Shown here one piece after another: positions 1 to 56,504 of a stretch of 56,504 bases of DNA; position 1 is the first letter of the stretch; each line of letters starts with the position of its first letter. The stretch covers positions 1-56,504 of the forward strand of contig JACRDG010000108.1 of assembly GCA_016218715.1 (NCBI GenBank), in the 5' to 3' direction. The translations under genes were made by a program, and so were the position numbers. A model generated the notes under the pieces. That model saw only the letters and a list, made by a program, of their open reading frames with translations, was not told the origin of the DNA and made no database searches. Source of the DNA: Desulfomonile tiedjei. GTDB lineage: Bacteria; Desulfobacterota; Desulfomonilia; Desulfomonilales; Desulfomonilaceae.

Positions 1-127
1 CTGCCGAGTGGTCGTCCACTGCCGCTGAGGTGACAGCCGCATCCAGAACGATTCTCTCCTCCAATTGCTGAAGGAGGATCGTCGGCCGAAAAACCTTGCC
101 TTTGCGTCGAGACTTGAAAAGCGCCAT
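1..127 (-). CDS. N-terminus of a large LEPR-motif secreted/repeat protein (partial)
   Basis: Reading leftward from an ATG at 127 gives an open frame of 42 codons that runs off the window edge. A purine-rich ribosome-binding site (AAGGGGAG) lies just upstream. The product starts with a short basic stretch (ALFKSRRKGK) and then LEERIVLDAAV. This resembles the 'LEPR(I/L)L..A' element found at the N-terminus of very large cadherin-like or DUF4347-type repeat proteins of proteobacteria. The rest of the gene is outside the window, so size and domains are unknown. The assignment rests only on the N-terminal motif. Confidence 0.55.
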   Translation of the reverse strand, partial: MALFKSRRKGKVFRPTILLQQLEERIVLDAAVTSAAVDDHSA

Positions 128-1430
128 TTTCGTTCTCCCCTTATGATTTCTTTTCGGAATATGGACCAATAGTGGATCGCCCCGGCGATGCCGCAGGCTT
201 TCTAAAGGAACGGGTTGATTGGGAAACGGGAAACTGACAAATCATCATCGATACCTGTATAATGTATAGGGTAGTGCTAGCCCGCCGGGCGTACCACGAC
301 ACTTAGGGCTCGTTACGCATAGTGCAAACTTCACCCTCTTAGGACGCGTTTAGCTTGGTGCAATGAACAGCCGTCGCCAAGTGATAAGAATTTACAGGCC
401 CTTCTTGCCCTCCCGCTCCATGCTGCGCCGTTGCAATTCCCGCATGGCTCTACAAATGCATGCCTTCGCTCGGGTTCGTGAGACGCCCTCGCCGTCTCCC
501 TTCCCTTTTCACTATCGTTCCGGCCGTCGCATGGTCACATCGTGTTGAATTTCCTTTTCTCAGGGAAGCCGACACAGCTTTACCCCCAAACCCAAGGTCG
601 CAATTTTAGTGGTGTCATGAGGATGCCCACATCTGATGGAATTTCCAGTCATTGGACGACTTGCACTTCTTGTGCCAAAGTTGCCACAAGCCGCTTGATA
701 TCGTGAATGGTCAGTCAAAATAGTATGTTATCCAGAAACGAGGGAAACTCGCCGGTGCCATCATCGAGCAAACAAAGGCCCCACCCGTGACCGTTTATTG
801 GACATCTTTAGTCACCATGTAGACATTTCAGTATGTTACGGGGCCTGTGTGTCCGACTTTCGCGACAAGGCGTGGGCCGAGTGTTGCAAGGATCCAACGT
901 CGAATGGGCATGGCAAACGAGATACTCCACCAATAAGATTGTGCTTGACCGAGGTTGCAGGGCGAGCTAGGCTTGATACCAGGAAAGAACACGATTTTTC
1001 ATCAACGTGACGACGGTCTTGCCTCCGCTGGGTGTTGTGGGCGACCACAGGCCGGCCATTTCCGGGGTCAAGGAACCATCGCGCGACCGGTCACCGGCTT
1101 CAAGCCTCCGGAATGGCGAGACAGCCGCCTCACTTCGCCTGGGAATGATTTTTGCAAAGAGTTTACGTGTGGTTGGGCACGGGGGTATGCAGGGCGTCAA
1201 GAAAAGTCGTGCTCGCGAGGATACGCTGGAACGCTTCGGGAGCGACCACTGCCGAAGCTCGATCGCAAAACGCCATGTCGTTCCCTATCATTCCGGTTAG
1301 AGCAGCCGCACGAACCACAGCCGATGAGACGGTAGCCGCAGCGCTAACGCCTCAGGAAGATTGGGAAACTGCTGACAAGAACAGATTTCCCGGTGAGCAT
1401 ACATCAGAGCCCGCGATCGGAGGAATTGCT
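128..1430. other. 1.3 kb with no convincing gene
   Basis: Several short open frames exist here (for example 363-548, 798-1010 and 967-1200 on the minus strand). None has a good ribosome-binding site, a recognisable domain or protein-like composition. The 5' extension of the reductase frame (1152-1430) is also Arg/Ala-rich and unlike a membrane protein N-terminus. I see no RNA gene or mobile element. It may be leader DNA for the two divergent flanking genes or decayed sequence. Confidence 0.5.
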
Positions 1431-2741
1431 ATGGCAGCGGTCTTGGCAGCACTCTATAGTGTGGTGGCACTCAGTCCCCTTATCGTTGTGGCCGCGATCT
1501 GGCTCAAGGGTGACATGACGCTCATGCACGAAACAGGAACGAGCACAGCGTTTGCCGCTTACGGCATCATAGCTCTCCAACCGGTGCTGGTAGCTCGTTG
1601 GAAATGGATCGAACGACCTTTCGGCCTTGATGTCGTATCCAGATTCCACAAGTACATGGGAGTCTTCGCGGTCGCTCTGCTGCTAACCCACCCGCCCCTG
1701 ATGGCCTTCGGCGGGCAGGGGGTGGCATTGCTGACCACGTTCAATCAGCCCTGGTATGTCCTTCTCGGGAAAGCGTTGCTCGTGTTGTTGCTTCTCCATG
1801 TATGCCTGAGCGTTTTCGGCCAGACCCTCGGGCTGACCTTTGAAAAGTGGCGATGTTTCCACAATGTTGCCGCGATCGTGATTCTCGGCGGCGTATTCGT
1901 TCACAGTTTGGCCGCGGGTTACGACCTGGGACCGATTCCTCTCCGCGTGCTCTGGCTGGCACTGCTTGGGCTCACGGCATTTGCGTACGTTCACCACAAG
2001 ATTCTCGTGCCGAGGGGATTGCGACAGCGCCCGTACGAGGTTGTGGGGATAGAGCAGGAAACCCCCAACGTATGGACCGTCAAGCTCGCTGCACCGGCGG
2101 GCGAAAAGATTTACGATTACCACCCCGGCCAGTTTCACTTCCTCACCTTCCACCGATCGGGAGACCTTCCCGTCGAGGAGCACCACTGGACCATTTCATC
2201 GAGCCCGGCAACCAGGGATTTCATAAGCTCGACCATAAAGGAGTCCGGCGACTTCACCGCAACCATCGGCAAGACACGCGTCGGAGACACCGCGGACGTT
2301 CAAGGACCCTTCGGCCGGTTCTGTTACACGTTGTATCCCGAAGATCGGGACTTCGTCTTCATAGCCGGAGGAATCGGGATCACCCCGTTGATGGGCATGA
2401 TACGCCACATGCGGGACACGAAGAGCGAGGCCCCTGTTCTGCTGCTCTATGCCAACAGGACCAGCAAGGATATCGCGTTCAAGAGTGAACTCGCCGAGAT
2501 CGAGTCCGGCTCCTGGCCTCGGTTGAAGGTGGTCCATGTCCTGAGCAGCCCTGAAGCCGGTTGGACCGGTGAATCCGGACGCCTGGACGGTGACCGGCTC
2601 ACGCTGATGGTGTCCGGGAAGGGAGAAGAGGCGGCCTACTATATTTGCGCGCCGCCCCCGATGACCAAAGCCGCTGTAGCGGGCTTACGGTCCATGGGCG
2701 TGCCGTATGCCCGGATGCGAACCGAACAGTTTTCGCTGTAG
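1431..2741 (+). CDS. Ferric reductase-like membrane flavoprotein (two-heme b domain + FAD/NAD(P) domains)
   Basis: The 436-residue product has an N-terminal membrane domain (about residues 1-210) with four histidines in two pairs spaced 14 apart (H73/H87 and H144/H158). This is the pattern that holds two stacked b hemes in ferric reductase/NADPH-oxidase-type proteins. The C-terminal half is a ferredoxin-reductase-like module, with a flavin-binding HHWTISSSP segment, a nucleotide-binding GGIGITPLMG segment and a terminal CAPPPM motif. It would move electrons from NAD(P)H through FAD and heme across the membrane; the acceptor is unknown. The frame is open from 1152, but GGAG at 1419 eight bases before the ATG at 1431 supports the later start. 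A palindromic repeat cluster follows the stop. Confidence 0.8.
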   Translation: MAAVLAALYSVVALSPLIVVAAIWLKGDMTLMHETGTSTAFAAYGIIALQPVLVARWKWIERPFGLDVVSRFHKYMGVFAVALLLTHPPLMAFGGQGVALLTTFNQPWYVLLGKALLVLLLLHVCLSVFGQTLGLTFEKWRCFHNVAAIVILGGVFVHSLAAGYDLGPIPLRVLWLALLGLTAFAYVHHKILVPRGLRQRPYEVVGIEQETPNVWTVKLAAPAGEKIYDYHPGQFHFLTFHRSGDLPVEEHHWTISSSPATRDFISSTIKESGDFTATIGKTRVGDTADVQGPFGRFCYTLYPEDRDFVFIAGGIGITPLMGMIRHMRDTKSEAPVLLLYANRTSKDIAFKSELAEIESGSWPRLKVVHVLSSPEAGWTGESGRLDGDRLTLMVSGKGEEAAYYICAPPPMTKAAVAGLRSMGVPYARMRTEQFSL

Positions 2742-2756
2742 TCGAGGCAACCGCGC

Positions 2757-2947
2757 AGCCCCGAAGGGGCTGACCAACAGTAGCCACGGGTTTCAACCCG
2801 TGGAATGAGGCGTCCAACCATTGCTCGAAATCGACCCTGAAGGGGTCGACCAGGCACGAGTCCAGGATTACGGGATCGGTGGACCCCCTTCAGGGTCCAG
2901 ACTGTTTTCATCGGGGCATTTGTTCCACGGGTTGAAACCCGTGGCTA
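2757..2947. repeat. REP/BIME-like cluster of palindromes
   Basis: Directly after the reductase stop is AGCCCCGAAGGGGCT (2757-2771). Then comes a palindrome with core CCACGGGTTTCAACCCGTGG (2781-2806), and the same unit in reverse orientation at 2923-2947 (25 of 26 bases). Between them are TCGACCCTGAAGGGGTCGA (2831-2849) and a near-inverse copy at 2881-2898. The whole is therefore a head-to-head pair of two-palindrome units, the organisation of REP/BIME elements usually mobilised by RAYT (TnpA-REP) proteins. No RAYT gene is in the window. It may also act as a transcript end or stabiliser. Confidence 0.7.
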
Positions 2948-3070
2948 TTCAAGGTGCGTCCGTCCAGGACGCAACGCACAGCCCGCGTACGGTGCCACAA
3001 AAACGCCACCGTATTAGTGAAACGCAACACCAACCCGTCAAAGAACTGGTAAGCAAACCAGGAGGCTACC

Positions 3071-3259
3071 GTGAGAATCAGAAAGCTCAGGATTTTTACC
3101 GTATTCTTCGTCATTCTCGTCATCCTTGCCGCGTATGGCCTGGCTTTGTTAAGGACGTACGTGTTCAAACCTCCGCAGCCTGCCGCGTCATCCTGGTGTT
3201 TCCCCGGAGTTCCCGAACAAGCCTCAACCCGCGTCGGCCACGACAGAGCAGTTGCCTGA
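3071..3259 (+). CDS. Small single-TM membrane protein (hypothetical)
   Basis: A GTG start at 3071 is preceded by a strong GGAGG at 3061-3065. The 62-residue frame begins with basic residues, then one clear hydrophobic segment (about residues 8-27, FTVFFVILVILAAYGLALL), then a short Pro-rich soluble tail. No family is recognised. The ribosome-binding site and membrane segment argue for a real gene, but the frame could be a remnant because it sits between two repeat clusters and the last 25 residues look unremarkable. Confidence 0.4.
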   Translation: MRIRKLRIFTVFFVILVILAAYGLALLRTYVFKPPQPAASSWCFPGVPEQASTRVGHDRAVA

Positions 3260-3285
3260 TACCGAGTCGCATTGAAATGAGTAAA

Positions 3286-3455
3286 CTTGGGGGGAACTTC
3301 TTTGTGCAAAGAAGTTCCCCCCAAGCCCCCTTCAAGAAACTCTATTGCCCTTGGCTTTCCCGCTCTCCTTGGTGAGGAGAGCGGGAAAGCCAAGGAAACG
3401 AGAATTTTTTGGAGAGGGGTCTGGGGAGAAACCTTTTTTCAAAAAGGTTCTCCCT
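3286..3455. repeat. Array of three hairpins (MITE/REP-like)
   Basis: Three inverted repeats follow one another. Positions 3286-3325 form a 19-bp stem with a 2-nt centre (CTTGGGGGGAACTTCTTTG against its complement). Positions 3349-3368 pair perfectly with 3376-3395 (20-bp stem, 7-nt loop). Positions 3424-3454 pair with one bulged base around a TTTTTTCAAAAA centre. The ends share sequence with a shorter copy at 27745-27777 (21 of 22 bases for the first hairpin core; 15 identical bases, GTTCTCCCTAGATTA, at the right end). This suggests a dispersed element rather than a terminator. Confidence 0.7.
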
Positions 3456-3940
3456 AGATTACGTCTTTGCATGCGACTCGGCATGAGACAAAGTCGCTTC
3501 AGGTCTTCGTCCTGCCCGGTGACCAATCGCGTCACCCACATGTCCAGCGCGTAGACAGCTCCCAACAAAGGCAAATAGCGTGCCATGGTGCGGATTACAT
3601 TCCGACTGTTGCTGGGAGCCAAAGAACCGCGCTGGTGAAGCGGGCACACTTATTGCATCCAGGCATTATGGGGAAGTGTCTGCGGCGCTCGTCCGGGTCG
3701 CGATCTTCCTCTGTGGGCCTTGAGGGTGATTCCAAGCACCACGCTCAAGAACGCGAAGGATTCGCCAGGGGGTCGGTCCTTCCCTAATCCGCCTTGACAA
3801 TAGGATTGATGCGGATCTAGAATGATTACGGGGGTGAAGGCTCCTCCGTCGATTTCCCGAAACAAACGCCCGGCCGACACTGGGAACGCAGTGCGAGCCG
3901 TCGTGCCTACTCATGGAAAATTGAGAGAGAGGGAATCCTT
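3456..3940. other. Gene-free leader upstream of the pilus operon
   Basis: No gene is called between the hairpin array and the first pilus gene. A minus-strand frame ending inside the hairpins is discussed under rejected items. The right part carries the sigma-70-type promoter at 3794-3823. Confidence 0.5.
3794..3823 (+). promoter_or_regulatory. Sigma-70-type promoter for the pilus operon
   Basis: TTGACA (3794-3799, perfect -35) and TAGAAT (3818-3823, 5 of 6) are separated by 18 nt. The site points to the first gene of the pilus operon, whose ATG lies 118 nt beyond the -10 element. Confidence 0.5.
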
Positions 3941-4381
3941 ATGAAAAAGAAGGATGTCGCGAGTGCCTTTCTCAGGAACGGGATCCCGCTGGCTATTTGG
4001 CTCCTGGTCCTGCTCTTGGGGTTCACAATCTCGGCCGTGGCGCAGAAACCCGTCGTGCCGCCCGCGGGCACCGAGAAGGAAGCGCCTCCCAGCCCGAGGG
4101 CGATTATCGAATCCTACGTTCCTTCCGGCTTCTCCGTCGAAGGTCCCATCGTAGTCCTCGAGATAACTCCGAAAACCCTCTCGTTATTGACCGGCATAGA
4201 GAGCAGGCCCCTTGTCCTGAAGATTGAAGGCATGCAGATCAATGTAAGGGACGCGAACAACAAGAGCCTGTCTTTGGGGGATATCCAAAAAGGGACGACG
4301 GTCTATCTGTCCCGCAAACCGGGTACGAGCCAGATGTTCATCTTCGTGGTTCCGCGGAAGGAGAGTCCAAAAAATGCCTAG
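3941..4381 (+). CDS. Secreted or anchored protein at the head of the pilus operon (hypothetical)
   Basis: The 146-residue product begins MKKKDVASAF and has one hydrophobic segment (about residues 15-35) ending AVAQK, which reads as a signal peptide or an N-terminal anchor. The remainder is small and soluble with no recognised domain; it contains a Pro-rich linker (about 38-50) followed by beta-rich sequence. GAGAGAGGG upstream gives a usable ribosome-binding site. Its end overlaps the PilY1 ATG by 8 nt, so the two are probably translationally coupled. A role in pilus tip assembly is inferred from position only. Confidence 0.65.
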   Translation: MKKKDVASAFLRNGIPLAIWLLVLLLGFTISAVAQKPVVPPAGTEKEAPPSPRAIIESYVPSGFSVEGPIVVLEITPKTLSLLTGIESRPLVLKIEGMQINVRDANNKSLSLGDIQKGTTVYLSRKPGTSQMFIFVVPRKESPKNA

Positions 4382-7300
4382 AGCACGTTCAGCGCGCATT
4401 CTTCAGGTTGGGCTGATCACGTTGATCGTGGCCGCCTCGCTCTCGTTCCTGTACCTGGCGAGTTCCGTCCTGGCAGGGACGTACCAGCCGTGCCAGCTCC
4501 CCGTGGTGGTCGGGTCCCAGACCAAGCCCAACGTCATGATCGTACAAGACATGTCCGGGTCCATGCAGTTCGCGCCGTACTACGATTTCGACACCCCGTG
4601 GATCGGTTACTACAACGACACCGATATCGCTTACGCCAGCCCGATCCTTCTCTCCGGCGCGACCGCATACCAGATCGGGAGCTCCGACTTCGGGTACTGG
4701 GATAGCGATACGCACTACGTGTACGATCCGACCCTGAACGTCGACCCCATCACCGGCCATGGCGGAGGGTGGAAGTGTCCTGCGGAGAGCGTCCCCGCGG
4801 ACGCGTGGCCATCGACCGCGCCTCCCGTCAGGGTAAAGTTCACCGCTCCTAGCTCTGACGGAGGTGGCGGCGGGAAGATTCAGTTCACCGCGGCGGGCCA
4901 TGGCCTGGCAGTGGGTGACTGGGCAGTGTTGTACGGACTCAGCAGCCACACGGACATGAACGCGAACGCGTACCAGGTCACGGACGTTGGCGGCGACACG
5001 TTCAAGGTCGTCAAGGCTGCGGGATGGACATGGGATGGGAACGCGGACGACACCTCCGGCGCGGTCATCAAGCGGGTGAACGGCACGATCGCCACCGGGT
5101 TGAGCGGCAACATATTGAGCTTCCTCCAAACCACCCGGACCGACGTGGCCATGAAAGCCATGTTCGGTGGAAGGGCTTTGGTGGTGGACACGAACTATGC
5201 GTACCTCAAACCCCAGGGGAGCAGGAAGTTCGTCTTCGACGAGACGCTTGGGATCGCCGCGCACATCCGCCCGGGACACGGTACAAACCCGGATGCGTAC
5301 AACCAAACCGGCACGACCTACTACGGAGCGGGGACCGCGGCCGACCCGGAGAAGGACATTTTCATCACGATCGGTGACCTGTACCGGGGGACCCTCGATG
5401 GGGCCGATCCGTTGTCCAAGGTCAACAACGCAGGCGGCAACAAATGCCGTTGCGAGGTCTGGAGGTTTACTGTTCCGGCCGGCGGCGCAACGGTGACGAT
5501 TCGCATGTGGGCATCAGGGTACGACCCATACCTGCAGTTGTATACAGGAAATACGCCAAACTCGGCTAATGTGGTCGGCAGCCTCACTCGGAACAACGAC
5601 AATACGAGTAATCGGCTAAACGCGATCTACCAGAAGACGCTGGCAGCAGGTGACTACTGCATAGAGGCCACGTGCCGATCGGGCTGCGCGACCGGGAATT
5701 ACTATCTTATGATAACCGCGGACGAGGACGCGAACTATGTCAGGGGCGGGGAGCCTGATGTGCCCCTCACGTGGGACACAGGAACCTATCCGAGCCACAA
5801 CGGGGTGCATTACGCAAACGCGATCGGCCGCATCCTGAACGCCCGCTGCCAGGTGCGCGTTCCCAAGGCGCTCCGGACCGGGGTCATCCAGGACACCTTC
5901 AGTCTCATCCGTTACGGGTACATGTACTACAAGAGCGATGTCAGCGGCAACAGGGGCAAAATCCTGGTCGGGTGTGAGAACACGAGCCTGGATGTGTTGC
6001 TGCACGCGATGCAGGGGATCGCGGACACGACCTACGGTCTGGATAATACCAAGGTCTACCCCTATTATGGAACCCCCACCGGTGAAGCAATGTGGGAGGC
6101 GTACGACTACTTCAAGCAGCAGAACGACCACAGCACGACCAATTACGCGACCAACACCACCTTTATCACGAAAGCGGGGGCCAGAGACCCGTGGTACGAC
6201 CCGAAGCCGGGCGCGCCCGGACAATACGTTCCGGCCCCGTGCCGCAAGAGCTACACGCTGCTGCTGTCGGACGGTCAGTGGAACGGAACCGACGAGCCTG
6301 CGGCCCCGGCCCGCTCGATGCATGTCGGAGACCTGCGGACAGACATAACCAATCCCACGATCAAGCTCAAATCAGGGACAACAACGCTGTACCAGAACGT
6401 GACCACGTTCGGGATCATGTGCTTCGACCAGAGCGCCGGGGGCTTCAATTCCATGAAGACCATATCGGCGTTCGGAGGGTTCAAGGACATCTCCGGCTGC
6501 ACCACCGATTATCCGTATACCTTCACGAGCGTTCCCGGCGACAGCAAGACCGTGACCTGGCCTCGCACCAACTGCAACCCAGCCGGCACCTGGAACAACT
6601 GCTGCAAGGAATGGGACATCCCGGTAGGGACCGCCACCAGGGGCGACGGCGTGCCCGACGGGTACTTCGAGGCGGACAACGGCCAGAGGCTCGTAACCGC
6701 GCTCAAGGCCGTCCTGGCCATGGTCCTTTCCACGAACGCGTCTGCCAGCGCGGTTGCCACGGTTTCCCAGCAGCTCGCGGAAGGGGATACGTACGTCAGA
6801 GGCGTCTTCGAGGCGAGCGACCCGGACCGGGTGGACACGTACCTCTGGTACGGGCACTTGGAAGCCTACTGGCCCTACCCCTACCCCGACCCTGATTCCA
6901 CCGAAGTGAGGTACGACTTCGACCTCGAATGCAATTACGGCCTCCGTTGTATGGAGATGCCCGGAACCACATGCGTCGGGACCGCGGCCGTGAAAAGGCA
7001 CTGCTGGGACGGGGGCAGTACCCTTGCTGACATGACGCCCCTCGGAGGGGTGCCTGCAGGAAGGTGGGTCTTCACGTACGACCCGACCGCAACGAACCAC
7101 ATCAAGGACTTCAACACCACCAACATCACCCAGACGGATTTGGACGTGACATCGGCCGCTGATGCAACGAACCTCATCAACTGGACGCTCGGAGCGACAA
7201 TCACCCCCGCGACCATCTGGAGGGACCGAGAAGGTCACCGGTTGGGAGACACCGTGTACTCCACCCCGGTGATTTCATCACCACCCAGCGTGGGATCGGT

Positions 7301-9530
7301 CTCAGTCCGTGATCCCAACGTCCTTAAATTTTACGAGTATCGCAACAAGACCCTTGCCGATGGGACCAATCCCGCGGGATGCCAGCCGCCGGTTGCAGCG
7401 ACCACGCCGCGGACGTGCACCTCCGCGTCCAGCCGAGAGGTTTTTCGTCGGGACAAGATAGTCTTTGTCGGGGCCAACGACGGGATGGTTCATGCCTTCC
7501 TCCTCGCAAAATGGGATGGAACCACCAACGGGACCACCGGCCAGCCGAACGATCGATGGCTGGATCAGCCTGGCGCGTACGTGGACGGCGGGCGTACCCA
7601 TCCGAACATCGGCATGGAATTGTGGGCCTACATACCGAGCAACCTGCTTAAGGAGCTTAAGGCACTCGCGGCTGCGACTTATGGAAACACGGGATGCCAG
7701 CATCGCGCGATGGTGGACCTTTCGCCAAAGATCGCCCATGTATACATCAACCCCGACTACCCGACGCCCGGGGACAAGGAATGGCGCACCGTTCTGGTCG
7801 GCGGCGAGCGCGGCGGCGGGGACACGTACTTCGCGATCGACGTGACAGACCCGTACGCGCCGAAGGTACTCTGGGAGTATTCGGTGCTCAAAGATCGGGT
7901 GGTAATAGACAGCAACAAGTACTATCAACCTTTTTCAGGCGCGTACACGAGCATCGAGGACTTTCCCATGAGCTGGGCGGCCCCGGTTGTCGGGCGAATC
8001 AGGCTTCCCGAAGCGTCGTTCTACGTGGGGACCCCGGCTGCAGACGGCAGCTTGACCGGGACCGCGACGGTTTCCTATACCGGAAGCGATTTGTACCGCA
8101 GCACAGTGTTTGTCGGTGGCGGCCTCCGTCTCTTCGACTCGGCCTTCACCACGAGTCCGGACGGCGCGGCGTCGGGTTACACCGTAACGCAATGGGCCGA
8201 TTTCAAGAAGGACCTGTTCAAACCGTCCTTCATGCTCATCGATGTGGAGACGGGTCAGAACCTCTTCAAGTACGTGTGGCCCGAACTCGTAAGGGCGGCA
8301 AATGCTGCGACTCCGCAAGTGTTCCCTCTCAGGACCAACAGCACCAATGCGATCCCCTATGCCATGACCGATCCCATGGCCCTGGACGTCTGGGATCTGG
8401 CCGCAGGCTCGCCTCAGGATGACGGCTTCATCGACCATATCTACGTGGGTGATACCACTGGGTACTTCTATGGGATCAAGTTCACCTCATGGGGCGTTCA
8501 CGTGGACCTCTGGCCGACGAAGAGCATCATTAACGACAGGACGGACTTCGAGTCCAACATCTACCGCGCGGAACGTCAGCCGATCGCGTATGGACCCACC
8601 GTCAGCACCGAGGAGCCGCAGATCGGAGCGGAGCCCGCACTTCGGGTCGTCTTTGCCGCGGGGAAATATGACGATCTTGTGGGAGGGACCGACGACAAGA
8701 CCGATCTGGTAAAGATGTCGCTGTACAACCTGCGAGACCCGGCCCCGCCTCCGCCGGAGAATGCCAACAAGACACAAATCGCGAGCACCGGGTACTTCGT
8801 GCAGTGGCAGCAGAAATGCCAACCCTGGGTGACGGCTACGGAAACCTGGCGCACGTGCTGGCTGAAATACTGCTCTAAGCACCCGGACCAGACGTGCACA
8901 AAGACCGGCTGCTCCGGTTGCACCTCGTGCCCCTGCAGCTGCTGTAGCACCTGCTGGGGCACTTCAGTGCCGTTCAACCCGCAATGTCACTGGGTCACGC
9001 TGGACGCGGCCCACGATGCCCCGGGAACGCCCGACTGCTGTGAATCAAGTTGCTCCTCTCCCTGCTACTCGTGCGTGTATGACCTCACGCTGCCGTTGAC
9101 CGGCGGAGGACCCGGTGAGCGCTGGGTTTCCAAGCCGCTGATCGCGGGCGGGTACGTGTTTGCGACCTCGTTTGTCCCCTCTGAAAGCCCGTGTGACTTC
9201 GGAGGCATGGGGTACCTGTACCTGTTCGAGTACCAGTGCAAGCAATTCAGCGGATTGTTTTCCCCCATTCCAGGCACGCAGGTCAACGTGCAGACTTCCG
9301 GAACCGAGGCCGGTTTGGGCGTAGTGACCCAAGGAACGTTCAATCCGACATCCACCTTTACCGGGGCGCGATTGGAAGTTGGGCCCGGCGTGCCGAGTCC
9401 GCCGGTTCTGGACCCGTCCGGTCAGAATGTTGTGGTACAGATGAGCGACGGGACTCTGGTGCGGACTGGGGTCGATTTGAGTATACCTCCGATGAGGGTG
9501 CAAGGCGGATGGCAGAGCAGCGACAAGTAG
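4374..9530 (+). CDS. pilY1: PilY1-type type IV pilus tip adhesin/assembly protein
   Basis: This 1718-residue secreted protein has a membrane segment near residues 12-34. A von Willebrand A-like region follows, with the metal-site motif DMSGSM (D59-M64). Two domains interrupt the N-terminal half: about 168-215 resembles the 'HGLxVGDW...DTFKV' beta fold, and about 357-450 resembles a pre-peptidase C-terminal (PPC) beta-sandwich. From about 950 to 1480 is the PilY1/PilC beta-propeller (VFVGANDGMVHAF near 1030; TYFAIDVTDP near 1150). Residues about 1481-1570 hold 17 cysteines, including CPCSCC and DCCESSC. PilY1 caps the pilus, promotes extension and can act in surface sensing. It is the second gene of an operon with minor pilins downstream. 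It is longer than the roughly 1160-residue Pseudomonas protein because of the inserted domains. Confidence 0.9.
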   Translation: MPRARSARILQVGLITLIVAASLSFLYLASSVLAGTYQPCQLPVVVGSQTKPNVMIVQDMSGSMQFAPYYDFDTPWIGYYNDTDIAYASPILLSGATAYQIGSSDFGYWDSDTHYVYDPTLNVDPITGHGGGWKCPAESVPADAWPSTAPPVRVKFTAPSSDGGGGGKIQFTAAGHGLAVGDWAVLYGLSSHTDMNANAYQVTDVGGDTFKVVKAAGWTWDGNADDTSGAVIKRVNGTIATGLSGNILSFLQTTRTDVAMKAMFGGRALVVDTNYAYLKPQGSRKFVFDETLGIAAHIRPGHGTNPDAYNQTGTTYYGAGTAADPEKDIFITIGDLYRGTLDGADPLSKVNNAGGNKCRCEVWRFTVPAGGATVTIRMWASGYDPYLQLYTGNTPNSANVVGSLTRNNDNTSNRLNAIYQKTLAAGDYCIEATCRSGCATGNYYLMITADEDANYVRGGEPDVPLTWDTGTYPSHNGVHYANAIGRILNARCQVRVPKALRTGVIQDTFSLIRYGYMYYKSDVSGNRGKILVGCENTSLDVLLHAMQGIADTTYGLDNTKVYPYYGTPTGEAMWEAYDYFKQQNDHSTTNYATNTTFITKAGARDPWYDPKPGAPGQYVPAPCRKSYTLLLSDGQWNGTDEPAAPARSMHVGDLRTDITNPTIKLKSGTTTLYQNVTTFGIMCFDQSAGGFNSMKTISAFGGFKDISGCTTDYPYTFTSVPGDSKTVTWPRTNCNPAGTWNNCCKEWDIPVGTATRGDGVPDGYFEADNGQRLVTALKAVLAMVLSTNASASAVATVSQQLAEGDTYVRGVFEASDPDRVDTYLWYGHLEAYWPYPYPDPDSTEVRYDFDLECNYGLRCMEMPGTTCVGTAAVKRHCWDGGSTLADMTPLGGVPAGRWVFTYDPTATNHIKDFNTTNITQTDLDVTSAADATNLINWTLGATITPATIWRDREGHRLGDTVYSTPVISSPPSVGSVSVRDPNVLKFYEYRNKTLADGTNPAGCQPPVAATTPRTCTSASSREVFRRDKIVFVGANDGMVHAFLLAKWDGTTNGTTGQPNDRWLDQPGAYVDGGRTHPNIGMELWAYIPSNLLKELKALAAATYGNTGCQHRAMVDLSPKIAHVYINPDYPTPGDKEWRTVLVGGERGGGDTYFAIDVTDPYAPKVLWEYSVLKDRVVIDSNKYYQPFSGAYTSIEDFPMSWAAPVVGRIRLPEASFYVGTPAADGSLTGTATVSYTGSDLYRSTVFVGGGLRLFDSAFTTSPDGAASGYTVTQWADFKKDLFKPSFMLIDVETGQNLFKYVWPELVRAANAATPQVFPLRTNSTNAIPYAMTDPMALDVWDLAAGSPQDDGFIDHIYVGDTTGYFYGIKFTSWGVHVDLWPTKSIINDRTDFESNIYRAERQPIAYGPTVSTEEPQIGAEPALRVVFAAGKYDDLVGGTDDKTDLVKMSLYNLRDPAPPPPENANKTQIASTGYFVQWQQKCQPWVTATETWRTCWLKYCSKHPDQTCTKTGCSGCTSCPCSCCSTCWGTSVPFNPQCHWVTLDAAHDAPGTPDCCESSCSSPCYSCVYDLTLPLTGGGPGERWVSKPLIAGGYVFATSFVPSESPCDFGGMGYLYLFEYQCKQFSGLFSPIPGTQVNVQTSGTEAGLGVVTQGTFNPTSTFTGARLEVGPGVPSPPVLDPSGQNVVVQMSDGTLVRTGVDLSIPPMRVQGGWQSSDK

Positions 9531-10447
9531 CAAGAGCGATCTCTCGTAGGGCGCGGGGGCCTGCTCCACGGGCCTCCCTACTGGTAAACCGCGCACAGGC
9601 AGGGTTCACCCTGGTTGAACTCGTTGTGGTGCTCGGGATGATAGCGATCATGGCCGCCATGGCCCTGGCCGCGTGGAGACAGGGACTGTTTCGGGAGTAC
9701 GCGCAGTCCGCGCAGATCCGGGCCCTGACGAATGCTTTGCATCTCGCTCAGTGGCGCGCTCTCAAGGGGGGCATTTCCATCCCCATCGCCGCGGGGACAT
9801 CCACGGACACTGTCACTAGCGGGGGGGAATTGTGGTACAACAGAGTACAGTTTCAAACTGTCTTCCCGCACGATTTCAAAGTCGGGGACTGGGTCAGCTT
9901 TTCCGATATAGCCTCGCTCCCCCCCGGTTCAATCGGCCATTCAGGGCTCAATGTCGGGAGGTACTCGGTGACCGCGATCGTGGATCAATATAACTTTAAG
10001 ATCAGCTCTACCGGCCTATTCGACGCGACCATGAACGATATTCCTCAATCCCCGCCGTATCCGTCGCCCGCCCCTGTGCCCATGGTAAGGAACGCTACGG
10101 GCGCGGCCAAGCTGGTCCTCATGAAGAAGTCGACAATCCGCGCGATGCTTACGGTGTCTGGGGAGGCCGCCGCATTAATTGCGAATCCGCAGAACTTCGT
10201 GTACGATGATTCGCACACATTCATATGGGGTTATACGGCGAGTGGAGCGGGAAGCCCCGAGGTGTCCGGCGTTCCGACCGACCCTGAATACACCGTGACC
10301 GTACGTTTCAACTCCCGCGGGCTCCCTGCGGATCCCGCGGGCTATCAGTTGGCCGTGGGAAAGGATCCTAGCGAATTTGGAGCGGCCCTCCCTAAAAAGA
10401 TTATTACCATCACCCCCACGGGGAAGATCAATCCGGGTGGAAGCTAG
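9509..10447 (+). CDS. GspH/FimT-like minor pseudopilin
   Basis: The 312-residue prepilin has a long basic leader and the class III signal QAG|FTLVELVVVLGM, with predicted cleavage at G32/F33 and the conserved Glu at mature position 5 (E37). One hydrophobic helix follows. The globular part is unusually large for FimT/GspH and includes a segment (about 120-166, HDFKVGDWVSF...YNFKI) like one inserted in PilY1. I chose the ATG at 9509, which overlaps the PilY1 3' end by 22 nt; the frame is open to 9236 but that would lie deep inside PilY1. It is probably one of the minor pilins that initiate pilus assembly under PilY1. Confidence 0.8.
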   Translation: MAEQRQVARAISRRARGPAPRASLLVNRAQAGFTLVELVVVLGMIAIMAAMALAAWRQGLFREYAQSAQIRALTNALHLAQWRALKGGISIPIAAGTSTDTVTSGGELWYNRVQFQTVFPHDFKVGDWVSFSDIASLPPGSIGHSGLNVGRYSVTAIVDQYNFKISSTGLFDATMNDIPQSPPYPSPAPVPMVRNATGAAKLVLMKKSTIRAMLTVSGEAAALIANPQNFVYDDSHTFIWGYTASGAGSPEVSGVPTDPEYTVTVRFNSRGLPADPAGYQLAVGKDPSEFGAALPKKIITITPTGKINPGGS

Positions 10448-10461
10448 GAGGAAACCGACCG

Positions 10462-11019
10462 ATGGAGTCCCTCATAGGACAAGAAATCATGGCAGCAAAA
10501 AGCTCCGAGAAGGGATTCTCTCTTGTAGAACTTATGGTTGCGCTGGCCGTCCTCGCCATCGGCATGTCGGCCATCGGCACCATGCTCATTAATGCCTTCT
10601 GGCATGACCGGCACAACACCCAGGTGAGAAACGCGGAAGCGATTCTGCGACGGGTCGCGGAAGGATTCGTCGCGGGCAACCCCGAGAATCTGCTGCCGAG
10701 CATTACCCCCTTGACTCCGGCTCCGCCGTGGGCGCCTGGTACCCCGGGTGCAACAGGCAACGCGGTAGTCCGAGGACAGAGCGAGAAGACGGTGAGCAGC
10801 CAGAAGATTACCGGGCTGAATTTCGTTTCTCCTGCCGACGGCAATGTGGGCACCTACTATTGCCAGTGGTCGATCTGGACGTACAAAGTATCTTCCGCCG
10901 GCATAGTGAGCCGAATCGATGTAGTAGTCGGCTGGGGCAACTCGCAGGGTGGGGCGCCTTGCGACGCGAACAGCCCCGGAACCTGTCCCCGCCACCTGCA
11001 ACTTACCAACTACTTCTGA
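10462..11019 (+). CDS. pilV: PilV-like minor prepilin
   Basis: AGGAGGA nine bases upstream sets the ATG at 10462. The 185-residue product has the prepilin signal EKG|FSLVELMVALAVLAIG (cleavage G18/F19, Glu at mature position 5) followed by a short C-terminal domain. Gene order (GspH/FimT, PilV, PilW, PilX around PilY1) supports the PilV-type call. The C-terminal domain alone would not identify it. It starts 14 nt after the previous stop, so the genes are co-transcribed. Confidence 0.75.
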   Translation: MESLIGQEIMAAKSSEKGFSLVELMVALAVLAIGMSAIGTMLINAFWHDRHNTQVRNAEAILRRVAEGFVAGNPENLLPSITPLTPAPPWAPGTPGATGNAVVRGQSEKTVSSQKITGLNFVSPADGNVGTYYCQWSIWTYKVSSAGIVSRIDVVVGWGNSQGGAPCDANSPGTCPRHLQLTNYF

Positions 11020-11036
11020 CCCGGATAGGCAGAACC

Positions 11037-12056
11037 ATGGGTGATACGAGAGGCTTCACGGTAACAGAGGCATTGGTCGGCATGGCCATACTGATAGTGG
11101 CCATACTGGGCGCGATGTCATTCTTCATTTTCGGCAGCTCCCGAGCCCAGGAGTCCTTTCGTTACAAGAGCGTGGAAGAAATCCTGGCCTCGGCCACCTC
11201 GCTGATAACCTATGATATTCAGAGAGCGGGCTTCGGGCTCTTCCCGGGTCAGGGCCCGAGCTATCCCAATCTAGCGCTGTTCGTCGCAGACGGTGGCGGC
11301 ACCACCAACCCGATCCCTGATGAACTGTATGTCAGCTATTCCCAATATCTGACGCTGGAGTGGTCCCCCAACTGTGCTGACTCTGAAAAAGCCCCTCCCC
11401 TGTGTGCAGCCCAGTACAGGGCGATAAACAGCGTCTTTACCAACCCTGCGCAATTATTTACGTGTTTGCCCTATACCTTTTACTATCAGGGGTTCGTGAC
11501 GCTTTCCGCTTCCGTCACACCGTTTCCCCTGTACGCTGTGCCCATGGCTTTAAGCGAAGGTGATATCGGCGCTGTCGTTGCCACTCAGGGTCCTACAGGG
11601 ACTGTGGCAGCCTCGACGGCAACCTGCACGGTGTTGGCCAACCCTGTGCCTCAATTGCCGGGAACCAAGAACTGGCAAGTTCAGTTTTCCGCTTCCGGCA
11701 AGGACTCCACGAGTAATCCGCAAGCAATAGGCGCGAATTGGACGGCTGTTCCGGCAATTTCGTACACCGTCGTTCCCGGCGTGGGCTCGGGTACGGGGAG
11801 ACTTATGCGCAACAGTAGACCCATTATGGGCGGAGACCCGTACATCGACGTTCGCAATTTCCAGGTTACCTGTCAAATGTCAGACTCTACCTGGCAGACG
11901 ACCAACCTGAACCCCGCGCAGCTCCGGACGGTAGAAGTGAACATAAGCTACCGACTGAACCGGGGGAAGGGCGGGGAGCTCAGTTGGAGCCCTGTCTATT
12001 CGCGTACTCTGCGAGTGACTCCACGCACCATCGTCCTCAAACAGACGGTGGGTTAA
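11037..12056 (+). CDS. pilW: PilW-like minor prepilin
   Basis: The 339-residue product has a very short leader, MGDTRG|FTVTEALVGMAIL, with cleavage after G6 and Glu at mature position 5 (E11). The typical PilW follow-on 'SATSLITYDIQRAGFG' lies near residue 55-70. The frame is open upstream to 10728 but overlaps PilV there, so I chose the ATG at 11037, 17 nt after the PilV stop. It is a large minor pilin that probably joins the PilV/PilX/FimT initiation complex carrying PilY1. Confidence 0.8.
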   Translation: MGDTRGFTVTEALVGMAILIVAILGAMSFFIFGSSRAQESFRYKSVEEILASATSLITYDIQRAGFGLFPGQGPSYPNLALFVADGGGTTNPIPDELYVSYSQYLTLEWSPNCADSEKAPPLCAAQYRAINSVFTNPAQLFTCLPYTFYYQGFVTLSASVTPFPLYAVPMALSEGDIGAVVATQGPTGTVAASTATCTVLANPVPQLPGTKNWQVQFSASGKDSTSNPQAIGANWTAVPAISYTVVPGVGSGTGRLMRNSRPIMGGDPYIDVRNFQVTCQMSDSTWQTTNLNPAQLRTVEVNISYRLNRGKGGELSWSPVYSRTLRVTPRTIVLKQTVG

Positions 12057-12070
12057 AAAGGGGACAAGAA

Positions 12071-12610
12071 GTGAGAGGCGAGAGAGGATCCGCGCTTGCC
12101 GTGGTCTTGTTGATCCTGGGGGTCCTGGGCCTCTTGGGCGCAGGTCTCATGGTCCAGACACGCTATGACACGAAGGTCGTCAGTGCCCAGGGAGCGTACG
12201 ACAAGATGCTCAACCTGGCAGACGGCGCGGCAAAATATTCGCTCTTTGCTGTGAGGTGGCTGGGGGAGCCGATGTTTGCGGGGCGGCCTGCTCTCGTAGG
12301 CGACTCGGGTAAGCCGGCAGGAAAGGTCGACAGTCAGACCGTGACCAACATGGGCGACTGGACGTCACTTGCCTGGTACCTGGGACCGGAAACGAATCCA
12401 TGGGTTAGTCCCGGATGGGAATCCCCCACCTACTACATGACGGGCTGGGTTGCCAAGGGATCGGCAACGAAACTGAAACTGGATGCAGCGTACGAAATCG
12501 ATCAAGCTGCGCTGTTCGCCACATCGGAATACGCCAACACTCAACGGCAGCAGGTCCACGCGCAGTCTTCCGCACTGATTTCGGCCACAAAGAATATTCC
12601 AAAGGAGTGA
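12071..12610 (+). CDS. pilX: PilX-like minor pilin assembly protein
   Basis: From a GTG at 12071 the product is 179 residues and begins VRGERGSALAVVLLILGVLG. This is the PilX_N signature (ERGxALxVxLLxL) without the canonical FTLxE, as is usual for PilX. One hydrophobic helix is followed by a small soluble domain. The frame is open farther upstream but would overlap PilW. It closes the pilus operon, 14 nt after PilW. Confidence 0.75.
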   Translation: MRGERGSALAVVLLILGVLGLLGAGLMVQTRYDTKVVSAQGAYDKMLNLADGAAKYSLFAVRWLGEPMFAGRPALVGDSGKPAGKVDSQTVTNMGDWTSLAWYLGPETNPWVSPGWESPTYYMTGWVAKGSATKLKLDAAYEIDQAALFATSEYANTQRQQVHAQSSALISATKNIPKE

Positions 12611-12785
12611 CGGCCGGCCGGCATCGTCGCGCGTTGTCGGGAAAACATTGCGTCACGTAACAGCCTCCTAGCCTCACCCATCGGAGAAACGACGGCACGC
12701 CAGCCTGTAAACTCACGGCCCGGGTACGGTCGGGAGGCTTCTATGAGGCCGACATACCAGGCTTTTTGACGAGCCGGCATCGAAT

Positions 12786-13535
12786 ATGAGCTACACGGTC
12801 AAACTCTACGGCCACCTGTCCGATAATCCCGAGCGATTTCATCAACAATTGGCCGACCTGCTCGGCATTGACGTGGAACATGCCACGGCCCTGGTTCGCG
12901 ACGTGCCCGTGATTGTCCGGCAGGGCCTGCCCAAGGAACAAGCGGAACGCATGGCAGCGGGTCTGGGGGTCATCCGTGCCCTGTGCCTCATCGAGAGCGA
13001 AGGAAACGAGCCGGAACCGGAGGAGCCGGCAAAACCCCTGTCAACGGCGTTTGCCGAGGAGATGACCGAGCCGGAAGAAGAAGAGAATCTCCGACCTGGG
13101 CGCATGTGGCTGGGGATCCTTCTCGGTGGCGTGGCCCTCATCCTTATCGTGGCCTCTGTTTCATTCTTTTCCATGTTCAGGAAAACGTATTCTGAGAATC
13201 GAGACACTCCGAGCCCTCCCAAGGTACAATCCGCCGCAGAAACCGACTCCGCAAAAGAACCGCTTTCCGAGCTTCAGTTCAAGGAGCGTATTGCGAGCCT
13301 GGAAGAAAAGATCGAACTCATCCGAGCCCAGATCAAGCAGACGGAGGACGATGAGGCCTGGGCACGGAACGGTAGTGGAATGGATCTGGAGCAGATGCAG
13401 AAGTACCGGCAGGATAGAGCAAATCTTCATGGAGAGATAAGTACACATGTGCGGGAAATCAAGCAGTTGAAAGCTCAGCTCCACGGGATGGAGGTCAGGA
13501 GCGGGGCTCAGACCGGTGCAGGCCAGAACAGGTAG
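12786..13535 (+). CDS. Membrane protein with L7/L12-like N-terminal domain and coiled coil (hypothetical)
   Basis: The 249-residue protein has three parts. Residues 1-75 (VKLYGHLSDNPERFHQQLAD..., then VIVRQGLPKEQAERMAAGLG) have the alternation of the ribosomal L7/L12 C-terminal fold. An acidic linker precedes one membrane segment (about residues 116-136). Residues 165-235 are charged heptads predicted to form a coiled coil. The topology suggests a small cytoplasmic sensor or adaptor domain tethered to a membrane protein. No family name is recognised. It is separated from the pilus operon by about 175 nt without an obvious terminator. Confidence 0.6.
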   Translation: MSYTVKLYGHLSDNPERFHQQLADLLGIDVEHATALVRDVPVIVRQGLPKEQAERMAAGLGVIRALCLIESEGNEPEPEEPAKPLSTAFAEEMTEPEEEENLRPGRMWLGILLGGVALILIVASVSFFSMFRKTYSENRDTPSPPKVQSAAETDSAKEPLSELQFKERIASLEEKIELIRAQIKQTEDDEAWARNGSGMDLEQMQKYRQDRANLHGEISTHVREIKQLKAQLHGMEVRSGAQTGAGQNR

Positions 13536-13845
13536 CGTGCCCAGCGGCAGCGCACCGGCCCGTGATCCGAGCATCACGAGACTGACCTTCCCTACCGATG
13601 ACCCACGGACCCTCTCTCACCGAGTTTACTTGTTCCACTGCCCAGCCGTATCATATGATATCGCGTTCGGAACGGGTGCCGTTGGGCAATCCTCACCCTG
13701 TCCGCCTCGCACACGGAGAGGTGAGCGCAGCGAGCAGCGCCCGTACAGAATTCGCTCCCTCTTTTTCTGAGAGAGAGTTGGAATGGAGACCGCAGGATTC
13801 CCCCGTTGAGCGGCACATGGGTATGAGACTGACGGCCATAGGAGT
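13536..13845. other. 310-nt intergenic stretch, nothing recognised
   Basis: Short frames cross this interval in several phases but none has a ribosome-binding site and a plausible product. No repeat, RNA gene or clear terminator is seen. Confidence 0.4.
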
Positions 13846-16755
13846 GTGAGCTTGGAACCTCTGGAAACGCGGAGATCGATCGAGGGCGACGCGAACGGTC
13901 CGCTGCCCAAGGGCACAGTTCCGGTCCTGATCTGCGCCATGTTCTTTCTTTCCGGGATGTCGGCCCTGATATTTGAGAATCTCTGGTTTCGTCTCGCGGG
14001 ACTTGCGTTCGGGAACAGCGTGTGGGCGACCAGCCTCGTTCTTTCCAGTTTCATGGGCGGGCTCGCGCTGGGGAACGGGCTTACCGCCAGATATGGCAGG
14101 AAGATCGCCAATCCAATTCGCTTTTACGGCCTGATGGAGATCGTGATCGCAGTGACCGGCGTCGGGCTGGTCATCGGTTTTCCCCCCCTCACTCAGGTCC
14201 TGGCCCCGCTGTTTCGGCAGTTTCTGGATCAGTCGTGGATTCTAAATCCCCTGCGGTTGGGCATCGCGTTCCTGCTCCTCATGGGACCAGCGACCGCCAT
14301 GGGGACCACACTTCCGCTTCTGGTGAAAGCCCTGAGCGACAGGGGACCTCACTTCGGCGTCGCTTTGGGTCGGCTGTATGGCTGGAACACCCTCGGGGCG
14401 GTTGCCGGCGCGCTGTTACCGGAGGCGATTCTCATCGAACACGTGGGCGTTGCAGGTGCAGGATGGGTGGCGTTCACGATCAGCTTGATAGCCGCTTGCA
14501 GCGCCTTGGCACTGGCCCGCGTTACCTCGCCGCTCGCTTTTGAGTGGCCTGGGGCCGCGGGCTCGATCAATCCGTCGCGGATTGCCTCGCCACGGTCGCT
14601 GAGGCTGCTCGCGGCGGGGTTCCTCTCCGGCGGAATTGTGCTTGCGCTGGAAGTGGTCTGGTTCCGGTTCCTCGTGCTCTTTTTCAACGCCTACAGCATA
14701 GTCTTCGCAGTCATGTTGGCTGTGGTTCTGGCGGGAATCGGCCTGGGCGGGATGCTCGCCTCCTGGAATTTTCGGATGAACCCCTCGACGCGGCCGAACG
14801 TGGCGGGGCTGGCGCTCATCACCGGCGTCGTGTGCGTAGGCACGTACGTTCTCTTCGGGTGGCTCCCGGCGCCGGCGGCGGCGAACCCATATCCGTGGGC
14901 CCACATGCTCCTGCTCTTCACGTGCCTGATCTTTCCCGTGTGCCTCCTCTCCGGAGTACTGTTCACATTCATTGGCGACGCAGTCTTTCGCGAGATAAAG
15001 GAAGGCGTGCGGACTACCGGTCTGCTCACCATGATCAACACCACGGGCGCCATGCTCGGCGCGCTCATCGGGGGCTTCGTACTGCTGCCGGTTCTCGGAA
15101 TGGAGCAGTCGTTCTTCTTGCTGGCAGCTTCGTATGGGGTTGTAGCCGTGTTGAGCGCCGACCCATCGTCGTTCAAGTGGAGGGAGGCCGGGCGGGCACT
15201 CACGATCCTCGCGGCGGCTTTTGTCATAACGCTTGCGTGCTTTCCCTTCGGGTCCATGCGCCGGCACATTATTGCCTCGGGTGAGCGGAATCTGATGGGC
15301 CAAACCGATTGGAAGCTTCTCGCGATCCGCGAAGGTCTTGCTGAGACCAGCCAGTACTGGCAGAGGGAGTTGCTCGGGAAGCGAACGTCCGTTACGCTTT
15401 TCACGAACAACCATCCGATGTCCGGCACGAGAGCGGGCTCGCGACGTTACATGCAGTACTTCGTGTACCTGCCGGTAGCTCTCCACGCCGATCCGAAGGA
15501 TGCGCTCCTGATCTGCTACGGCGTCGGTGCGACGGCGAAAGCTCTCACCGAGACGCGAAGCTTCAAGTCCATCGAGGTCGTTGACATATCGAAGGATATT
15601 CTTGAAAACAGTCGCATCATCTTTCCCGATGATCGTGAGAACCCTCTGAACGACCCTCGTGTCCGTGTCCACGTGGAAGACGGTCGCTTCTATCTGAATA
15701 CGAGCCCGCGTCAGTTCGATCTGATCACAGCGGAACCGCCGCCGCCATTGGCCGCAGGGGTTGTCAATCTGTACTCTCGAGAATACTTTCGCCTGATCTA
15801 CGATCGGCTGCGGCCGGGTGGTTTCGTGACCTACTGGCTGCCTGTGGGCCAGATCCCGTGGTCCGGCACGAAATCGATCGTAAAGGCCTTTTGCTCGGTT
15901 TTCGACGATTGCTCGATGTGGACGGGCAAAGGCTTGGAATGGGTCCTCATGGGAGTGCGCAGACCGTTTGGTCCTTCAACTGAAGGGCGCTTCTCCGCGC
16001 AGTGGCAGGATGAAGGGCTCCAGAGGGAACTGCGGACCCTCGGGTTCGAGACTCCTGAGCTGTTCGGGTCAACCTTCATCATGGACGCGGCCGCGCTCAG
16101 AAAGTGGACAGCGGACACCGCACCTCTCGTTGACAACTACCCGTATCGGATTTTCGGAAGCACCGAAGATTTATACGCCGATGATGTCTCGTCCCTGGAG
16201 GATGTCATGAGGACAACGCCGGCGAGAGAGATTTACCGAACCTCGCCGTTGATCGAACAGCTTTGGCCGCCCGAACTCCGCGAACGAACACTGGGCTACT
16301 TCCGGATTCAGAACGTCCTGAACGAGGCCATGAGCCGGACCCAGCGGTCCATGTCTCAGCCCGACCTGGACGCGTTGCACCTCATCCTCACCACATCGTC
16401 CCTCAAGGCGCCGATTCTGTGGATCGCAGGAGGCTCGAATCTGGTGGACGATGACCTGGTGCTCGACTCCCTGGATCCGGACGCGGTGATAAAGACTCCA
16501 GGTCTGAATTTCCACCTGGGAGTTCGCGCCCTTGCCGACCGAGACTACGTCAAAGCCCACGGGTACTTTGTTGCGGAAGAACGGGTCAGTCGCTCGGAAT
16601 CACTGACGCTCTATCGAGCGTACTGCCTGTGTATGGCCCGACGAACCTCAGAGGCCGAAGGACTTCTGAAACAACGATTGAGTGCCTCTCCGGGAAGTGT
16701 GCACCGAGGCCACCTCGAATGGCTGCACGATACGTTTGGCATTAACGTACAGTAG
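13846..16755 (+). CDS. Multi-TM transporter-like protein fused to a spermidine-synthase-like domain
   Basis: The 969-residue protein has about a dozen hydrophobic segments (residues about 20-465) starting FLSGMSALIFENLWFR, the typical opening of fused MFS-like/polyamine synthase proteins. A class I methyltransferase-fold domain of the spermidine synthase family follows at about 520-720 (LLICYGVGATAKAL, VEVVDIS-type acidic loop, HVEDGRFYL, ITAEPPPPLAAG, REYFRLIYDRL). A helical tail of about 200 residues ends it. Where true spermidine synthases have an aspartate in the catalytic D-x-x-x-P loop this protein has EPPPP, so real aminopropyl transfer is doubtful. The start is uncertain: GTG at 13846, or TTG at 13852, which is better spaced from GGAG at 13841. 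Confidence 0.75.
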   Translation: MSLEPLETRRSIEGDANGPLPKGTVPVLICAMFFLSGMSALIFENLWFRLAGLAFGNSVWATSLVLSSFMGGLALGNGLTARYGRKIANPIRFYGLMEIVIAVTGVGLVIGFPPLTQVLAPLFRQFLDQSWILNPLRLGIAFLLLMGPATAMGTTLPLLVKALSDRGPHFGVALGRLYGWNTLGAVAGALLPEAILIEHVGVAGAGWVAFTISLIAACSALALARVTSPLAFEWPGAAGSINPSRIASPRSLRLLAAGFLSGGIVLALEVVWFRFLVLFFNAYSIVFAVMLAVVLAGIGLGGMLASWNFRMNPSTRPNVAGLALITGVVCVGTYVLFGWLPAPAAANPYPWAHMLLLFTCLIFPVCLLSGVLFTFIGDAVFREIKEGVRTTGLLTMINTTGAMLGALIGGFVLLPVLGMEQSFFLLAASYGVVAVLSADPSSFKWREAGRALTILAAAFVITLACFPFGSMRRHIIASGERNLMGQTDWKLLAIREGLAETSQYWQRELLGKRTSVTLFTNNHPMSGTRAGSRRYMQYFVYLPVALHADPKDALLICYGVGATAKALTETRSFKSIEVVDISKDILENSRIIFPDDRENPLNDPRVRVHVEDGRFYLNTSPRQFDLITAEPPPPLAAGVVNLYSREYFRLIYDRLRPGGFVTYWLPVGQIPWSGTKSIVKAFCSVFDDCSMWTGKGLEWVLMGVRRPFGPSTEGRFSAQWQDEGLQRELRTLGFETPELFGSTFIMDAAALRKWTADTAPLVDNYPYRIFGSTEDLYADDVSSLEDVMRTTPAREIYRTSPLIEQLWPPELRERTLGYFRIQNVLNEAMSRTQRSMSQPDLDALHLILTTSSLKAPILWIAGGSNLVDDDLVLDSLDPDAVIKTPGLNFHLGVRALADRDYVKAHGYFVAEERVSRSESLTLYRAYCLCMARRTSEAEGLLKQRLSASPGSVHRGHLEWLHDTFGINVQ

Positions 16756-17266
16756 ACGACGCTCGATACGCGCGCGTCTGATACCAATGTGCAGTTCAAT
16801 TTGTAACATCCGAGGACTCTGCTCTGGGCTTTTCCCGGGAGGTCCCCTCCGCTACGAACGGCATTGCCTGACTGCGCTCCGGAGACCTCCCAGGAGCGCC
16901 CTTCAGCAATATTACTTATTGAATCGCACATTGGTATGAGCCTTGATACCGACGAATCAACAATGTCCGCATCCAGTAGCGCCACTCGTTTTAGCCATGC
17001 CAAGGAGATGATCCCAAGAACATTAAAGCTCCGTTGAGAGTCCAAGGAGCAAGGGACTAGCAGGTCGTCTTCAAAATGCCGTTCCCTGTGGGTGGGTGCT
17101 CTGCCCTCGTGTCCTGCGATGCTTCGTTTCTCCAGTGGTCGGGGCCTTGTGAAGACGGCTGCACGAGAAGACGACGGTTTGCCCTATACGAGGCACTCGA
17201 GCGGTTTCGCGATCTCTCGCTGCGGAACCGCCCTTCCATTGACAAACCGCACAAGGAGGTAGGCTG
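16756..17266. other. Intergenic region holding a long inverted repeat
   Basis: About 510 nt without a gene. The left part holds the palindromic element at 16781-16937. The right part (16938-17266) has short open frames but no recognisable product. Confidence 0.5.
16781..16937. repeat. 157-nt palindromic element (MITE-like)
   Basis: The left arm ATACCAATGTGCAGTTCAAT (16781-16800) and the right arm 16918-16937 are inverted copies matching at 18 of 20 positions. Further in, GGGAGGTC on the left answers GACCTCCC on the right (16883-16890), so complementarity continues with gaps. There is no open frame inside. The size, paired ends and position between genes suit a non-autonomous mobile element or a large cruciform-forming repeat. 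Confidence 0.55.
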
Positions 17267-18274
17267 ATGAAGCTGTATTTGATCCAGGAACACTTCGGGA
17301 TCGATGCGCTGACGCTCGCGGAAAGAGATGTCCCCAAACCGGGGCACAAGCAGGTCCTCGTCAAGATGGAAGCCGCGTCCGTCAATTATCGGGATTTGTT
17401 GATGATAGCCGGGAAATACAACCCCCATCTCCAGCGGCCTCGTATTCCGTTTTCCGACGGCGCGGGCGAGGTAATCGAGGTGGGACCCGACGCGACCCAC
17501 TGGAAGGTCGGCGACCGAGTCCTGGGTACGTTCTTCCAGCAATGGCCCGCGGGCAGGATAACCCCCGCTGCCGCGAAATCCGCTCTCGGAGGGGAAATCG
17601 ATGGCGTGATGGCGGAATACGTCGTATTCTCGGAAGACGGTCTGGTTCCGCTCCCCGAGCATCTCACCTATGAGGAAGGTTCCACTCTACCGTGCGTCGG
17701 GGTCACTGCGTGGCACGCGCTCTCCACGGGAGGGCTCGCTTGCGGGGACACGGTCTTGACGCTGGGTACCGGTGGGGTATCCGTGTTTGCGGTTCAATTG
17801 GCCGAAGCGTCGGGCGCGAACGTGATCGGGACCTCCAGCAGTGACGCAAAGCTGGCCCGGTTGAACCAACTGGGGGTCGCTGCCGGAATCAATTACAGGA
17901 CGTTCCCGGACTGGGACGAAAAGGTCCTTGAAATTACCGACGGAAGAGGGGTGGATCGGGTCATCGAAGTGGGCGGTGCGGGCACGCTGGGCAAATCCAT
18001 GAAGGCGGTGCGAATCGGTGGACACATAAGCCTCATTGGTGTATTGACCGGCCAGACCGGAGAAGTCAACCCGCTCCCCGCGGTCATGAAGAGCATTCGA
18101 ATTCAAGGGATTTTCGTGGGATCTCGGGCCATGTTCGAAGGGTTGAATCGCGCGATGACGCTGCATCGCATCAAACCGGTGATCGACCGGGTGTTTCCCT
18201 TCGATAGCGTTCGGGAAGCCCTGCACTACCAGGAGAGTCAGGCCCACTTCGGGAAAGTGGTGATCCGCTTCTGA
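17267..18274 (+). CDS. NAD(P)-dependent alcohol dehydrogenase / quinone oxidoreductase family protein
   Basis: The 335-residue product is a medium-chain dehydrogenase. It has a GroES-like catalytic domain (about residues 1-125, including DGAGEVIEVG and WKVGDRVLGTFF), then GVTAWHAL and a Rossmann domain with LTLGTGGVSVFAVQLA (about 160-180). The cysteine ligands of the structural zinc loop are absent, which points to the zinc-poor quinone oxidoreductase/YogA-like branch. AGGAGG seven bases before the ATG supports the start. Substrate cannot be read from sequence. The gene stands alone. Confidence 0.8.
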   Translation: MKLYLIQEHFGIDALTLAERDVPKPGHKQVLVKMEAASVNYRDLLMIAGKYNPHLQRPRIPFSDGAGEVIEVGPDATHWKVGDRVLGTFFQQWPAGRITPAAAKSALGGEIDGVMAEYVVFSEDGLVPLPEHLTYEEGSTLPCVGVTAWHALSTGGLACGDTVLTLGTGGVSVFAVQLAEASGANVIGTSSSDAKLARLNQLGVAAGINYRTFPDWDEKVLEITDGRGVDRVIEVGGAGTLGKSMKAVRIGGHISLIGVLTGQTGEVNPLPAVMKSIRIQGIFVGSRAMFEGLNRAMTLHRIKPVIDRVFPFDSVREALHYQESQAHFGKVVIRF

Positions 18275-18420
18275 TGGAGCTGTCGAAGCCACCTGTGCGC
18301 ATGATTGCCGGAGTGAAGCTGACACGGGAGCCGGGCACAATCCCGTTTCACAGCATTCTTGCTCGCGATTGGTCGAGTCGTCGTATCACTTTCAGAAACT
18401 GAAATTGGAGGGTAAGTGCT

Positions 18421-18915
18421 ATGAATGCGCGCAAGCTGTTACGAACAGGGGCTGTTTTGGCAGTGATCTTCGTCGGGGTCGTCTCCGGGGTCGTCTGCTC
18501 CTCTGCCTCGGAATTCGATCTCTCGGACGGCGGGACCGTCTACCTTCCAGTGTACTCCCACATCTACGTAGGAATTAAGGGCCTTGCTTTCGACTTGGCG
18601 ATATCACTGATCATTCGCAACACGGATCCGACGCGACCGATCACCGTCTCTTCAGTTTCCTATCATGACTCGGCGGGCAAACTAGTCAAACAGTTTTTGG
18701 AGAAGCCGGTAGACATCCCTCCGTTGGCGTCCAAGGAATTCTTCGTGAGCGAATCGGACACCACTGGCGGGTTTGGGGCGGCGTTCATTGTGAAATGGAA
18801 ATCCTTGACCAAAGTGAACGCGCCCGTCGTCGAGGGTGTGATGGTGGGCACCAAGGCGGGCCAGGGTATATCTTTCACCACGCGCGGGCAAGTCATCGAG
18901 GATCGCGGGCAGTGA
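18421..18915 (+). CDS. DUF3124 secreted protein
   Basis: The 164-residue product has a signal peptide (hydrophobic about residues 10-30, ending CSSAS) and then a compact beta-rich domain with VYLPVYSHIYVG and LIIRNTDPTRPITVSSV, as in the DUF3124 family. GGAGGG eight bases upstream fixes the ATG. Function is unknown; export is expected. It lies upstream of the cation antiporter but with about 200 nt between, so co-transcription is possible but not shown. Confidence 0.75.
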   Translation: MNARKLLRTGAVLAVIFVGVVSGVVCSSASEFDLSDGGTVYLPVYSHIYVGIKGLAFDLAISLIIRNTDPTRPITVSSVSYHDSAGKLVKQFLEKPVDIPPLASKEFFVSESDTTGGFGAAFIVKWKSLTKVNAPVVEGVMVGTKAGQGISFTTRGQVIEDRGQ

Positions 18916-19134
18916 TTTCCCCGAGAGTGCGACGCAGGCAAGGAAGATTATCAAGGACCGAGCACAGTGGAAAGTAGCCCGATCCTTTCAGCACAAGGAC
19001 AGGCTTCCATACTGGACTTCTCTGATCTTTCTCCGGCGTGAACCTTTCTTTGAGCAGGCCCATGACGATGGGAGGCGCCTGCTGTTACGGGGCACAGCCC
19101 ATCACAATGTGGCTTGACGAGCGGTGGGGTGATC

Positions 19135-21141
19135 GTGGAAATCGGCCTTCTCCGAGACATTATCATAATCTGCGGCCTGGCATTGGGCGTCATCTACATC
19201 TGTCATCGCCTCAAGATTCCCACAATCGTTGGTTTCCTCCTCACGGGATTGGTGGCTGGACCTCACGGGATGGCATTGGTCCGTCAAACCGTCGAGGTGG
19301 AACAACTGGCGGAGGTCGGTGTGGTATGTCTCCTATTCACCATAGGCCTGGAGTTTTCTCTGAAACGCCTCCTGCAAATCAAGTTCTGGTCCCTGGTAGG
19401 TGGCGGTTGCCAGGTGGGGCTGACTCTCTTCATGGCAGCTTTGGCCGCCTCAGTTATGGGCTTGGCGCTCAATCAGGCAGTTTTTTTCGGGTTTCTCGTT
19501 TCTCTCAGCAGCACGGCGATCGTCTTGAAAATCATTCAAGAACGGGCGGAAATGGAGAGCCCTCACGGCAGGCTCACCGTGGGGATTCTGCTCTTTCAGG
19601 ACATCATCGTGGTCCCGATGATGCTGATCGCTCCCATCCTGGCAGGCGGCCGCCAGGACCTTGGTATGGCTTTGCTGCTTCTCGTGGTCAAAGCTGCGGC
19701 TGTTCTATGCCTGGTGGTTGCAGCATCCAGATGGATTGTTCCGTCGGCACTTTATCAGATTGCCCGACTCCGTGCTAAGGAGTTGTTTATCCTGGGAATT
19801 GTTCTCATCGGGTTGGGAGTGGCGTGGCTGACAGCCCAAATGGGGCTTTCTTTGGCATTGGGAGCCTTCCTGGCCGGCCTTATCGTATCCGAGTCTGAAT
19901 TCAGTCATCGCGCTCTGGGAAACGTGCTCCCGTTTCGCGATTTGTTCACGAGCATTTTCTTTGTTTCGATCGGGATGCTGCTTGACGTTCAGTTCGTTCT
20001 GGGCAATCCGGTCCTCTTGGTTACGGCAGCTATAGGGACAATGGTGCTGAAATTCCTGACAGCGGGGGTGTCAGCGAGTTTGCTCGGGCTCCCATTGCGG
20101 ACTACCGTGCTCACGGGGCTTTCACTAGCCCAAATAGGGGAGTTTTCGTTCGTTCTATCGGAAGCCGGCATTCAATTCGGACTGATCGAGCCGGGCGTTT
20201 ATCAGGTTTTCCTGGGACTCTCGGTGCTGACCATGGTTGCGACTCCCTTTCTTATTGGCAGCGGAGACCGACTTGCGACGGCCTCACTGAGGCTGCCCCT
20301 CCCGGAGAGGCTCAAATCAGGTTTCTCGCCCGTGAGTGAAATCCCCGTACACCTCCCCCTGGCAAATCACCTGGTGATCGTCGGTTTCGGGCTCAATGGT
20401 CGCAATCTCTCTCGTGCCGCAGCGCTCGGCAAGATCCCTCGAATCATCATTGAACTTAATGCCGAAACCGTCCGCCGGGAACAAGCACAGGGTGAACCCA
20501 TATTTTACGGAGACGCCTCCCATGAATCGGTTCTCGAGCACGCAGCCATCAAGCAAGCACGAGTGATGGTTATCGTAATATCCGATCCGGTCGCCACAAG
20601 ACGAATTATTGACTCGGCGCGCCGGTTGAATCCCAAACTCCACGTGATTGCACGAACTCGATTTGTCAGTGAGATGGAACCGTTGTACGAGCTGGGAGCC
20701 GATGAAGTGATTCCGGAGGATTACGAGGCTTCCATCGAAGTGCTGGTTCGTGTGTTGGCGAAGTATCTGGTTCCGAAAGGCGACATTGAGCGACTGGTCA
20801 TGCAATTCCGGACCGAGCATTACCGGATGCTGCGCACCCTTTCTTTGTCATCGACCAGTTTGCCCGATCTGGAAATCCGGATCCCCGAGGTAGAGATCGT
20901 GTCACTTCGCGTTTGCCCTGGTTCGGAGGCGACCGGGAAAACCCTTAGGGAACTGAATTTGAGAGCTAAATACGGAATGACCGTTGTGGCCATCAGGAGA
21001 CAGGATGGCCTGATCCTCAATCCTTCGGCAGACGAAAGGCTTGCGACAGGGGACGTATGCATGGCGCTGATTACCCCTGACCGTATTACAGACGCTGCCG
21101 CGGTGTTCGGGGATTTGGGGCCAGGAGTGAACGGCTTCTAA
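19135..21141 (+). CDS. KefB/CPA2-type monovalent cation:proton antiporter with TrkA-N and TrkA-C domains
   Basis: The product (668 residues from GTG 19135) has about 12 membrane segments forming a CPA2 exchanger domain (about 1-390), including the conserved GLEFSLKRLL and ALGAFLAGLIVSES motifs. A TrkA-N nucleotide-binding domain follows (about 405-520, VIVGFGLNGRNL) and then a TrkA-C/RCK_C domain (about 575-660). Such proteins move K+ or Na+ against H+ and are gated by NAD(H) or ligands. The frame is open to a TTG at 19114; I preferred GTG 19135 because GGTGGGG precedes it. It converges with the MFS gene at 21194. Confidence 0.85.
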   Translation: MEIGLLRDIIIICGLALGVIYICHRLKIPTIVGFLLTGLVAGPHGMALVRQTVEVEQLAEVGVVCLLFTIGLEFSLKRLLQIKFWSLVGGGCQVGLTLFMAALAASVMGLALNQAVFFGFLVSLSSTAIVLKIIQERAEMESPHGRLTVGILLFQDIIVVPMMLIAPILAGGRQDLGMALLLLVVKAAAVLCLVVAASRWIVPSALYQIARLRAKELFILGIVLIGLGVAWLTAQMGLSLALGAFLAGLIVSESEFSHRALGNVLPFRDLFTSIFFVSIGMLLDVQFVLGNPVLLVTAAIGTMVLKFLTAGVSASLLGLPLRTTVLTGLSLAQIGEFSFVLSEAGIQFGLIEPGVYQVFLGLSVLTMVATPFLIGSGDRLATASLRLPLPERLKSGFSPVSEIPVHLPLANHLVIVGFGLNGRNLSRAAALGKIPRIIIELNAETVRREQAQGEPIFYGDASHESVLEHAAIKQARVMVIVISDPVATRRIIDSARRLNPKLHVIARTRFVSEMEPLYELGADEVIPEDYEASIEVLVRVLAKYLVPKGDIERLVMQFRTEHYRMLRTLSLSSTSLPDLEIRIPEVEIVSLRVCPGSEATGKTLRELNLRAKYGMTVVAIRRQDGLILNPSADERLATGDVCMALITPDRITDAAAVFGDLGPGVNGF

Positions 21142-21193
21142 ATCAAACCAACAAACGCGGAACGCAAGGCTCGAATATGCGACCGTCAAACGG

Positions 21194-22405
21194 TCATGGG
21201 GCTTCCGTTTGCGCAGGGCCCACGGCACTCTGCCCTATCGGATATCGGATCAGCAAACTGATGAGTAGCCCGGCCAACGGGAGCAACATTATGGACTTCA
21301 ACGCAATGGGTACGCCGAAGTGATCTGCGACTATCCCGAGCACCGTTACACCGAACCCGCCGGTCCCTATGGCAAACCCCACCATGAGCCCCGACGCAAT
21401 CCCGAGGTTCCCTGGCAACAGCTCCTGGGCCATGACGATAGTGACGGTAAAGCTGGAAATCAGGGTCATTCCGACTGCGGCCAGAACGCCAAACAACGCG
21501 AATCCCTGCACCACGAAGATCAGGGGTAATAACGCAGTGGTCAAGGCCAGGGAAAGGATCAGATACCGCTTGTACCCCCATCGATCGGCCAACGGGGCTC
21601 CTGCCAACGTTCCCACTGCACCCCCAACGAGGAAACACGAGACCAACGTCCCTGCGTAGAGCGGATCTCCCTCCTGATAGTCGATGAAGTAGAACGGAAT
21701 GTAGGTCATGAGCCCAAAATGGGTCCAGGATCTCATGACGACCGTCGCGACGATCAATCCCACGGATAGATACGCTGCCCTGGGAGTGCCGTTGCTCGCG
21801 ATCCCTTTCGAGGCGGATAGCGGCCGGGCATGAGACAGGGAAGTCCAATTCCAGACCAGCAACGCGACGAATACCAGGGAAAAGACCAGCATAAGCGGCA
21901 GATAATCGAGGCCAAGATGAGTGACGATGAGAATCGCAACGAGCGGGCCGAGCGCAAAGCCCATATTCCCGCCGACGGTGAATACGGACAATCCGGTCGC
22001 CATCTTGTCTCCAGTAAAAAAACGGGCTGTCTTGAATCCTTCCGGATGGTAGGATGCGACGCCCAGTCCGCTCACCATAACCAGCAGGAGGACAAATTCG
22101 TAGTGATCCGGCATGGAAAGGAGGGACAGGCCAAGGCCCGCGCTCAAACACCCGAGGGGCAGCAAGAAAGCCTTCTTTCTCCTGTCCGACAGATAACCGA
22201 AGAGAGGCTGAATCACCGAAGAGGTCAGATTGGACGCCAGCATGATTGCCCCGGTCATTGCATAGGAAAGGAGCAATTTGGCTTTCAGAAAGGGCAGTAT
22301 GGCCGGCAACGCACCCTGGCAGATGTCCGTTGCGAGGTGCCCAAACGACAAAACGAGCAGGACCTTGAGGTTGAACTTGTTTGCCTGTTGGGGGTCACTG
22401 CTCAT
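21194..22405 (-). CDS. MFS transporter, fosmidomycin-resistance (Fsr)-like
   Basis: The 403-residue protein has about 12 membrane segments. Its opening LLVLSFGHLATDICQGALPAILPFLK is typical of the Fsr/fosmidomycin-resistance branch of the major facilitator superfamily, and the loop LFGYLSDRRKK is the MFS motif A. I set the start at ATG 22405 because GGAGAGGG lies six bases upstream; the frame also opens at 22420. It overlaps the end of the upstream cyclase gene by 11 nt, so the two form a tight operon. The substrate is unknown. Confidence 0.85.
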   Translation of the reverse strand: MSSDPQQANKFNLKVLLVLSFGHLATDICQGALPAILPFLKAKLLLSYAMTGAIMLASNLTSSVIQPLFGYLSDRRKKAFLLPLGCLSAGLGLSLLSMPDHYEFVLLLVMVSGLGVASYHPEGFKTARFFTGDKMATGLSVFTVGGNMGFALGPLVAILIVTHLGLDYLPLMLVFSLVFVALLVWNWTSLSHARPLSASKGIASNGTPRAAYLSVGLIVATVVMRSWTHFGLMTYIPFYFIDYQEGDPLYAGTLVSCFLVGGAVGTLAGAPLADRWGYKRYLILSLALTTALLPLIFVVQGFALFGVLAAVGMTLISSFTVTIVMAQELLPGNLGIASGLMVGFAIGTGGFGVTVLGIVADHFGVPIALKSIMLLPLAGLLISLLIRYPIGQSAVGPAQTEAP

Positions 22406-23831
22406 GCGAGCCCTCTCCATTATCCCGGATCGGACTGAAAACCTCGACAGGCTCTCGCACGTTCTTGAAATTCATCCGCCCGCGACGAAAGAGCCGTACA
22501 TCTTCATTCACCCTGAGCGCTGTGTCAGGGCCGACGAGAATGTCGCCATGTCTGGCCGCGGAAGCTATGCGTGCCGCGAGATTGGTGACGGGACCGGTCG
22601 CGGTAAAGGTCATTCTGGTCCCGGCCGTCCCGGTGAATCTGTTCATGCCCACGGCAGCGATCCCGGAGTTGATGCCCATGTTTACCTCGACCGGCAAGAA
22701 CCGATTCTTCAGTTCTTCGTTGATCTCCAGCGTCTTGTCCCGGATCTCGATCGCTGCCTTGACCGCGCTCAGCGCGGTATCTCTCGGCTCGCCTTGGAAG
22801 ATCACCATGAGACCGTCCCCAGCCGTTTCATTCACGTCTCCGCCGTGGGCGTAGATGACGTCAAGGAAACTCGAGAAGTATTTCTCGATGATGAAGGTCA
22901 CCTTATCTCTGCTTTGGGTCTCGCTGATGCGCGTATAACCCGCGACGTCCAAGAAGAGGACGGTCACGTCTGTGTCCCGTTTTTCGAGATCAGGGGCTGA
23001 AGGATCCTTTTCCACGATCCGCTGAACGGTTGAAGGAACAAACGGCCGAAGATGCCCCAGGATTCGATCGACCGTGAGCTTCTCCTGAGACATTTTCCAG
23101 TGGCTGCGGGCGTTCTTGATGACGTTGCTCGCGAGCTCGACGAGGTCTTTCAGCAGCAGAAAGTCTCTCTCGTTGAGAGCGGTGCCGGGCTTCGCTATGG
23201 CATCCAAGACCGATAGCGTTCTGTCCCCCTCCTGAATGGGGAATACGATCTCGGAAAAACCTTCCGAAGGAAAGCCGTCCGTAACCAAATGACCACCTTG
23301 CCCATCCGGGAGGAAACACACCGCGGAGGAGCCTTGAGCGAGGGCGCTGTTTACGGTTCTCCTGCCTCTCTTGCAAAGCTGACAGTTGACCCTTTGCTTT
23401 TCCATCGCACAGTGAAGGGGACGCGTGTAGTACTGCGCGTCCGGGTCAGTTACGAGGAGACAAACCTCCTGCAATTGAGGGAGCGTTATTCTCGCTTCGT
23501 CACGGATCATCTCCAATATTTCGCCGATGTTCAGCGACGATGTGAGCTTCTGAGCGACTCGAAACACGTTATCGAAGCGTGTCTTGTACAGGTTTGTTTC
23601 AACCTCGGCGAGGCCTTGCGGCTGATCGTTCCGAAGGAGCTTGCCGTCGGCCGAGTCCGCTTCCAACCCCGAGTCTTCTGATGCGAACCATGATATTCCG
23701 CACCCGCAAATGGGGCAGCCCCAGGAATCCGGTAGATTCTCGAAGCGTGTTCCCGGATCGATGTTACGCTCCGGATCGCCCATAACGGGATAGTAAAGCC
23801 AGCCGCACGTGTTGCATTTCCATTTCGTCAC
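22395..23831 (-). CDS. Rubredoxin-GAF-class III nucleotidyl cyclase
   Basis: The 478-residue product starts at GTG 23831 with AAGGAG seven bases upstream. Residues 1-50 form a rubredoxin domain with C6-x2-C9 and C39-x2-C42, the numbering of classical rubredoxins, plus an extra C44. Residues about 85-245 are GAF-like and carry C141, C150, C153 and C172, possibly a second metal or Fe-S site. Residues about 288-465 are a class III adenylate/guanylate cyclase domain with both metal aspartates (D295, D339), the transition-state Asn/Arg pair (N417, R421), and E335 where adenylyl cyclases usually have lysine. No membrane segment is seen. The layout implies a cytosolic redox- or iron-controlled cAMP/cGMP producer. 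It is co-transcribed with the MFS gene. Confidence 0.88.
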   Translation of the reverse strand: MTKWKCNTCGWLYYPVMGDPERNIDPGTRFENLPDSWGCPICGCGISWFASEDSGLEADSADGKLLRNDQPQGLAEVETNLYKTRFDNVFRVAQKLTSSLNIGEILEMIRDEARITLPQLQEVCLLVTDPDAQYYTRPLHCAMEKQRVNCQLCKRGRRTVNSALAQGSSAVCFLPDGQGGHLVTDGFPSEGFSEIVFPIQEGDRTLSVLDAIAKPGTALNERDFLLLKDLVELASNVIKNARSHWKMSQEKLTVDRILGHLRPFVPSTVQRIVEKDPSAPDLEKRDTDVTVLFLDVAGYTRISETQSRDKVTFIIEKYFSSFLDVIYAHGGDVNETAGDGLMVIFQGEPRDTALSAVKAAIEIRDKTLEINEELKNRFLPVEVNMGINSGIAAVGMNRFTGTAGTRMTFTATGPVTNLAARIASAARHGDILVGPDTALRVNEDVRLFRRGRMNFKNVREPVEVFSPIRDNGEGSHEQ

Positions 23832-24448
23832 AACCGGTCTCCTTGCAGCTCTGATCGACGGGCACCCCTGAGCGCATCCCAGTATCTCCAGTCACGGGTC
23901 AAAGCGAATCCGGCCGCGTGCTCGGCATGTCGGGTGTCCCAAATGGCCTTCCTACGCGATCTGGATAGAGGTCGGGAGTTCTCCCTCTCTCCGCTAAGGA
24001 GATTGCCCGTAAGCCAATTGTAATCCGCTCACGTCTCTCGATCAAGCCCACTGCTTACCCGCCGGGAGAGCCGAGGCGCTACGGCGAACCAGGAAGTCGC
24101 CTTGCTCGCTGGACCGAACTTCACTTCGGCCATGCCAGATATAGTAGTTGCCAAAATCCGTGACCGGTTCGCCATCCTGACCTGGAGGCTCCTGGACGAA
24201 GGTCTAACAACTCTGCGTTGTCCGAAGTGAGGGGAGCCCTTTAGGTGAGCAGCCATCCGACCGGACATTATTCTCGGCAACGGCTATATATTGACGGGCA
24301 CGGTCAAGACCTGGCGTATTCCGCCGGAAATATCTTGACCGAGCTGCTCAAGAAAGACTCACCGCCGAGGAACTAACCGAATGTTCGGGTGACGGACGCG
24401 AGTAGAGGGAATTGACGTTCAAACCCGGATGAGCGGAGAGCAAGACGG
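23832..24448. other. 617-nt intergenic region, nothing recognised
   Basis: This divergent interval separates the cyclase operon from a small secreted-protein gene. A minus-strand frame at 24029-24280 and a short plus-strand frame near 24133 both lack good start signals and familiar composition. No hairpin repeat or RNA gene stands out. Promoters for both directions are expected here but no convincing pair of hexamers was found. Confidence 0.4.
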
Positions 24449-24886
24449 ATGAAACACTCCGGCACACAAACTCTTGCGGTAATGCTCACCCTGGCTGTCT
24501 ATCTGGCCATGGCGGGTTCGGGCTGGCCGATGGGGCCTTGTTGCGTCGGATCGAAACCGTGCGCAGAAGACTCAGCGCCCGCACATGATTGCTCTGGTGC
24601 GTCCGATACGCTCCCCCATCACGCGCCGTGCACTTCCCTTTTCCCAGGCGGTCCGGGCCATTGCCCGTGCAACTGCTCGTTCGCTTCTCTTCCCGCACTG
24701 CGTCAGTATATTGTTACGGTAAGCACCCAACAACCTTCTCAGAGATTCCCGGGATCAGCGAGTGGACTTGCGATGCTCACGGCAGTCACCTCGTTGGAAA
24801 ACGCGGAAAGATATCCGATCCCTCCGGCCCCTTCCAAACACGGGCAAGATCTCGCCTCCCTCAGAACCGTCATGCTCGTGTGCTAA
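24449..24886 (+). CDS. Small secreted Cys/His-rich protein (hypothetical)
   Basis: The 145-residue product has a signal peptide (hydrophobic about residues 8-24). A Cys/His-rich stretch follows (about 30-77) with GPCCVGSKPC, HDCSG, HHAPC and GHCPCNC. The remaining half is plain and ends in a cysteine. GGAGAG precedes the ATG. The spacing of cysteines and histidines suggests periplasmic metal binding, but no family is recognised. A protein of similar layout (signal plus CTCKKHKRC) is at 51878. Confidence 0.5.
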   Translation: MKHSGTQTLAVMLTLAVYLAMAGSGWPMGPCCVGSKPCAEDSAPAHDCSGASDTLPHHAPCTSLFPGGPGHCPCNCSFASLPALRQYIVTVSTQQPSQRFPGSASGLAMLTAVTSLENAERYPIPPAPSKHGQDLASLRTVMLVC

Positions 24887-25346
24887 GCCCTCGTCTGCAT
24901 TATTGTCCGTCAAACTGGTCAGGAGCCGATGTCGCGCTGTTTCGGAGCGCCGGCCGCTGGAATTGGCTATGGTGACTGGTCAAAGCTCGCATCGCGCTCA
25001 ACAGAACCAAGGATAGATACGATCGCGCGAATCCGGACAGGAATATGACAACAATGACGACCGTTCAACCGGGGCAGGGCCGCCTCGAGATCAGTGAACG
25101 ATCACGAAAAACGATCTTCGCTGCGGCCTTGTCCGCGCTCGTGATTCCGGTCCCGAAACCGACGGCCGGGGCCGTATCTTACCGGAGCCTTTCGGAGCAC
25201 TGGCGAGCAGCGGAGATCTGTCGGAAACAGGAGGCAGTAAGCCTGGCCGAAAGGGACAGGGGAACTGCCGGACGTCTTGCCACCATCACCGCCGGCGCGG
25301 GTGGTCACACCGTGCTTCGGCGGTCTTATAAGTAGGGAGAAAGAAG
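24887..25346. other. 460-nt region with one doubtful open frame
   Basis: A 96-codon frame (25045-25335) starts behind a weak CAGGAAT and encodes a basic, low-hydrophobicity product of no recognised family. I do not call it a gene. The rest holds no visible feature. Confidence 0.35.
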
Positions 25347-25601
25347 ATGAGAAAGCTACTTGTCGCGTTGGTTTTGTCAGCGGTCGTGGCCTGGGCCCCG
25401 AACGTGATGGCCGGGAGCGCAGGTTTCCAGAACTGGATGGAGAAATGGCGGATCGAGCAGGCAGAGCAGAATCGGATCGACCGGTCGCTTGACAGGCTCG
25501 ACAGGGACGCGGCCTCATGGGGAGCGGCGGCCGGAGCAGGCGATCAGACGATGCCTCAGCAACCCGTGTCGCCCAAAAAGAAGGCGCGTCCGGAGTATTA
25601 A
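25347..25601 (+). CDS. Small secreted protein (hypothetical)
   Basis: AGGGAGAAAGAAG upstream of the ATG is a good ribosome-binding site. The 84-residue product has a clear signal peptide (hydrophobic about 4-20, ending VMAGSAG) and a mature part of about 60 residues, half of which is a charged amphipathic helix (MEKWRIEQAEQNRIDRSLDR) followed by a Pro/Lys-rich tail. No family recognised. A strong terminator follows at 25669. Confidence 0.6.
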   Translation: MRKLLVALVLSAVVAWAPNVMAGSAGFQNWMEKWRIEQAEQNRIDRSLDRLDRDAASWGAAAGAGDQTMPQQPVSPKKKARPEY

Positions 25602-25668
25602 TACAAGCTCGCGCTCGAACGCTGAACGTGGCCGACCGCGAATAGCCTTGCAGCGGGTGTTTGCCGAC

Positions 25669-25714
25669 GACGCCAGGGGTAGGCACGAGGTCGCTCTCTG
25701 GCGTCTTTTTCTCT
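25669..25714 (+). terminator. Rho-independent terminator
   Basis: GACGCCAG (25669-25676) pairs with CTGGCGTC (25698-25705) and is followed by TTTTTCTCT. It lies between the small secreted protein and the kinase gene. Confidence 0.65.
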
Positions 25715-25764
25715 AGGTTGCGATCCGAAGCATGGTGCCCCATACTGACGGAGGAGGGACCGCC

Positions 25765-27732
25765 ATGAGCCCAGGTGCCAAGACCCCTTTATTCGAAAAT
25801 GGGACGATCCTCAACGGCAAGTGGGAGATTCTTGAGCACATAGCCACCGGAGGGAAGGGAGAGGTGTACCGGGCTCGACAGGCCACTCTGGACCGCGACG
25901 TTGTGGTGAAGACCGTTTCCCTGGAGTACCTCGCCGAATTCGAAGACGATCCGGAAGAAGTAGAGACTGAGATCAAACGATTCCATCGTGAAGCCCTGGC
26001 CATGGCCCAGGTGCGTCACCCGTACGTGGTTCGGGTCTACGACGAGGATTCGACTCAGATTGCAAAAGACGGTGTCGCGCGGACTGTCCATTATGTAGTG
26101 ATGGAGTACGTCCCGGGCCCCACGCTTCGGTCCACTATGCCGGAATGCGGTTTCGGGACCGATGAGCGCGCGGCACGAGCGTGGATCCACGACTGCTTTC
26201 TCCCCGTCCTCGATGGGATCGAGCCTATTCACGAAATGGGAATCATCCACCGGGATATTAAACCCGAGAACGTGATCATGGACGGTACCACCCCCAAGAT
26301 CACCGACTTCGGGATAGCCGGTGGACGGGTCTGGCCTGAACTGACCAGGAGCCATCACGTCGAGGGGACCATTCTGTACATGGCGCCGGAGCAATTCACC
26401 GACCTGGCTGAGTCGGATGCTCGCGTGGACGTCTACGCGTTGGGAAAAATCTTGTACGAAGTCATGTGCGGCAGGATGGTAGACAGCAAGACCGCGTGTC
26501 CCTTACGGAGTGTGTGTTTGGCTGAGGCGTTGACACCGTTCTCGAAAGGGCTGGATGCGATCGTCCGCCAGGCGACAGCGGAAGACAAGGACCAGCGCAC
26601 GCCTTCAGTCAAGGCGCTGCGCGAGGCGTTGCTGAGACTCCTCGAAGCGGCCGAGGCAGCGGAACGCCCATTGCTCAAAGGGCTTCATCGTAAACAGAAG
26701 AGGTTCATAATAGCAGCGATCGCTCTGCTGGCCTTGGTTATCATTGCCTCCAACATCGTGCACCACTATTACATGCTCCATGAAATGCCGGCATCGCCTC
26801 CCGTAGCGGCTCCCGCGGAGTTGCAGAATCCTGGCGAGGGACATACTACGATACCCGGACACTTGCCCGAACAAGGAGCGCCGACGGCAAAGATTATCGG
26901 TAAAGACAATGTGCTCATGCACCTTGTGCCCTCGGGAGAAGTGAAACTTCCGGAGTACTTTGGAGCTCAAGCCGGCAAGCCCTTTGAAGTTCTTTCCTTC
27001 TACCTCGATGAAACCAAAGTGACCAACTACAAGTTTGTAGAATTCCTTAATAAGGCGCTTTCCAAGGTCATCGTGAAAGAGGGAGTGGTTCTGGGGGAGG
27101 GCCGCCCCTGGCTCTTCTTGGGTCCCGTGTACGGCGGGTACGACCCGATTGTGTATCGGGACGGCCGATTCGCTCTCAAGGACGTTGCCTTTGCATCGTA
27201 CCCCGTGGTCAGGGTCACGGGGTACGGTGCCCTCGCCTACGCAGAGTTCTACGGTGAGCGCCTTCCCACGGAACTCGAATGGCTTCACGCGGCGTCAAAA
27301 CCGGACGGTGGCGGCAGAAGTTCTTCAGAGCACGGCGCTCCGTCCCCCCGACAACGGAGTGCCCTGGAACAGGAGATGGAGGGATGGATTTCCGGTTACG
27401 GCAGTGGGAACGAGATTTCCGGAGGCTCCACCGTCGCCCCAGGCCCCTCGCTGATTCCCCATCCGGTGACGACCTTCGAGCCCAACCAGTACGGGATAAG
27501 AGGGCTTTGGGCGAATGTGAGCGAATGGGGCTTGAGAAAGGGCCTGTCTGAGGCCTCCTCGGCTCCGGAATATGTGGTACTCGGCGGCTTGCGAGGGAGT
27601 ATGTTATTGGGGGAGACCCTCATCACAGGAGTTGCGCAGGAGCCATCGGGGGCATTCCGCGATGTGGGCTTCCGGTGTGCCCTTGATCCCGGGCAGGATG
27701 GGTCTCATTTCAAGTCGCCATCCAAAGAGTAA
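25765..27732 (+). CDS. Membrane Ser/Thr protein kinase fused to a SUMF1/FGE-type domain
   Basis: The 655-residue protein has a Hanks-type kinase domain (about 15-300) with all key parts: Gly-rich loop near 28-34, K49, catalytic HRDIKPEN (H162-N169) and DFG (181-183). One membrane segment follows (about 313-332). The outer domain (about 383-642) has features of the formylglycine-generating-enzyme/SUMF1 fold: FYLDETKVTNYKF, FYGERLPTELEW, LWANVSEW, GFRCA. Kinase-TM-SUMF1 proteins place a ligand-binding lectin-like domain outside and a kinase inside. GGAGGAGGG before ATG 25765 supports this start over the in-frame ATG at 25732. A 16-bp hairpin spans its stop. Confidence 0.85.
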   Translation: MSPGAKTPLFENGTILNGKWEILEHIATGGKGEVYRARQATLDRDVVVKTVSLEYLAEFEDDPEEVETEIKRFHREALAMAQVRHPYVVRVYDEDSTQIAKDGVARTVHYVVMEYVPGPTLRSTMPECGFGTDERAARAWIHDCFLPVLDGIEPIHEMGIIHRDIKPENVIMDGTTPKITDFGIAGGRVWPELTRSHHVEGTILYMAPEQFTDLAESDARVDVYALGKILYEVMCGRMVDSKTACPLRSVCLAEALTPFSKGLDAIVRQATAEDKDQRTPSVKALREALLRLLEAAEAAERPLLKGLHRKQKRFIIAAIALLALVIIASNIVHHYYMLHEMPASPPVAAPAELQNPGEGHTTIPGHLPEQGAPTAKIIGKDNVLMHLVPSGEVKLPEYFGAQAGKPFEVLSFYLDETKVTNYKFVEFLNKALSKVIVKEGVVLGEGRPWLFLGPVYGGYDPIVYRDGRFALKDVAFASYPVVRVTGYGALAYAEFYGERLPTELEWLHAASKPDGGGRSSSEHGAPSPRQRSALEQEMEGWISGYGSGNEISGGSTVAPGPSLIPHPVTTFEPNQYGIRGLWANVSEWGLRKGLSEASSAPEYVVLGGLRGSMLLGETLITGVAQEPSGAFRDVGFRCALDPGQDGSHFKSPSKE

Positions 27733-27748
27733 CTTTGGATGGCGACTT
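27712..27748 (+). terminator. Hairpin spanning the kinase stop codon
   Basis: AAGTCGCCATCCAAAG (27712-27727) is perfectly complementary to 27733-27748, with the TAA stop in the 5-nt loop. The tail is CTTTGTG, so it is not a textbook T-tract, but the 16-bp stem should end or protect the transcript. Confidence 0.55.
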
Positions 27749-27777
27749 CTTTGTGCAATGAAGTTCTCCCTAGATTA
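27745..27777. repeat. Short copy of the 3.3 kb hairpin element
   Basis: Positions 27745-27766 match 3296-3317 at 21 of 22 bases, and 27763-27777 (GTTCTCCCTAGATTA) is identical to 3447-3461. The copy looks like the first hairpin joined to the right end of the third, with the middle missing. Confidence 0.6.
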
Positions 27778-27807
27778 TTTCCTTGAAAGTGAATTGATAT
27801 CAAGAAC

Positions 27808-28689
27808 CTATCCGAGTTCAAAACTGGTAACGCCGAACCATCGGTCCAGGGGAATATCCGGCTCTTCCCCTGTGTACATCCGCGCGGTCTCGAACACTCG
27901 GGTCATGCCGTATGCGTCTGCAAGGCTGACAGCCTGGGCGTTAACCTCAGGGACATCGAGGAAGACCGTTGAGCCCGGCTCCAGGTCCGCGGTCAGTTCT
28001 TGCAGGAGAAGGTCTGCCAGCGGCGGAGTGTCAGCAAAGAGCGGTCCCACCTTGAACCCATTGCGGCATTTTCTGAGGACTCCGTAGCCGGCCAGATTCG
28101 GTCCATCCAGGACGCCCAACGCCGTGGTTTCGGGGCGGGTAATCCAACACTCCAGGAAGCTTTCCCTCTCGACCCCGAAAAGCTGGAGATCGTACGCCAG
28201 GATATCGTCCCAAGCCACCTTCGACAGCGGTATCGCACCTGAGCCTGCAGCCGCCTGCCGAACCACCATCCACTGATAGCGTATATTCCTGCTCGCGAGT
28301 CTGAAACCCGATTTCTTGTAGTTGTCCTGCTGCGCGACAACTCCGTCCAACCCGATGTTGCGGCCCTTCAGGCGCTCCATCGCCGCATGCCACAGTTGGA
28401 TGCCGAATCCGCGACCGCGGTGCTCGGGTCGTACGATGTAGAATCCCAGGAACCCGTACGAGTCTCCGTAAGCGACCGCGGAGATCGACCCGATGGGCGT
28501 TCCGTCGAGTAGACCGATGAAGAATCCTCCCGGATCGGTGCGATAGAAGCATTCCGCGTCGGACAGACCCGGGTTCCACCCTTCGGCCGCAGCCCAGTCC
28601 ACGGCAAGATCGAGCTCTTGCCTCGTCATGATGCGGACTTCGTAGAATCCCTGTGGGCGCGGGTTCGTCATGTTACGGCGGCCATTCAT
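27808..28689 (-). CDS. GNAT-family N-acetyltransferase with C-terminal extension
   Basis: The 293-residue protein has an N-terminal GNAT domain (about 10-140) with the acetyl-CoA loop RPEHRGRGFGIQLW. A second GNAT-like half (about 150-290) follows, ending in VNAQAVSLADAYGM, as in the Acetyltransf_18-type bipartite proteins. Substrate unknown. The start may be ATG 28689 or 28671 (MTNPRP). It converges with the kinase gene. Confidence 0.75.
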   Translation of the reverse strand: MNGRRNMTNPRPQGFYEVRIMTRQELDLAVDWAAAEGWNPGLSDAECFYRTDPGGFFIGLLDGTPIGSISAVAYGDSYGFLGFYIVRPEHRGRGFGIQLWHAAMERLKGRNIGLDGVVAQQDNYKKSGFRLASRNIRYQWMVVRQAAAGSGAIPLSKVAWDDILAYDLQLFGVERESFLECWITRPETTALGVLDGPNLAGYGVLRKCRNGFKVGPLFADTPPLADLLLQELTADLEPGSTVFLDVPEVNAQAVSLADAYGMTRVFETARMYTGEEPDIPLDRWFGVTSFELG

Positions 28690-28748
28690 ACTCTTGCGCG
28701 TTCAGTGGGTAAGGCGGGCAGGATTGCTTGTGTGGAAGAGGAATACAA

Positions 28749-30881
28749 TTAATCGCCGGTTTCCATGCCAAACCTCTTCAGGTATCGATACAGCGAATCC
28801 CGAGAAATGCCCAGGATACGTGCCGCTTCTTTCTTGTTTCCTTCGGTGGACCTCAGCGCCTCCTCACATACCACCTTCACCACGTCATCGGTCACCTCGT
28901 GAAGCGTACGGTCCGGAGTGAAGCAAACTCTGTACAGGCAGTCGTCTCGAGGTCTTTGAGACGCTGGTCCGTTGAAGTTCAAACGCCCCTCTTCCGAAGT
29001 AATGAGGGCTCTCTCGAGGATGTTGCGCAGTTCCCTCACGTTGCCCGGCCAGTTATAGCGTTTGAGTTGATCGAGGAATTCGGCATCGACGACGGGGCAG
29101 GCAGGCGCCTGCAATTCGCGGGCAAGACTGGAGAGGATTTGCTGGGCGAGGAGCGGAAGATCCTCCATCCGTTCGCGCAGAGAAGGCACCGTGATGGACA
29201 CAACATTAATACGGTAGAAGAGATCCTTTCGGAACCTTCCTTCATCGACCTCTTTTCGTAGATCTCTGTTGGTGGCCGCGATGATCCGAGCACCCACCGA
29301 GATCTCCTTCTCTCCTCCAACCCGCGTGAACTTTCGGGTATCGAGAAAGGTGAGTAGCTTGGCCTGGAGCCGAAGAGAAAGCTCTCCCATCTCATTGAGC
29401 AATAGTGTGCCGCCTTCGGCCAATTCCAGAAGTCCTCGTTTCCGGGCAAGCGCGCCGGTGAAGGCGCCTCGCTCGTGACCGAAGAGTTCGGATTCGGCAA
29501 GTTCCGGAGCTATGGCCGCACAGTTGATGGAGAAATAAGGCCCACCGGCGTTGTCCGAATGGTCGTGGATGTACCTGGCAAGCCAGTCCTTGCCGCTCCC
29601 GCTCTCGCCCGTCAGCAAGACGGTACTGGCTTTCTTGGCGGCCATAAGTGCCTGGCTGAGCGTGACCCGCATAGCCATCGAGGGATATTCCGCCTCTGCG
29701 TCCAACGAGGCTTCTACCGAGGCCTCCAGCCTCTTGCGGTCGGTGAAATCGCGAGAAATGCCCAAGACCCCGACGATTTCGCCGGCACTGTCCCGCATGG
29801 GGACTCTCGTGACCAGAAAGGTCAGCGGGACACCGTCGACCCGTTTTGTGTATTCCTCCTCAATAGATTCGCCCGCAAGGACACGCATTTCGACTTCGCG
29901 AACGTGGTCGGAACCTTCGGTACTGAACAAGTCCTCGTACCGGAGACCGTTGATGGCGGACACAGGGCGCCCTACCAGTCTCCCCATTGCCGGGTTCACG
30001 TCGACATATCTGAGCGACCGATCCTTCAGGAAAATGCAATCCTCGGCCTCCTCAAAGATTGTCCTGAAACGATGCTCGCTTTGCCGCAAAGCCTCTTCAG
30101 CTCTCTTCCGCTCGGTAACGTCGCGGCCGACCGCCTGGAATTTCACCGGCCTGTCGCGGTCGTCGAATACCGCTCGGATGGTCCACTGGAAACATTTCAG
30201 CTCTCCTTCGCTCGTAGGGAGTTGAATTTCATAGCTCGAAACCGACCGATCGGGTTTGAGCGAGGCGAGATAGTCTTCGGGTCCCTGGTGCGAATCGTCG
30301 GGAAGAAGCCACTTAACTTCTTTTCCTGTGAGCGCGTCGCCTTGCAGGCCGAAATAACGACAGAAAGCGCCGTTGCAAAATTCGAACCTTTGATCGGCGG
30401 AGAAACGACAGATCAACTCCGTCTGGTCTTCCACCACCGCGCGGTACAGTTCCTCGCTGAGCTGCAAGGCCTCCTGCGCCCGCTTATGCTCGGCCATCAA
30501 ATCCCATTGCTGCAGGGCACGCTCGACAATGTGCGGCATATCGGAGAACGTTGCCGGGGACTTGACCACGTAATCGAGCACACCGGCCTTCATGGCTTCG
30601 ACCGCGACCTGTTCGTTTCCGTGGCTGGTCATCAAGACCACGGGAAAAACGAGAGATTGCTTGTCCTCGGGGAGAAGGTCAGTCCCTTTTCCATCGGGGA
30701 GCAGCCAGTCGGCGATGATGACGTGCGGGACCGATTCCTTCAGGCGCGCCTGTGCGTCCCGGACGGTCGAGTGCCATCTCAGCCGAACCGAAGCGCCTAA
30801 CGGTCGGAAGGCGCGTTTGATCGCTTCCGCATGGGCTTCTTCATCTTCAACCAGCAAAACATCAACGATTTCTCGCACCAT
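28749..30881 (-). CDS. Sigma-54-dependent response regulator with two PAS domains
   Basis: Domains of the 710-residue protein in order: receiver (1-125; phosphoacceptor D58, K107), PAS (about 138-258), PAS (about 268-385), sigma-54 AAA+ activator (about 400-630) and a Fis-type helix-turn-helix (about 660-705). Walker A is GESGSGKD (425-432) and the sigma-54 contact loop GAFTGA is intact (472-477). The Walker B segment reads GGTLLLNEMGE, with N496 where most relatives have aspartate. It should activate sigma-54 promoters after phosphorylation, with PAS domains adding a second input. It lies downstream of a lone receiver gene and a broken kinase, so its cognate kinase may be elsewhere. Confidence 0.9.
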   Translation of the reverse strand: MVREIVDVLLVEDEEAHAEAIKRAFRPLGASVRLRWHSTVRDAQARLKESVPHVIIADWLLPDGKGTDLLPEDKQSLVFPVVLMTSHGNEQVAVEAMKAGVLDYVVKSPATFSDMPHIVERALQQWDLMAEHKRAQEALQLSEELYRAVVEDQTELICRFSADQRFEFCNGAFCRYFGLQGDALTGKEVKWLLPDDSHQGPEDYLASLKPDRSVSSYEIQLPTSEGELKCFQWTIRAVFDDRDRPVKFQAVGRDVTERKRAEEALRQSEHRFRTIFEEAEDCIFLKDRSLRYVDVNPAMGRLVGRPVSAINGLRYEDLFSTEGSDHVREVEMRVLAGESIEEEYTKRVDGVPLTFLVTRVPMRDSAGEIVGVLGISRDFTDRKRLEASVEASLDAEAEYPSMAMRVTLSQALMAAKKASTVLLTGESGSGKDWLARYIHDHSDNAGGPYFSINCAAIAPELAESELFGHERGAFTGALARKRGLLELAEGGTLLLNEMGELSLRLQAKLLTFLDTRKFTRVGGEKEISVGARIIAATNRDLRKEVDEGRFRKDLFYRINVVSITVPSLRERMEDLPLLAQQILSSLARELQAPACPVVDAEFLDQLKRYNWPGNVRELRNILERALITSEEGRLNFNGPASQRPRDDCLYRVCFTPDRTLHEVTDDVVKVVCEEALRSTEGNKKEAARILGISRDSLYRYLKRFGMETGD

Positions 30882-30896
30882 ATCCTGTACCCGTTT

Positions 30897-31361
30897 TCAC
30901 TCATGGTCGCCGTCAACAAAGGGATGGACGTTCCAGGCAAGCCAATAGAACCCGAGATCTCGCATGAGTTCGGTGAACTTCTTGAAATCCAGAGGCTTAA
31001 CCAGATAGCTGTTTGCGTGATGGTCGTACGCCATGGCAACGTCACGCTCCCCCTGGGAGCTGGTCAAGACGACCACCGGAATCCGGCGCAGGTCATCATC
31101 CTGTTTGATCTCTCTGAGGACTTCCAGGCCGTCCACCTTGGGCAAGCGCAGGTCAAGAACAATAACATGCGGTCTCGGGCTGGTGTCGTGATCGCTGTAA
31201 TCACCCCGCCTGAACAGGTAATCCAGAGCAGCCTGTCCATTGGTCACATGATGGATATCGTTAGCGACCTGGTGCGATTTGAAGCTGCGCCTCACCACCT
31301 CCGCGTGGTCCTCGTTGTCTTCTACCAATAAGATGCAAAGAGGTGCGCCGTTCATGTCCAT
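30897..31361 (-). CDS. Single-domain response regulator (Rcp1-like receiver)
   Basis: The 154-residue product is a receiver domain: acidic pocket LVEDNEDHAE, phosphoacceptor in VIVLDLRLPKVDG, Thr/Ser switch VVVLTSS and the conserved lysine in YLVKPLDF. There is no output domain. The long loop RRGDYSDHDTSPRP is typical of the CheY-like regulators paired with PAS/phytochrome-type kinases. It ends 16 nt before the sigma-54 regulator and overlaps the end of the kinase remnant, so all three were one operon. Confidence 0.88.
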   Translation of the reverse strand: MDMNGAPLCILLVEDNEDHAEVVRRSFKSHQVANDIHHVTNGQAALDYLFRRGDYSDHDTSPRPHVIVLDLRLPKVDGLEVLREIKQDDDLRRIPVVVLTSSQGERDVAMAYDHHANSYLVKPLDFKKFTELMRDLGFYWLAWNVHPFVDGDHE

Positions 31362-31696
31362 GTCTCCGTTTCTCCTTCACCGGTTCGTATAGCACGAGGC
31401 AAGGGAAAGCAAAAGGTGGACCCCGTTCCGACTCCTGGGGATTCCACCCGGATGCGGGCACCGTGCACGTCCACGATGCGTTTGGCCAAAGCCGGCCCAA
31501 TGCCGGTCCCGTCGGTCTTTTGATTCATCATGTCGATGTCGCCGCCGGGGAGGTCCTTTTGTATGAATCCCACGAAGGGTCTGGTGGTTATCAGGGAGCC
31601 CTCATGATCGTGGGGGCTTCCGATCGGCAATAAGCCGAGCCATTTTGAAACGGTCAATTCCCGAACTCCCAGCTTCCCAGCACGGCTCGACCGCAT
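31352..31696 (-). pseudogene. Histidine kinase remnant (C-terminal ATP-binding G2 box only)
   Basis: About 45 residues match the end of a HisKA/HATPase_c sensor kinase: TDGTGIGPALAKRIVDVHGA, then RVESPGVGTGSTFCFPLP. Nothing upstream in this frame encodes the H-box, N-box or sensor domains, and the first 60 codons read as unrelated sequence. The 3' end overlaps the receiver gene by 10 nt, the usual arrangement of a kinase with its regulator. I read this as a kinase gene whose 5' part was deleted. Confidence 0.65.
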
Positions 31697-32105
31697 GGGT
31701 GATCTTCAGACGGCTGACCGAGTCCAACACCCCGCATATGGAGCGGGACGACTAAGATGCCAGCCCCCTGCAGTTTTGCTCGCCCACACTATTCTTCAAT
31801 CTACTCTGTAAGGATAATCTACTGTCCTCCTATCAGTCAATGTCCATGTTACCTGTCAAGGCAGGATTCACTTCAACGCGGGAAAAATCCCCCCTTGCCA
31901 CCCTTCAGAAAAGGCCGGATACCCGGTCATCCCGTTTGTGGTTGCAAACAGAGCCATCCGGCCCTATACTGATTTGATCGGCAGCGTCGGCGGGTCGTAG
32001 AGCAGCAACCCGGCATTGCGTCCCATCGGCTGGTCGGTTCCCCTTCCGGCGATTGCGGCCGGATATGAATCGCGTTACCTGACTGAACCGAGGAGGTCAC
32101 ATCCC
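31697..32105. other. Intergenic region with the cyclophilin promoter
   Basis: About 400 nt between the kinase remnant and the cyclophilin gene. Apart from the promoter at 31942-31970 no gene or repeat is recognised. The left part may be residue of the deleted kinase gene. Confidence 0.4.
31942..31970 (+). promoter_or_regulatory. Sigma-70-type promoter for the cyclophilin gene
   Basis: TTGCAA (31942-31947) and TATACT (31965-31970) are spaced 17 nt apart and lie about 135 nt before the ATG. Confidence 0.45.
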
Positions 32106-32606
32106 ATGCGGGCAACGATCAAGACCAACAAGGGCGACATCCATCTGAAACTTTTTGACGACCTTACGCCCATAACCGTGGCCAATTTCGTGAACCTCGC
32201 CAAGAGGGGCTTTTACAATGGGCTCAAATTCCATCGCGTGATCGACAATTTCATGATTCAGGGCGGCTGTCCTCTCGGAACCGGTACCGGCGGTCCAGGG
32301 TACAAATTTCAGGATGAGTTTGTCCCCGACCTGAAACACGACAAACCCGGAATTCTCTCCATGGCGAATGCCGGGCCACGTACCAACGGGAGCCAGTTCT
32401 TCATCACCCACGTTCCGACTCCCTGGCTCGACGGGAAACACTCCGTCTTCGGCGAGGTGGTCGGCCCGGAAGATCTGGCTGTAGTCAACAGCATCAAACA
32501 GAATGACGTGATCGAAACCGTTTCGATCGACGACGACACCACGGGACTCTTCGAAAAGACGAAGACACATATCGAGACGTGGAACAGAGTGCTCGACGGC
32601 AAGTAA
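32106..32606 (+). CDS. Peptidyl-prolyl cis-trans isomerase, cyclophilin type
   Basis: The 166-residue product is a compact bacterial cyclophilin. It carries [14 protein letters not shown] (with the catalytic Arg), [12 protein letters not shown] and [11 protein letters not shown], and has no signal peptide, so it acts in the cytosol. GAGGAGG about ten bases before ATG 32106 sets the start. Its 3' neighbour manC follows after 73 nt. Confidence 0.93.
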
Positions 32607-32679
32607 CTTACTGACGTTGTGCTTGTGGCTTTCCCGCACAGTTTGAAAGGGTCGAGCAGCTCACCTGAGGTTGTCCTTT

Positions 32680-33753
32680 ATGATTCACGGCGTCATCATG
32701 GCCGGAGGAAGCGGCACGCGCTTTTGGCCGCAGAGCAGGAGAAATCGGCCCAAACAACTCCTCAACATCGTCGGTGACAAGACGATGATCCGCACCACCG
32801 TGGAGAGGGTGCTCCCGATCATACCCTTCGAGCGCATAATGGTGGTGACGGCTCTGTCCCATGCAGATGAAATCAGAAGCGAACTTCCCGAACTGAGCGA
32901 TGGGATGATCGTGGCCGAGCCTCAAGGGAAGAACACCGCTCCCTGCATTGCGCTGGCCGCGTACAAGCTGTTCAAGAAAGACCCCGACGGCGTGATGGCC
33001 GTGCTCCCGGCCGACCATCTCATAGGGAAAACGGCCGAGCTCCTGGAGGCCCTCGCCGCTGGGGCCGCGTTCGTGTCCCGCGGAGACTACCTCCTGACTT
33101 TCGGCATTGTTCCGCATCGACCCGAAACAGGATACGGATACATCGAATTGGGGCAATCCGCGGAATCTGCAGGCTGCCCGACGGTATGCCGGGTGAAACG
33201 GTTCGTCGAGAAACCGGATCGCGCCACGGCAGAGAGGTACCTGGCAGCAGGGACCTACCTGTGGAACAGTGGAATGTTTATCTGGAGAACCGCGGCCATT
33301 CTCAAGGCTGTCCGGATGCATCTCCCCGCGCTCGATGCGGTCATCAAAGAGATTCTACCGGCCCTGAACACGCCGGATGAGCCAGCAGCCCTGGCGGAGG
33401 CGTACGACAAGATCGAAGGGGTCTCCGTCGACTACGGGATTATGGAAAAGGCCTCAAACGTGGTGTGCATGCCCGTCGATGTCGAGTGGAACGATGTGGG
33501 CACATGGACGGCCCTCGAGGAGGTATGGTCCTCCGATCAGGGCGGGAACTGCACCAAGGGTGAAGTCGTCCTGTTGGGCTGCAAAGATTGTATCGTCTCC
33601 TCTCCCCACCGACTGGTCACGCTCATCGGGCTCGAAGATCTGGTCATCGTCGACACGCCCGACGCCCTGATGGTCTGCCGAAAGGACTGTTCTCAGGACG
33701 TGAAAAAGCTCCACGAATTGCTCGCGGAACGCGGGTACGATCATTTGCTGTAG
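32680..33753 (+). CDS. manC: Mannose-1-phosphate guanylyltransferase
   Basis: The 357-residue enzyme makes GDP-mannose from mannose-1-phosphate and GTP. It shows the nucleotidyltransferase signature GGSGTRFWPQSR...RPKQ at residues 8-27, LPADHLIG, TGYGYIELG, KRFVEKPD and WNSGMFIW. It has the transferase domain and short left-handed helix only, without a C-terminal isomerase domain. The frame opens at TTG 32671, but GAGG nine bases before ATG 32680 favours that start. It fits with the heptose genes just downstream in surface polysaccharide synthesis. Confidence 0.9.
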   Translation: MIHGVIMAGGSGTRFWPQSRRNRPKQLLNIVGDKTMIRTTVERVLPIIPFERIMVVTALSHADEIRSELPELSDGMIVAEPQGKNTAPCIALAAYKLFKKDPDGVMAVLPADHLIGKTAELLEALAAGAAFVSRGDYLLTFGIVPHRPETGYGYIELGQSAESAGCPTVCRVKRFVEKPDRATAERYLAAGTYLWNSGMFIWRTAAILKAVRMHLPALDAVIKEILPALNTPDEPAALAEAYDKIEGVSVDYGIMEKASNVVCMPVDVEWNDVGTWTALEEVWSSDQGGNCTKGEVVLLGCKDCIVSSPHRLVTLIGLEDLVIVDTPDALMVCRKDCSQDVKKLHELLAERGYDHLL

Positions 33754-33775
33754 CTCGGGAATGAACGGCGGTCGT

Positions 33776-34246
33776 TTATGAATCTTTGACTTTGCACAGC
33801 TCCATGAGAGGACCACTGGCAAAGAAACTGAATCGCCAGTAGAACCGTATAGCGTCAATATTGCAGGGATGAACAAATAAGAAGATCGAGGTTACCTGAT
33901 TTTCCCTTAACCATCGCAGGTGTTCATCCATCAGGCGTGTCCCGATCCCTTTGCCTCTGAACTCCGGGAGTACATATATCGAGACGATTTCCCCTTGGCC
34001 GTATTTATTGATGGCTGAAACGCAGTAGCCGACCACCCAATCATCGCTTTTTACCACGTGGAATTTCGTGCGGCATTCCTGTGCCCGTGCGACGAATTCC
34101 CGGTTCTTGCGGGTCCAAGTTTCCTTCAACTCTCTTCCGAAGTACTTCTTGTGCAAGGCGCTGTTGTGCTCGTGGAGCTTCTGCCATAGCGGCTCGATGA
34201 TGCCAATGTCGGCAATATCGGTGGCGATGAGGTCCATATTCCGCAA
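33776..34246 (-). CDS. GNAT-family N-acetyltransferase
   Basis: The 156-residue protein is a single GNAT domain, with EIVSIYVLPEFRGKGIGTRLMDEHL as strand 4 and the acetyl-CoA loop (R/Q-x-x-G-x-G/A) and an aromatic C-terminal IRFYWRFSF. Target unknown. It is convergent with manC (22 nt between stops). Start ATG 34246 or the ATG nine bases later. Confidence 0.8.
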   Translation of the reverse strand: MRNMDLIATDIADIGIIEPLWQKLHEHNSALHKKYFGRELKETWTRKNREFVARAQECRTKFHVVKSDDWVVGYCVSAINKYGQGEIVSIYVLPEFRGKGIGTRLMDEHLRWLRENQVTSIFLFVHPCNIDAIRFYWRFSFFASGPLMELCKVKDS

Positions 34247-34538
34247 TCCCCCGCAGGAAGCGACAGTCGAGCGGCCAATTTTCAGTATACTTCACCATGG
34301 CCCCTGCGATCAACCGGTGAAGGGGCATCCGTCGCAGAGGTCAAAGTGGATGACAAGGCCCGAATCCTGTGCTAAACTTGCGTCTTGGTTCGATTACTTG
34401 GGCTCACGTAGCGCTCGATGTGCCCGGAATTGGGGAGCCTCGGGTTTGTGCACGCCTTTCGGAGTCAGACCCGGGGATCATTGCTCGCTCCCCGGACTTC
34501 ACCTGGTAGAAAGGGCCTTCTTTCGGCAAAGCTGAACC

Positions 34539-36068
34539 ATGACCGCAAACAGTAAGATCGGAACCGTCCGGGAGATTGCCGCAGTCATCGCCGATCTCCG
34601 CACGCGGGAAAAAAAGAAGATCGTTCATTGTCACGGCGTCTTCGACCTTCTCCACATAGGGCATATCCGGTACATGGAACAGGCTCGGACGATGGGTGAC
34701 GTGCTCGTCGTCACCCTTACCCCCGACCGGTACGTGGATAAAGGGCCCCACCGGCCGGCGTTCGCGGAGAGCCTCCGTGCCGAAGCCGTCGCGTCGTTGA
34801 CCTGTGTCGATTACGTGGCGATCAATGAATGGCCCACCGCGGAAGAGACCTTGCGGATCCTGAGACCCGACGTCTACGTCAAAGGTTCGGAATTTCGAGA
34901 TACCGCATCGGACAAGACGGGGAAAATCGCAGCTGAAGAACGGGTCACGAAAGAGATAGGAGCGGAACTCGCTTTCACGGAAGAAATCGTTTTCAGCTCA
35001 ACGAATCTGATCAATCGGTACTTATCGACGCTACCCGACGAAATCAATCAGTATCTCATGGTATTTCGCCAGCGGTTCACGCTGGATAAGATTCTCGACG
35101 TGCTCGACCGCATGGAAACGTTGAACGTCCTCGTGGTGGGTGACGCGATCCTCGACGACTACCAATACTGTCAGGCCATCGGAAAATCGTCCAAAGACCC
35201 GGTCCTGGCAATGAAGTATCAGTCCAGTGACCTGTTCGTCGGAGGCGCCTTGGCCGTGGCAAACCATGTCGCCGGCTTTGCCGGTAAGGTGGACCTCGTC
35301 ACGCTGCTCGGCGAACGTGACAGCTACGAAGAGTTCATCAGAAGTCACCTGCATGAGAAGGTTTCCCCGCGCTTCCTCGTTCAGCCCGGAGCGCCCACGA
35401 TCGTCAAACGGCGCATCATCGACGGGTACTCGATCAACAAGCTCTTGGAAATCTACATTATGGACTCCTCCGGGTTGCCCGAAGAAAAGGATCGGGAACT
35501 GTGCGATTGGATGAAAGAGCGTCTGCACGCGTACGACCTCGTGATCGCGGCTGATTTCGGTCACGGAGCAATAAGCAATCAACTGGCCGTAATACTCGCA
35601 GAGCACGCGAAGTCTCTGGCTGTCAACACCCAGGCCAATGCGGGCAACCGCGGCTTCCACACGATCGCGCGCTATCCGCGGGCGAATTACGTCTGCATTG
35701 CCGAACACGAAATACGCCTGGAAATGCGAGATTCGACGGGGCCCTTGAAGCCCATGATCCAGTCCCTCGTCAAGAGGACCGGGACGGATCTTTTCGTGGT
35801 GACGAGGGGCAGGAACGGGTGTGTGGTGAGTGACGCCGAAGGGCAATTCGTTGCAGTCCCATCCTTTGCGCAAAACGTAGTCGATCGCGTGGGCGCAGGT
35901 GACGCGTTTCTTTCCGTGACAGCGCTGGCCGCGGCCCAGGGGGTAAACCAGGAAGTCCTGGGATTCATCGGAAACGCGGCCGGAGGCCTCGCGGTCGGAA
36001 CGATCGGCAACCTGAAGCCTGTGGACAAGCGCAATCTCCAGAAGTACGTCACTTCACTCATGAAGTAG
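34539..36068 (+). CDS. Bifunctional sugar-phosphate nucleotidylyltransferase/PfkB kinase (HldE/RfaE-like, swapped order)
   Basis: The 509-residue protein joins an N-terminal cytidylyltransferase-fold domain (about 28-165, with HGVFDLLHIGH at 32-42 and a later FSSTNLINRYL) to a C-terminal PfkB/ribokinase domain (about 185-505, with the anion hole/catalytic GAGD at 452-455). Escherichia coli HldE has the kinase first and the transferase second; here the order is reversed. The expected role is phosphorylation and nucleotide activation of heptose (or a related sugar) for lipopolysaccharide core or S-layer glycan. The neighbouring manC supports a surface-sugar role. The exact sugar is not proven. 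Confidence 0.82.
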   Translation: MTANSKIGTVREIAAVIADLRTREKKKIVHCHGVFDLLHIGHIRYMEQARTMGDVLVVTLTPDRYVDKGPHRPAFAESLRAEAVASLTCVDYVAINEWPTAEETLRILRPDVYVKGSEFRDTASDKTGKIAAEERVTKEIGAELAFTEEIVFSSTNLINRYLSTLPDEINQYLMVFRQRFTLDKILDVLDRMETLNVLVVGDAILDDYQYCQAIGKSSKDPVLAMKYQSSDLFVGGALAVANHVAGFAGKVDLVTLLGERDSYEEFIRSHLHEKVSPRFLVQPGAPTIVKRRIIDGYSINKLLEIYIMDSSGLPEEKDRELCDWMKERLHAYDLVIAADFGHGAISNQLAVILAEHAKSLAVNTQANAGNRGFHTIARYPRANYVCIAEHEIRLEMRDSTGPLKPMIQSLVKRTGTDLFVVTRGRNGCVVSDAEGQFVAVPSFAQNVVDRVGAGDAFLSVTALAAAQGVNQEVLGFIGNAAGGLAVGTIGNLKPVDKRNLQKYVTSLMK

Positions 36069-36216
36069 AGTGACCGTTCACTTAGATAGGCCCGACCGGC
36101 TGGAAACACGATGGGGGAGGCTTGGAGGGGGAGATGAGTCCTCCCCTCCATCCTAACCGGGCGCCGAGCCGCCTCAGGCCCGGCGAACAACTACGAGGTA
36201 GAACGGCCGATTTCCC

Positions 36217-37206
36217 ATGACGTCTGATCGTTTCCCCGCATTTGATCGGTCCCGGCTCAGGGTCTTACCCTTGGCCGAACGCCGCCACGATCTGAACCTG
36301 CAAGTAATTCTGCCGCTCGAACCTCGCTCTGCGATCCACGACACCCTCAGAACGGTGGCTGAACGCATGTCCCGGGCGCGAGATCGCGGAGCGGCCGTGG
36401 TCCTGATGATCGGCGGGCACGTGATCCGGTCGGGTGTGCAGCGGTACTTGATCGACCTGATGGAGAGCGGGTACATCAGCTGCGTGGCCACGAACGGCTC
36501 AGTGGTGATCCACGACTTCGAACTGGCCCTCATCGGTTCCACCACGGAAAGCGTATCGTGCTACATCAAGGACGGTCGGTTCGGCCTCTGGAACGAGACG
36601 TCGAGGATCAACGACATCGTGACCCGTGCCGCGGCCGAAAAGATCGGGCTGGGCGAGGCGGTGGGAAGGGCCATCGAGGAGGAGCGACTCCCTCACCGTG
36701 GCATCAGCATTCTCGCTGCGGGGTATCGGCTCGGCATACCGGTGACGGTGCACGTGGGCATCGGGTACGACATCGTCCACGAAATGCCCAACTGTGACGG
36801 CGCATCGTACGGGGCCGCCAGTTACGAAGATTTTCTCAGGTTTGCGCACGTGCTGGAATCGCTGGAAGGTGGCGTGCTGATGAACCTCGGCAGCGCGGTG
36901 ATGGCCCCTGAAGTTTACTTGAAGGCGCTGGCCATGGTGCGAAACGTGGCGGCACAGGAAGGCCGGCGCATCGCTGATTTCACCACGCTCGTCTGCGACC
37001 TGGTGGAGCTTCCGCCGAACTATCGCACCGAGGCTTCCCGCGAAGAGGCCCTGTACTACTTTCGGCCGTGGAAGACCATGTTGGTGAGGACAGTGGCGGA
37101 TGGTGGAGAGAGCTGGTACCTGCGGCTCCCGCACCACGAATCGGTTCCACAGCTATGGACGGCCCTCAAAGCAACCGAAGCCGGACCGGAAGAGCCCGCT
37201 CCGTGA
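36217..37206 (+). CDS. Deoxyhypusine-synthase-like protein
   Basis: The 329-residue protein has a Rossmann-type core: VVLMIGGHVIRSGVQRYLIDL (about 66-87), CVATNGSVVIHDFELALIG, VTVHVGIGYDIVHEMP, CDGASYGAASYEDF and LEGGVLMNLGSAVMAP. The alternation and the ATNG...HD and DGAS-GA segments resemble deoxyhypusine synthase, but the eukaryotic active-site lysine region (KHH) is not matched. It starts 148 nt after the HldE-like gene on the same strand. A link to sugar or NAD-dependent chemistry is inferred from position. I am unsure of the reaction. Confidence 0.5.
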   Translation: MTSDRFPAFDRSRLRVLPLAERRHDLNLQVILPLEPRSAIHDTLRTVAERMSRARDRGAAVVLMIGGHVIRSGVQRYLIDLMESGYISCVATNGSVVIHDFELALIGSTTESVSCYIKDGRFGLWNETSRINDIVTRAAAEKIGLGEAVGRAIEEERLPHRGISILAAGYRLGIPVTVHVGIGYDIVHEMPNCDGASYGAASYEDFLRFAHVLESLEGGVLMNLGSAVMAPEVYLKALAMVRNVAAQEGRRIADFTTLVCDLVELPPNYRTEASREEALYYFRPWKTMLVRTVADGGESWYLRLPHHESVPQLWTALKATEAGPEEPAP

Positions 37207-37291
37207 ACCCTTCCCCGAGGATCGGCATCTAAAAAATTGATAGGAAGATAGAGTAATCATTCTGATGCTCAGATTTATCCGGAGGTTCACC

Positions 37292-37963
37292 ATGGAAATC
37301 AACCGGAAGTTCAGAATATTTTCGGCCTTAGTGGCAGTTGCGTTTCTTGTGACCGCAGTCTCTGTCTCGTCGGCTTGGGCCGCTCCTGCCAAGGAGAAGC
37401 AGATCAGCGAAAAGGCCGTCCAAAAAACCGGCCCTCGTAGACTGACAGCCACGGGTCAGCCCGCGAAACCCAAGGTTGCACAGCCTCAAGCGGCAACGAG
37501 TACCGCGAATCCAGTGAACGTGTGCTACAGCGGCGCTCCATACTGGAATGGTACGGGATACACGTGGTCCTGGTCTGTGCCAGCCACTGCCTATAGTGCG
37601 CCGGCGGGGGAGACGTGCACGGCGTGCCCCGTTCCATCCGCGGCTCCGCCGCCTCGTCCCACCTACACCCCTCCTGGAGCGGTGCAGGCCAAACCGGCAA
37701 CAACTGCGGGGAATACCGCGACGGTGTGCTACAACCCCTACTACCCCGGATGGAACGCACCAGCTTGTACGTGGAACCAACCCGCGACCGCCGGAAGCTC
37801 AGGACAAGGAATCGTCCAACGCCTCGAACAATTCCTGAAACCGCCTGCTCAGCTTCCGCCGCCACCGGTGCCCCCTGGCGTGCCGCAGGCTGCAGCCACG
37901 AATTCCGGCTCGGGCTCGATCTGTTACAACTACCCGAGTTGGTCGGAATGCTATAGCTGGTAG
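37292..37963 (+). CDS. Secreted protein with three CY...W repeats (hypothetical)
   Basis: GGAGG before ATG 37292 sets the start of this 223-residue protein. A signal peptide (hydrophobic about 12-30, ending SAWAAPA) is followed by a Pro/Ala/Thr-rich chain with three copies of an aromatic-cysteine motif: VCYSGAPYWNGTGYTWSW, VCYNPYYPGWNAPACTW and ICYNYPSWSECYSW, the last at the C-terminus. Linkers are Pro-rich. No family recognised; a cell-surface or matrix role is plausible. It is convergent with hgcB. Confidence 0.6.
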   Translation: MEINRKFRIFSALVAVAFLVTAVSVSSAWAAPAKEKQISEKAVQKTGPRRLTATGQPAKPKVAQPQAATSTANPVNVCYSGAPYWNGTGYTWSWSVPATAYSAPAGETCTACPVPSAAPPPRPTYTPPGAVQAKPATTAGNTATVCYNPYYPGWNAPACTWNQPATAGSSGQGIVQRLEQFLKPPAQLPPPPVPPGVPQAAATNSGSGSICYNYPSWSECYSW

Positions 37964-37998
37964 GAGAGCAAGAACGGCGTTCCGAGCTTCGTTCGCGC

Positions 37999-38349
37999 TC
38001 AACAACAGCTCGAACCGCGGCGGTCCGCGGGGGCCTGTGAGTCCCGGTTCGCAGACTCGGGCTGTTCTATGATGCAGCAGCAGGAAGAGCTGTTGCGCCC
38101 GAGCGCTGCGTTTATAACCGCGGCAGCGCAGCCGACTCCTGCGCTCACCTCAATGGCCTCGGTCGGGCAATTGCGGGCGCAAGCGCCGCATTCCATGCAC
38201 GAATCCCGGCTGTCGATGCGCACTTTACCGTTTTCCCTGGCGAGCACGGCCTGCGGGCAGACCTGAAGACACATGCCGCAGCCGGTGCATTTTTCCGCGT
38301 CCAGCCTCAGCGTCACCACGTCTTTCAGATACGTCAATTGGCCTATCAT
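37999..38349 (-). CDS. hgcB: HgcB, 2[4Fe-4S] ferredoxin of mercury methylation
   Basis: The 116-residue ferredoxin has two full cluster motifs (C21, C24, C27, C31 and C51, C54, C57, C61, the latter in CMECGACARNCP). The HgcB-specific cysteine C74 lies in GVGCAAAVIN, and a terminal Cys pair is C115-C116. HgcB keeps the HgcA corrinoid in its Co(I) state and may hand over Hg(II) with its tail cysteines. Usual HgcB proteins are about 95 residues; this one has an extra 20 or so residues and a second Cys run (C90-C92). It starts 9 nt after hgcA with GGAGG in the hgcA end, so translation is coupled. Confidence 0.95.
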   Translation of the reverse strand: MIGQLTYLKDVVTLRLDAEKCTGCGMCLQVCPQAVLARENGKVRIDSRDSCMECGACARNCPTEAIEVSAGVGCAAAVINAALGRNSSSCCCIIEQPESANRDSQAPADRRGSSCC

Positions 38350-38358
38350 GGTTGCCTC

Positions 38359-39405
38359 CTACGCTGCCAGCCGCGACCCGAGCCAGAGCAGAATTCCCGC
38401 GGACGCGGCAATGACCTGGAGCGGAACCGCCACCCTCATCTCTTTCTTCACACCGGAGAGCGACGTGTAGGTCGAGGCGCCGGTGAAATTCATGGAAAGG
38501 TACGTTGTCAGAGCGGGAACGAGCAAGAGCCATGCTACGGTCTCGAGCTTGCCCGACAGATCGACCCACGCGCCGTTTCGCGCGACAGCGATCAGGGCCG
38601 CGGCAATCACACCGGGGAGCAGACCCTTCAGCGCGAAAGCCCTCCCCGGCAGCCATGGGAGAAGAATCGGGGTTACCACGGCTCCCGCCACGATCGAAAG
38701 GAGGAGCGCAGACACGCCGAGGAGCCCGTGATCCAGCGCTTTGTCCCAGAACGATCCCGGTCCTCCGAGCCCGCCCACCACAAAGAGCACCGGTATGATG
38801 ATGAGAGCCGTCTTCAGGGCTTCGACGAGTTCCACGGGTATGAGCACTACCCGCTCCCCGATGGGGAAGGTCTTCTGCCGCATCTCCGGTGTGGCTTTCA
38901 GTCCTGCATCGAGAAAGTATCCCAGGTCCTTGGATCGGATCGGGCCGTACACGACCCGGAAGCCTGAAAGCCGTTTCACTTCGTGCGCTGCAACCCCTGG
39001 AGCCGCCAGTTGCGGGACGATGAGTTTGCGGTGCGTCACCACATCCGCGAGCCTGGCGATCTCGATGCGCCGGACGATTTCGTCCGTGGAGAATGTTCCC
39101 TTCCCTGCCGCGCACCAGACATTGATTCCCTGCGTGTCCACCACGAGAATCCAGCCATTTCTCCCGGCAAGGGACTCCCTGAGGCAGTCGAAGCTCATCT
39201 TGTAATTGGCGGTGACAAAGACCGGCGATTCAGGCCCGACCTCGCCCAGAGCGTACAGACCGAGGTCCACCGTGTAATGCATACGGCCGACCCCCCAGCG
39301 GGCCTTGAAGCTCCCCCAGCGGTCCCCTGCAAGGAGCAGCGGCGAAATTCTGGGAACAACTCCGGCCGGTGTCCGAACGCGGCCGACTACAAAAGGTTGG
39401 TCCAT
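38359..39405 (-). CDS. hgcA: HgcA, corrinoid methyltransferase that methylates Hg(II)
   Basis: From ATG 39405 the protein has 348 residues. The N-terminal corrinoid domain carries the diagnostic cap-helix motif NVWCAAGK (N95-K102; C98 is the cobalt-ligating cysteine), preceded by VTANYKMSFD and followed by APGVAAHEV. The C-terminal part has about five membrane segments (from residue 195 on), including NFTGASTYTSLSGV. HgcA transfers a methyl group from the corrinoid to Hg(II), giving methylmercury, at the inner membrane. The frame extends to TTG 39420 without a clear ribosome-binding site for either start. It lies 216 nt downstream of an arsR-like gene and just upstream of hgcB. Confidence 0.96.
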   Translation of the reverse strand: MDQPFVVGRVRTPAGVVPRISPLLLAGDRWGSFKARWGVGRMHYTVDLGLYALGEVGPESPVFVTANYKMSFDCLRESLAGRNGWILVVDTQGINVWCAAGKGTFSTDEIVRRIEIARLADVVTHRKLIVPQLAAPGVAAHEVKRLSGFRVVYGPIRSKDLGYFLDAGLKATPEMRQKTFPIGERVVLIPVELVEALKTALIIIPVLFVVGGLGGPGSFWDKALDHGLLGVSALLLSIVAGAVVTPILLPWLPGRAFALKGLLPGVIAAALIAVARNGAWVDLSGKLETVAWLLLVPALTTYLSMNFTGASTYTSLSGVKKEMRVAVPLQVIAASAGILLWLGSRLAA

Positions 39406-39494
39406 TCTCGGCAGACTCAACTGAGTCTGGGTCGTGCCTCAACACGATCCTGGGGCTGGGGTCGGAACCGCGTGATCCCCGGCAACGGCGCCGC

Positions 39495-39515
39495 ATGAAG
39501 CGGGCGTCGCTTCAT
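39495..39515 (-). other. Hairpin between arsR-like gene and hgcA
   Basis: ATGAAGCG (39495-39502) and CGCTTCAT (39508-39515) form an 8-bp perfect stem with a 5-nt loop in the regulator-hgcA spacer. There is no T-tract, so it may modulate or process the transcript rather than end it. Confidence 0.4.
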
Positions 39516-39621
39516 CGGGATTGGGATGACCGGTATTTGGGTACATCAGGGCCTCTCTTTTCTGAGGAGTGAACTCTGCGCGGCGAGTCGCAGGACCGAG
39601 CGGCAGCGCCTGTACTGACTA

Positions 39622-39993
39622 TCATTTCGGCTCGTCAGCCGAGCTGTTAAGAATGCACTGGCCGTAGTCCAGCAGGGCCACAAGACACGGATTCAGGACC
39701 CGGTAGAAGATACGACTGCCACGGCGATGCGAAGCGAGCATCCCCCGGTCCACAAGCCGCTGCAGCTGATTGGAGACCACCTGCGGCGTGGTACCGACCG
39801 CTGCGGCCAGATCGGTGACGCAGATTTCCCCTTGGGCCGCGATGGCGTTGATCATCCTCAGCCGCGTGGCGTTTGCCACGATCTTGAAGAGATGTTCCAT
39901 TGCTACCGCCACATCCTCCGAAAGAGGGGGACGCTGCGGAGCAGCGAGCGGCTGACAGCAACTCAATGGTGATGCGGGCGCTTGTTCGTGCAC
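39622..39993 (-). CDS. ArsR/SmtB-family regulator upstream of hgcAB
   Basis: The 123-residue winged-helix protein has the ArsR core (about 30-105): ANATRLRMINAI, ICVTDLAAAVGTTPQVVSNQLQRL as the recognition helix region, and SRIFYRVLN in the wing. Candidate metal or thiol ligands are C12-C13 in the N-terminal arm, the cysteine in GEICVTDL, and two near the C-terminus (NPCLVALLDYGQCIL). GGAGG eight bases before GTG 39993 supports this start. ArsR-like regulators next to hgcAB are known in several methylators. It probably represses its own operon from the site at 40013-40050. Confidence 0.88.
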   Translation of the reverse strand: MHEQAPASPLSCCQPLAAPQRPPLSEDVAVAMEHLFKIVANATRLRMINAIAAQGEICVTDLAAAVGTTPQVVSNQLQRLVDRGMLASHRRGSRIFYRVLNPCLVALLDYGQCILNSSADEPK

Positions 39994-40012
39994 GGGGCGA
40001 TCCTCCAGGGTC

Positions 40013-40050
40013 TCACTATTACATGTATCCGTTTAATGGTGAAATGTCAA
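40013..40050 (-). promoter_or_regulatory. hgc operon promoter with overlapping inverted-repeat operator
   Basis: On the minus strand TTGACA (complement of 40045-40050) is 17 nt from TACATG (complement of 40022-40027). TCACTATTA (40013-40021) and TAATGGTGA (40034-40042) form an inverted repeat matching at 8 of 9 positions with a 12-nt gap. The repeat covers the -10 element and spacer, where an ArsR repressor typically binds. The GTG of the regulator lies about 25 nt downstream. Confidence 0.5.
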
Positions 40051-40538
40051 GACCCATTGACGGGACCCGGGCAGAATCGAATGAACTCTGTAGGTGTATG
40101 TAGGTGCCGACGTATTTCTGGACAAATGACCGCGCAGAATCGGACAGACTCTAAAGTTATATCTCAGGTTCTGGCTGGCCCAGAAGCCTTTAAGCCGTGG
40201 CGGATCGATCCCGGGGGCTACCCTTTCAGTTTCCTCTATGTCACTGGCGGGTCTGCCCAACTCGGTGCAAGAAGCTTGGTCCGTAGACGGGCTGACCACT
40301 TCACTTCTCTGTGCTTCGATTTGCCCCATCCTCGGTCCACGAGATCGGAGACAACAGGAGATTCCAATCGGGCAGCTTCACCCGGGATGAGCAGACGAGC
40401 CCCCGCTTCTCGTCCTGGATCGCATCGGAGCATGCCCGCTCCACCTCTCCGTGGATGGTGTCGTATTTGGTGAACATTTGCACCATCAGGGCCTGAGAGA
40501 AGGAGGCAACTCCGGAGCGATGCGGCCTAAGAAACTTC

Positions 40539-40567
40539 TTGACAATTTTACGCAATGGTGAAATATG
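40539..40567 (+). promoter_or_regulatory. Rightward promoter-like site sharing the hgc half-operator
   Basis: TTGACA (40539-40544) is 17 nt from a poor -10 (AATATG, 40562-40567). The spacer contains AATGGTGAAAT (40554-40564), identical to 40035-40045 in the hgc operator. It points to the Ser/Tyr-repeat protein gene at 40717. Confidence 0.35.
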
Positions 40568-40716
40568 GACTAGAGGGGTTCGGGATCTCTGTCTTGGGGT
40601 CTGTTGAGCTTAGAAGGGCTGGGGCGGGACGGACTGATTACCACTCTCCGCAGAGAGGATTCCAGCTTCTTCTGAGGACTTGAAAAACCATTAAGAAACA
40701 GGGGGTACCGGTTGCG

Positions 40717-41058
40717 ATGAAAAGGCTCGTGATGACTCTTGCAGTGATAGGCGTCGTGATCTTGTTGGCATCCGCGTCGATGGGGTTCTTCTCTTGGGCT
40801 CCGTTCGCTTCATGGGGAGGGGCGTCCTCCAGCAGTGGTTGCTACCCGGCGAGCTCCTCAAGTAGCGGATACTATTGGCCTTCTAGCTCCAGCAGCAGCG
40901 GCTATTACTATCCGTCGGCTTCGTCGAGCGGCAGCAGCGGTTACTATGGACGCAGCGCGTCGAGTAGCAGCAGTGGGTACTACGGTTCATCCAGCTCTTC
41001 GAGCAGCGGTTACTACTGGCCGGCCAGCAGCTCTTCGAGCGGTTGGTTCTATTACTGA
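40717..41058 (+). CDS. Secreted Ser/Gly/Tyr-rich tandem-repeat protein
   Basis: The 113-residue product has a signal peptide or N-terminal anchor (hydrophobic about 4-24). It then consists of roughly seven repeats of a (S)4-6-GYY(W/Y/G) unit, such as SSSSSGYYWP, ending GWFYY. One cysteine precedes the repeats. Such silk-like, aromatic low-complexity chains can self-associate; function is unknown. AGGGGG upstream of the ATG is a usable though distant ribosome-binding site. It lies beside the divergent hgc regulator, sharing a half-operator sequence. Confidence 0.6.
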   Translation: MKRLVMTLAVIGVVILLASASMGFFSWAPFASWGGASSSSGCYPASSSSSGYYWPSSSSSSGYYYPSASSSGSSGYYGRSASSSSSGYYGSSSSSSSGYYWPASSSSSGWFYY

Positions 41059-41215
41059 TTCCGCACCTCACTTCTCACCTAGATTTGGTGGCTATTCGCC
41101 GGGCGATTGTGCGAGCCCCTCGCATGATCGCCTAATTTTTCTCGGCTGGGTACATCGGTGATGACAGACCCCGTGATGAGGCCGTCGCTCGCTCATGCGG
41201 TGTAATTGAGTCATC

Positions 41216-41243
41216 TTGACGAGGGAGCGGCTAGTGGCATGAT
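41216..41243 (+). promoter_or_regulatory. Possible promoter of the N-ATPase operon
   Basis: TTGACG (41216-41221), 16-nt spacer, CATGAT (41238-41243, 4 of 6 to consensus), 68 nt before the atpD ATG. Weak match; listed because nothing better is seen in the 250-nt gap. Confidence 0.25.
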
Positions 41244-41271
41244 CTTGAGAGCGAACGCTCTCCATTCCTGA

Positions 41272-43091
<1,820 letters not shown>

Positions 43092-43101
43092 AGGACAGCC
43101 T

Positions 43102-43404
43102 TTGTCAGGTGATGGACACCAGAAAAAGCGACAGGATTTTGCCGAAGAGGTGGGCGCCAAAGAGGCCCGCAAGATGGAAGCACGCAAGCGCAAGGAGGAA
43201 AATCTGTGGTTCGGGCTCGGAATGTTCGGGCTGGTCGGCTGGTCCGTGGCGATTCCGACTTTGATTGGAGTCGCGATAGGGGCTTGGGTTGACATGAACC
43301 ATCCCAGCCGCTTTTCTTGGACGCTCATGTTCATGGTCTTCGGCGTACTGCTCGGATGCCTCAACGCTTGGTACTGGGTCAGCCGTTTCGATCGACACGG
43401 TTGA
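43102..43404 (+). CDS. atpQ: N-ATPase AtpQ (AtpI-like) subunit
   Basis: The 100-residue product has a charged N-terminal arm (about 1-35, rich in Lys/Glu) and two membrane segments (about 36-60 and 68-92) joined by GAWVDMNHPSRFSW. This is the AtpI/AtpZ-like protein placed between atpC and atpR in N-ATPase operons, with a probable role in c-ring assembly or Mg2+ handling. GAGGA six bases before TTG 43102 supports that unusual start. Confidence 0.8.
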   Translation: MSGDGHQKKRQDFAEEVGAKEARKMEARKRKEENLWFGLGMFGLVGWSVAIPTLIGVAIGAWVDMNHPSRFSWTLMFMVFGVLLGCLNAWYWVSRFDRHG

Positions 43405-43438
43405 CCCGCCATTGGATCAACTCCTTGGAGGACACACG

Positions 43439-43732
43439 ATGGCCTTGGAGTGGGACGTTATTGCCCTGTCCCTGATTGGAGGGATATGCCTCGGTGCTTT
43501 CTATTTCGGAGGCTTGTGGTTGACAGTGAGCCGATTGATTGCATCCAAGCAGCCTGTCCTTAAGGTTCTCTTGAGCTTCTATGTAAGGTTGGTGGTCTTG
43601 ATTGCCGGGTTCTACCTGGTGATGGACGACCGTTGGGAACGGTTCTTGATAGCCATGGCAGGGTTTCTGATGGTTCGGATAGCCGCATTTCGGCTCGCTC
43701 GTCCGAATCAGACACGAGTTCGAGCCATGTGA
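43439..43732 (+). CDS. atpR: N-ATPase AtpR subunit
   Basis: The 97-residue protein has three membrane segments (about 5-28, 38-60 and 65-82) with FYFGGLWLTV and FYVRLVVLIAGFYLVM. AtpR is unique to N-ATPase operons; conserved arginines in its membrane helices are thought to interact with the c-ring carboxylates. TTGGAGG seven bases before ATG 43439 supports this start over a TTG at 43412. Confidence 0.85.
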   Translation: MALEWDVIALSLIGGICLGAFYFGGLWLTVSRLIASKQPVLKVLLSFYVRLVVLIAGFYLVMDDRWERFLIAMAGFLMVRIAAFRLARPNQTRVRAM

Positions 43733-43754
43733 ACTCGAGAGTGAGGTAGTGGTT

Positions 43755-44483
43755 GTGGATAGTATTACACCAGATCAAGTGATAATCTGGAAATGGGGCG
43801 TCGTCTCTATCAACTCCACGATCTGTTACACATGGGCCGTCATGACATTGCTGGGCCTGAGCTCTTGGTTGGTCACGCGGCGTCTTTCTTCATCGGTCGA
43901 GCTCTCCCGCTGGCAGAATGTACTCGAAATGGTGATATGTTTCATTCAGAGCCAGATCCGCGAAATCACTCACAGGGAACCGAAGAAGTATTTACCCTTC
44001 ATTGGCTCCCTTTTCCTTTTCATTGCCCTTTCGAACTTGCTGGACGTGGTTCCCGGATTCCATGCTCCCACCGCATCGTTGTCCACTACGGCTGCTCTCG
44101 CGATCTGTGTGCTGCTGGCCGTGCCCGTCTTTGGCATAGCCGACAGAGGTTTCTTGGCCTACGTGAGGCACTACGTAAGCCCTTCTGTGTTCATGTTGCC
44201 CTTCAACATCCTGGGAGAGATATCCCGCACGCTCGCTCTCGCGGTGAGACTCTTTGGCAACGTCATGAGTGGGGGAAAGCTTGCGGCAATTTTGCTTGCT
44301 GTCGCTCCGCTCTTCTTTCCCGTGATCATGAACTTGCTCGGCCTTCTGACCGGCCTGATCCAGGCATATATCTTTGCTGTCCTGGCGATGGTCTATATTG
44401 CCTCTGCAGGACATGGTGGTGGGGACGCCACCTCAGACAAAGCGCAGCAGTCGACTGCAAAAGGAGAACAAGATCATGGATAG
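43755..44483 (+). CDS. atpB: N-ATPase Fo a subunit
   Basis: The 242-residue membrane protein has five or six helices and the essential arginine in LALAVRLFGNVMSGG. It forms the ion half-channels against the c-ring. GAGG eight bases upstream favours GTG 43755; GTG 43749 is the alternative. The end overlaps the atpE start by 8 nt. Confidence 0.9.
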   Translation: MDSITPDQVIIWKWGVVSINSTICYTWAVMTLLGLSSWLVTRRLSSSVELSRWQNVLEMVICFIQSQIREITHREPKKYLPFIGSLFLFIALSNLLDVVPGFHAPTASLSTTAALAICVLLAVPVFGIADRGFLAYVRHYVSPSVFMLPFNILGEISRTLALAVRLFGNVMSGGKLAAILLAVAPLFFPVIMNLLGLLTGLIQAYIFAVLAMVYIASAGHGGGDATSDKAQQSTAKGEQDHG

Positions 44484-44754
44484 CCTTACGCTGATCGGGT
44501 TGGCGTCCATAATAACCGCGGGAGCCTGCATGGCGATCGGCTCTCTCGGACCTGCTCTAGGGCAAGCGAAGGCGGTTTCCAGCGCCCTGAGCTCCATCGC
44601 TCAGCAACCTGATGAGGCCGGAACCATAGCACGAACGTTGTTTGTGGGTCTGGCGATGATCGAGTCCATGGCCATTTACTGTTTCGTTGTGTCTATGATT
44701 CTCCTTTTCGCTAACCCGTTCTGGCGGTACATCATCTCGAAAGCCGGGGGCTGA
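44476..44754 (+). CDS. atpE: N-ATPase Fo c subunit (sodium-type ligands)
   Basis: The 92-residue hairpin has helix 1 with GPALGQ (Q30) and helix 2 with MIESMAIY (E63, S64, Y68). Glutamine in helix 1 with the E-S...Y set in helix 2 is the Na+ coordination pattern described for Ilyobacter-type rings, although the position after the serine is Met where the model has Thr. This suggests Na+ rather than H+ coupling. AAGGAG lies nine bases before ATG 44476. Upstream in-frame extension is an artefact of overlap with atpB. Confidence 0.93.
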   Translation: MDSLTLIGLASIITAGACMAIGSLGPALGQAKAVSSALSSIAQQPDEAGTIARTLFVGLAMIESMAIYCFVVSMILLFANPFWRYIISKAGG

Positions 44755-44757
44755 TCC

Positions 44758-45576
44758 GTGCTCATAGACTGGTTCACCGTCATCGCTCAGGTCGTCAACT
44801 TTCTCGTCCTCGTGGCTCTCTTGAGATACCTGTTGTTTGACAGGATCACCCGAGCCATGGATGAGCGTGAGCAGAAGATTGCCTCAGCCTTTCAGGAAGC
44901 TGAGCAAGCAAAGAAGCGCGCTCAAGAGGCGACAGAACGTTATCAACTGATGATCGAGGAGATGCACGCAAGCCAAAGAACGATTCTCGCCGAAGCGAAG
45001 GACGAGGCTGACGCTCTTCGACAGGAACTACTGAAAAATGCACGGGTAGAAGTCGACGAGCGCAAGTCGCGGTGGTGCGAATCCCTTGAAAGAGAAATGG
45101 TCGGTTTCCTTACTGAGTTACGGAAGCAGATAGCGGGTGCTGCCATATCGGTGGCCCGTTCCGTTATCCGAAATCTGGCAAACGCGGAGCTAGAGCATCA
45201 GGTCGTTGAGAGATTCCTCCAGGAAATCGAAAACCTGCCTGAGCCACAGCGCACAGATCTGGCAAGAGCCCTCCAGGAGGGGTCAGCGAAAATATCCGTT
45301 CTCACGACGTTCGAGCTGCCTCAAGTTGACAAAGAGGCTATTGAGAACCGACTCAGGCAGTTTACGAAAGGAGACGCGGTTATTCGCTTCGACAAGTCCA
45401 GTGATAACGGGTGCGGAGTCGAACTGAGGTTTGCCGGCCATAAGATTGGATGGAACCTGGACACCTACCTCGAAGATTTCGAGAAGACTGTCTCACAGAC
45501 GATTGAAGAGTTTTTGAAAACCTCTCCGTCTCCTCGGCCGAGGGACGAGAATGATGCGTCCCAGTCCGGAAAATGA
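44758..45576 (+). CDS. atpF: N-ATPase Fo b subunit with delta-like C-terminal domain
   Basis: The 272-residue product is much longer than the usual b subunit of about 160. It has one N-terminal helix (about 5-25), a long charged coiled coil (about 30-150) and a C-terminal domain (about 160-270, with [11 protein letters not shown] and [19 protein letters not shown]) resembling the delta subunit. The operon has no separate atpH, which fits a b-delta fusion as in other N-ATPases. Starts at GTG 44758, 3 nt after the atpE stop, and overlaps atpA by 4 nt. Confidence 0.88.
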
Positions 45577-47129
45577 GGCAATCATTGTTGGGGAATAGGA
45601 TGGCGAAACAACCGGGCGAGTTGATGACGCTCCTTGACGGAACCATTTCCGGCATTGCTCATGCCATCAGGGCTCATAAGCCGCACCTCGCCATGGAGGA
45701 AGTGGGGACCGTGATTTCCATTGGGCAGGGAGTGGCCAGAGTGACAGGGTTGGCAGGAGCCAAGTCCGAGGAACTCGTGGTCTTTCCTCAAAACAGGCTC
45801 GGAATGATTTTCAATGTGGACCCCCAGGAGGTCGGGGTGATTCTCCTCGACCCTCACGGCGATGTGTCTGCCGGCTCTCAGGTGAATCGCACTGAGCGCG
45901 TTCTGCAAGTCCCCGTCGGCGAAGCTCTGATAGGCCGTGTGGTCGACGGAATGGGACGCCCCCTTGACGACTTGGGAGAAATCGGGACCTCCCTCCGTTG
46001 GCCGGTGGAACGGGAGGCACCAGGTATCATGGAACGGGACCCAGTGCAGGTGCCGCTCCAAACGGGGATCAAGGTCGTGGACGCCTTGATTCCGGTTGGT
46101 CGAGGTCAGAGAGAACTGATCCTCGGAGATCGTCAGACCGGGAAAACCGCCATTGCCGTAAACGCGATCATCAACCAGGCCGCCAAGGATGCCGTTTGCA
46201 TCTATTGCGCCACTGGGAAGCAGGGCGCCTCCATAGCTAAGGTCATTGAGGATCTGCGCAATCACGGTGCTATGGACTACACGATCGTGGTTGCGGCCAC
46301 TGCCGAGGTCTCTCCCGGCCTCCAGTTCGTCGCTCCGTACGCTGCTACCACGATTGGCGAGTATTTCATGGAACAGGGCAAGGACGTGCTCGTCGTCTAT
46401 GATGACCTCACCTGTCACGCTCGGGCCTATCGGGAACTTTCTTTGCTCTTGCGGCGTCCGCCCGGCCGCGAGGCATTTCCGGGGGACATCTTCTACATCC
46501 ATTCCCGCCTGCTGGAAAGGTCCACGCATCTGCGCAGAGAGCGTGGAGGCGGCTCCTTGACTGCGCTGCCCATAGCCGAGACCGAAGCGCAGAATATCGC
46601 CGGTTATATCCCGACCAATCTCATTTCCATCACAGACGGCCAAATCTATCTCTGCCCCCGTCTCTTTCAAAAAGGGGTATTGCCTGCTGTGGATGTGGGG
46701 AAGTCAGTCTCCCGCGTCGGAGGAAAGAGTCAGCTCAATGCGTACCGATCCGTGGCTGCCGATCTGCGGATCTCCTATTCTCAGTTCGAAGAACTCGAAG
46801 CGTTTTCAAGGTTTGGCACGAGACTGGACGAAGAGACGCGAAAGACTCTGGACCGGGGCCGTCGGGTACGGGAAGTGCTTCACCAGCCCCAGTACGAGAC
46901 AATCGCGGTCCCGGAGCAAATTGCCGCCCTCTTGTCAGTCACCTCAGGAATCTTGGATCATGTGCCCGTCACGTCGGTGATCGGAGCGGAAGTGGCAATC
47001 AGGCAAGCCGTCGCCCGAGAGTTACCTGCCCTCTGCGAGAGCATTTGCGGAGATCAGGATCTGAGTTCTGAAGACCAAAAGGCTATCCTGAGAGTGGCGT
47101 CTCAGGCAGTCCAAACCTTCCAGATGTGA
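45573..47129 (+). CDS. atpA: N-ATPase F1 alpha subunit
   Basis: The 518-residue subunit has the beta-barrel domain, P-loop GDRQTGKT (185-192), the [31 protein letters not shown] signature region, and the C-terminal helical domain. The first ATG (45573) overlaps the atpF stop as ATGA; ATG 45600 is possible. Confidence 0.93.
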
Positions 47130-47135
47130 GGGGTG

Positions 47136-48026
47136 ATGGAAACAGCCGAATCGTTGAAAAGAAAGATCGGTGTTGCAGAAGATCTCAAGTCCGTGACGCG
47201 TACTATGAAGGCCTTGGCCGCGGCAAGCATCCGGCAATACGAGCGAGCGGTGGAGGCTTTGGCTGACTACAGTTATGCTATAGAAACGGGTCTTCAGATC
47301 GTTCTCCGAGGTCGGCGAGACAACGTATTGAAAGCGAAGGCTGCGCCGAGGAGTCGCCCGATTGCAGTGGTCATGGGCTCCGAACAGGGGATGTGCGGCC
47401 AGATCAATGAACAGATTGTCTCGTATGCAAGGGACGCGTTGAGCGAGCTCAATAACGAGGCCGATCAGCTCGTGGTACTGGCGGTTGGCATGAGGGCGGC
47501 TTCATTGCTTGACGAATCGGGTATCGCGGTTCAGGAAGTTTTCTCGGTTCCCGGCAGCGTCTCGGGATTAGTCCCGCTCGTCCAGGACCTGTTGACGAAA
47601 ATAGAAGAACTTCGGACACGCCTCAAGCTCGACCAGGTCATCGTGTTCCACAACCGACACGTATCGAACACCACGTTTTTCCCGCACAAGAAGCAACTGC
47701 TTCCTATAGATCTCGAGTGGCTCAGAGAGCTGCAAAGTCGGGAATGGCGCTGCAGGACATTGCCGATGTTCACCATGGACTGGGACCGCCTGTTCTCTGA
47801 CCTGATCTGGCACTACCTCTTCACGTCCGTGTATCGGGCCTTGGCGGAGTCACTGGCCAGCGAAAACGCTGCGCGTCTCGCGGCGATGGCGCGAGCCAAC
47901 AAAAACATTGAAGAGCGTCTCGAAGAGCTGAACCTCCTTTACCACCAGTCCCGTCAGACGTCGATCACAGAAGAACTCTTGGACATTGTCTCGGGGTTCG
48001 AAGCGCTTACGTCGAAGCACGCCTAA
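47136..48026 (+). CDS. atpG: N-ATPase F1 gamma subunit
   Basis: The 296-residue rotor-shaft subunit has paired terminal helices (about 1-55 with LKSVTRTMKALAAASIRQYE and about 210-285) and a central domain with VVMGSEQGMCGQINEQIV. It ends the operon. ATG 47136 directly follows an in-frame GTG at 47133. No clear terminator follows. Confidence 0.9.
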   Translation: METAESLKRKIGVAEDLKSVTRTMKALAAASIRQYERAVEALADYSYAIETGLQIVLRGRRDNVLKAKAAPRSRPIAVVMGSEQGMCGQINEQIVSYARDALSELNNEADQLVVLAVGMRAASLLDESGIAVQEVFSVPGSVSGLVPLVQDLLTKIEELRTRLKLDQVIVFHNRHVSNTTFFPHKKQLLPIDLEWLRELQSREWRCRTLPMFTMDWDRLFSDLIWHYLFTSVYRALAESLASENAARLAAMARANKNIEERLEELNLLYHQSRQTSITEELLDIVSGFEALTSKHA

Positions 48027-48329
48027 GAGCCAGGAGATGTCTTCACATATAAAGCGTCAGCTTCATGAAACATGATAACTTATTAAGCCTATGAAGGTTG
48101 TCCACAAGAGCACCACGTCAAGCACGATTTCCCAATTTCTTTGGTATATTATGCCGCCCTCAAAGAAATGACTTGACACAGGAACAATGTCGGCGTAGGC
48201 TTTGCCGAAATGGTGGAATACTCGCTGAGAGGCACTTAGAAGAAAAAGGCGCGGGGCCAAAAGATTTTCCTTGACAAGTCGAGACAGGGGTTTTACCATT
48301 TGGCGTAATAGTGGAATGGAGTAACGAGC
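48027..48329. other. Intergenic region upstream of tandem arsR genes
   Basis: About 300 nt between atpG and the first arsR. A minus-strand frame through it (48063-48494) is a shadow of the regulator. The right end carries the promoter at 48271. Confidence 0.4.
48271..48299 (+). promoter_or_regulatory. Promoter of the arsR/permease cluster
   Basis: TTGACA (48271-48276), 17-nt spacer, TACCAT (48294-48299), 31 nt before the first arsR ATG. TTTTACCATT at the -10 resembles TTTCACCATT in the hgc operator (9 of 10), so a related ArsR protein could bind. Confidence 0.45.
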
Positions 48330-48653
48330 ATGGTACCGAATCAAAAAGAGCGACTGAGGTTGAAAGCTGAGGTTTTCAAAGCCATGGGGCATCCTCTGCG
48401 CCTCGGCGTCATAGAATTCCTTCAGAATGGAGAGAAGTGCGTGTGTGAAATCGTAGACCACCTCGGCACTGGCATTTCCAACATCTCCAAACACCTGTCG
48501 GTCCTCAAAAAGGCAGGAATCGTCACTGACCGCAGAGAGGGCCTCAAGATCATGTACAGCCTGATCATGCCGTGCGCTCTTGATTTCATGAAGTGCGTGG
48601 AAGGCACGGTGATCAAGAGACTTGACGATCAGCGGTCAGCGATGGTGGCATAA
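48330..48653 (+). CDS. ArsR-family transcriptional regulator 1
   Basis: The 107-residue winged helix has FKAMGHPLRLGVIEFL, then the ArsR-type CVC pair (EKCVCEIVDHL) at the metal-sensing helix, recognition helix GISNISKHLSVLKKAGIV and wing DRREGLKIMYSL. Two more cysteines sit in SLIMPCALDFMKCVE. This set could bind As(III), Sb(III) or another soft metal. It is likely the autorepressor of the downstream genes. Confidence 0.88.
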   Translation: MVPNQKERLRLKAEVFKAMGHPLRLGVIEFLQNGEKCVCEIVDHLGTGISNISKHLSVLKKAGIVTDRREGLKIMYSLIMPCALDFMKCVEGTVIKRLDDQRSAMVA

Positions 48654-48740
48654 TCACCGACAAAGAGAATGTTGAAGGCGGAGCTGGGAACGGGATCGGT
48701 TTCTGTGTTACGATATTGTAGGATTTGGGAAAACACGATA

Positions 48741-49088
48741 ATGACTCCACGTCAATTCGCGAGCCTCAAGATAAGAGCCGAGGTGTTCCGAGCCTTGGGC
48801 CAACCCACGCGGCTGGGCATTGTGGAGCTGTTGCAGGGGCACGATATGCAGGTAGGCGAGATAGCGGAGCGTTTGTGCGCGAACGTCACCAGCGTGTCCA
48901 AGCATCTCGGCGTCTTACGCGGGCTCGGTATCGTGGAAGGGCGCAAAGTGGGGCTCAAGCTCTCTTGCACCTTGTCGGTGCCCCAGTTGGACACCTTCAT
49001 GCGGTGCGTTGAGGAACGGGTGGCTCGACGAATCATTAAGGACGAAGCAGGTTGTGGAGCTCACAGGAGCGCCGGCGGTCAGGAATGA
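48741..49088 (+). CDS. ArsR-family transcriptional regulator 2
   Basis: The 115-residue regulator is a paralogue of its neighbour (FRALGQPTRLGIVELLQ, NVTSVSKHLGVLRGLGIVEGRKVGLKLSCTLS, FMRCVEERV), but lacks the CVC pair (MQVGEIAERLCANV instead). Its sensing site must therefore differ, perhaps C in ERLC with C in TFMRC. The frame opens at 48669, but ATG 48741 matches the domain start. Two adjacent ArsR proteins with different cysteines may read different ligands. Confidence 0.85.
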   Translation: MTPRQFASLKIRAEVFRALGQPTRLGIVELLQGHDMQVGEIAERLCANVTSVSKHLGVLRGLGIVEGRKVGLKLSCTLSVPQLDTFMRCVEERVARRIIKDEAGCGAHRSAGGQE

Positions 49089-49167
49089 TGGTGCACGACC
49101 AGGATCGTTCCCTGATGCGGTGGACATTCCGTCAAGCCGGGTAAGTAGAGACCAGGAGAGGAAGAAA

Positions 49168-50583
49168 ATGGCCGAAAAGAGCAAATTGTCCGTTGCCGAA
49201 GCACAAGTGGTGGAGGAAACACTCCCCAATGCTCCTCGATCTATCATGGAGTCGCTCAGAGAGAGCAGGCTCATCTCATACTGGCAGGATGAGTGGAAAC
49301 CCCTGTCCCTCATCATCGCAGTCTTCCTGGTCTGCTACTACATTCCCGTTGGAAATGCTCGGTTTGACAACGCCGTGATGGAGGCATTTCACCTTGTCAA
49401 GTGGTATGCGCAAGAACATGTGCTCCTTTGTCTGGTCCCCGCGTTCTTCATAGCCGGCGCAATAGGGGTCTTTGTCAGCCAAGAGAGCGTGATGAAGTAC
49501 CTGGGACCCACCGCTTCAAAGTGGATCGCCTATCCGGTCGCTTCCGTGTCAGGGACCGTGCTGGCTGTCTGCTCCTGCACCGTGTTGCCTCTCTTTGCAG
49601 GGATTTGGCAACGAGGGGCAGGTTTAGGCCCGGCCTCTGCGTTCCTCTATTCCGGGCCCGCAATCAACGTCCTGGCGATCATCCTGAGCGCCCGGATTCT
49701 TGGTCTGGAAATAGGCATCGCCAGGGCTGTCGGCGCGGTCTCCTTCAGCGTCATCATCGGCCTTCTCATGCACCTGATCTTCCGGAAGGAAGAAGAGGCC
49801 CGCAGCGAAGCTACCATTGCTGCGATGGAGACGATGTCCCTGGACGGGCGCCCTCTCTGGAAGACCACCGTGTATTTTGCGCTCATGGTTGGCATGCTAG
49901 TCTTCGCCAACTGGGGAAAGCCGGACATCCAGACGGGACTGTGGTACAGCATCTATTCCTCAAAGTGGATCATCACCGCAGCACTGGGGCTGGGCTTCGC
50001 GGCCGCATTGGTCCTGTGGTTCGAGATTCCCCTCTGGAAGATGGCCATGTCTGGGCTCTTTGTAGCCATTCTCGGTTGGGAATTTCCCCATGAGCCGCTG
50101 ATTCCATTCACTGCAGGTGTCATCGCGCTGTCGGTCATGGCCACCACTGCGGAAGGAGAGACGCAGGAGTGGTTCAACGAATCATGGGGATTTGCCAAGC
50201 AGATCATGCCGTTGCTCCTCCTGGGGGTGCTGTTTGCAGGTCTGCTCCTGGGGCGGCCTGACAAAGAGGGTCTGATACCGAATGCCTGGATTGCATGGGC
50301 CCTGGGCGGCAACTCCATCTGGGCCAATGCCCTTGCCTCGGTTGCAGGGGCGTTCATGTACTTCGCGACCTTAACCGAGGTTCCCATTGTCCAAGGCCTC
50401 ATCGGCAGCGGGATGGGAAAAGGCCCTGCGCTCGCGCTGCTGTTGGCCGGTCCAGCATTGTCCTTGCCGAGCATGCTGGTCATCAACAGCATCATGGGGT
50501 TCAAGAAGACATTCGTTTTCGTAATCCTGGTATGCATCTTGTCCACAATAGCGGGCATGATCTTTGGAGCCTTTGTGGATTGA
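49168..50583 (+). CDS. ArsP/PF03773-type permease
   Basis: The 471-residue protein has about 10 membrane segments. The first repeat half carries the CSC motif (C135, C137) in VCSCTVLPLFAGIWQRG, next to YSGPAINVLAII, the hallmark of the ArsP/UPF0718 permease family. ArsP members export trivalent organoarsenicals such as methylarsenite and need conserved cysteines. A charged 50-residue cytosolic N-terminus is extra. AGGAGAGG before ATG 49168 fits. It follows two ArsR genes, as expected for a metalloid-inducible exporter; the actual substrate is not known. Confidence 0.85.
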   Translation: MAEKSKLSVAEAQVVEETLPNAPRSIMESLRESRLISYWQDEWKPLSLIIAVFLVCYYIPVGNARFDNAVMEAFHLVKWYAQEHVLLCLVPAFFIAGAIGVFVSQESVMKYLGPTASKWIAYPVASVSGTVLAVCSCTVLPLFAGIWQRGAGLGPASAFLYSGPAINVLAIILSARILGLEIGIARAVGAVSFSVIIGLLMHLIFRKEEEARSEATIAAMETMSLDGRPLWKTTVYFALMVGMLVFANWGKPDIQTGLWYSIYSSKWIITAALGLGFAAALVLWFEIPLWKMAMSGLFVAILGWEFPHEPLIPFTAGVIALSVMATTAEGETQEWFNESWGFAKQIMPLLLLGVLFAGLLLGRPDKEGLIPNAWIAWALGGNSIWANALASVAGAFMYFATLTEVPIVQGLIGSGMGKGPALALLLAGPALSLPSMLVINSIMGFKKTFVFVILVCILSTIAGMIFGAFVD

Positions 50584-50733
50584 TGGCCGGAAACGGTTTT
50601 CGAGAAGGTTTTTCGCGGGTTTTCCGGCCGGCCACCGTATTAGACAAGTAGGAACCATGACCGGCCTGGAGTGTTTCGAGAGCCGGAAGGTTTCCTGGAT
50701 TCAAGGTTCCGAGCATGAGAGTCGAGGAAGGTT

Positions 50734-51345
50734 ATGGATTGGAGATCGGTTAAGAGATGGACGATTCCGGGAGGATTCCTGGGCGTAGGTGTGGTCTGCT
50801 TGCTCCTCTACCACATGGAAGTTACTCCCGCGGACGAACTGACCAAGGCGGCTGCCAGCGGTGACATGACCCGGGTCCAGGCACTCTTGGATCGAGGGGT
50901 CTCTATTGACTTCCGGGACAGCGATGGTAAAACCGCTCTCGGTCGCGCAGCGTTCACTGGAGATATTCTCATGGTACGCTTTCTCCTCGACCGGGGTGCA
51001 AGCGCCAACAGCCTAGGCAGGTATGGAAAGACCGCGTTGATGCCGGCAGCATCTCGGGGGCATTTCGAAGTGGTCTGGCTCCTTCTCGATAACGGAGCCG
51101 ATGTAAATGCGAGGGACCGATACAACCAAACCCCTCTGATGTGCGCGGCCCACAAAGGGCATGGGGAGATCGTGAAGCTTCTCCTGGATCGCGGTGCAGA
51201 CGTCAACGTCAAGACGCAAAAAGGAAACACAGCCCTGAGCCTGGCAGGAGAGCAGGGCCACAGCGAGATTATTGAAATGATCCTGGAGAAGAAGCCGGAC
51301 TCGGCTGTGTGTACGTGCCAGGTAGGGCGGTCCAAGTACAACTGA
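50734..51345 (+). CDS. Exported or anchored ankyrin-repeat protein
   Basis: The 203-residue protein has an N-terminal hydrophobic segment (about 12-28, GGFLGVGVVCLLLYHM) and then about five ankyrin repeats (about 35-185; units such as DGKTALGRAAFTGDILMVRFLLDRG). It ends with two cysteines (CTCQVGR). Ankyrin repeats mediate protein contacts; in bacteria they often occur beside catalases or redox enzymes in the periplasm. Partner unknown. Confidence 0.8.
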   Translation: MDWRSVKRWTIPGGFLGVGVVCLLLYHMEVTPADELTKAAASGDMTRVQALLDRGVSIDFRDSDGKTALGRAAFTGDILMVRFLLDRGASANSLGRYGKTALMPAASRGHFEVVWLLLDNGADVNARDRYNQTPLMCAAHKGHGEIVKLLLDRGADVNVKTQKGNTALSLAGEQGHSEIIEMILEKKPDSAVCTCQVGRSKYN

Positions 51346-51432
51346 TCGGGAAGAACGCGGTCTCCGCTGAGCGGTGGAATCAGCGCTAACGAGCCGCGCG
51401 ATGCTCAGTCATCCAACGACGTGGAGGATTTG

Positions 51433-51666
51433 ATGAAAGTAGAAATTCTGGGCGTAGGATGCGCCAAATGCCACAAACTCGAAGAAACGGTTAGAGATCT
51501 GGTAAAAAAACACGGGATCGACGCCGAGGTCGTGAAGGTCGAAGATATCAAAGTCTTTTCTCAGTACGGCGTCTTCATGACTCCAGCGCTTGTCGTCAAT
51601 GGTGAGGTGAAGGTAGCCGGAAAGGTACCAAAAGACTCCGAAATCTTGAAATGGTTATCCGCTTAA
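51433..51666 (+). CDS. Small thioredoxin-fold protein (redox-active disulfide protein 2 family)
   Basis: The 77-residue protein has C10-AK-C13 in MKVEILGVGCAKCHKLE, the cis-proline in FMTPALVVNG, and no N-terminal extension, as in the TM0996/MTH895 mini-thioredoxins often encoded beside ArsR and PF03773 permeases. GGAGG precedes the ATG. It likely reduces a disulfide of the permease substrate or of a partner in the cytosol. Confidence 0.85.
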   Translation: MKVEILGVGCAKCHKLEETVRDLVKKHGIDAEVVKVEDIKVFSQYGVFMTPALVVNGEVKVAGKVPKDSEILKWLSA

Positions 51667-51877
51667 CCGTTGCGGCGAGGTTCCATGACGCTGGTCGATC
51701 CTCGGACCAATTTGCTCTTGACTGCGGTAGGGCGCCGTGGTAAAAATATCCTCAAGCTACGGGAAGTTGTTGTGGATAGTTAACAGGAAGGTTGTGCGGG
51801 AACACGAGCCGGCCGAGGATCAAACTGCTCGGGCACAGGACAAGAAGGCAACGTACCAACCGTATAATGGTTGAGGC

Positions 51878-52345
51878 ATGAAGAGAATCGGGACATACAA
51901 ATATCGAGGAGCCCTTGTCATGGCTCTCGTGCTGGGTTGTCAGCTCGTGAGCGGGACGGGGCTCTTCTGCACTGGCCAGTTCCGTCATCCATCCCGTTCG
52001 TTAGGGAACGACCCGACGGCTCTTGCTGTCGCTGCTGCCGACCGCGAGGACGTCTTGGGAAGTGCCTTAAATAGTGCTGACATCCAGAGTGAGACTCCCC
52101 CCTGCACGTGCAAGAAGCACAAGAGGTGTCCCACCATTCCACGCTCGGCGATTACCTCAAACCCGAATTATCGGTCCAACGAATTCCAACGCCAAGCCGA
52201 ATCCGCCTGCCATGATGTGTTCGTTTCTCAGGTAGCGGAGATCAGTTTTGGTGCCGGAGGCGGCAGGCCACCCGCAGAACGGACCCGCCTGTGGCCTGTC
52301 TATATTTCCCCTCCCCTCGCGTCTACCTGCGTTCTCTTGATTTGA
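51878..52345 (+). CDS. Secreted Cys-rich protein (hypothetical)
   Basis: The 155-residue product has a signal-like N-terminus (hydrophobic about 12-30) and a central CTCKKHKRCPTIPR motif (about 76-89). The layout, signal plus Cys/His/Lys-rich patch, recalls the 24449 protein. The weak GAGG is very close to the ATG; TATAAT lies 15 nt upstream. Export and metal or thiol binding are inferred only. Confidence 0.45.
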   Translation: MKRIGTYKYRGALVMALVLGCQLVSGTGLFCTGQFRHPSRSLGNDPTALAVAAADREDVLGSALNSADIQSETPPCTCKKHKRCPTIPRSAITSNPNYRSNEFQRQAESACHDVFVSQVAEISFGAGGGRPPAERTRLWPVYISPPLASTCVLLI

Positions 52346-52572
52346 TTCCCTCTCAATAAGCTGAATCCCTATTCTCTCAATCCGGCCGAGACAGATGTTG
52401 TCTCGTCGCACGCGGCCGTGTGAACGAGGCTACTGGCGCGACATTGAATTGAGAGAGCGTGCCTATTCCCTCAACGGATTGCGTCCTAACCTGTAACCGA
52501 ACATGGTCACCTGAAATGGCCGTGTGCAAAGCTGATAGAGACATTCAGAAAACCAAGGAGGTCCCGATTAGA

Positions 52573-53052
52573 ATGAAGTCGTTAACCAAGAAGATGGTAC
52601 TCGCCGTAGTAGCAGTCCTCGTTCTCATGTTTGCTACCGGCCCCACGTGGGCGGCCGAACCGAAGATCAATCTGCAAGCCCTTCTCGCGAAACGAGTCCC
52701 CATCCTGCTCGAATTCGGGCGGGGCTGGTGTATCCCGTGCAAGTATATGAAGCCGATTCTGGAAGACACGTCGAAGGCTTACTCGGCATCCGCCATTGTT
52801 ATGACTGTAGATATGGACGCTAACAAGGACTTGGTCAAGAATTTCAAAATCAGAATGATGCCCACGCAGGTTTTTCTGATGCCGGACGGGAAGGAATTCT
52901 TCAGGAACGAAGGCACTCTTGAAAGGGAAGATATAGCTCAGGTACTCGCCAAAATGGGGGTCCAGGCTGCAGGTCAGAGCCCTGGCCCTGGGCAGAATCC
53001 CCAAGCTATGCAGCCGCAAGCGCCGCCTATTCGGTCAGGAGCGGCCCGATAG
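52573..53052 (+). CDS. Periplasmic thioredoxin-like protein
   Basis: AAGGAGG before ATG 52573 fixes the start. The 159-residue protein has a signal peptide (about 1-28, ending TWAAEP), a thioredoxin domain with GWCIPCK (C53, C56), MDANKDLVKNFKI and cis-Pro MMPTQVFLMPDG, and a Pro/Gln-rich tail. It is upstream of CcdA, which passes electrons across the membrane to such proteins. Confidence 0.87.
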   Translation: MKSLTKKMVLAVVAVLVLMFATGPTWAAEPKINLQALLAKRVPILLEFGRGWCIPCKYMKPILEDTSKAYSASAIVMTVDMDANKDLVKNFKIRMMPTQVFLMPDGKEFFRNEGTLEREDIAQVLAKMGVQAAGQSPGPGQNPQAMQPQAPPIRSGAAR

Positions 53053-53193
53053 AGAGTTAGTCGTGATGAAGGACGGCCCTTGAGAGATGTCCAGTCGGGA
53101 TTGAGACCACGGGCCTCAACACACGACCGATTAGCTGAAAGCCTTGCACGGGGAAACCGGCAAGGATGACTATCCGAAATCAGGAGAACGAGA

Positions 53194-53904
53194 ATGGAAT
53201 CGATGTTTGCAGTTGTTCAGCAGTGGGTTTCCTCGGGAAGCATCTGGCTCGCGGCTGGCGGCGCGTTCATAGGCGGGGGGCTGACGGCCTTGAATCCGTG
53301 TGTTCTCGTCATGGTTCCGCTGTTGATAGGGTTTATCGGAGGCATGGATGAAGAAATGAACACGTGGAAATCTTTCCTGTTCACCCTCGTGTTCATTGTT
53401 GGGTTCAGCGTAGAGCTGGCCATCCTGTTTACCGTGGGGCTGGCCGCGGCTCCTTTTCTCCAATCTGAGTACATGATCTACGTGGTTGCAGTGATCTGTG
53501 TGGTGCTGGGGCTCCATTTTATGGACCTGGTGCATATTCCCCTTCCGATCTCTCAGGACAAGCTGCCCAAGCACACGGGGTACGTTGGGGCTGCGCTGTT
53601 TGGGTTCATGTTTGGACTCGTCTCGCTCCCATGCACCGGCCCTGCCCTTTTACTCATCGTGAGCGTCATTCCTCTGAAAGGGGCATTGTTCGGGGGCGTC
53701 ATGATGCTGTGCTACGGAATAGGGCACTCCCTGCTGATCCTGGCGGTAGGGACTTCCGCGGGCGCGGCAAAGCATCTGCTTGGTTCCTCGCGGATGCACT
53801 CGGCGAATCGTCTGGTGAAGCGAGCCGCTGGAGCGCTTCTCGCGGGCGTGGGCCTTTACATCGGCGTGGGAGCCGCTTTACCCAGCTTGGGCATTGGCTT
53901 GTAA
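53194..53904 (+). CDS. ccdA: CcdA-type transmembrane thiol-disulfide transporter
   Basis: The 236-residue membrane protein has about six helices and the two conserved cysteines in GGLTALNPCVLVMVPLL and LVSLPCTGPALLLI. CcdA carries electrons from cytosolic thioredoxin to periplasmic thioredoxin-like proteins, here probably the product of the preceding gene. GGAG precedes the ATG. No cytochrome c maturation genes are nearby, so it more likely serves the redox cluster. Confidence 0.88.
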   Translation: MESMFAVVQQWVSSGSIWLAAGGAFIGGGLTALNPCVLVMVPLLIGFIGGMDEEMNTWKSFLFTLVFIVGFSVELAILFTVGLAAAPFLQSEYMIYVVAVICVVLGLHFMDLVHIPLPISQDKLPKHTGYVGAALFGFMFGLVSLPCTGPALLLIVSVIPLKGALFGGVMMLCYGIGHSLLILAVGTSAGAAKHLLGSSRMHSANRLVKRAAGALLAGVGLYIGVGAALPSLGIGL

Positions 53905-53972
53905 CAAGGCCTGAAGTGTCGTGGGCGCAAGCAGGCAAGTGGCCACGCGTGGGTTCCAGGCTGGAGTGAGAA

Positions 53973-54245
53973 ATGACCTGCGAAAGCGAGCTTCGTGACT
54001 TGATCGACACTGGTCGCCGGATACTCCACCAAGGTTGCAAGCAGCAACTCTGCGATGAATGGAGACAACGGGCTTTCCCGCTTCTCTGTGAACTGTTAGG
54101 CCCACAACACGACCATTCGAGGCTTTTTCAGAGCAACGACTGTTGTGGAGTCAAGAGCTTGGTGACGCGAGTGGAAGTCCTTACTCGGCTGGAAGACTTG
54201 GTATCACAAGGGCACTTGCCCGTCCGGATCGAGCCAGCACCTTGA
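53973..54245 (+). CDS. Small Cys-rich cytosolic protein (hypothetical)
   Basis: The 90-residue product has a GGAG six bases before the ATG. It has no signal peptide and contains six cysteines (C3, HQGCKQQLC, LLCELL, NDCCGV). No family recognised. It sits between CcdA and rhodanese on the same strand, so a thiol or metal role is inferred. Confidence 0.5.
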   Translation: MTCESELRDLIDTGRRILHQGCKQQLCDEWRQRAFPLLCELLGPQHDHSRLFQSNDCCGVKSLVTRVEVLTRLEDLVSQGHLPVRIEPAP

Positions 54246-54305
54246 CGGGCCGTTCATGGTAACGGCTATACAGCACCGGTGGGATGGTTGGAAAGAGTTC
54301 AGACC

Positions 54306-54917
54306 ATGAGAGCCATAGTGACTGTGGTCGTACGAGCCTTGGTCCTTGCCAGTGCCTGGGGTGCCATCGGCGTCGGGCTGAACTTCATTTCCGCCAAGCC
54401 CGTTCCATGGATCTATGAACCTCCAAAGTTCGTGGAATGCGAAGGCACGAAGGTTCAGCTCATCGACGAGAAGCAGGCAGGGGAGTTCATGGAGAGTGCC
54501 GACACGGTTTTCGTGGACTCCCGAAAGCAGGAGGATTACGCGAAGTCTCACGTGAAGGGGAGCATATTTCTCGGACCGGATGACGTGCAAGAACGGTTCG
54601 TTTCAGTGGAGCCTCTGCTGCCCCAGGATTCCAGGATCGTGTTGTATTGCTATGGGCCTGAATGCGACATGGCCGAGCAGGTTGCGGTCTTTCTGGTGCA
54701 AATGGGTTACCGGAACCTGGCCATCATGAGTGCCGGCTTTGCCGCCTGGGAAAAGGCCGGCTATCCGGTTGAGAGAGCAACGGATCGCACCGAGAGCCTG
54801 GATTTCTGGGAGCAGGAGGAAGAAAGGCAAGTCTGCTGCGAGATTGTGCACATGTCTCCCTTTCGTGGCCATTTTTGGTCGTTTCGTTCAGGAGTGAGGG
54901 TGGAGGCCGTCGTATGA
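54306..54917 (+). CDS. Membrane-anchored rhodanese-domain protein
   Basis: From ATG 54306 the 203-residue protein has an N-terminal membrane anchor (about 5-28) and a rhodanese domain (about 50-165) with VFVDSRKQEDYAKSHVKGSI, the active-loop YCYGPECDMA and SAGFAAWEKAGYPV. Two cysteines lie near the C-terminus (QVCCEI). Rhodaneses move sulfane sulfur or bind thiol-reactive ions. Its stop overlaps the next ATG (ATGA). GTG 54279 is an alternative start. Confidence 0.85.
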   Translation: MRAIVTVVVRALVLASAWGAIGVGLNFISAKPVPWIYEPPKFVECEGTKVQLIDEKQAGEFMESADTVFVDSRKQEDYAKSHVKGSIFLGPDDVQERFVSVEPLLPQDSRIVLYCYGPECDMAEQVAVFLVQMGYRNLAIMSAGFAAWEKAGYPVERATDRTESLDFWEQEEERQVCCEIVHMSPFRGHFWSFRSGVRVEAVV

Positions 54918-55243
54918 GTCAATGTCAGAGAAACCCTTACGAGATACTCGGGGTGGGCCTTGGCGTCTCAGAAGAGGAGATCAGGAAGAAATATCGGGAA
55001 TTCTGCAAGCGCTTTCACCCGGATCTCAATCAGGGCGATCCTCGAGCTGTGGTTAACTTCAGAGCAGAGCAATCCGCATACGAGACTCTATTATGCGGAA
55101 TGAGACGGAAGGGCCTTTACCGAGAGACCACAGGGCATTCTCCCGGCGATCGTCCGGTTTCAGACCTTGGGAAGCCATTCTTTGGATTCTTTCATGCGGT
55201 CAGGGCGTACTGCATGAGAATGAACCCGGACAAGGACTCATAG
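54914..55243 (+). CDS. J-domain (DnaJ-like) protein
   Basis: The 109-residue protein has a J domain (about 7-62) with NPYEILGVGLGVSEEEIRKK and the Hsp70-stimulating HPD motif (H35-D37), and then a short tail lacking Gly-rich or zinc regions. It is a specialised co-chaperone. Start ATG 54914 overlaps the rhodanese stop; the next gene begins 3 nt after its stop. Confidence 0.82.
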   Translation: MSQCQRNPYEILGVGLGVSEEEIRKKYREFCKRFHPDLNQGDPRAVVNFRAEQSAYETLLCGMRRKGLYRETTGHSPGDRPVSDLGKPFFGFFHAVRAYCMRMNPDKDS

Positions 55244-55245
55244 AA

Positions 55246-55728
55246 GTGGAAAAAAGAAGCCCCTTGGCATACCTGACGTTGGCTGCTCGCCTGTTGATTG
55301 GCGGCCTGTTTGTGTATGCGTGCATCCACAAGATTGGGGACCCGGTTGGGTTTGCAGTGGCGATCCGGAATTACACGATCCTGCCGGCGGCATGGAGCAA
55401 CATCGCGGCGATTACGCTTCCCTGGATTGAGTTGGGGGCCGGGCTGTTCCTGATCCTCGGCATTCAGGCCAGGCCCGCGGCTCTGCTAACCACAAGCATG
55501 CTGGCCGTGTTCCTTGTTGCTCTGATATACGCCTACACTATCGGCCTGGACATCGATTGTGGGTGTTTCTCTTCAGCCGCGGAGTCCAAGGGCCGGGTGG
55601 GACTCTATCATCTCGTTCGGGACACTGCGTTGTTCCTGACTTCCCTGTTCATCACTCTCACCGACAAGGAAGAGTTCAGCATCTTAGGGTTCATCCCACT
55701 GGGACCCGTGAAGCCTGCGGACACATAA
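55246..55728 (+). CDS. DoxX/MauE-family membrane protein
   Basis: The 160-residue protein from GTG 55246 has four membrane helices (about 7-27, 50-70, 78-98, 120-138), the LLIGGLFVYACIHKIGDP opening of the DoxX/MauE family, and DIDCGCF (C105, C107) between helices 3 and 4. MauE-type proteins with this C-x-C support disulfide formation or reduction in the periplasm. It starts 3 nt after the J-domain gene, so they are co-transcribed. Confidence 0.85.
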   Translation: MEKRSPLAYLTLAARLLIGGLFVYACIHKIGDPVGFAVAIRNYTILPAAWSNIAAITLPWIELGAGLFLILGIQARPAALLTTSMLAVFLVALIYAYTIGLDIDCGCFSSAAESKGRVGLYHLVRDTALFLTSLFITLTDKEEFSILGFIPLGPVKPADT

Positions 55729-55751
55729 GGTTAAGCTTGCGGAGTCATTAT

Positions 55752-55779
55752 GCGGGACGACGCTCAGGCATCGTCCCGC
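55752..55779 (+). terminator. Perfect 9-bp hairpin after mauE-like gene
   Basis: GCGGGACGA (55752-55760), 10-nt loop, TCGTCCCGC (55771-55779). There is no T-tract, so it may be a processing or weak termination site between the mauE-like gene and the small peptide gene. Confidence 0.4.
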
Positions 55780-55844
55780 TGCTTCGGCCATTCGGGCTGC
55801 CGTCACATGCCGACGGTATATAACAAGTTGAGAGGTATTCGAAC

Positions 55845-55979
55845 ATGAAGAAAATCCTAATGTTCATGGCTGTCGCCCTGCTAACCGTGGTGATGGCTGC
55901 CAACGCTTGCGCCTGTGGATGCGGAGGAGGAGGCAAGCTGAAAGCAGAGCCGATACACGACAGCTTGAACAAAGCCTAG
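55845..55979 (+). CDS. 44-residue secreted Cys-rich peptide
   Basis: GAGAGG lies before the ATG at 55845. The product has a signal peptide (MKKILMFMAVALLTVVMAAN) leading to ACACGCGGGGKL and a short charged tail. The CACGCGGGG patch could bind a metal, or one cysteine could be lipidated although the lipobox is not canonical. It is placed between the MauE-like and DGC genes on the same strand. No family recognised. Confidence 0.5.
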   Translation: MKKILMFMAVALLTVVMAANACACGCGGGGKLKAEPIHDSLNKA

Positions 55980-56161
55980 CTGGATCAGGTCAGGGGGTGT
56001 GTGAGCTGCTCCGGGCATTCTGCCTGAAAGCCGGCACCCCCTGCACGCTCTTATATCTGGGAATGGATTTCGTTACGGATTCTGTTCCTTGCCGGGTCCC
56101 TTGAGGATGAAGGCAAGAGCGAACAGAAGCGATCACCGAAGATTCACGAAAGGAAACCGCA

Positions 56162-56504
56162 ATGTCTCAGGAATGTTGTGCTCCGAATGGCAATGTGATG
56201 ATCCTCGCTTGTTCGGGCGCGTCGAATCTCGGGCAGCTCTCGAATCAGGCGGCAGTGGAGCTGACTCGGGAGGGTTTTGGCAAGATGTTCTGCCTCGCTG
56301 GAATCGGCGCTCATCTGAGTGGATTTGTTCAGTCAGCGAAGGATGTGCCTGCAATGGTTGCCATCGACGGCTGCCCCGTAGCATGTGCGAAAAAGATTCT
56401 GGAGCATGCCGACATCGCTGTGAGAGCCTATGTAGCCATCTCCGATCTTGGGATTGAGAAGAACACGGACACGAATCTTAAGAGAGATGAGCTGGAGAAG
56501 GTCA
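56162..56504 (+). CDS. Putative zinc-binding DGC-domain protein (partial)
   Basis: The frame opens at ATG 56162 and is still open at the window edge after 114 codons. GAAAGGA lies just upstream. It has an N-terminal CC pair (C5-C6), VMILACSGASNLGQLSNQAA and the family hallmark VAIDGCPVACAKK (DGC motif). Such proteins are common beside ArsR and permease genes and carry conserved cysteines for metal or sulfur binding. The C-terminus is missing only because the window ends. Confidence 0.82.
   Translation, partial: MSQECCAPNGNVMILACSGASNLGQLSNQAAVELTREGFGKMFCLAGIGAHLSGFVQSAKDVPAMVAIDGCPVACAKKILEHADIAVRAYVAISDLGIEKNTDTNLKRDELEKV

Follow-up and report, generated by a model that had tools for sequence, protein, structure and literature searches.

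The window, a 56,504-nt stretch of Desulfomonile tiedjei DNA, encodes a protein in which a rubredoxin, a GAF domain and a class III nucleotide cyclase are joined on one chain; this rubredoxin-GAF-cyclase fusion is confirmed here as a real, conserved and apparently undescribed architecture. Judged from its sequence, the fusion would most likely be a redox- or iron-gated guanylate cyclase with the rubredoxin as electron port, a reading to which, though we prefer it to its rivals, we give slightly less than an even chance. The gene is a continuous single frame of 478 codons starting with GTG, and the earlier note, which had described a rubredoxin fused to a GAF-cyclase, had placed it exactly (22395-23831). 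Cysteines are found at positions 6, 9, 39, 42, 44, 124, 141, 150, 153 and 172 of the protein. The features of the locus are the following:

23839..23844, minus strand: AAGGAG, Shine-Dalgarno-like, 7 nt 5' of the GTG (read from the sequence)
22395..23831, minus strand: whole gene, rubredoxin - linker - four-Cys GAF - signalling helix - class III nucleotide cyclase, 478 aa
23697..23825, minus strand: rubredoxin domain, residues 3-45, with ligands C6, C9, C39 and C42 (CxxCG ... CPxCG); PF00301, E 1.9e-16
23592..23681, minus strand: linker, residues 51-80; low pLDDT, 14-40% identity among the fusions
23097..23591, minus strand: GAF domain, residues about 81-245; GAF_2 profile and fold match
23373..23462, minus strand: candidate metal/Fe-S quartet C124-x16-C141-x8-C150-x2-C153 in the GAF domain; family conservation
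23040..23171, minus strand: long helix, residues 221-264, running from the GAF domain towards the cyclase; AF2 model
22437..22979, minus strand: class III cyclase homology domain, residues 285-465; Pfam Guanylate_cyc at 285-461
21194..22420, minus strand: MFS transporter gene (longest ORF), overlapping the end of the cyclase gene by 26 nt

Among 99 genomes searched, which included 18 from the family of the window's organism (its own genome, G000, being one), the full rubredoxin-GAF frame was retrieved in four genera of this one family: in G000 itself and in G003, G012 and G008, where identity to the window protein over residues 1-285 is 72%, 70% and 68%, respectively. The missed frameshift that the earlier note had allowed for was not encountered, the frame being continuous in the window as well as in the three other genomes. 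Since the fusion recurs in three other genomes of the family, it is not a product of frameshift or misassembly; that explanation, for which no supporting point was found, is refuted by the unbroken frame seen in each of four separate assemblies, whose residues 1-285 are 68-72% identical, and its probability is close to nil.

Among the 17 other family genomes, 14 contain a GAF-cyclase at E<=1e-30 and three contain the fusion, and in a phylum sample of 395 genomes (own genome and family included) a match at E<=1e-30 was obtained in 21, with the fusion in two of these (G000 and G003). A wide scan of the genomes of 84,980 species with two motifs, one from the GAF domain and one preceding the cyclase, yielded 54 loci, all from Desulfobacterota/Deltaproteobacteria by their database records, of which two (L055 and L056) carry the fusion; because these were the motifs used, the scan would miss a rubredoxin-cyclase elsewhere whose middle domain is of another kind. 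Genome-by-genome homology searching covered the Desulfobacterota, and the search for viral relatives found none. Two loci with apparent rubredoxin coverage, L080 and L097 (query from residue 6 and 18, respectively), were rejected as fusions, being cyclase frames without rubredoxin.

We aligned the window protein with 46 of the 54 scan loci (n=47), leaving out L066, L093 and L108 (frame or truncation) and L062, L063, L089, L105 and L106 (near-copies or close kin). Guanylate_cyc and GAF_2 are matched by all 47 members and Rubredoxin by three. A tree of 59 rows unites the four fusions in a single clade (100/99), to which the non-fused L057 and L058 are sister (100/99); L066 falls outside it. The fusion clade is nested within a wider Desulfobacterota family of GAF-cyclases without rubredoxin, which favours a single gain of the rubredoxin inside this family over widespread loss. 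The non-fused relatives, among them a paralogue in the same genome (G000:C87), have the GAF quartet and the catalytic set in common with the window protein, 33-67% of the way along a shared architecture, but lack the rubredoxin domain.

The Pfam rubredoxin profile (PF00301) matches the N-terminal module at 60.2 bits against a cut-off of 23 (E 1.9e-16), a sequence match far beyond chance, and residues 1-50 on their own match solved rubredoxins (E 2.3e-16). The NCBIfam equivalog RubredRD scores 63.4 bits, under its whole-protein cut-off of 90, and the module is therefore to be regarded as a rubredoxin domain rather than a stand-alone RubredRD equivalog. Both CxxC(G) knuckles are present, so that the rubredoxin numbering earlier read for cysteines 6, 9, 39 and 42 holds; these ligands are kept in all four fusions, and C44, which adjoins the site, is kept as Cys in two aligned fusions and replaced by Ser in the third.

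Pairwise dN/dS among the four fusions, computed domain by domain, is 0.115-0.339 for the rubredoxin (6/6 pairs), 0.244-0.543 for the linker (5/6 pairs, the remaining one being saturated), 0.079-0.100 for the GAF domain (5/6 pairs) and 0.042-0.062 for the cyclase (5/6 pairs), figures that are rough because dS is high and near saturation. As judged from these values, the rubredoxin is under purifying selection while the neighbouring linker has been scrambled. Its dN/dS is also the highest of the three domains, the rubredoxin evolving faster than GAF and cyclase. This, together with the patchy occurrence of the fusion (3/17 other family genomes versus 14/17 for the GAF-cyclase), would suit a rubredoxin that is a neutral passenger, a lineage-specific fusion with no regulatory role, the GAF cysteine site doing all the sensing. 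The retention of the four ligands and the rubredoxin core in every fusion, next to a scrambled linker, argues against such a passenger, which we hold to be quite improbable.

In the window protein alone, GAF_2 matches residues 100-238 at E 0.0033, under the curated cut-off of the profile; across the family it matches 47 of 47 aligned members at E<=0.01, and comparison of the AF2 model of the domain with known GAF structures gives Z up to 14.9. Conservation of its cysteines is nearly complete, with C141, C150 and C153 each present in 47/47 members and C124 in 46/47, and the quartet is also found in the 44 members without rubredoxin. The earlier note had singled out cysteines 141, 150, 153 and 172; all four are present, but the conserved quartet is 124/141/150/153. 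Cys172 occurs in 15 of the 47 members, including the window protein and its clade, and was on this count rejected as part of a family-wide site, though it may have a clade-specific role. From this pattern, C124, C141, C150 and C153 constitute a candidate metal or Fe-S site, located in a loop with a pLDDT of about 57-68 in the full-chain AF2 model (a GAF-only model was no better). Among PDB sequences, the GAF profile best matches free methionine-R-sulfoxide reductase (fRMsr; E 5.2e-4). An fRMsr-like enzyme was nevertheless rejected: the alignment with 3mmh shows three fRMsr cysteines, of which a single one coincides with a conserved cysteine (C150).

VnfA is a GAF Fe-S sensor. Sensors of the CSK/VnfA type have a kinase or transcription factor as output, follow another cysteine pattern and carry no rubredoxin, and their metal contrasts with that of the window protein, which is a prediction. 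For CSK itself (Chloroplast Sensor Kinase, or Hik2), excerpts of the published account describe redox sensing through a conserved cysteine and a [3Fe-4S] cluster in the GAF domain (PMC6949291).

The C-terminal domain is matched by Pfam Guanylate_cyc (PF00211) at residues 285-461 with 55.2 bits against a cut-off of 21.9 (E 8.6e-15). Compared with solved cyclases, it matches the guanylyl cyclase Cya2 of Synechocystis (2w01) at 6.7e-19 and CyaB (3r5g) at 9.2e-21, both of which have input domains different from those of the window protein. The complete class III catalytic set announced for it is borne out, D295, D339, E335, T408, N417 and R421 all being found; N417 is present in 46/47 aligned members and the others in 47/47. 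We assign D295/D339 to the metal, E335/T408 to the base and N417/R421 to the transition state. Such roles are in part given in excerpts of PMC4215837, and these, with excerpts of PMC7384201, name Glu rather than Lys at the first base-specifying position as the main determinant of GTP use and place Thr at the second position in some guanylate and some adenylate cyclases. In the window protein the first residue, E335, is thus of the guanylate cyclase type, and the second, Thr408, is one found in both classes. On account of Glu335/Thr408, GTP would be preferred over ATP, and we read the enzyme as a probable guanylate cyclase, making cGMP, in preference to an adenylate cyclase. Cya2 likewise has Glu at the purine-specifying position; its base-specifying pair is E-G in the excerpted text (PMC4215837), whereas the second residue here is Thr instead of Gly.

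The organism's own genome encodes 21 cNMP-binding domains above the Pfam cut-off (22 matches), and a downstream cyclic-nucleotide reader is therefore plausible. A CRP-type regulator gene stands directly before the cyclase gene in L074, L076, L078, L079 and L084. These five regulators read QFPASA-like at what we take to be the position of the phosphate-binding Arg in a CRP-type cNMP pocket, and with this Arg absent they were set aside as proof of a cyclic-nucleotide product. At the G000:C87 locus, a 493-aa gene with cNMP-binding and Ser/Thr kinase domains (L038:2130-3611), PKA/PKG-like in architecture, sits 35 nt before the organism's own non-fused GAF-cyclase; a 39% relative of it is located near the L106 cyclase together with a PP2C gene, and a kinase remnant persists in L071/L040.

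The surroundings of the fusions differ from genome to genome: a conserved operon was not found, and no neighbour gene is common to all four. The window copy (G000) has the MFS transporter gene, which was not found beside the fusions of G003, G008 and G012. A PAS hybrid kinase adjoins the fusions of both G003, which has ZnuA as well, and G008; G012 has an integrase (tyrosine-type by eye, L036:929-2146, 760 nt before the fused cyclase). In G003 (L035) the ZnuA gene is divergent from the fusion and accompanied by an ABC ATPase and a permease, the latter two identified by eye. Upstream of the window's rubredoxin-cyclase, and divergent from it, a gene at 25732-27732 on the plus strand encodes a Ser/Thr kinase fused to an FGE-sulfatase domain. 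No oxidant gene was found in the neighbourhoods of the window copy, G008 or G012.

At the two non-fused sister loci, the gene order is Fur-family gene, cyclase and catalase-peroxidase (katG) in L058, and cyclase, 58 nt, Fur-family gene and then ZnuA on the opposite strand in L057. The L058 Fur-family protein has PerR as its best NCBIfam model (130.9 bits, under the cut-off of 180), and the KatG encoded there (L058:5317-7944) has a cytochrome c domain fused to its N-terminus. When the Fur proteins of L057 and L058 were compared by tblastn with 74 loci (some of them duplicates), L080 alone gave a further match, to an edge fragment (E 3.6e-7), and the window yielded no Fur homologue. The rubredoxin profile matched, beyond the fusions, only L066 and L080 among the same 74 loci. 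In L066 a separate rubredoxin ORF (Pfam E 3e-16), situated at the contig end, stops 37 nt before the cyclase ATG; L080 has two rubredoxins, one with C-x-C, near a rubrerythrin gene about 5 kb from its cyclase. In the rubredoxins at L066:1-198 and L080:299-532, C-x-C replaces the first C-x2-C, an odd spacing common to the two genomes. A molybdopterin oxidoreductase gene directly precedes the cyclase (overlapping or within 60 nt) in L080, L082, L085, L086, L089, L101, L103 and L107. Few links connect the relatives' context to oxidant and metal defence, and since they were noticed post hoc we treat them as hints.

These hints can also be read in terms of metal availability, with the eight cysteines reporting iron or zinc loading (filled versus empty) and the signal being metal status instead of redox potential. 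ZnuA, divergent from the G003 fusion and near the sister L057, and the Fur-family genes at both sister loci are in line with such a sensor, but katG beside L058 and the rubredoxin beside L066 fit oxidant defence better, and no metal gene lies immediately around the window's own fusion; on balance, we regard such a metal sensor as unlikely.

Literature searches in PMC found no paper on a rubredoxin-cyclase, and in this respect the earlier statement that no characterised example is known stands; a rubredoxin-regulated signalling enzyme, however, is known. PknG of Mycobacterium tuberculosis has a rubredoxin domain within a cytosolic signalling enzyme, and redox regulation is reported in the excerpts available (PMC8546545, PMC4401782, PMC5667593). 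PknG and the window protein are, to that extent, both signalling enzymes with a rubredoxin domain, but the output of PknG is a Ser/Thr kinase, its rubredoxin touches the catalytic core and it has no GAF domain, in contrast to the cyclase and GAF domain found here. PknG and CSK, as described in the excerpts, show that both halves of the rubredoxin/GAF redox idea have natural examples.

PknG is at the same time the source of the chief rival to redox or iron gating: the rubredoxin could be a regulatory cap or docking module that holds the cyclase back sterically and lets go when an oxidant unfolds it, no electrons passing to the GAF site. According to the excerpts, the PknG rubredoxin domain makes the active site less accessible and thereby reduces catalysis (PMC8546545); redox regulation is also ascribed to it (PMC5667593, abstract A20). 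The completeness of the GAF quartet in members without rubredoxin is in keeping with such a role, since the rubredoxin and GAF sites then need not be wired together. In PknG, however, the rubredoxin lies directly beside the catalytic core, whereas in the window protein it is separated from the cyclase by an entire GAF domain and a linker of 30 residues modelled at low confidence, and a PknG-like restraint appears rather unlikely to us.

Under redox or iron gating, the protein would be a soluble class III guanylate cyclase, probably homodimeric, with its activity set by redox or iron state. Flexibly tethered at the N-terminus, the Fe(Cys)4 rubredoxin would swap electrons with the rubredoxin/oxidant-defence system of the cell and either hand them to the four-Cys centre of the GAF domain or report alongside it. 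This second centre (C124, C141, C150, C153) would be an Fe-S cluster or a single metal, and the change would be relayed along helix 221-264 to the catalytic dimer. We infer that the protein binds iron, that electrons move between the two sites, that activity is gated and in which direction, and that GTP is the substrate. In the full-chain AF2 model the rubredoxin and cyclase domains are predicted at good confidence; the linker has a pLDDT of 38-53 and is presumably flexible, residues 257-265 of the inter-domain helix stretch are at pLDDT <50, and with a pTM of 0.46 no defined rubredoxin-GAF contact is seen.

Gating is supported by the conserved architecture with both ligand sets and all catalytic residues, by the purifying selection acting on the rubredoxin, by relatives placed beside Fur/PerR-like, katG, ZnuA and rubredoxin genes (L058, L057, L035, L066), and by the precedents of the PknG rubredoxin and the CSK GAF [3Fe-4S] cluster. 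Counted against it are the many GAF-cyclases that work without rubredoxin (most of the family), the lack of a neighbour common to the four fusions and of a Fur homologue in the window, the low pLDDT of the cysteine loop, the pTM and the faster evolution of the rubredoxin, as well as the C-x-C and contig-end position of the L066 rubredoxin and the compatibility of Thr408 with adenylate cyclases. The most specific form of this reading, a one-chain relay in which the rubredoxin takes or loses electrons in the oxidant-defence network, passes the change to the GAF four-Cys centre and thereby switches cGMP synthesis, is more doubtful than gating in general.

The rubredoxin-cyclase joins two known kinds of protein, redox-regulated signalling enzymes and GAF-cyclases. 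If the one-chain relay were true, the protein would be the first rubredoxin-gated nucleotide cyclase, and cGMP would be a redox second messenger in Desulfobacterota. Little is known of how strict anaerobes translate the status of oxygen, peroxide or iron into a second messenger. The window protein offers a compact case, with two candidate metal sites and a cyclase on one soluble chain and with non-rubredoxin relatives as natural controls. The cysteine-quartet GAF cyclases are now defined as a family in Desulfobacterota, and the fusion suggests that some oxygen-sensitive bacteria may signal their redox or iron state via a cyclic nucleotide.
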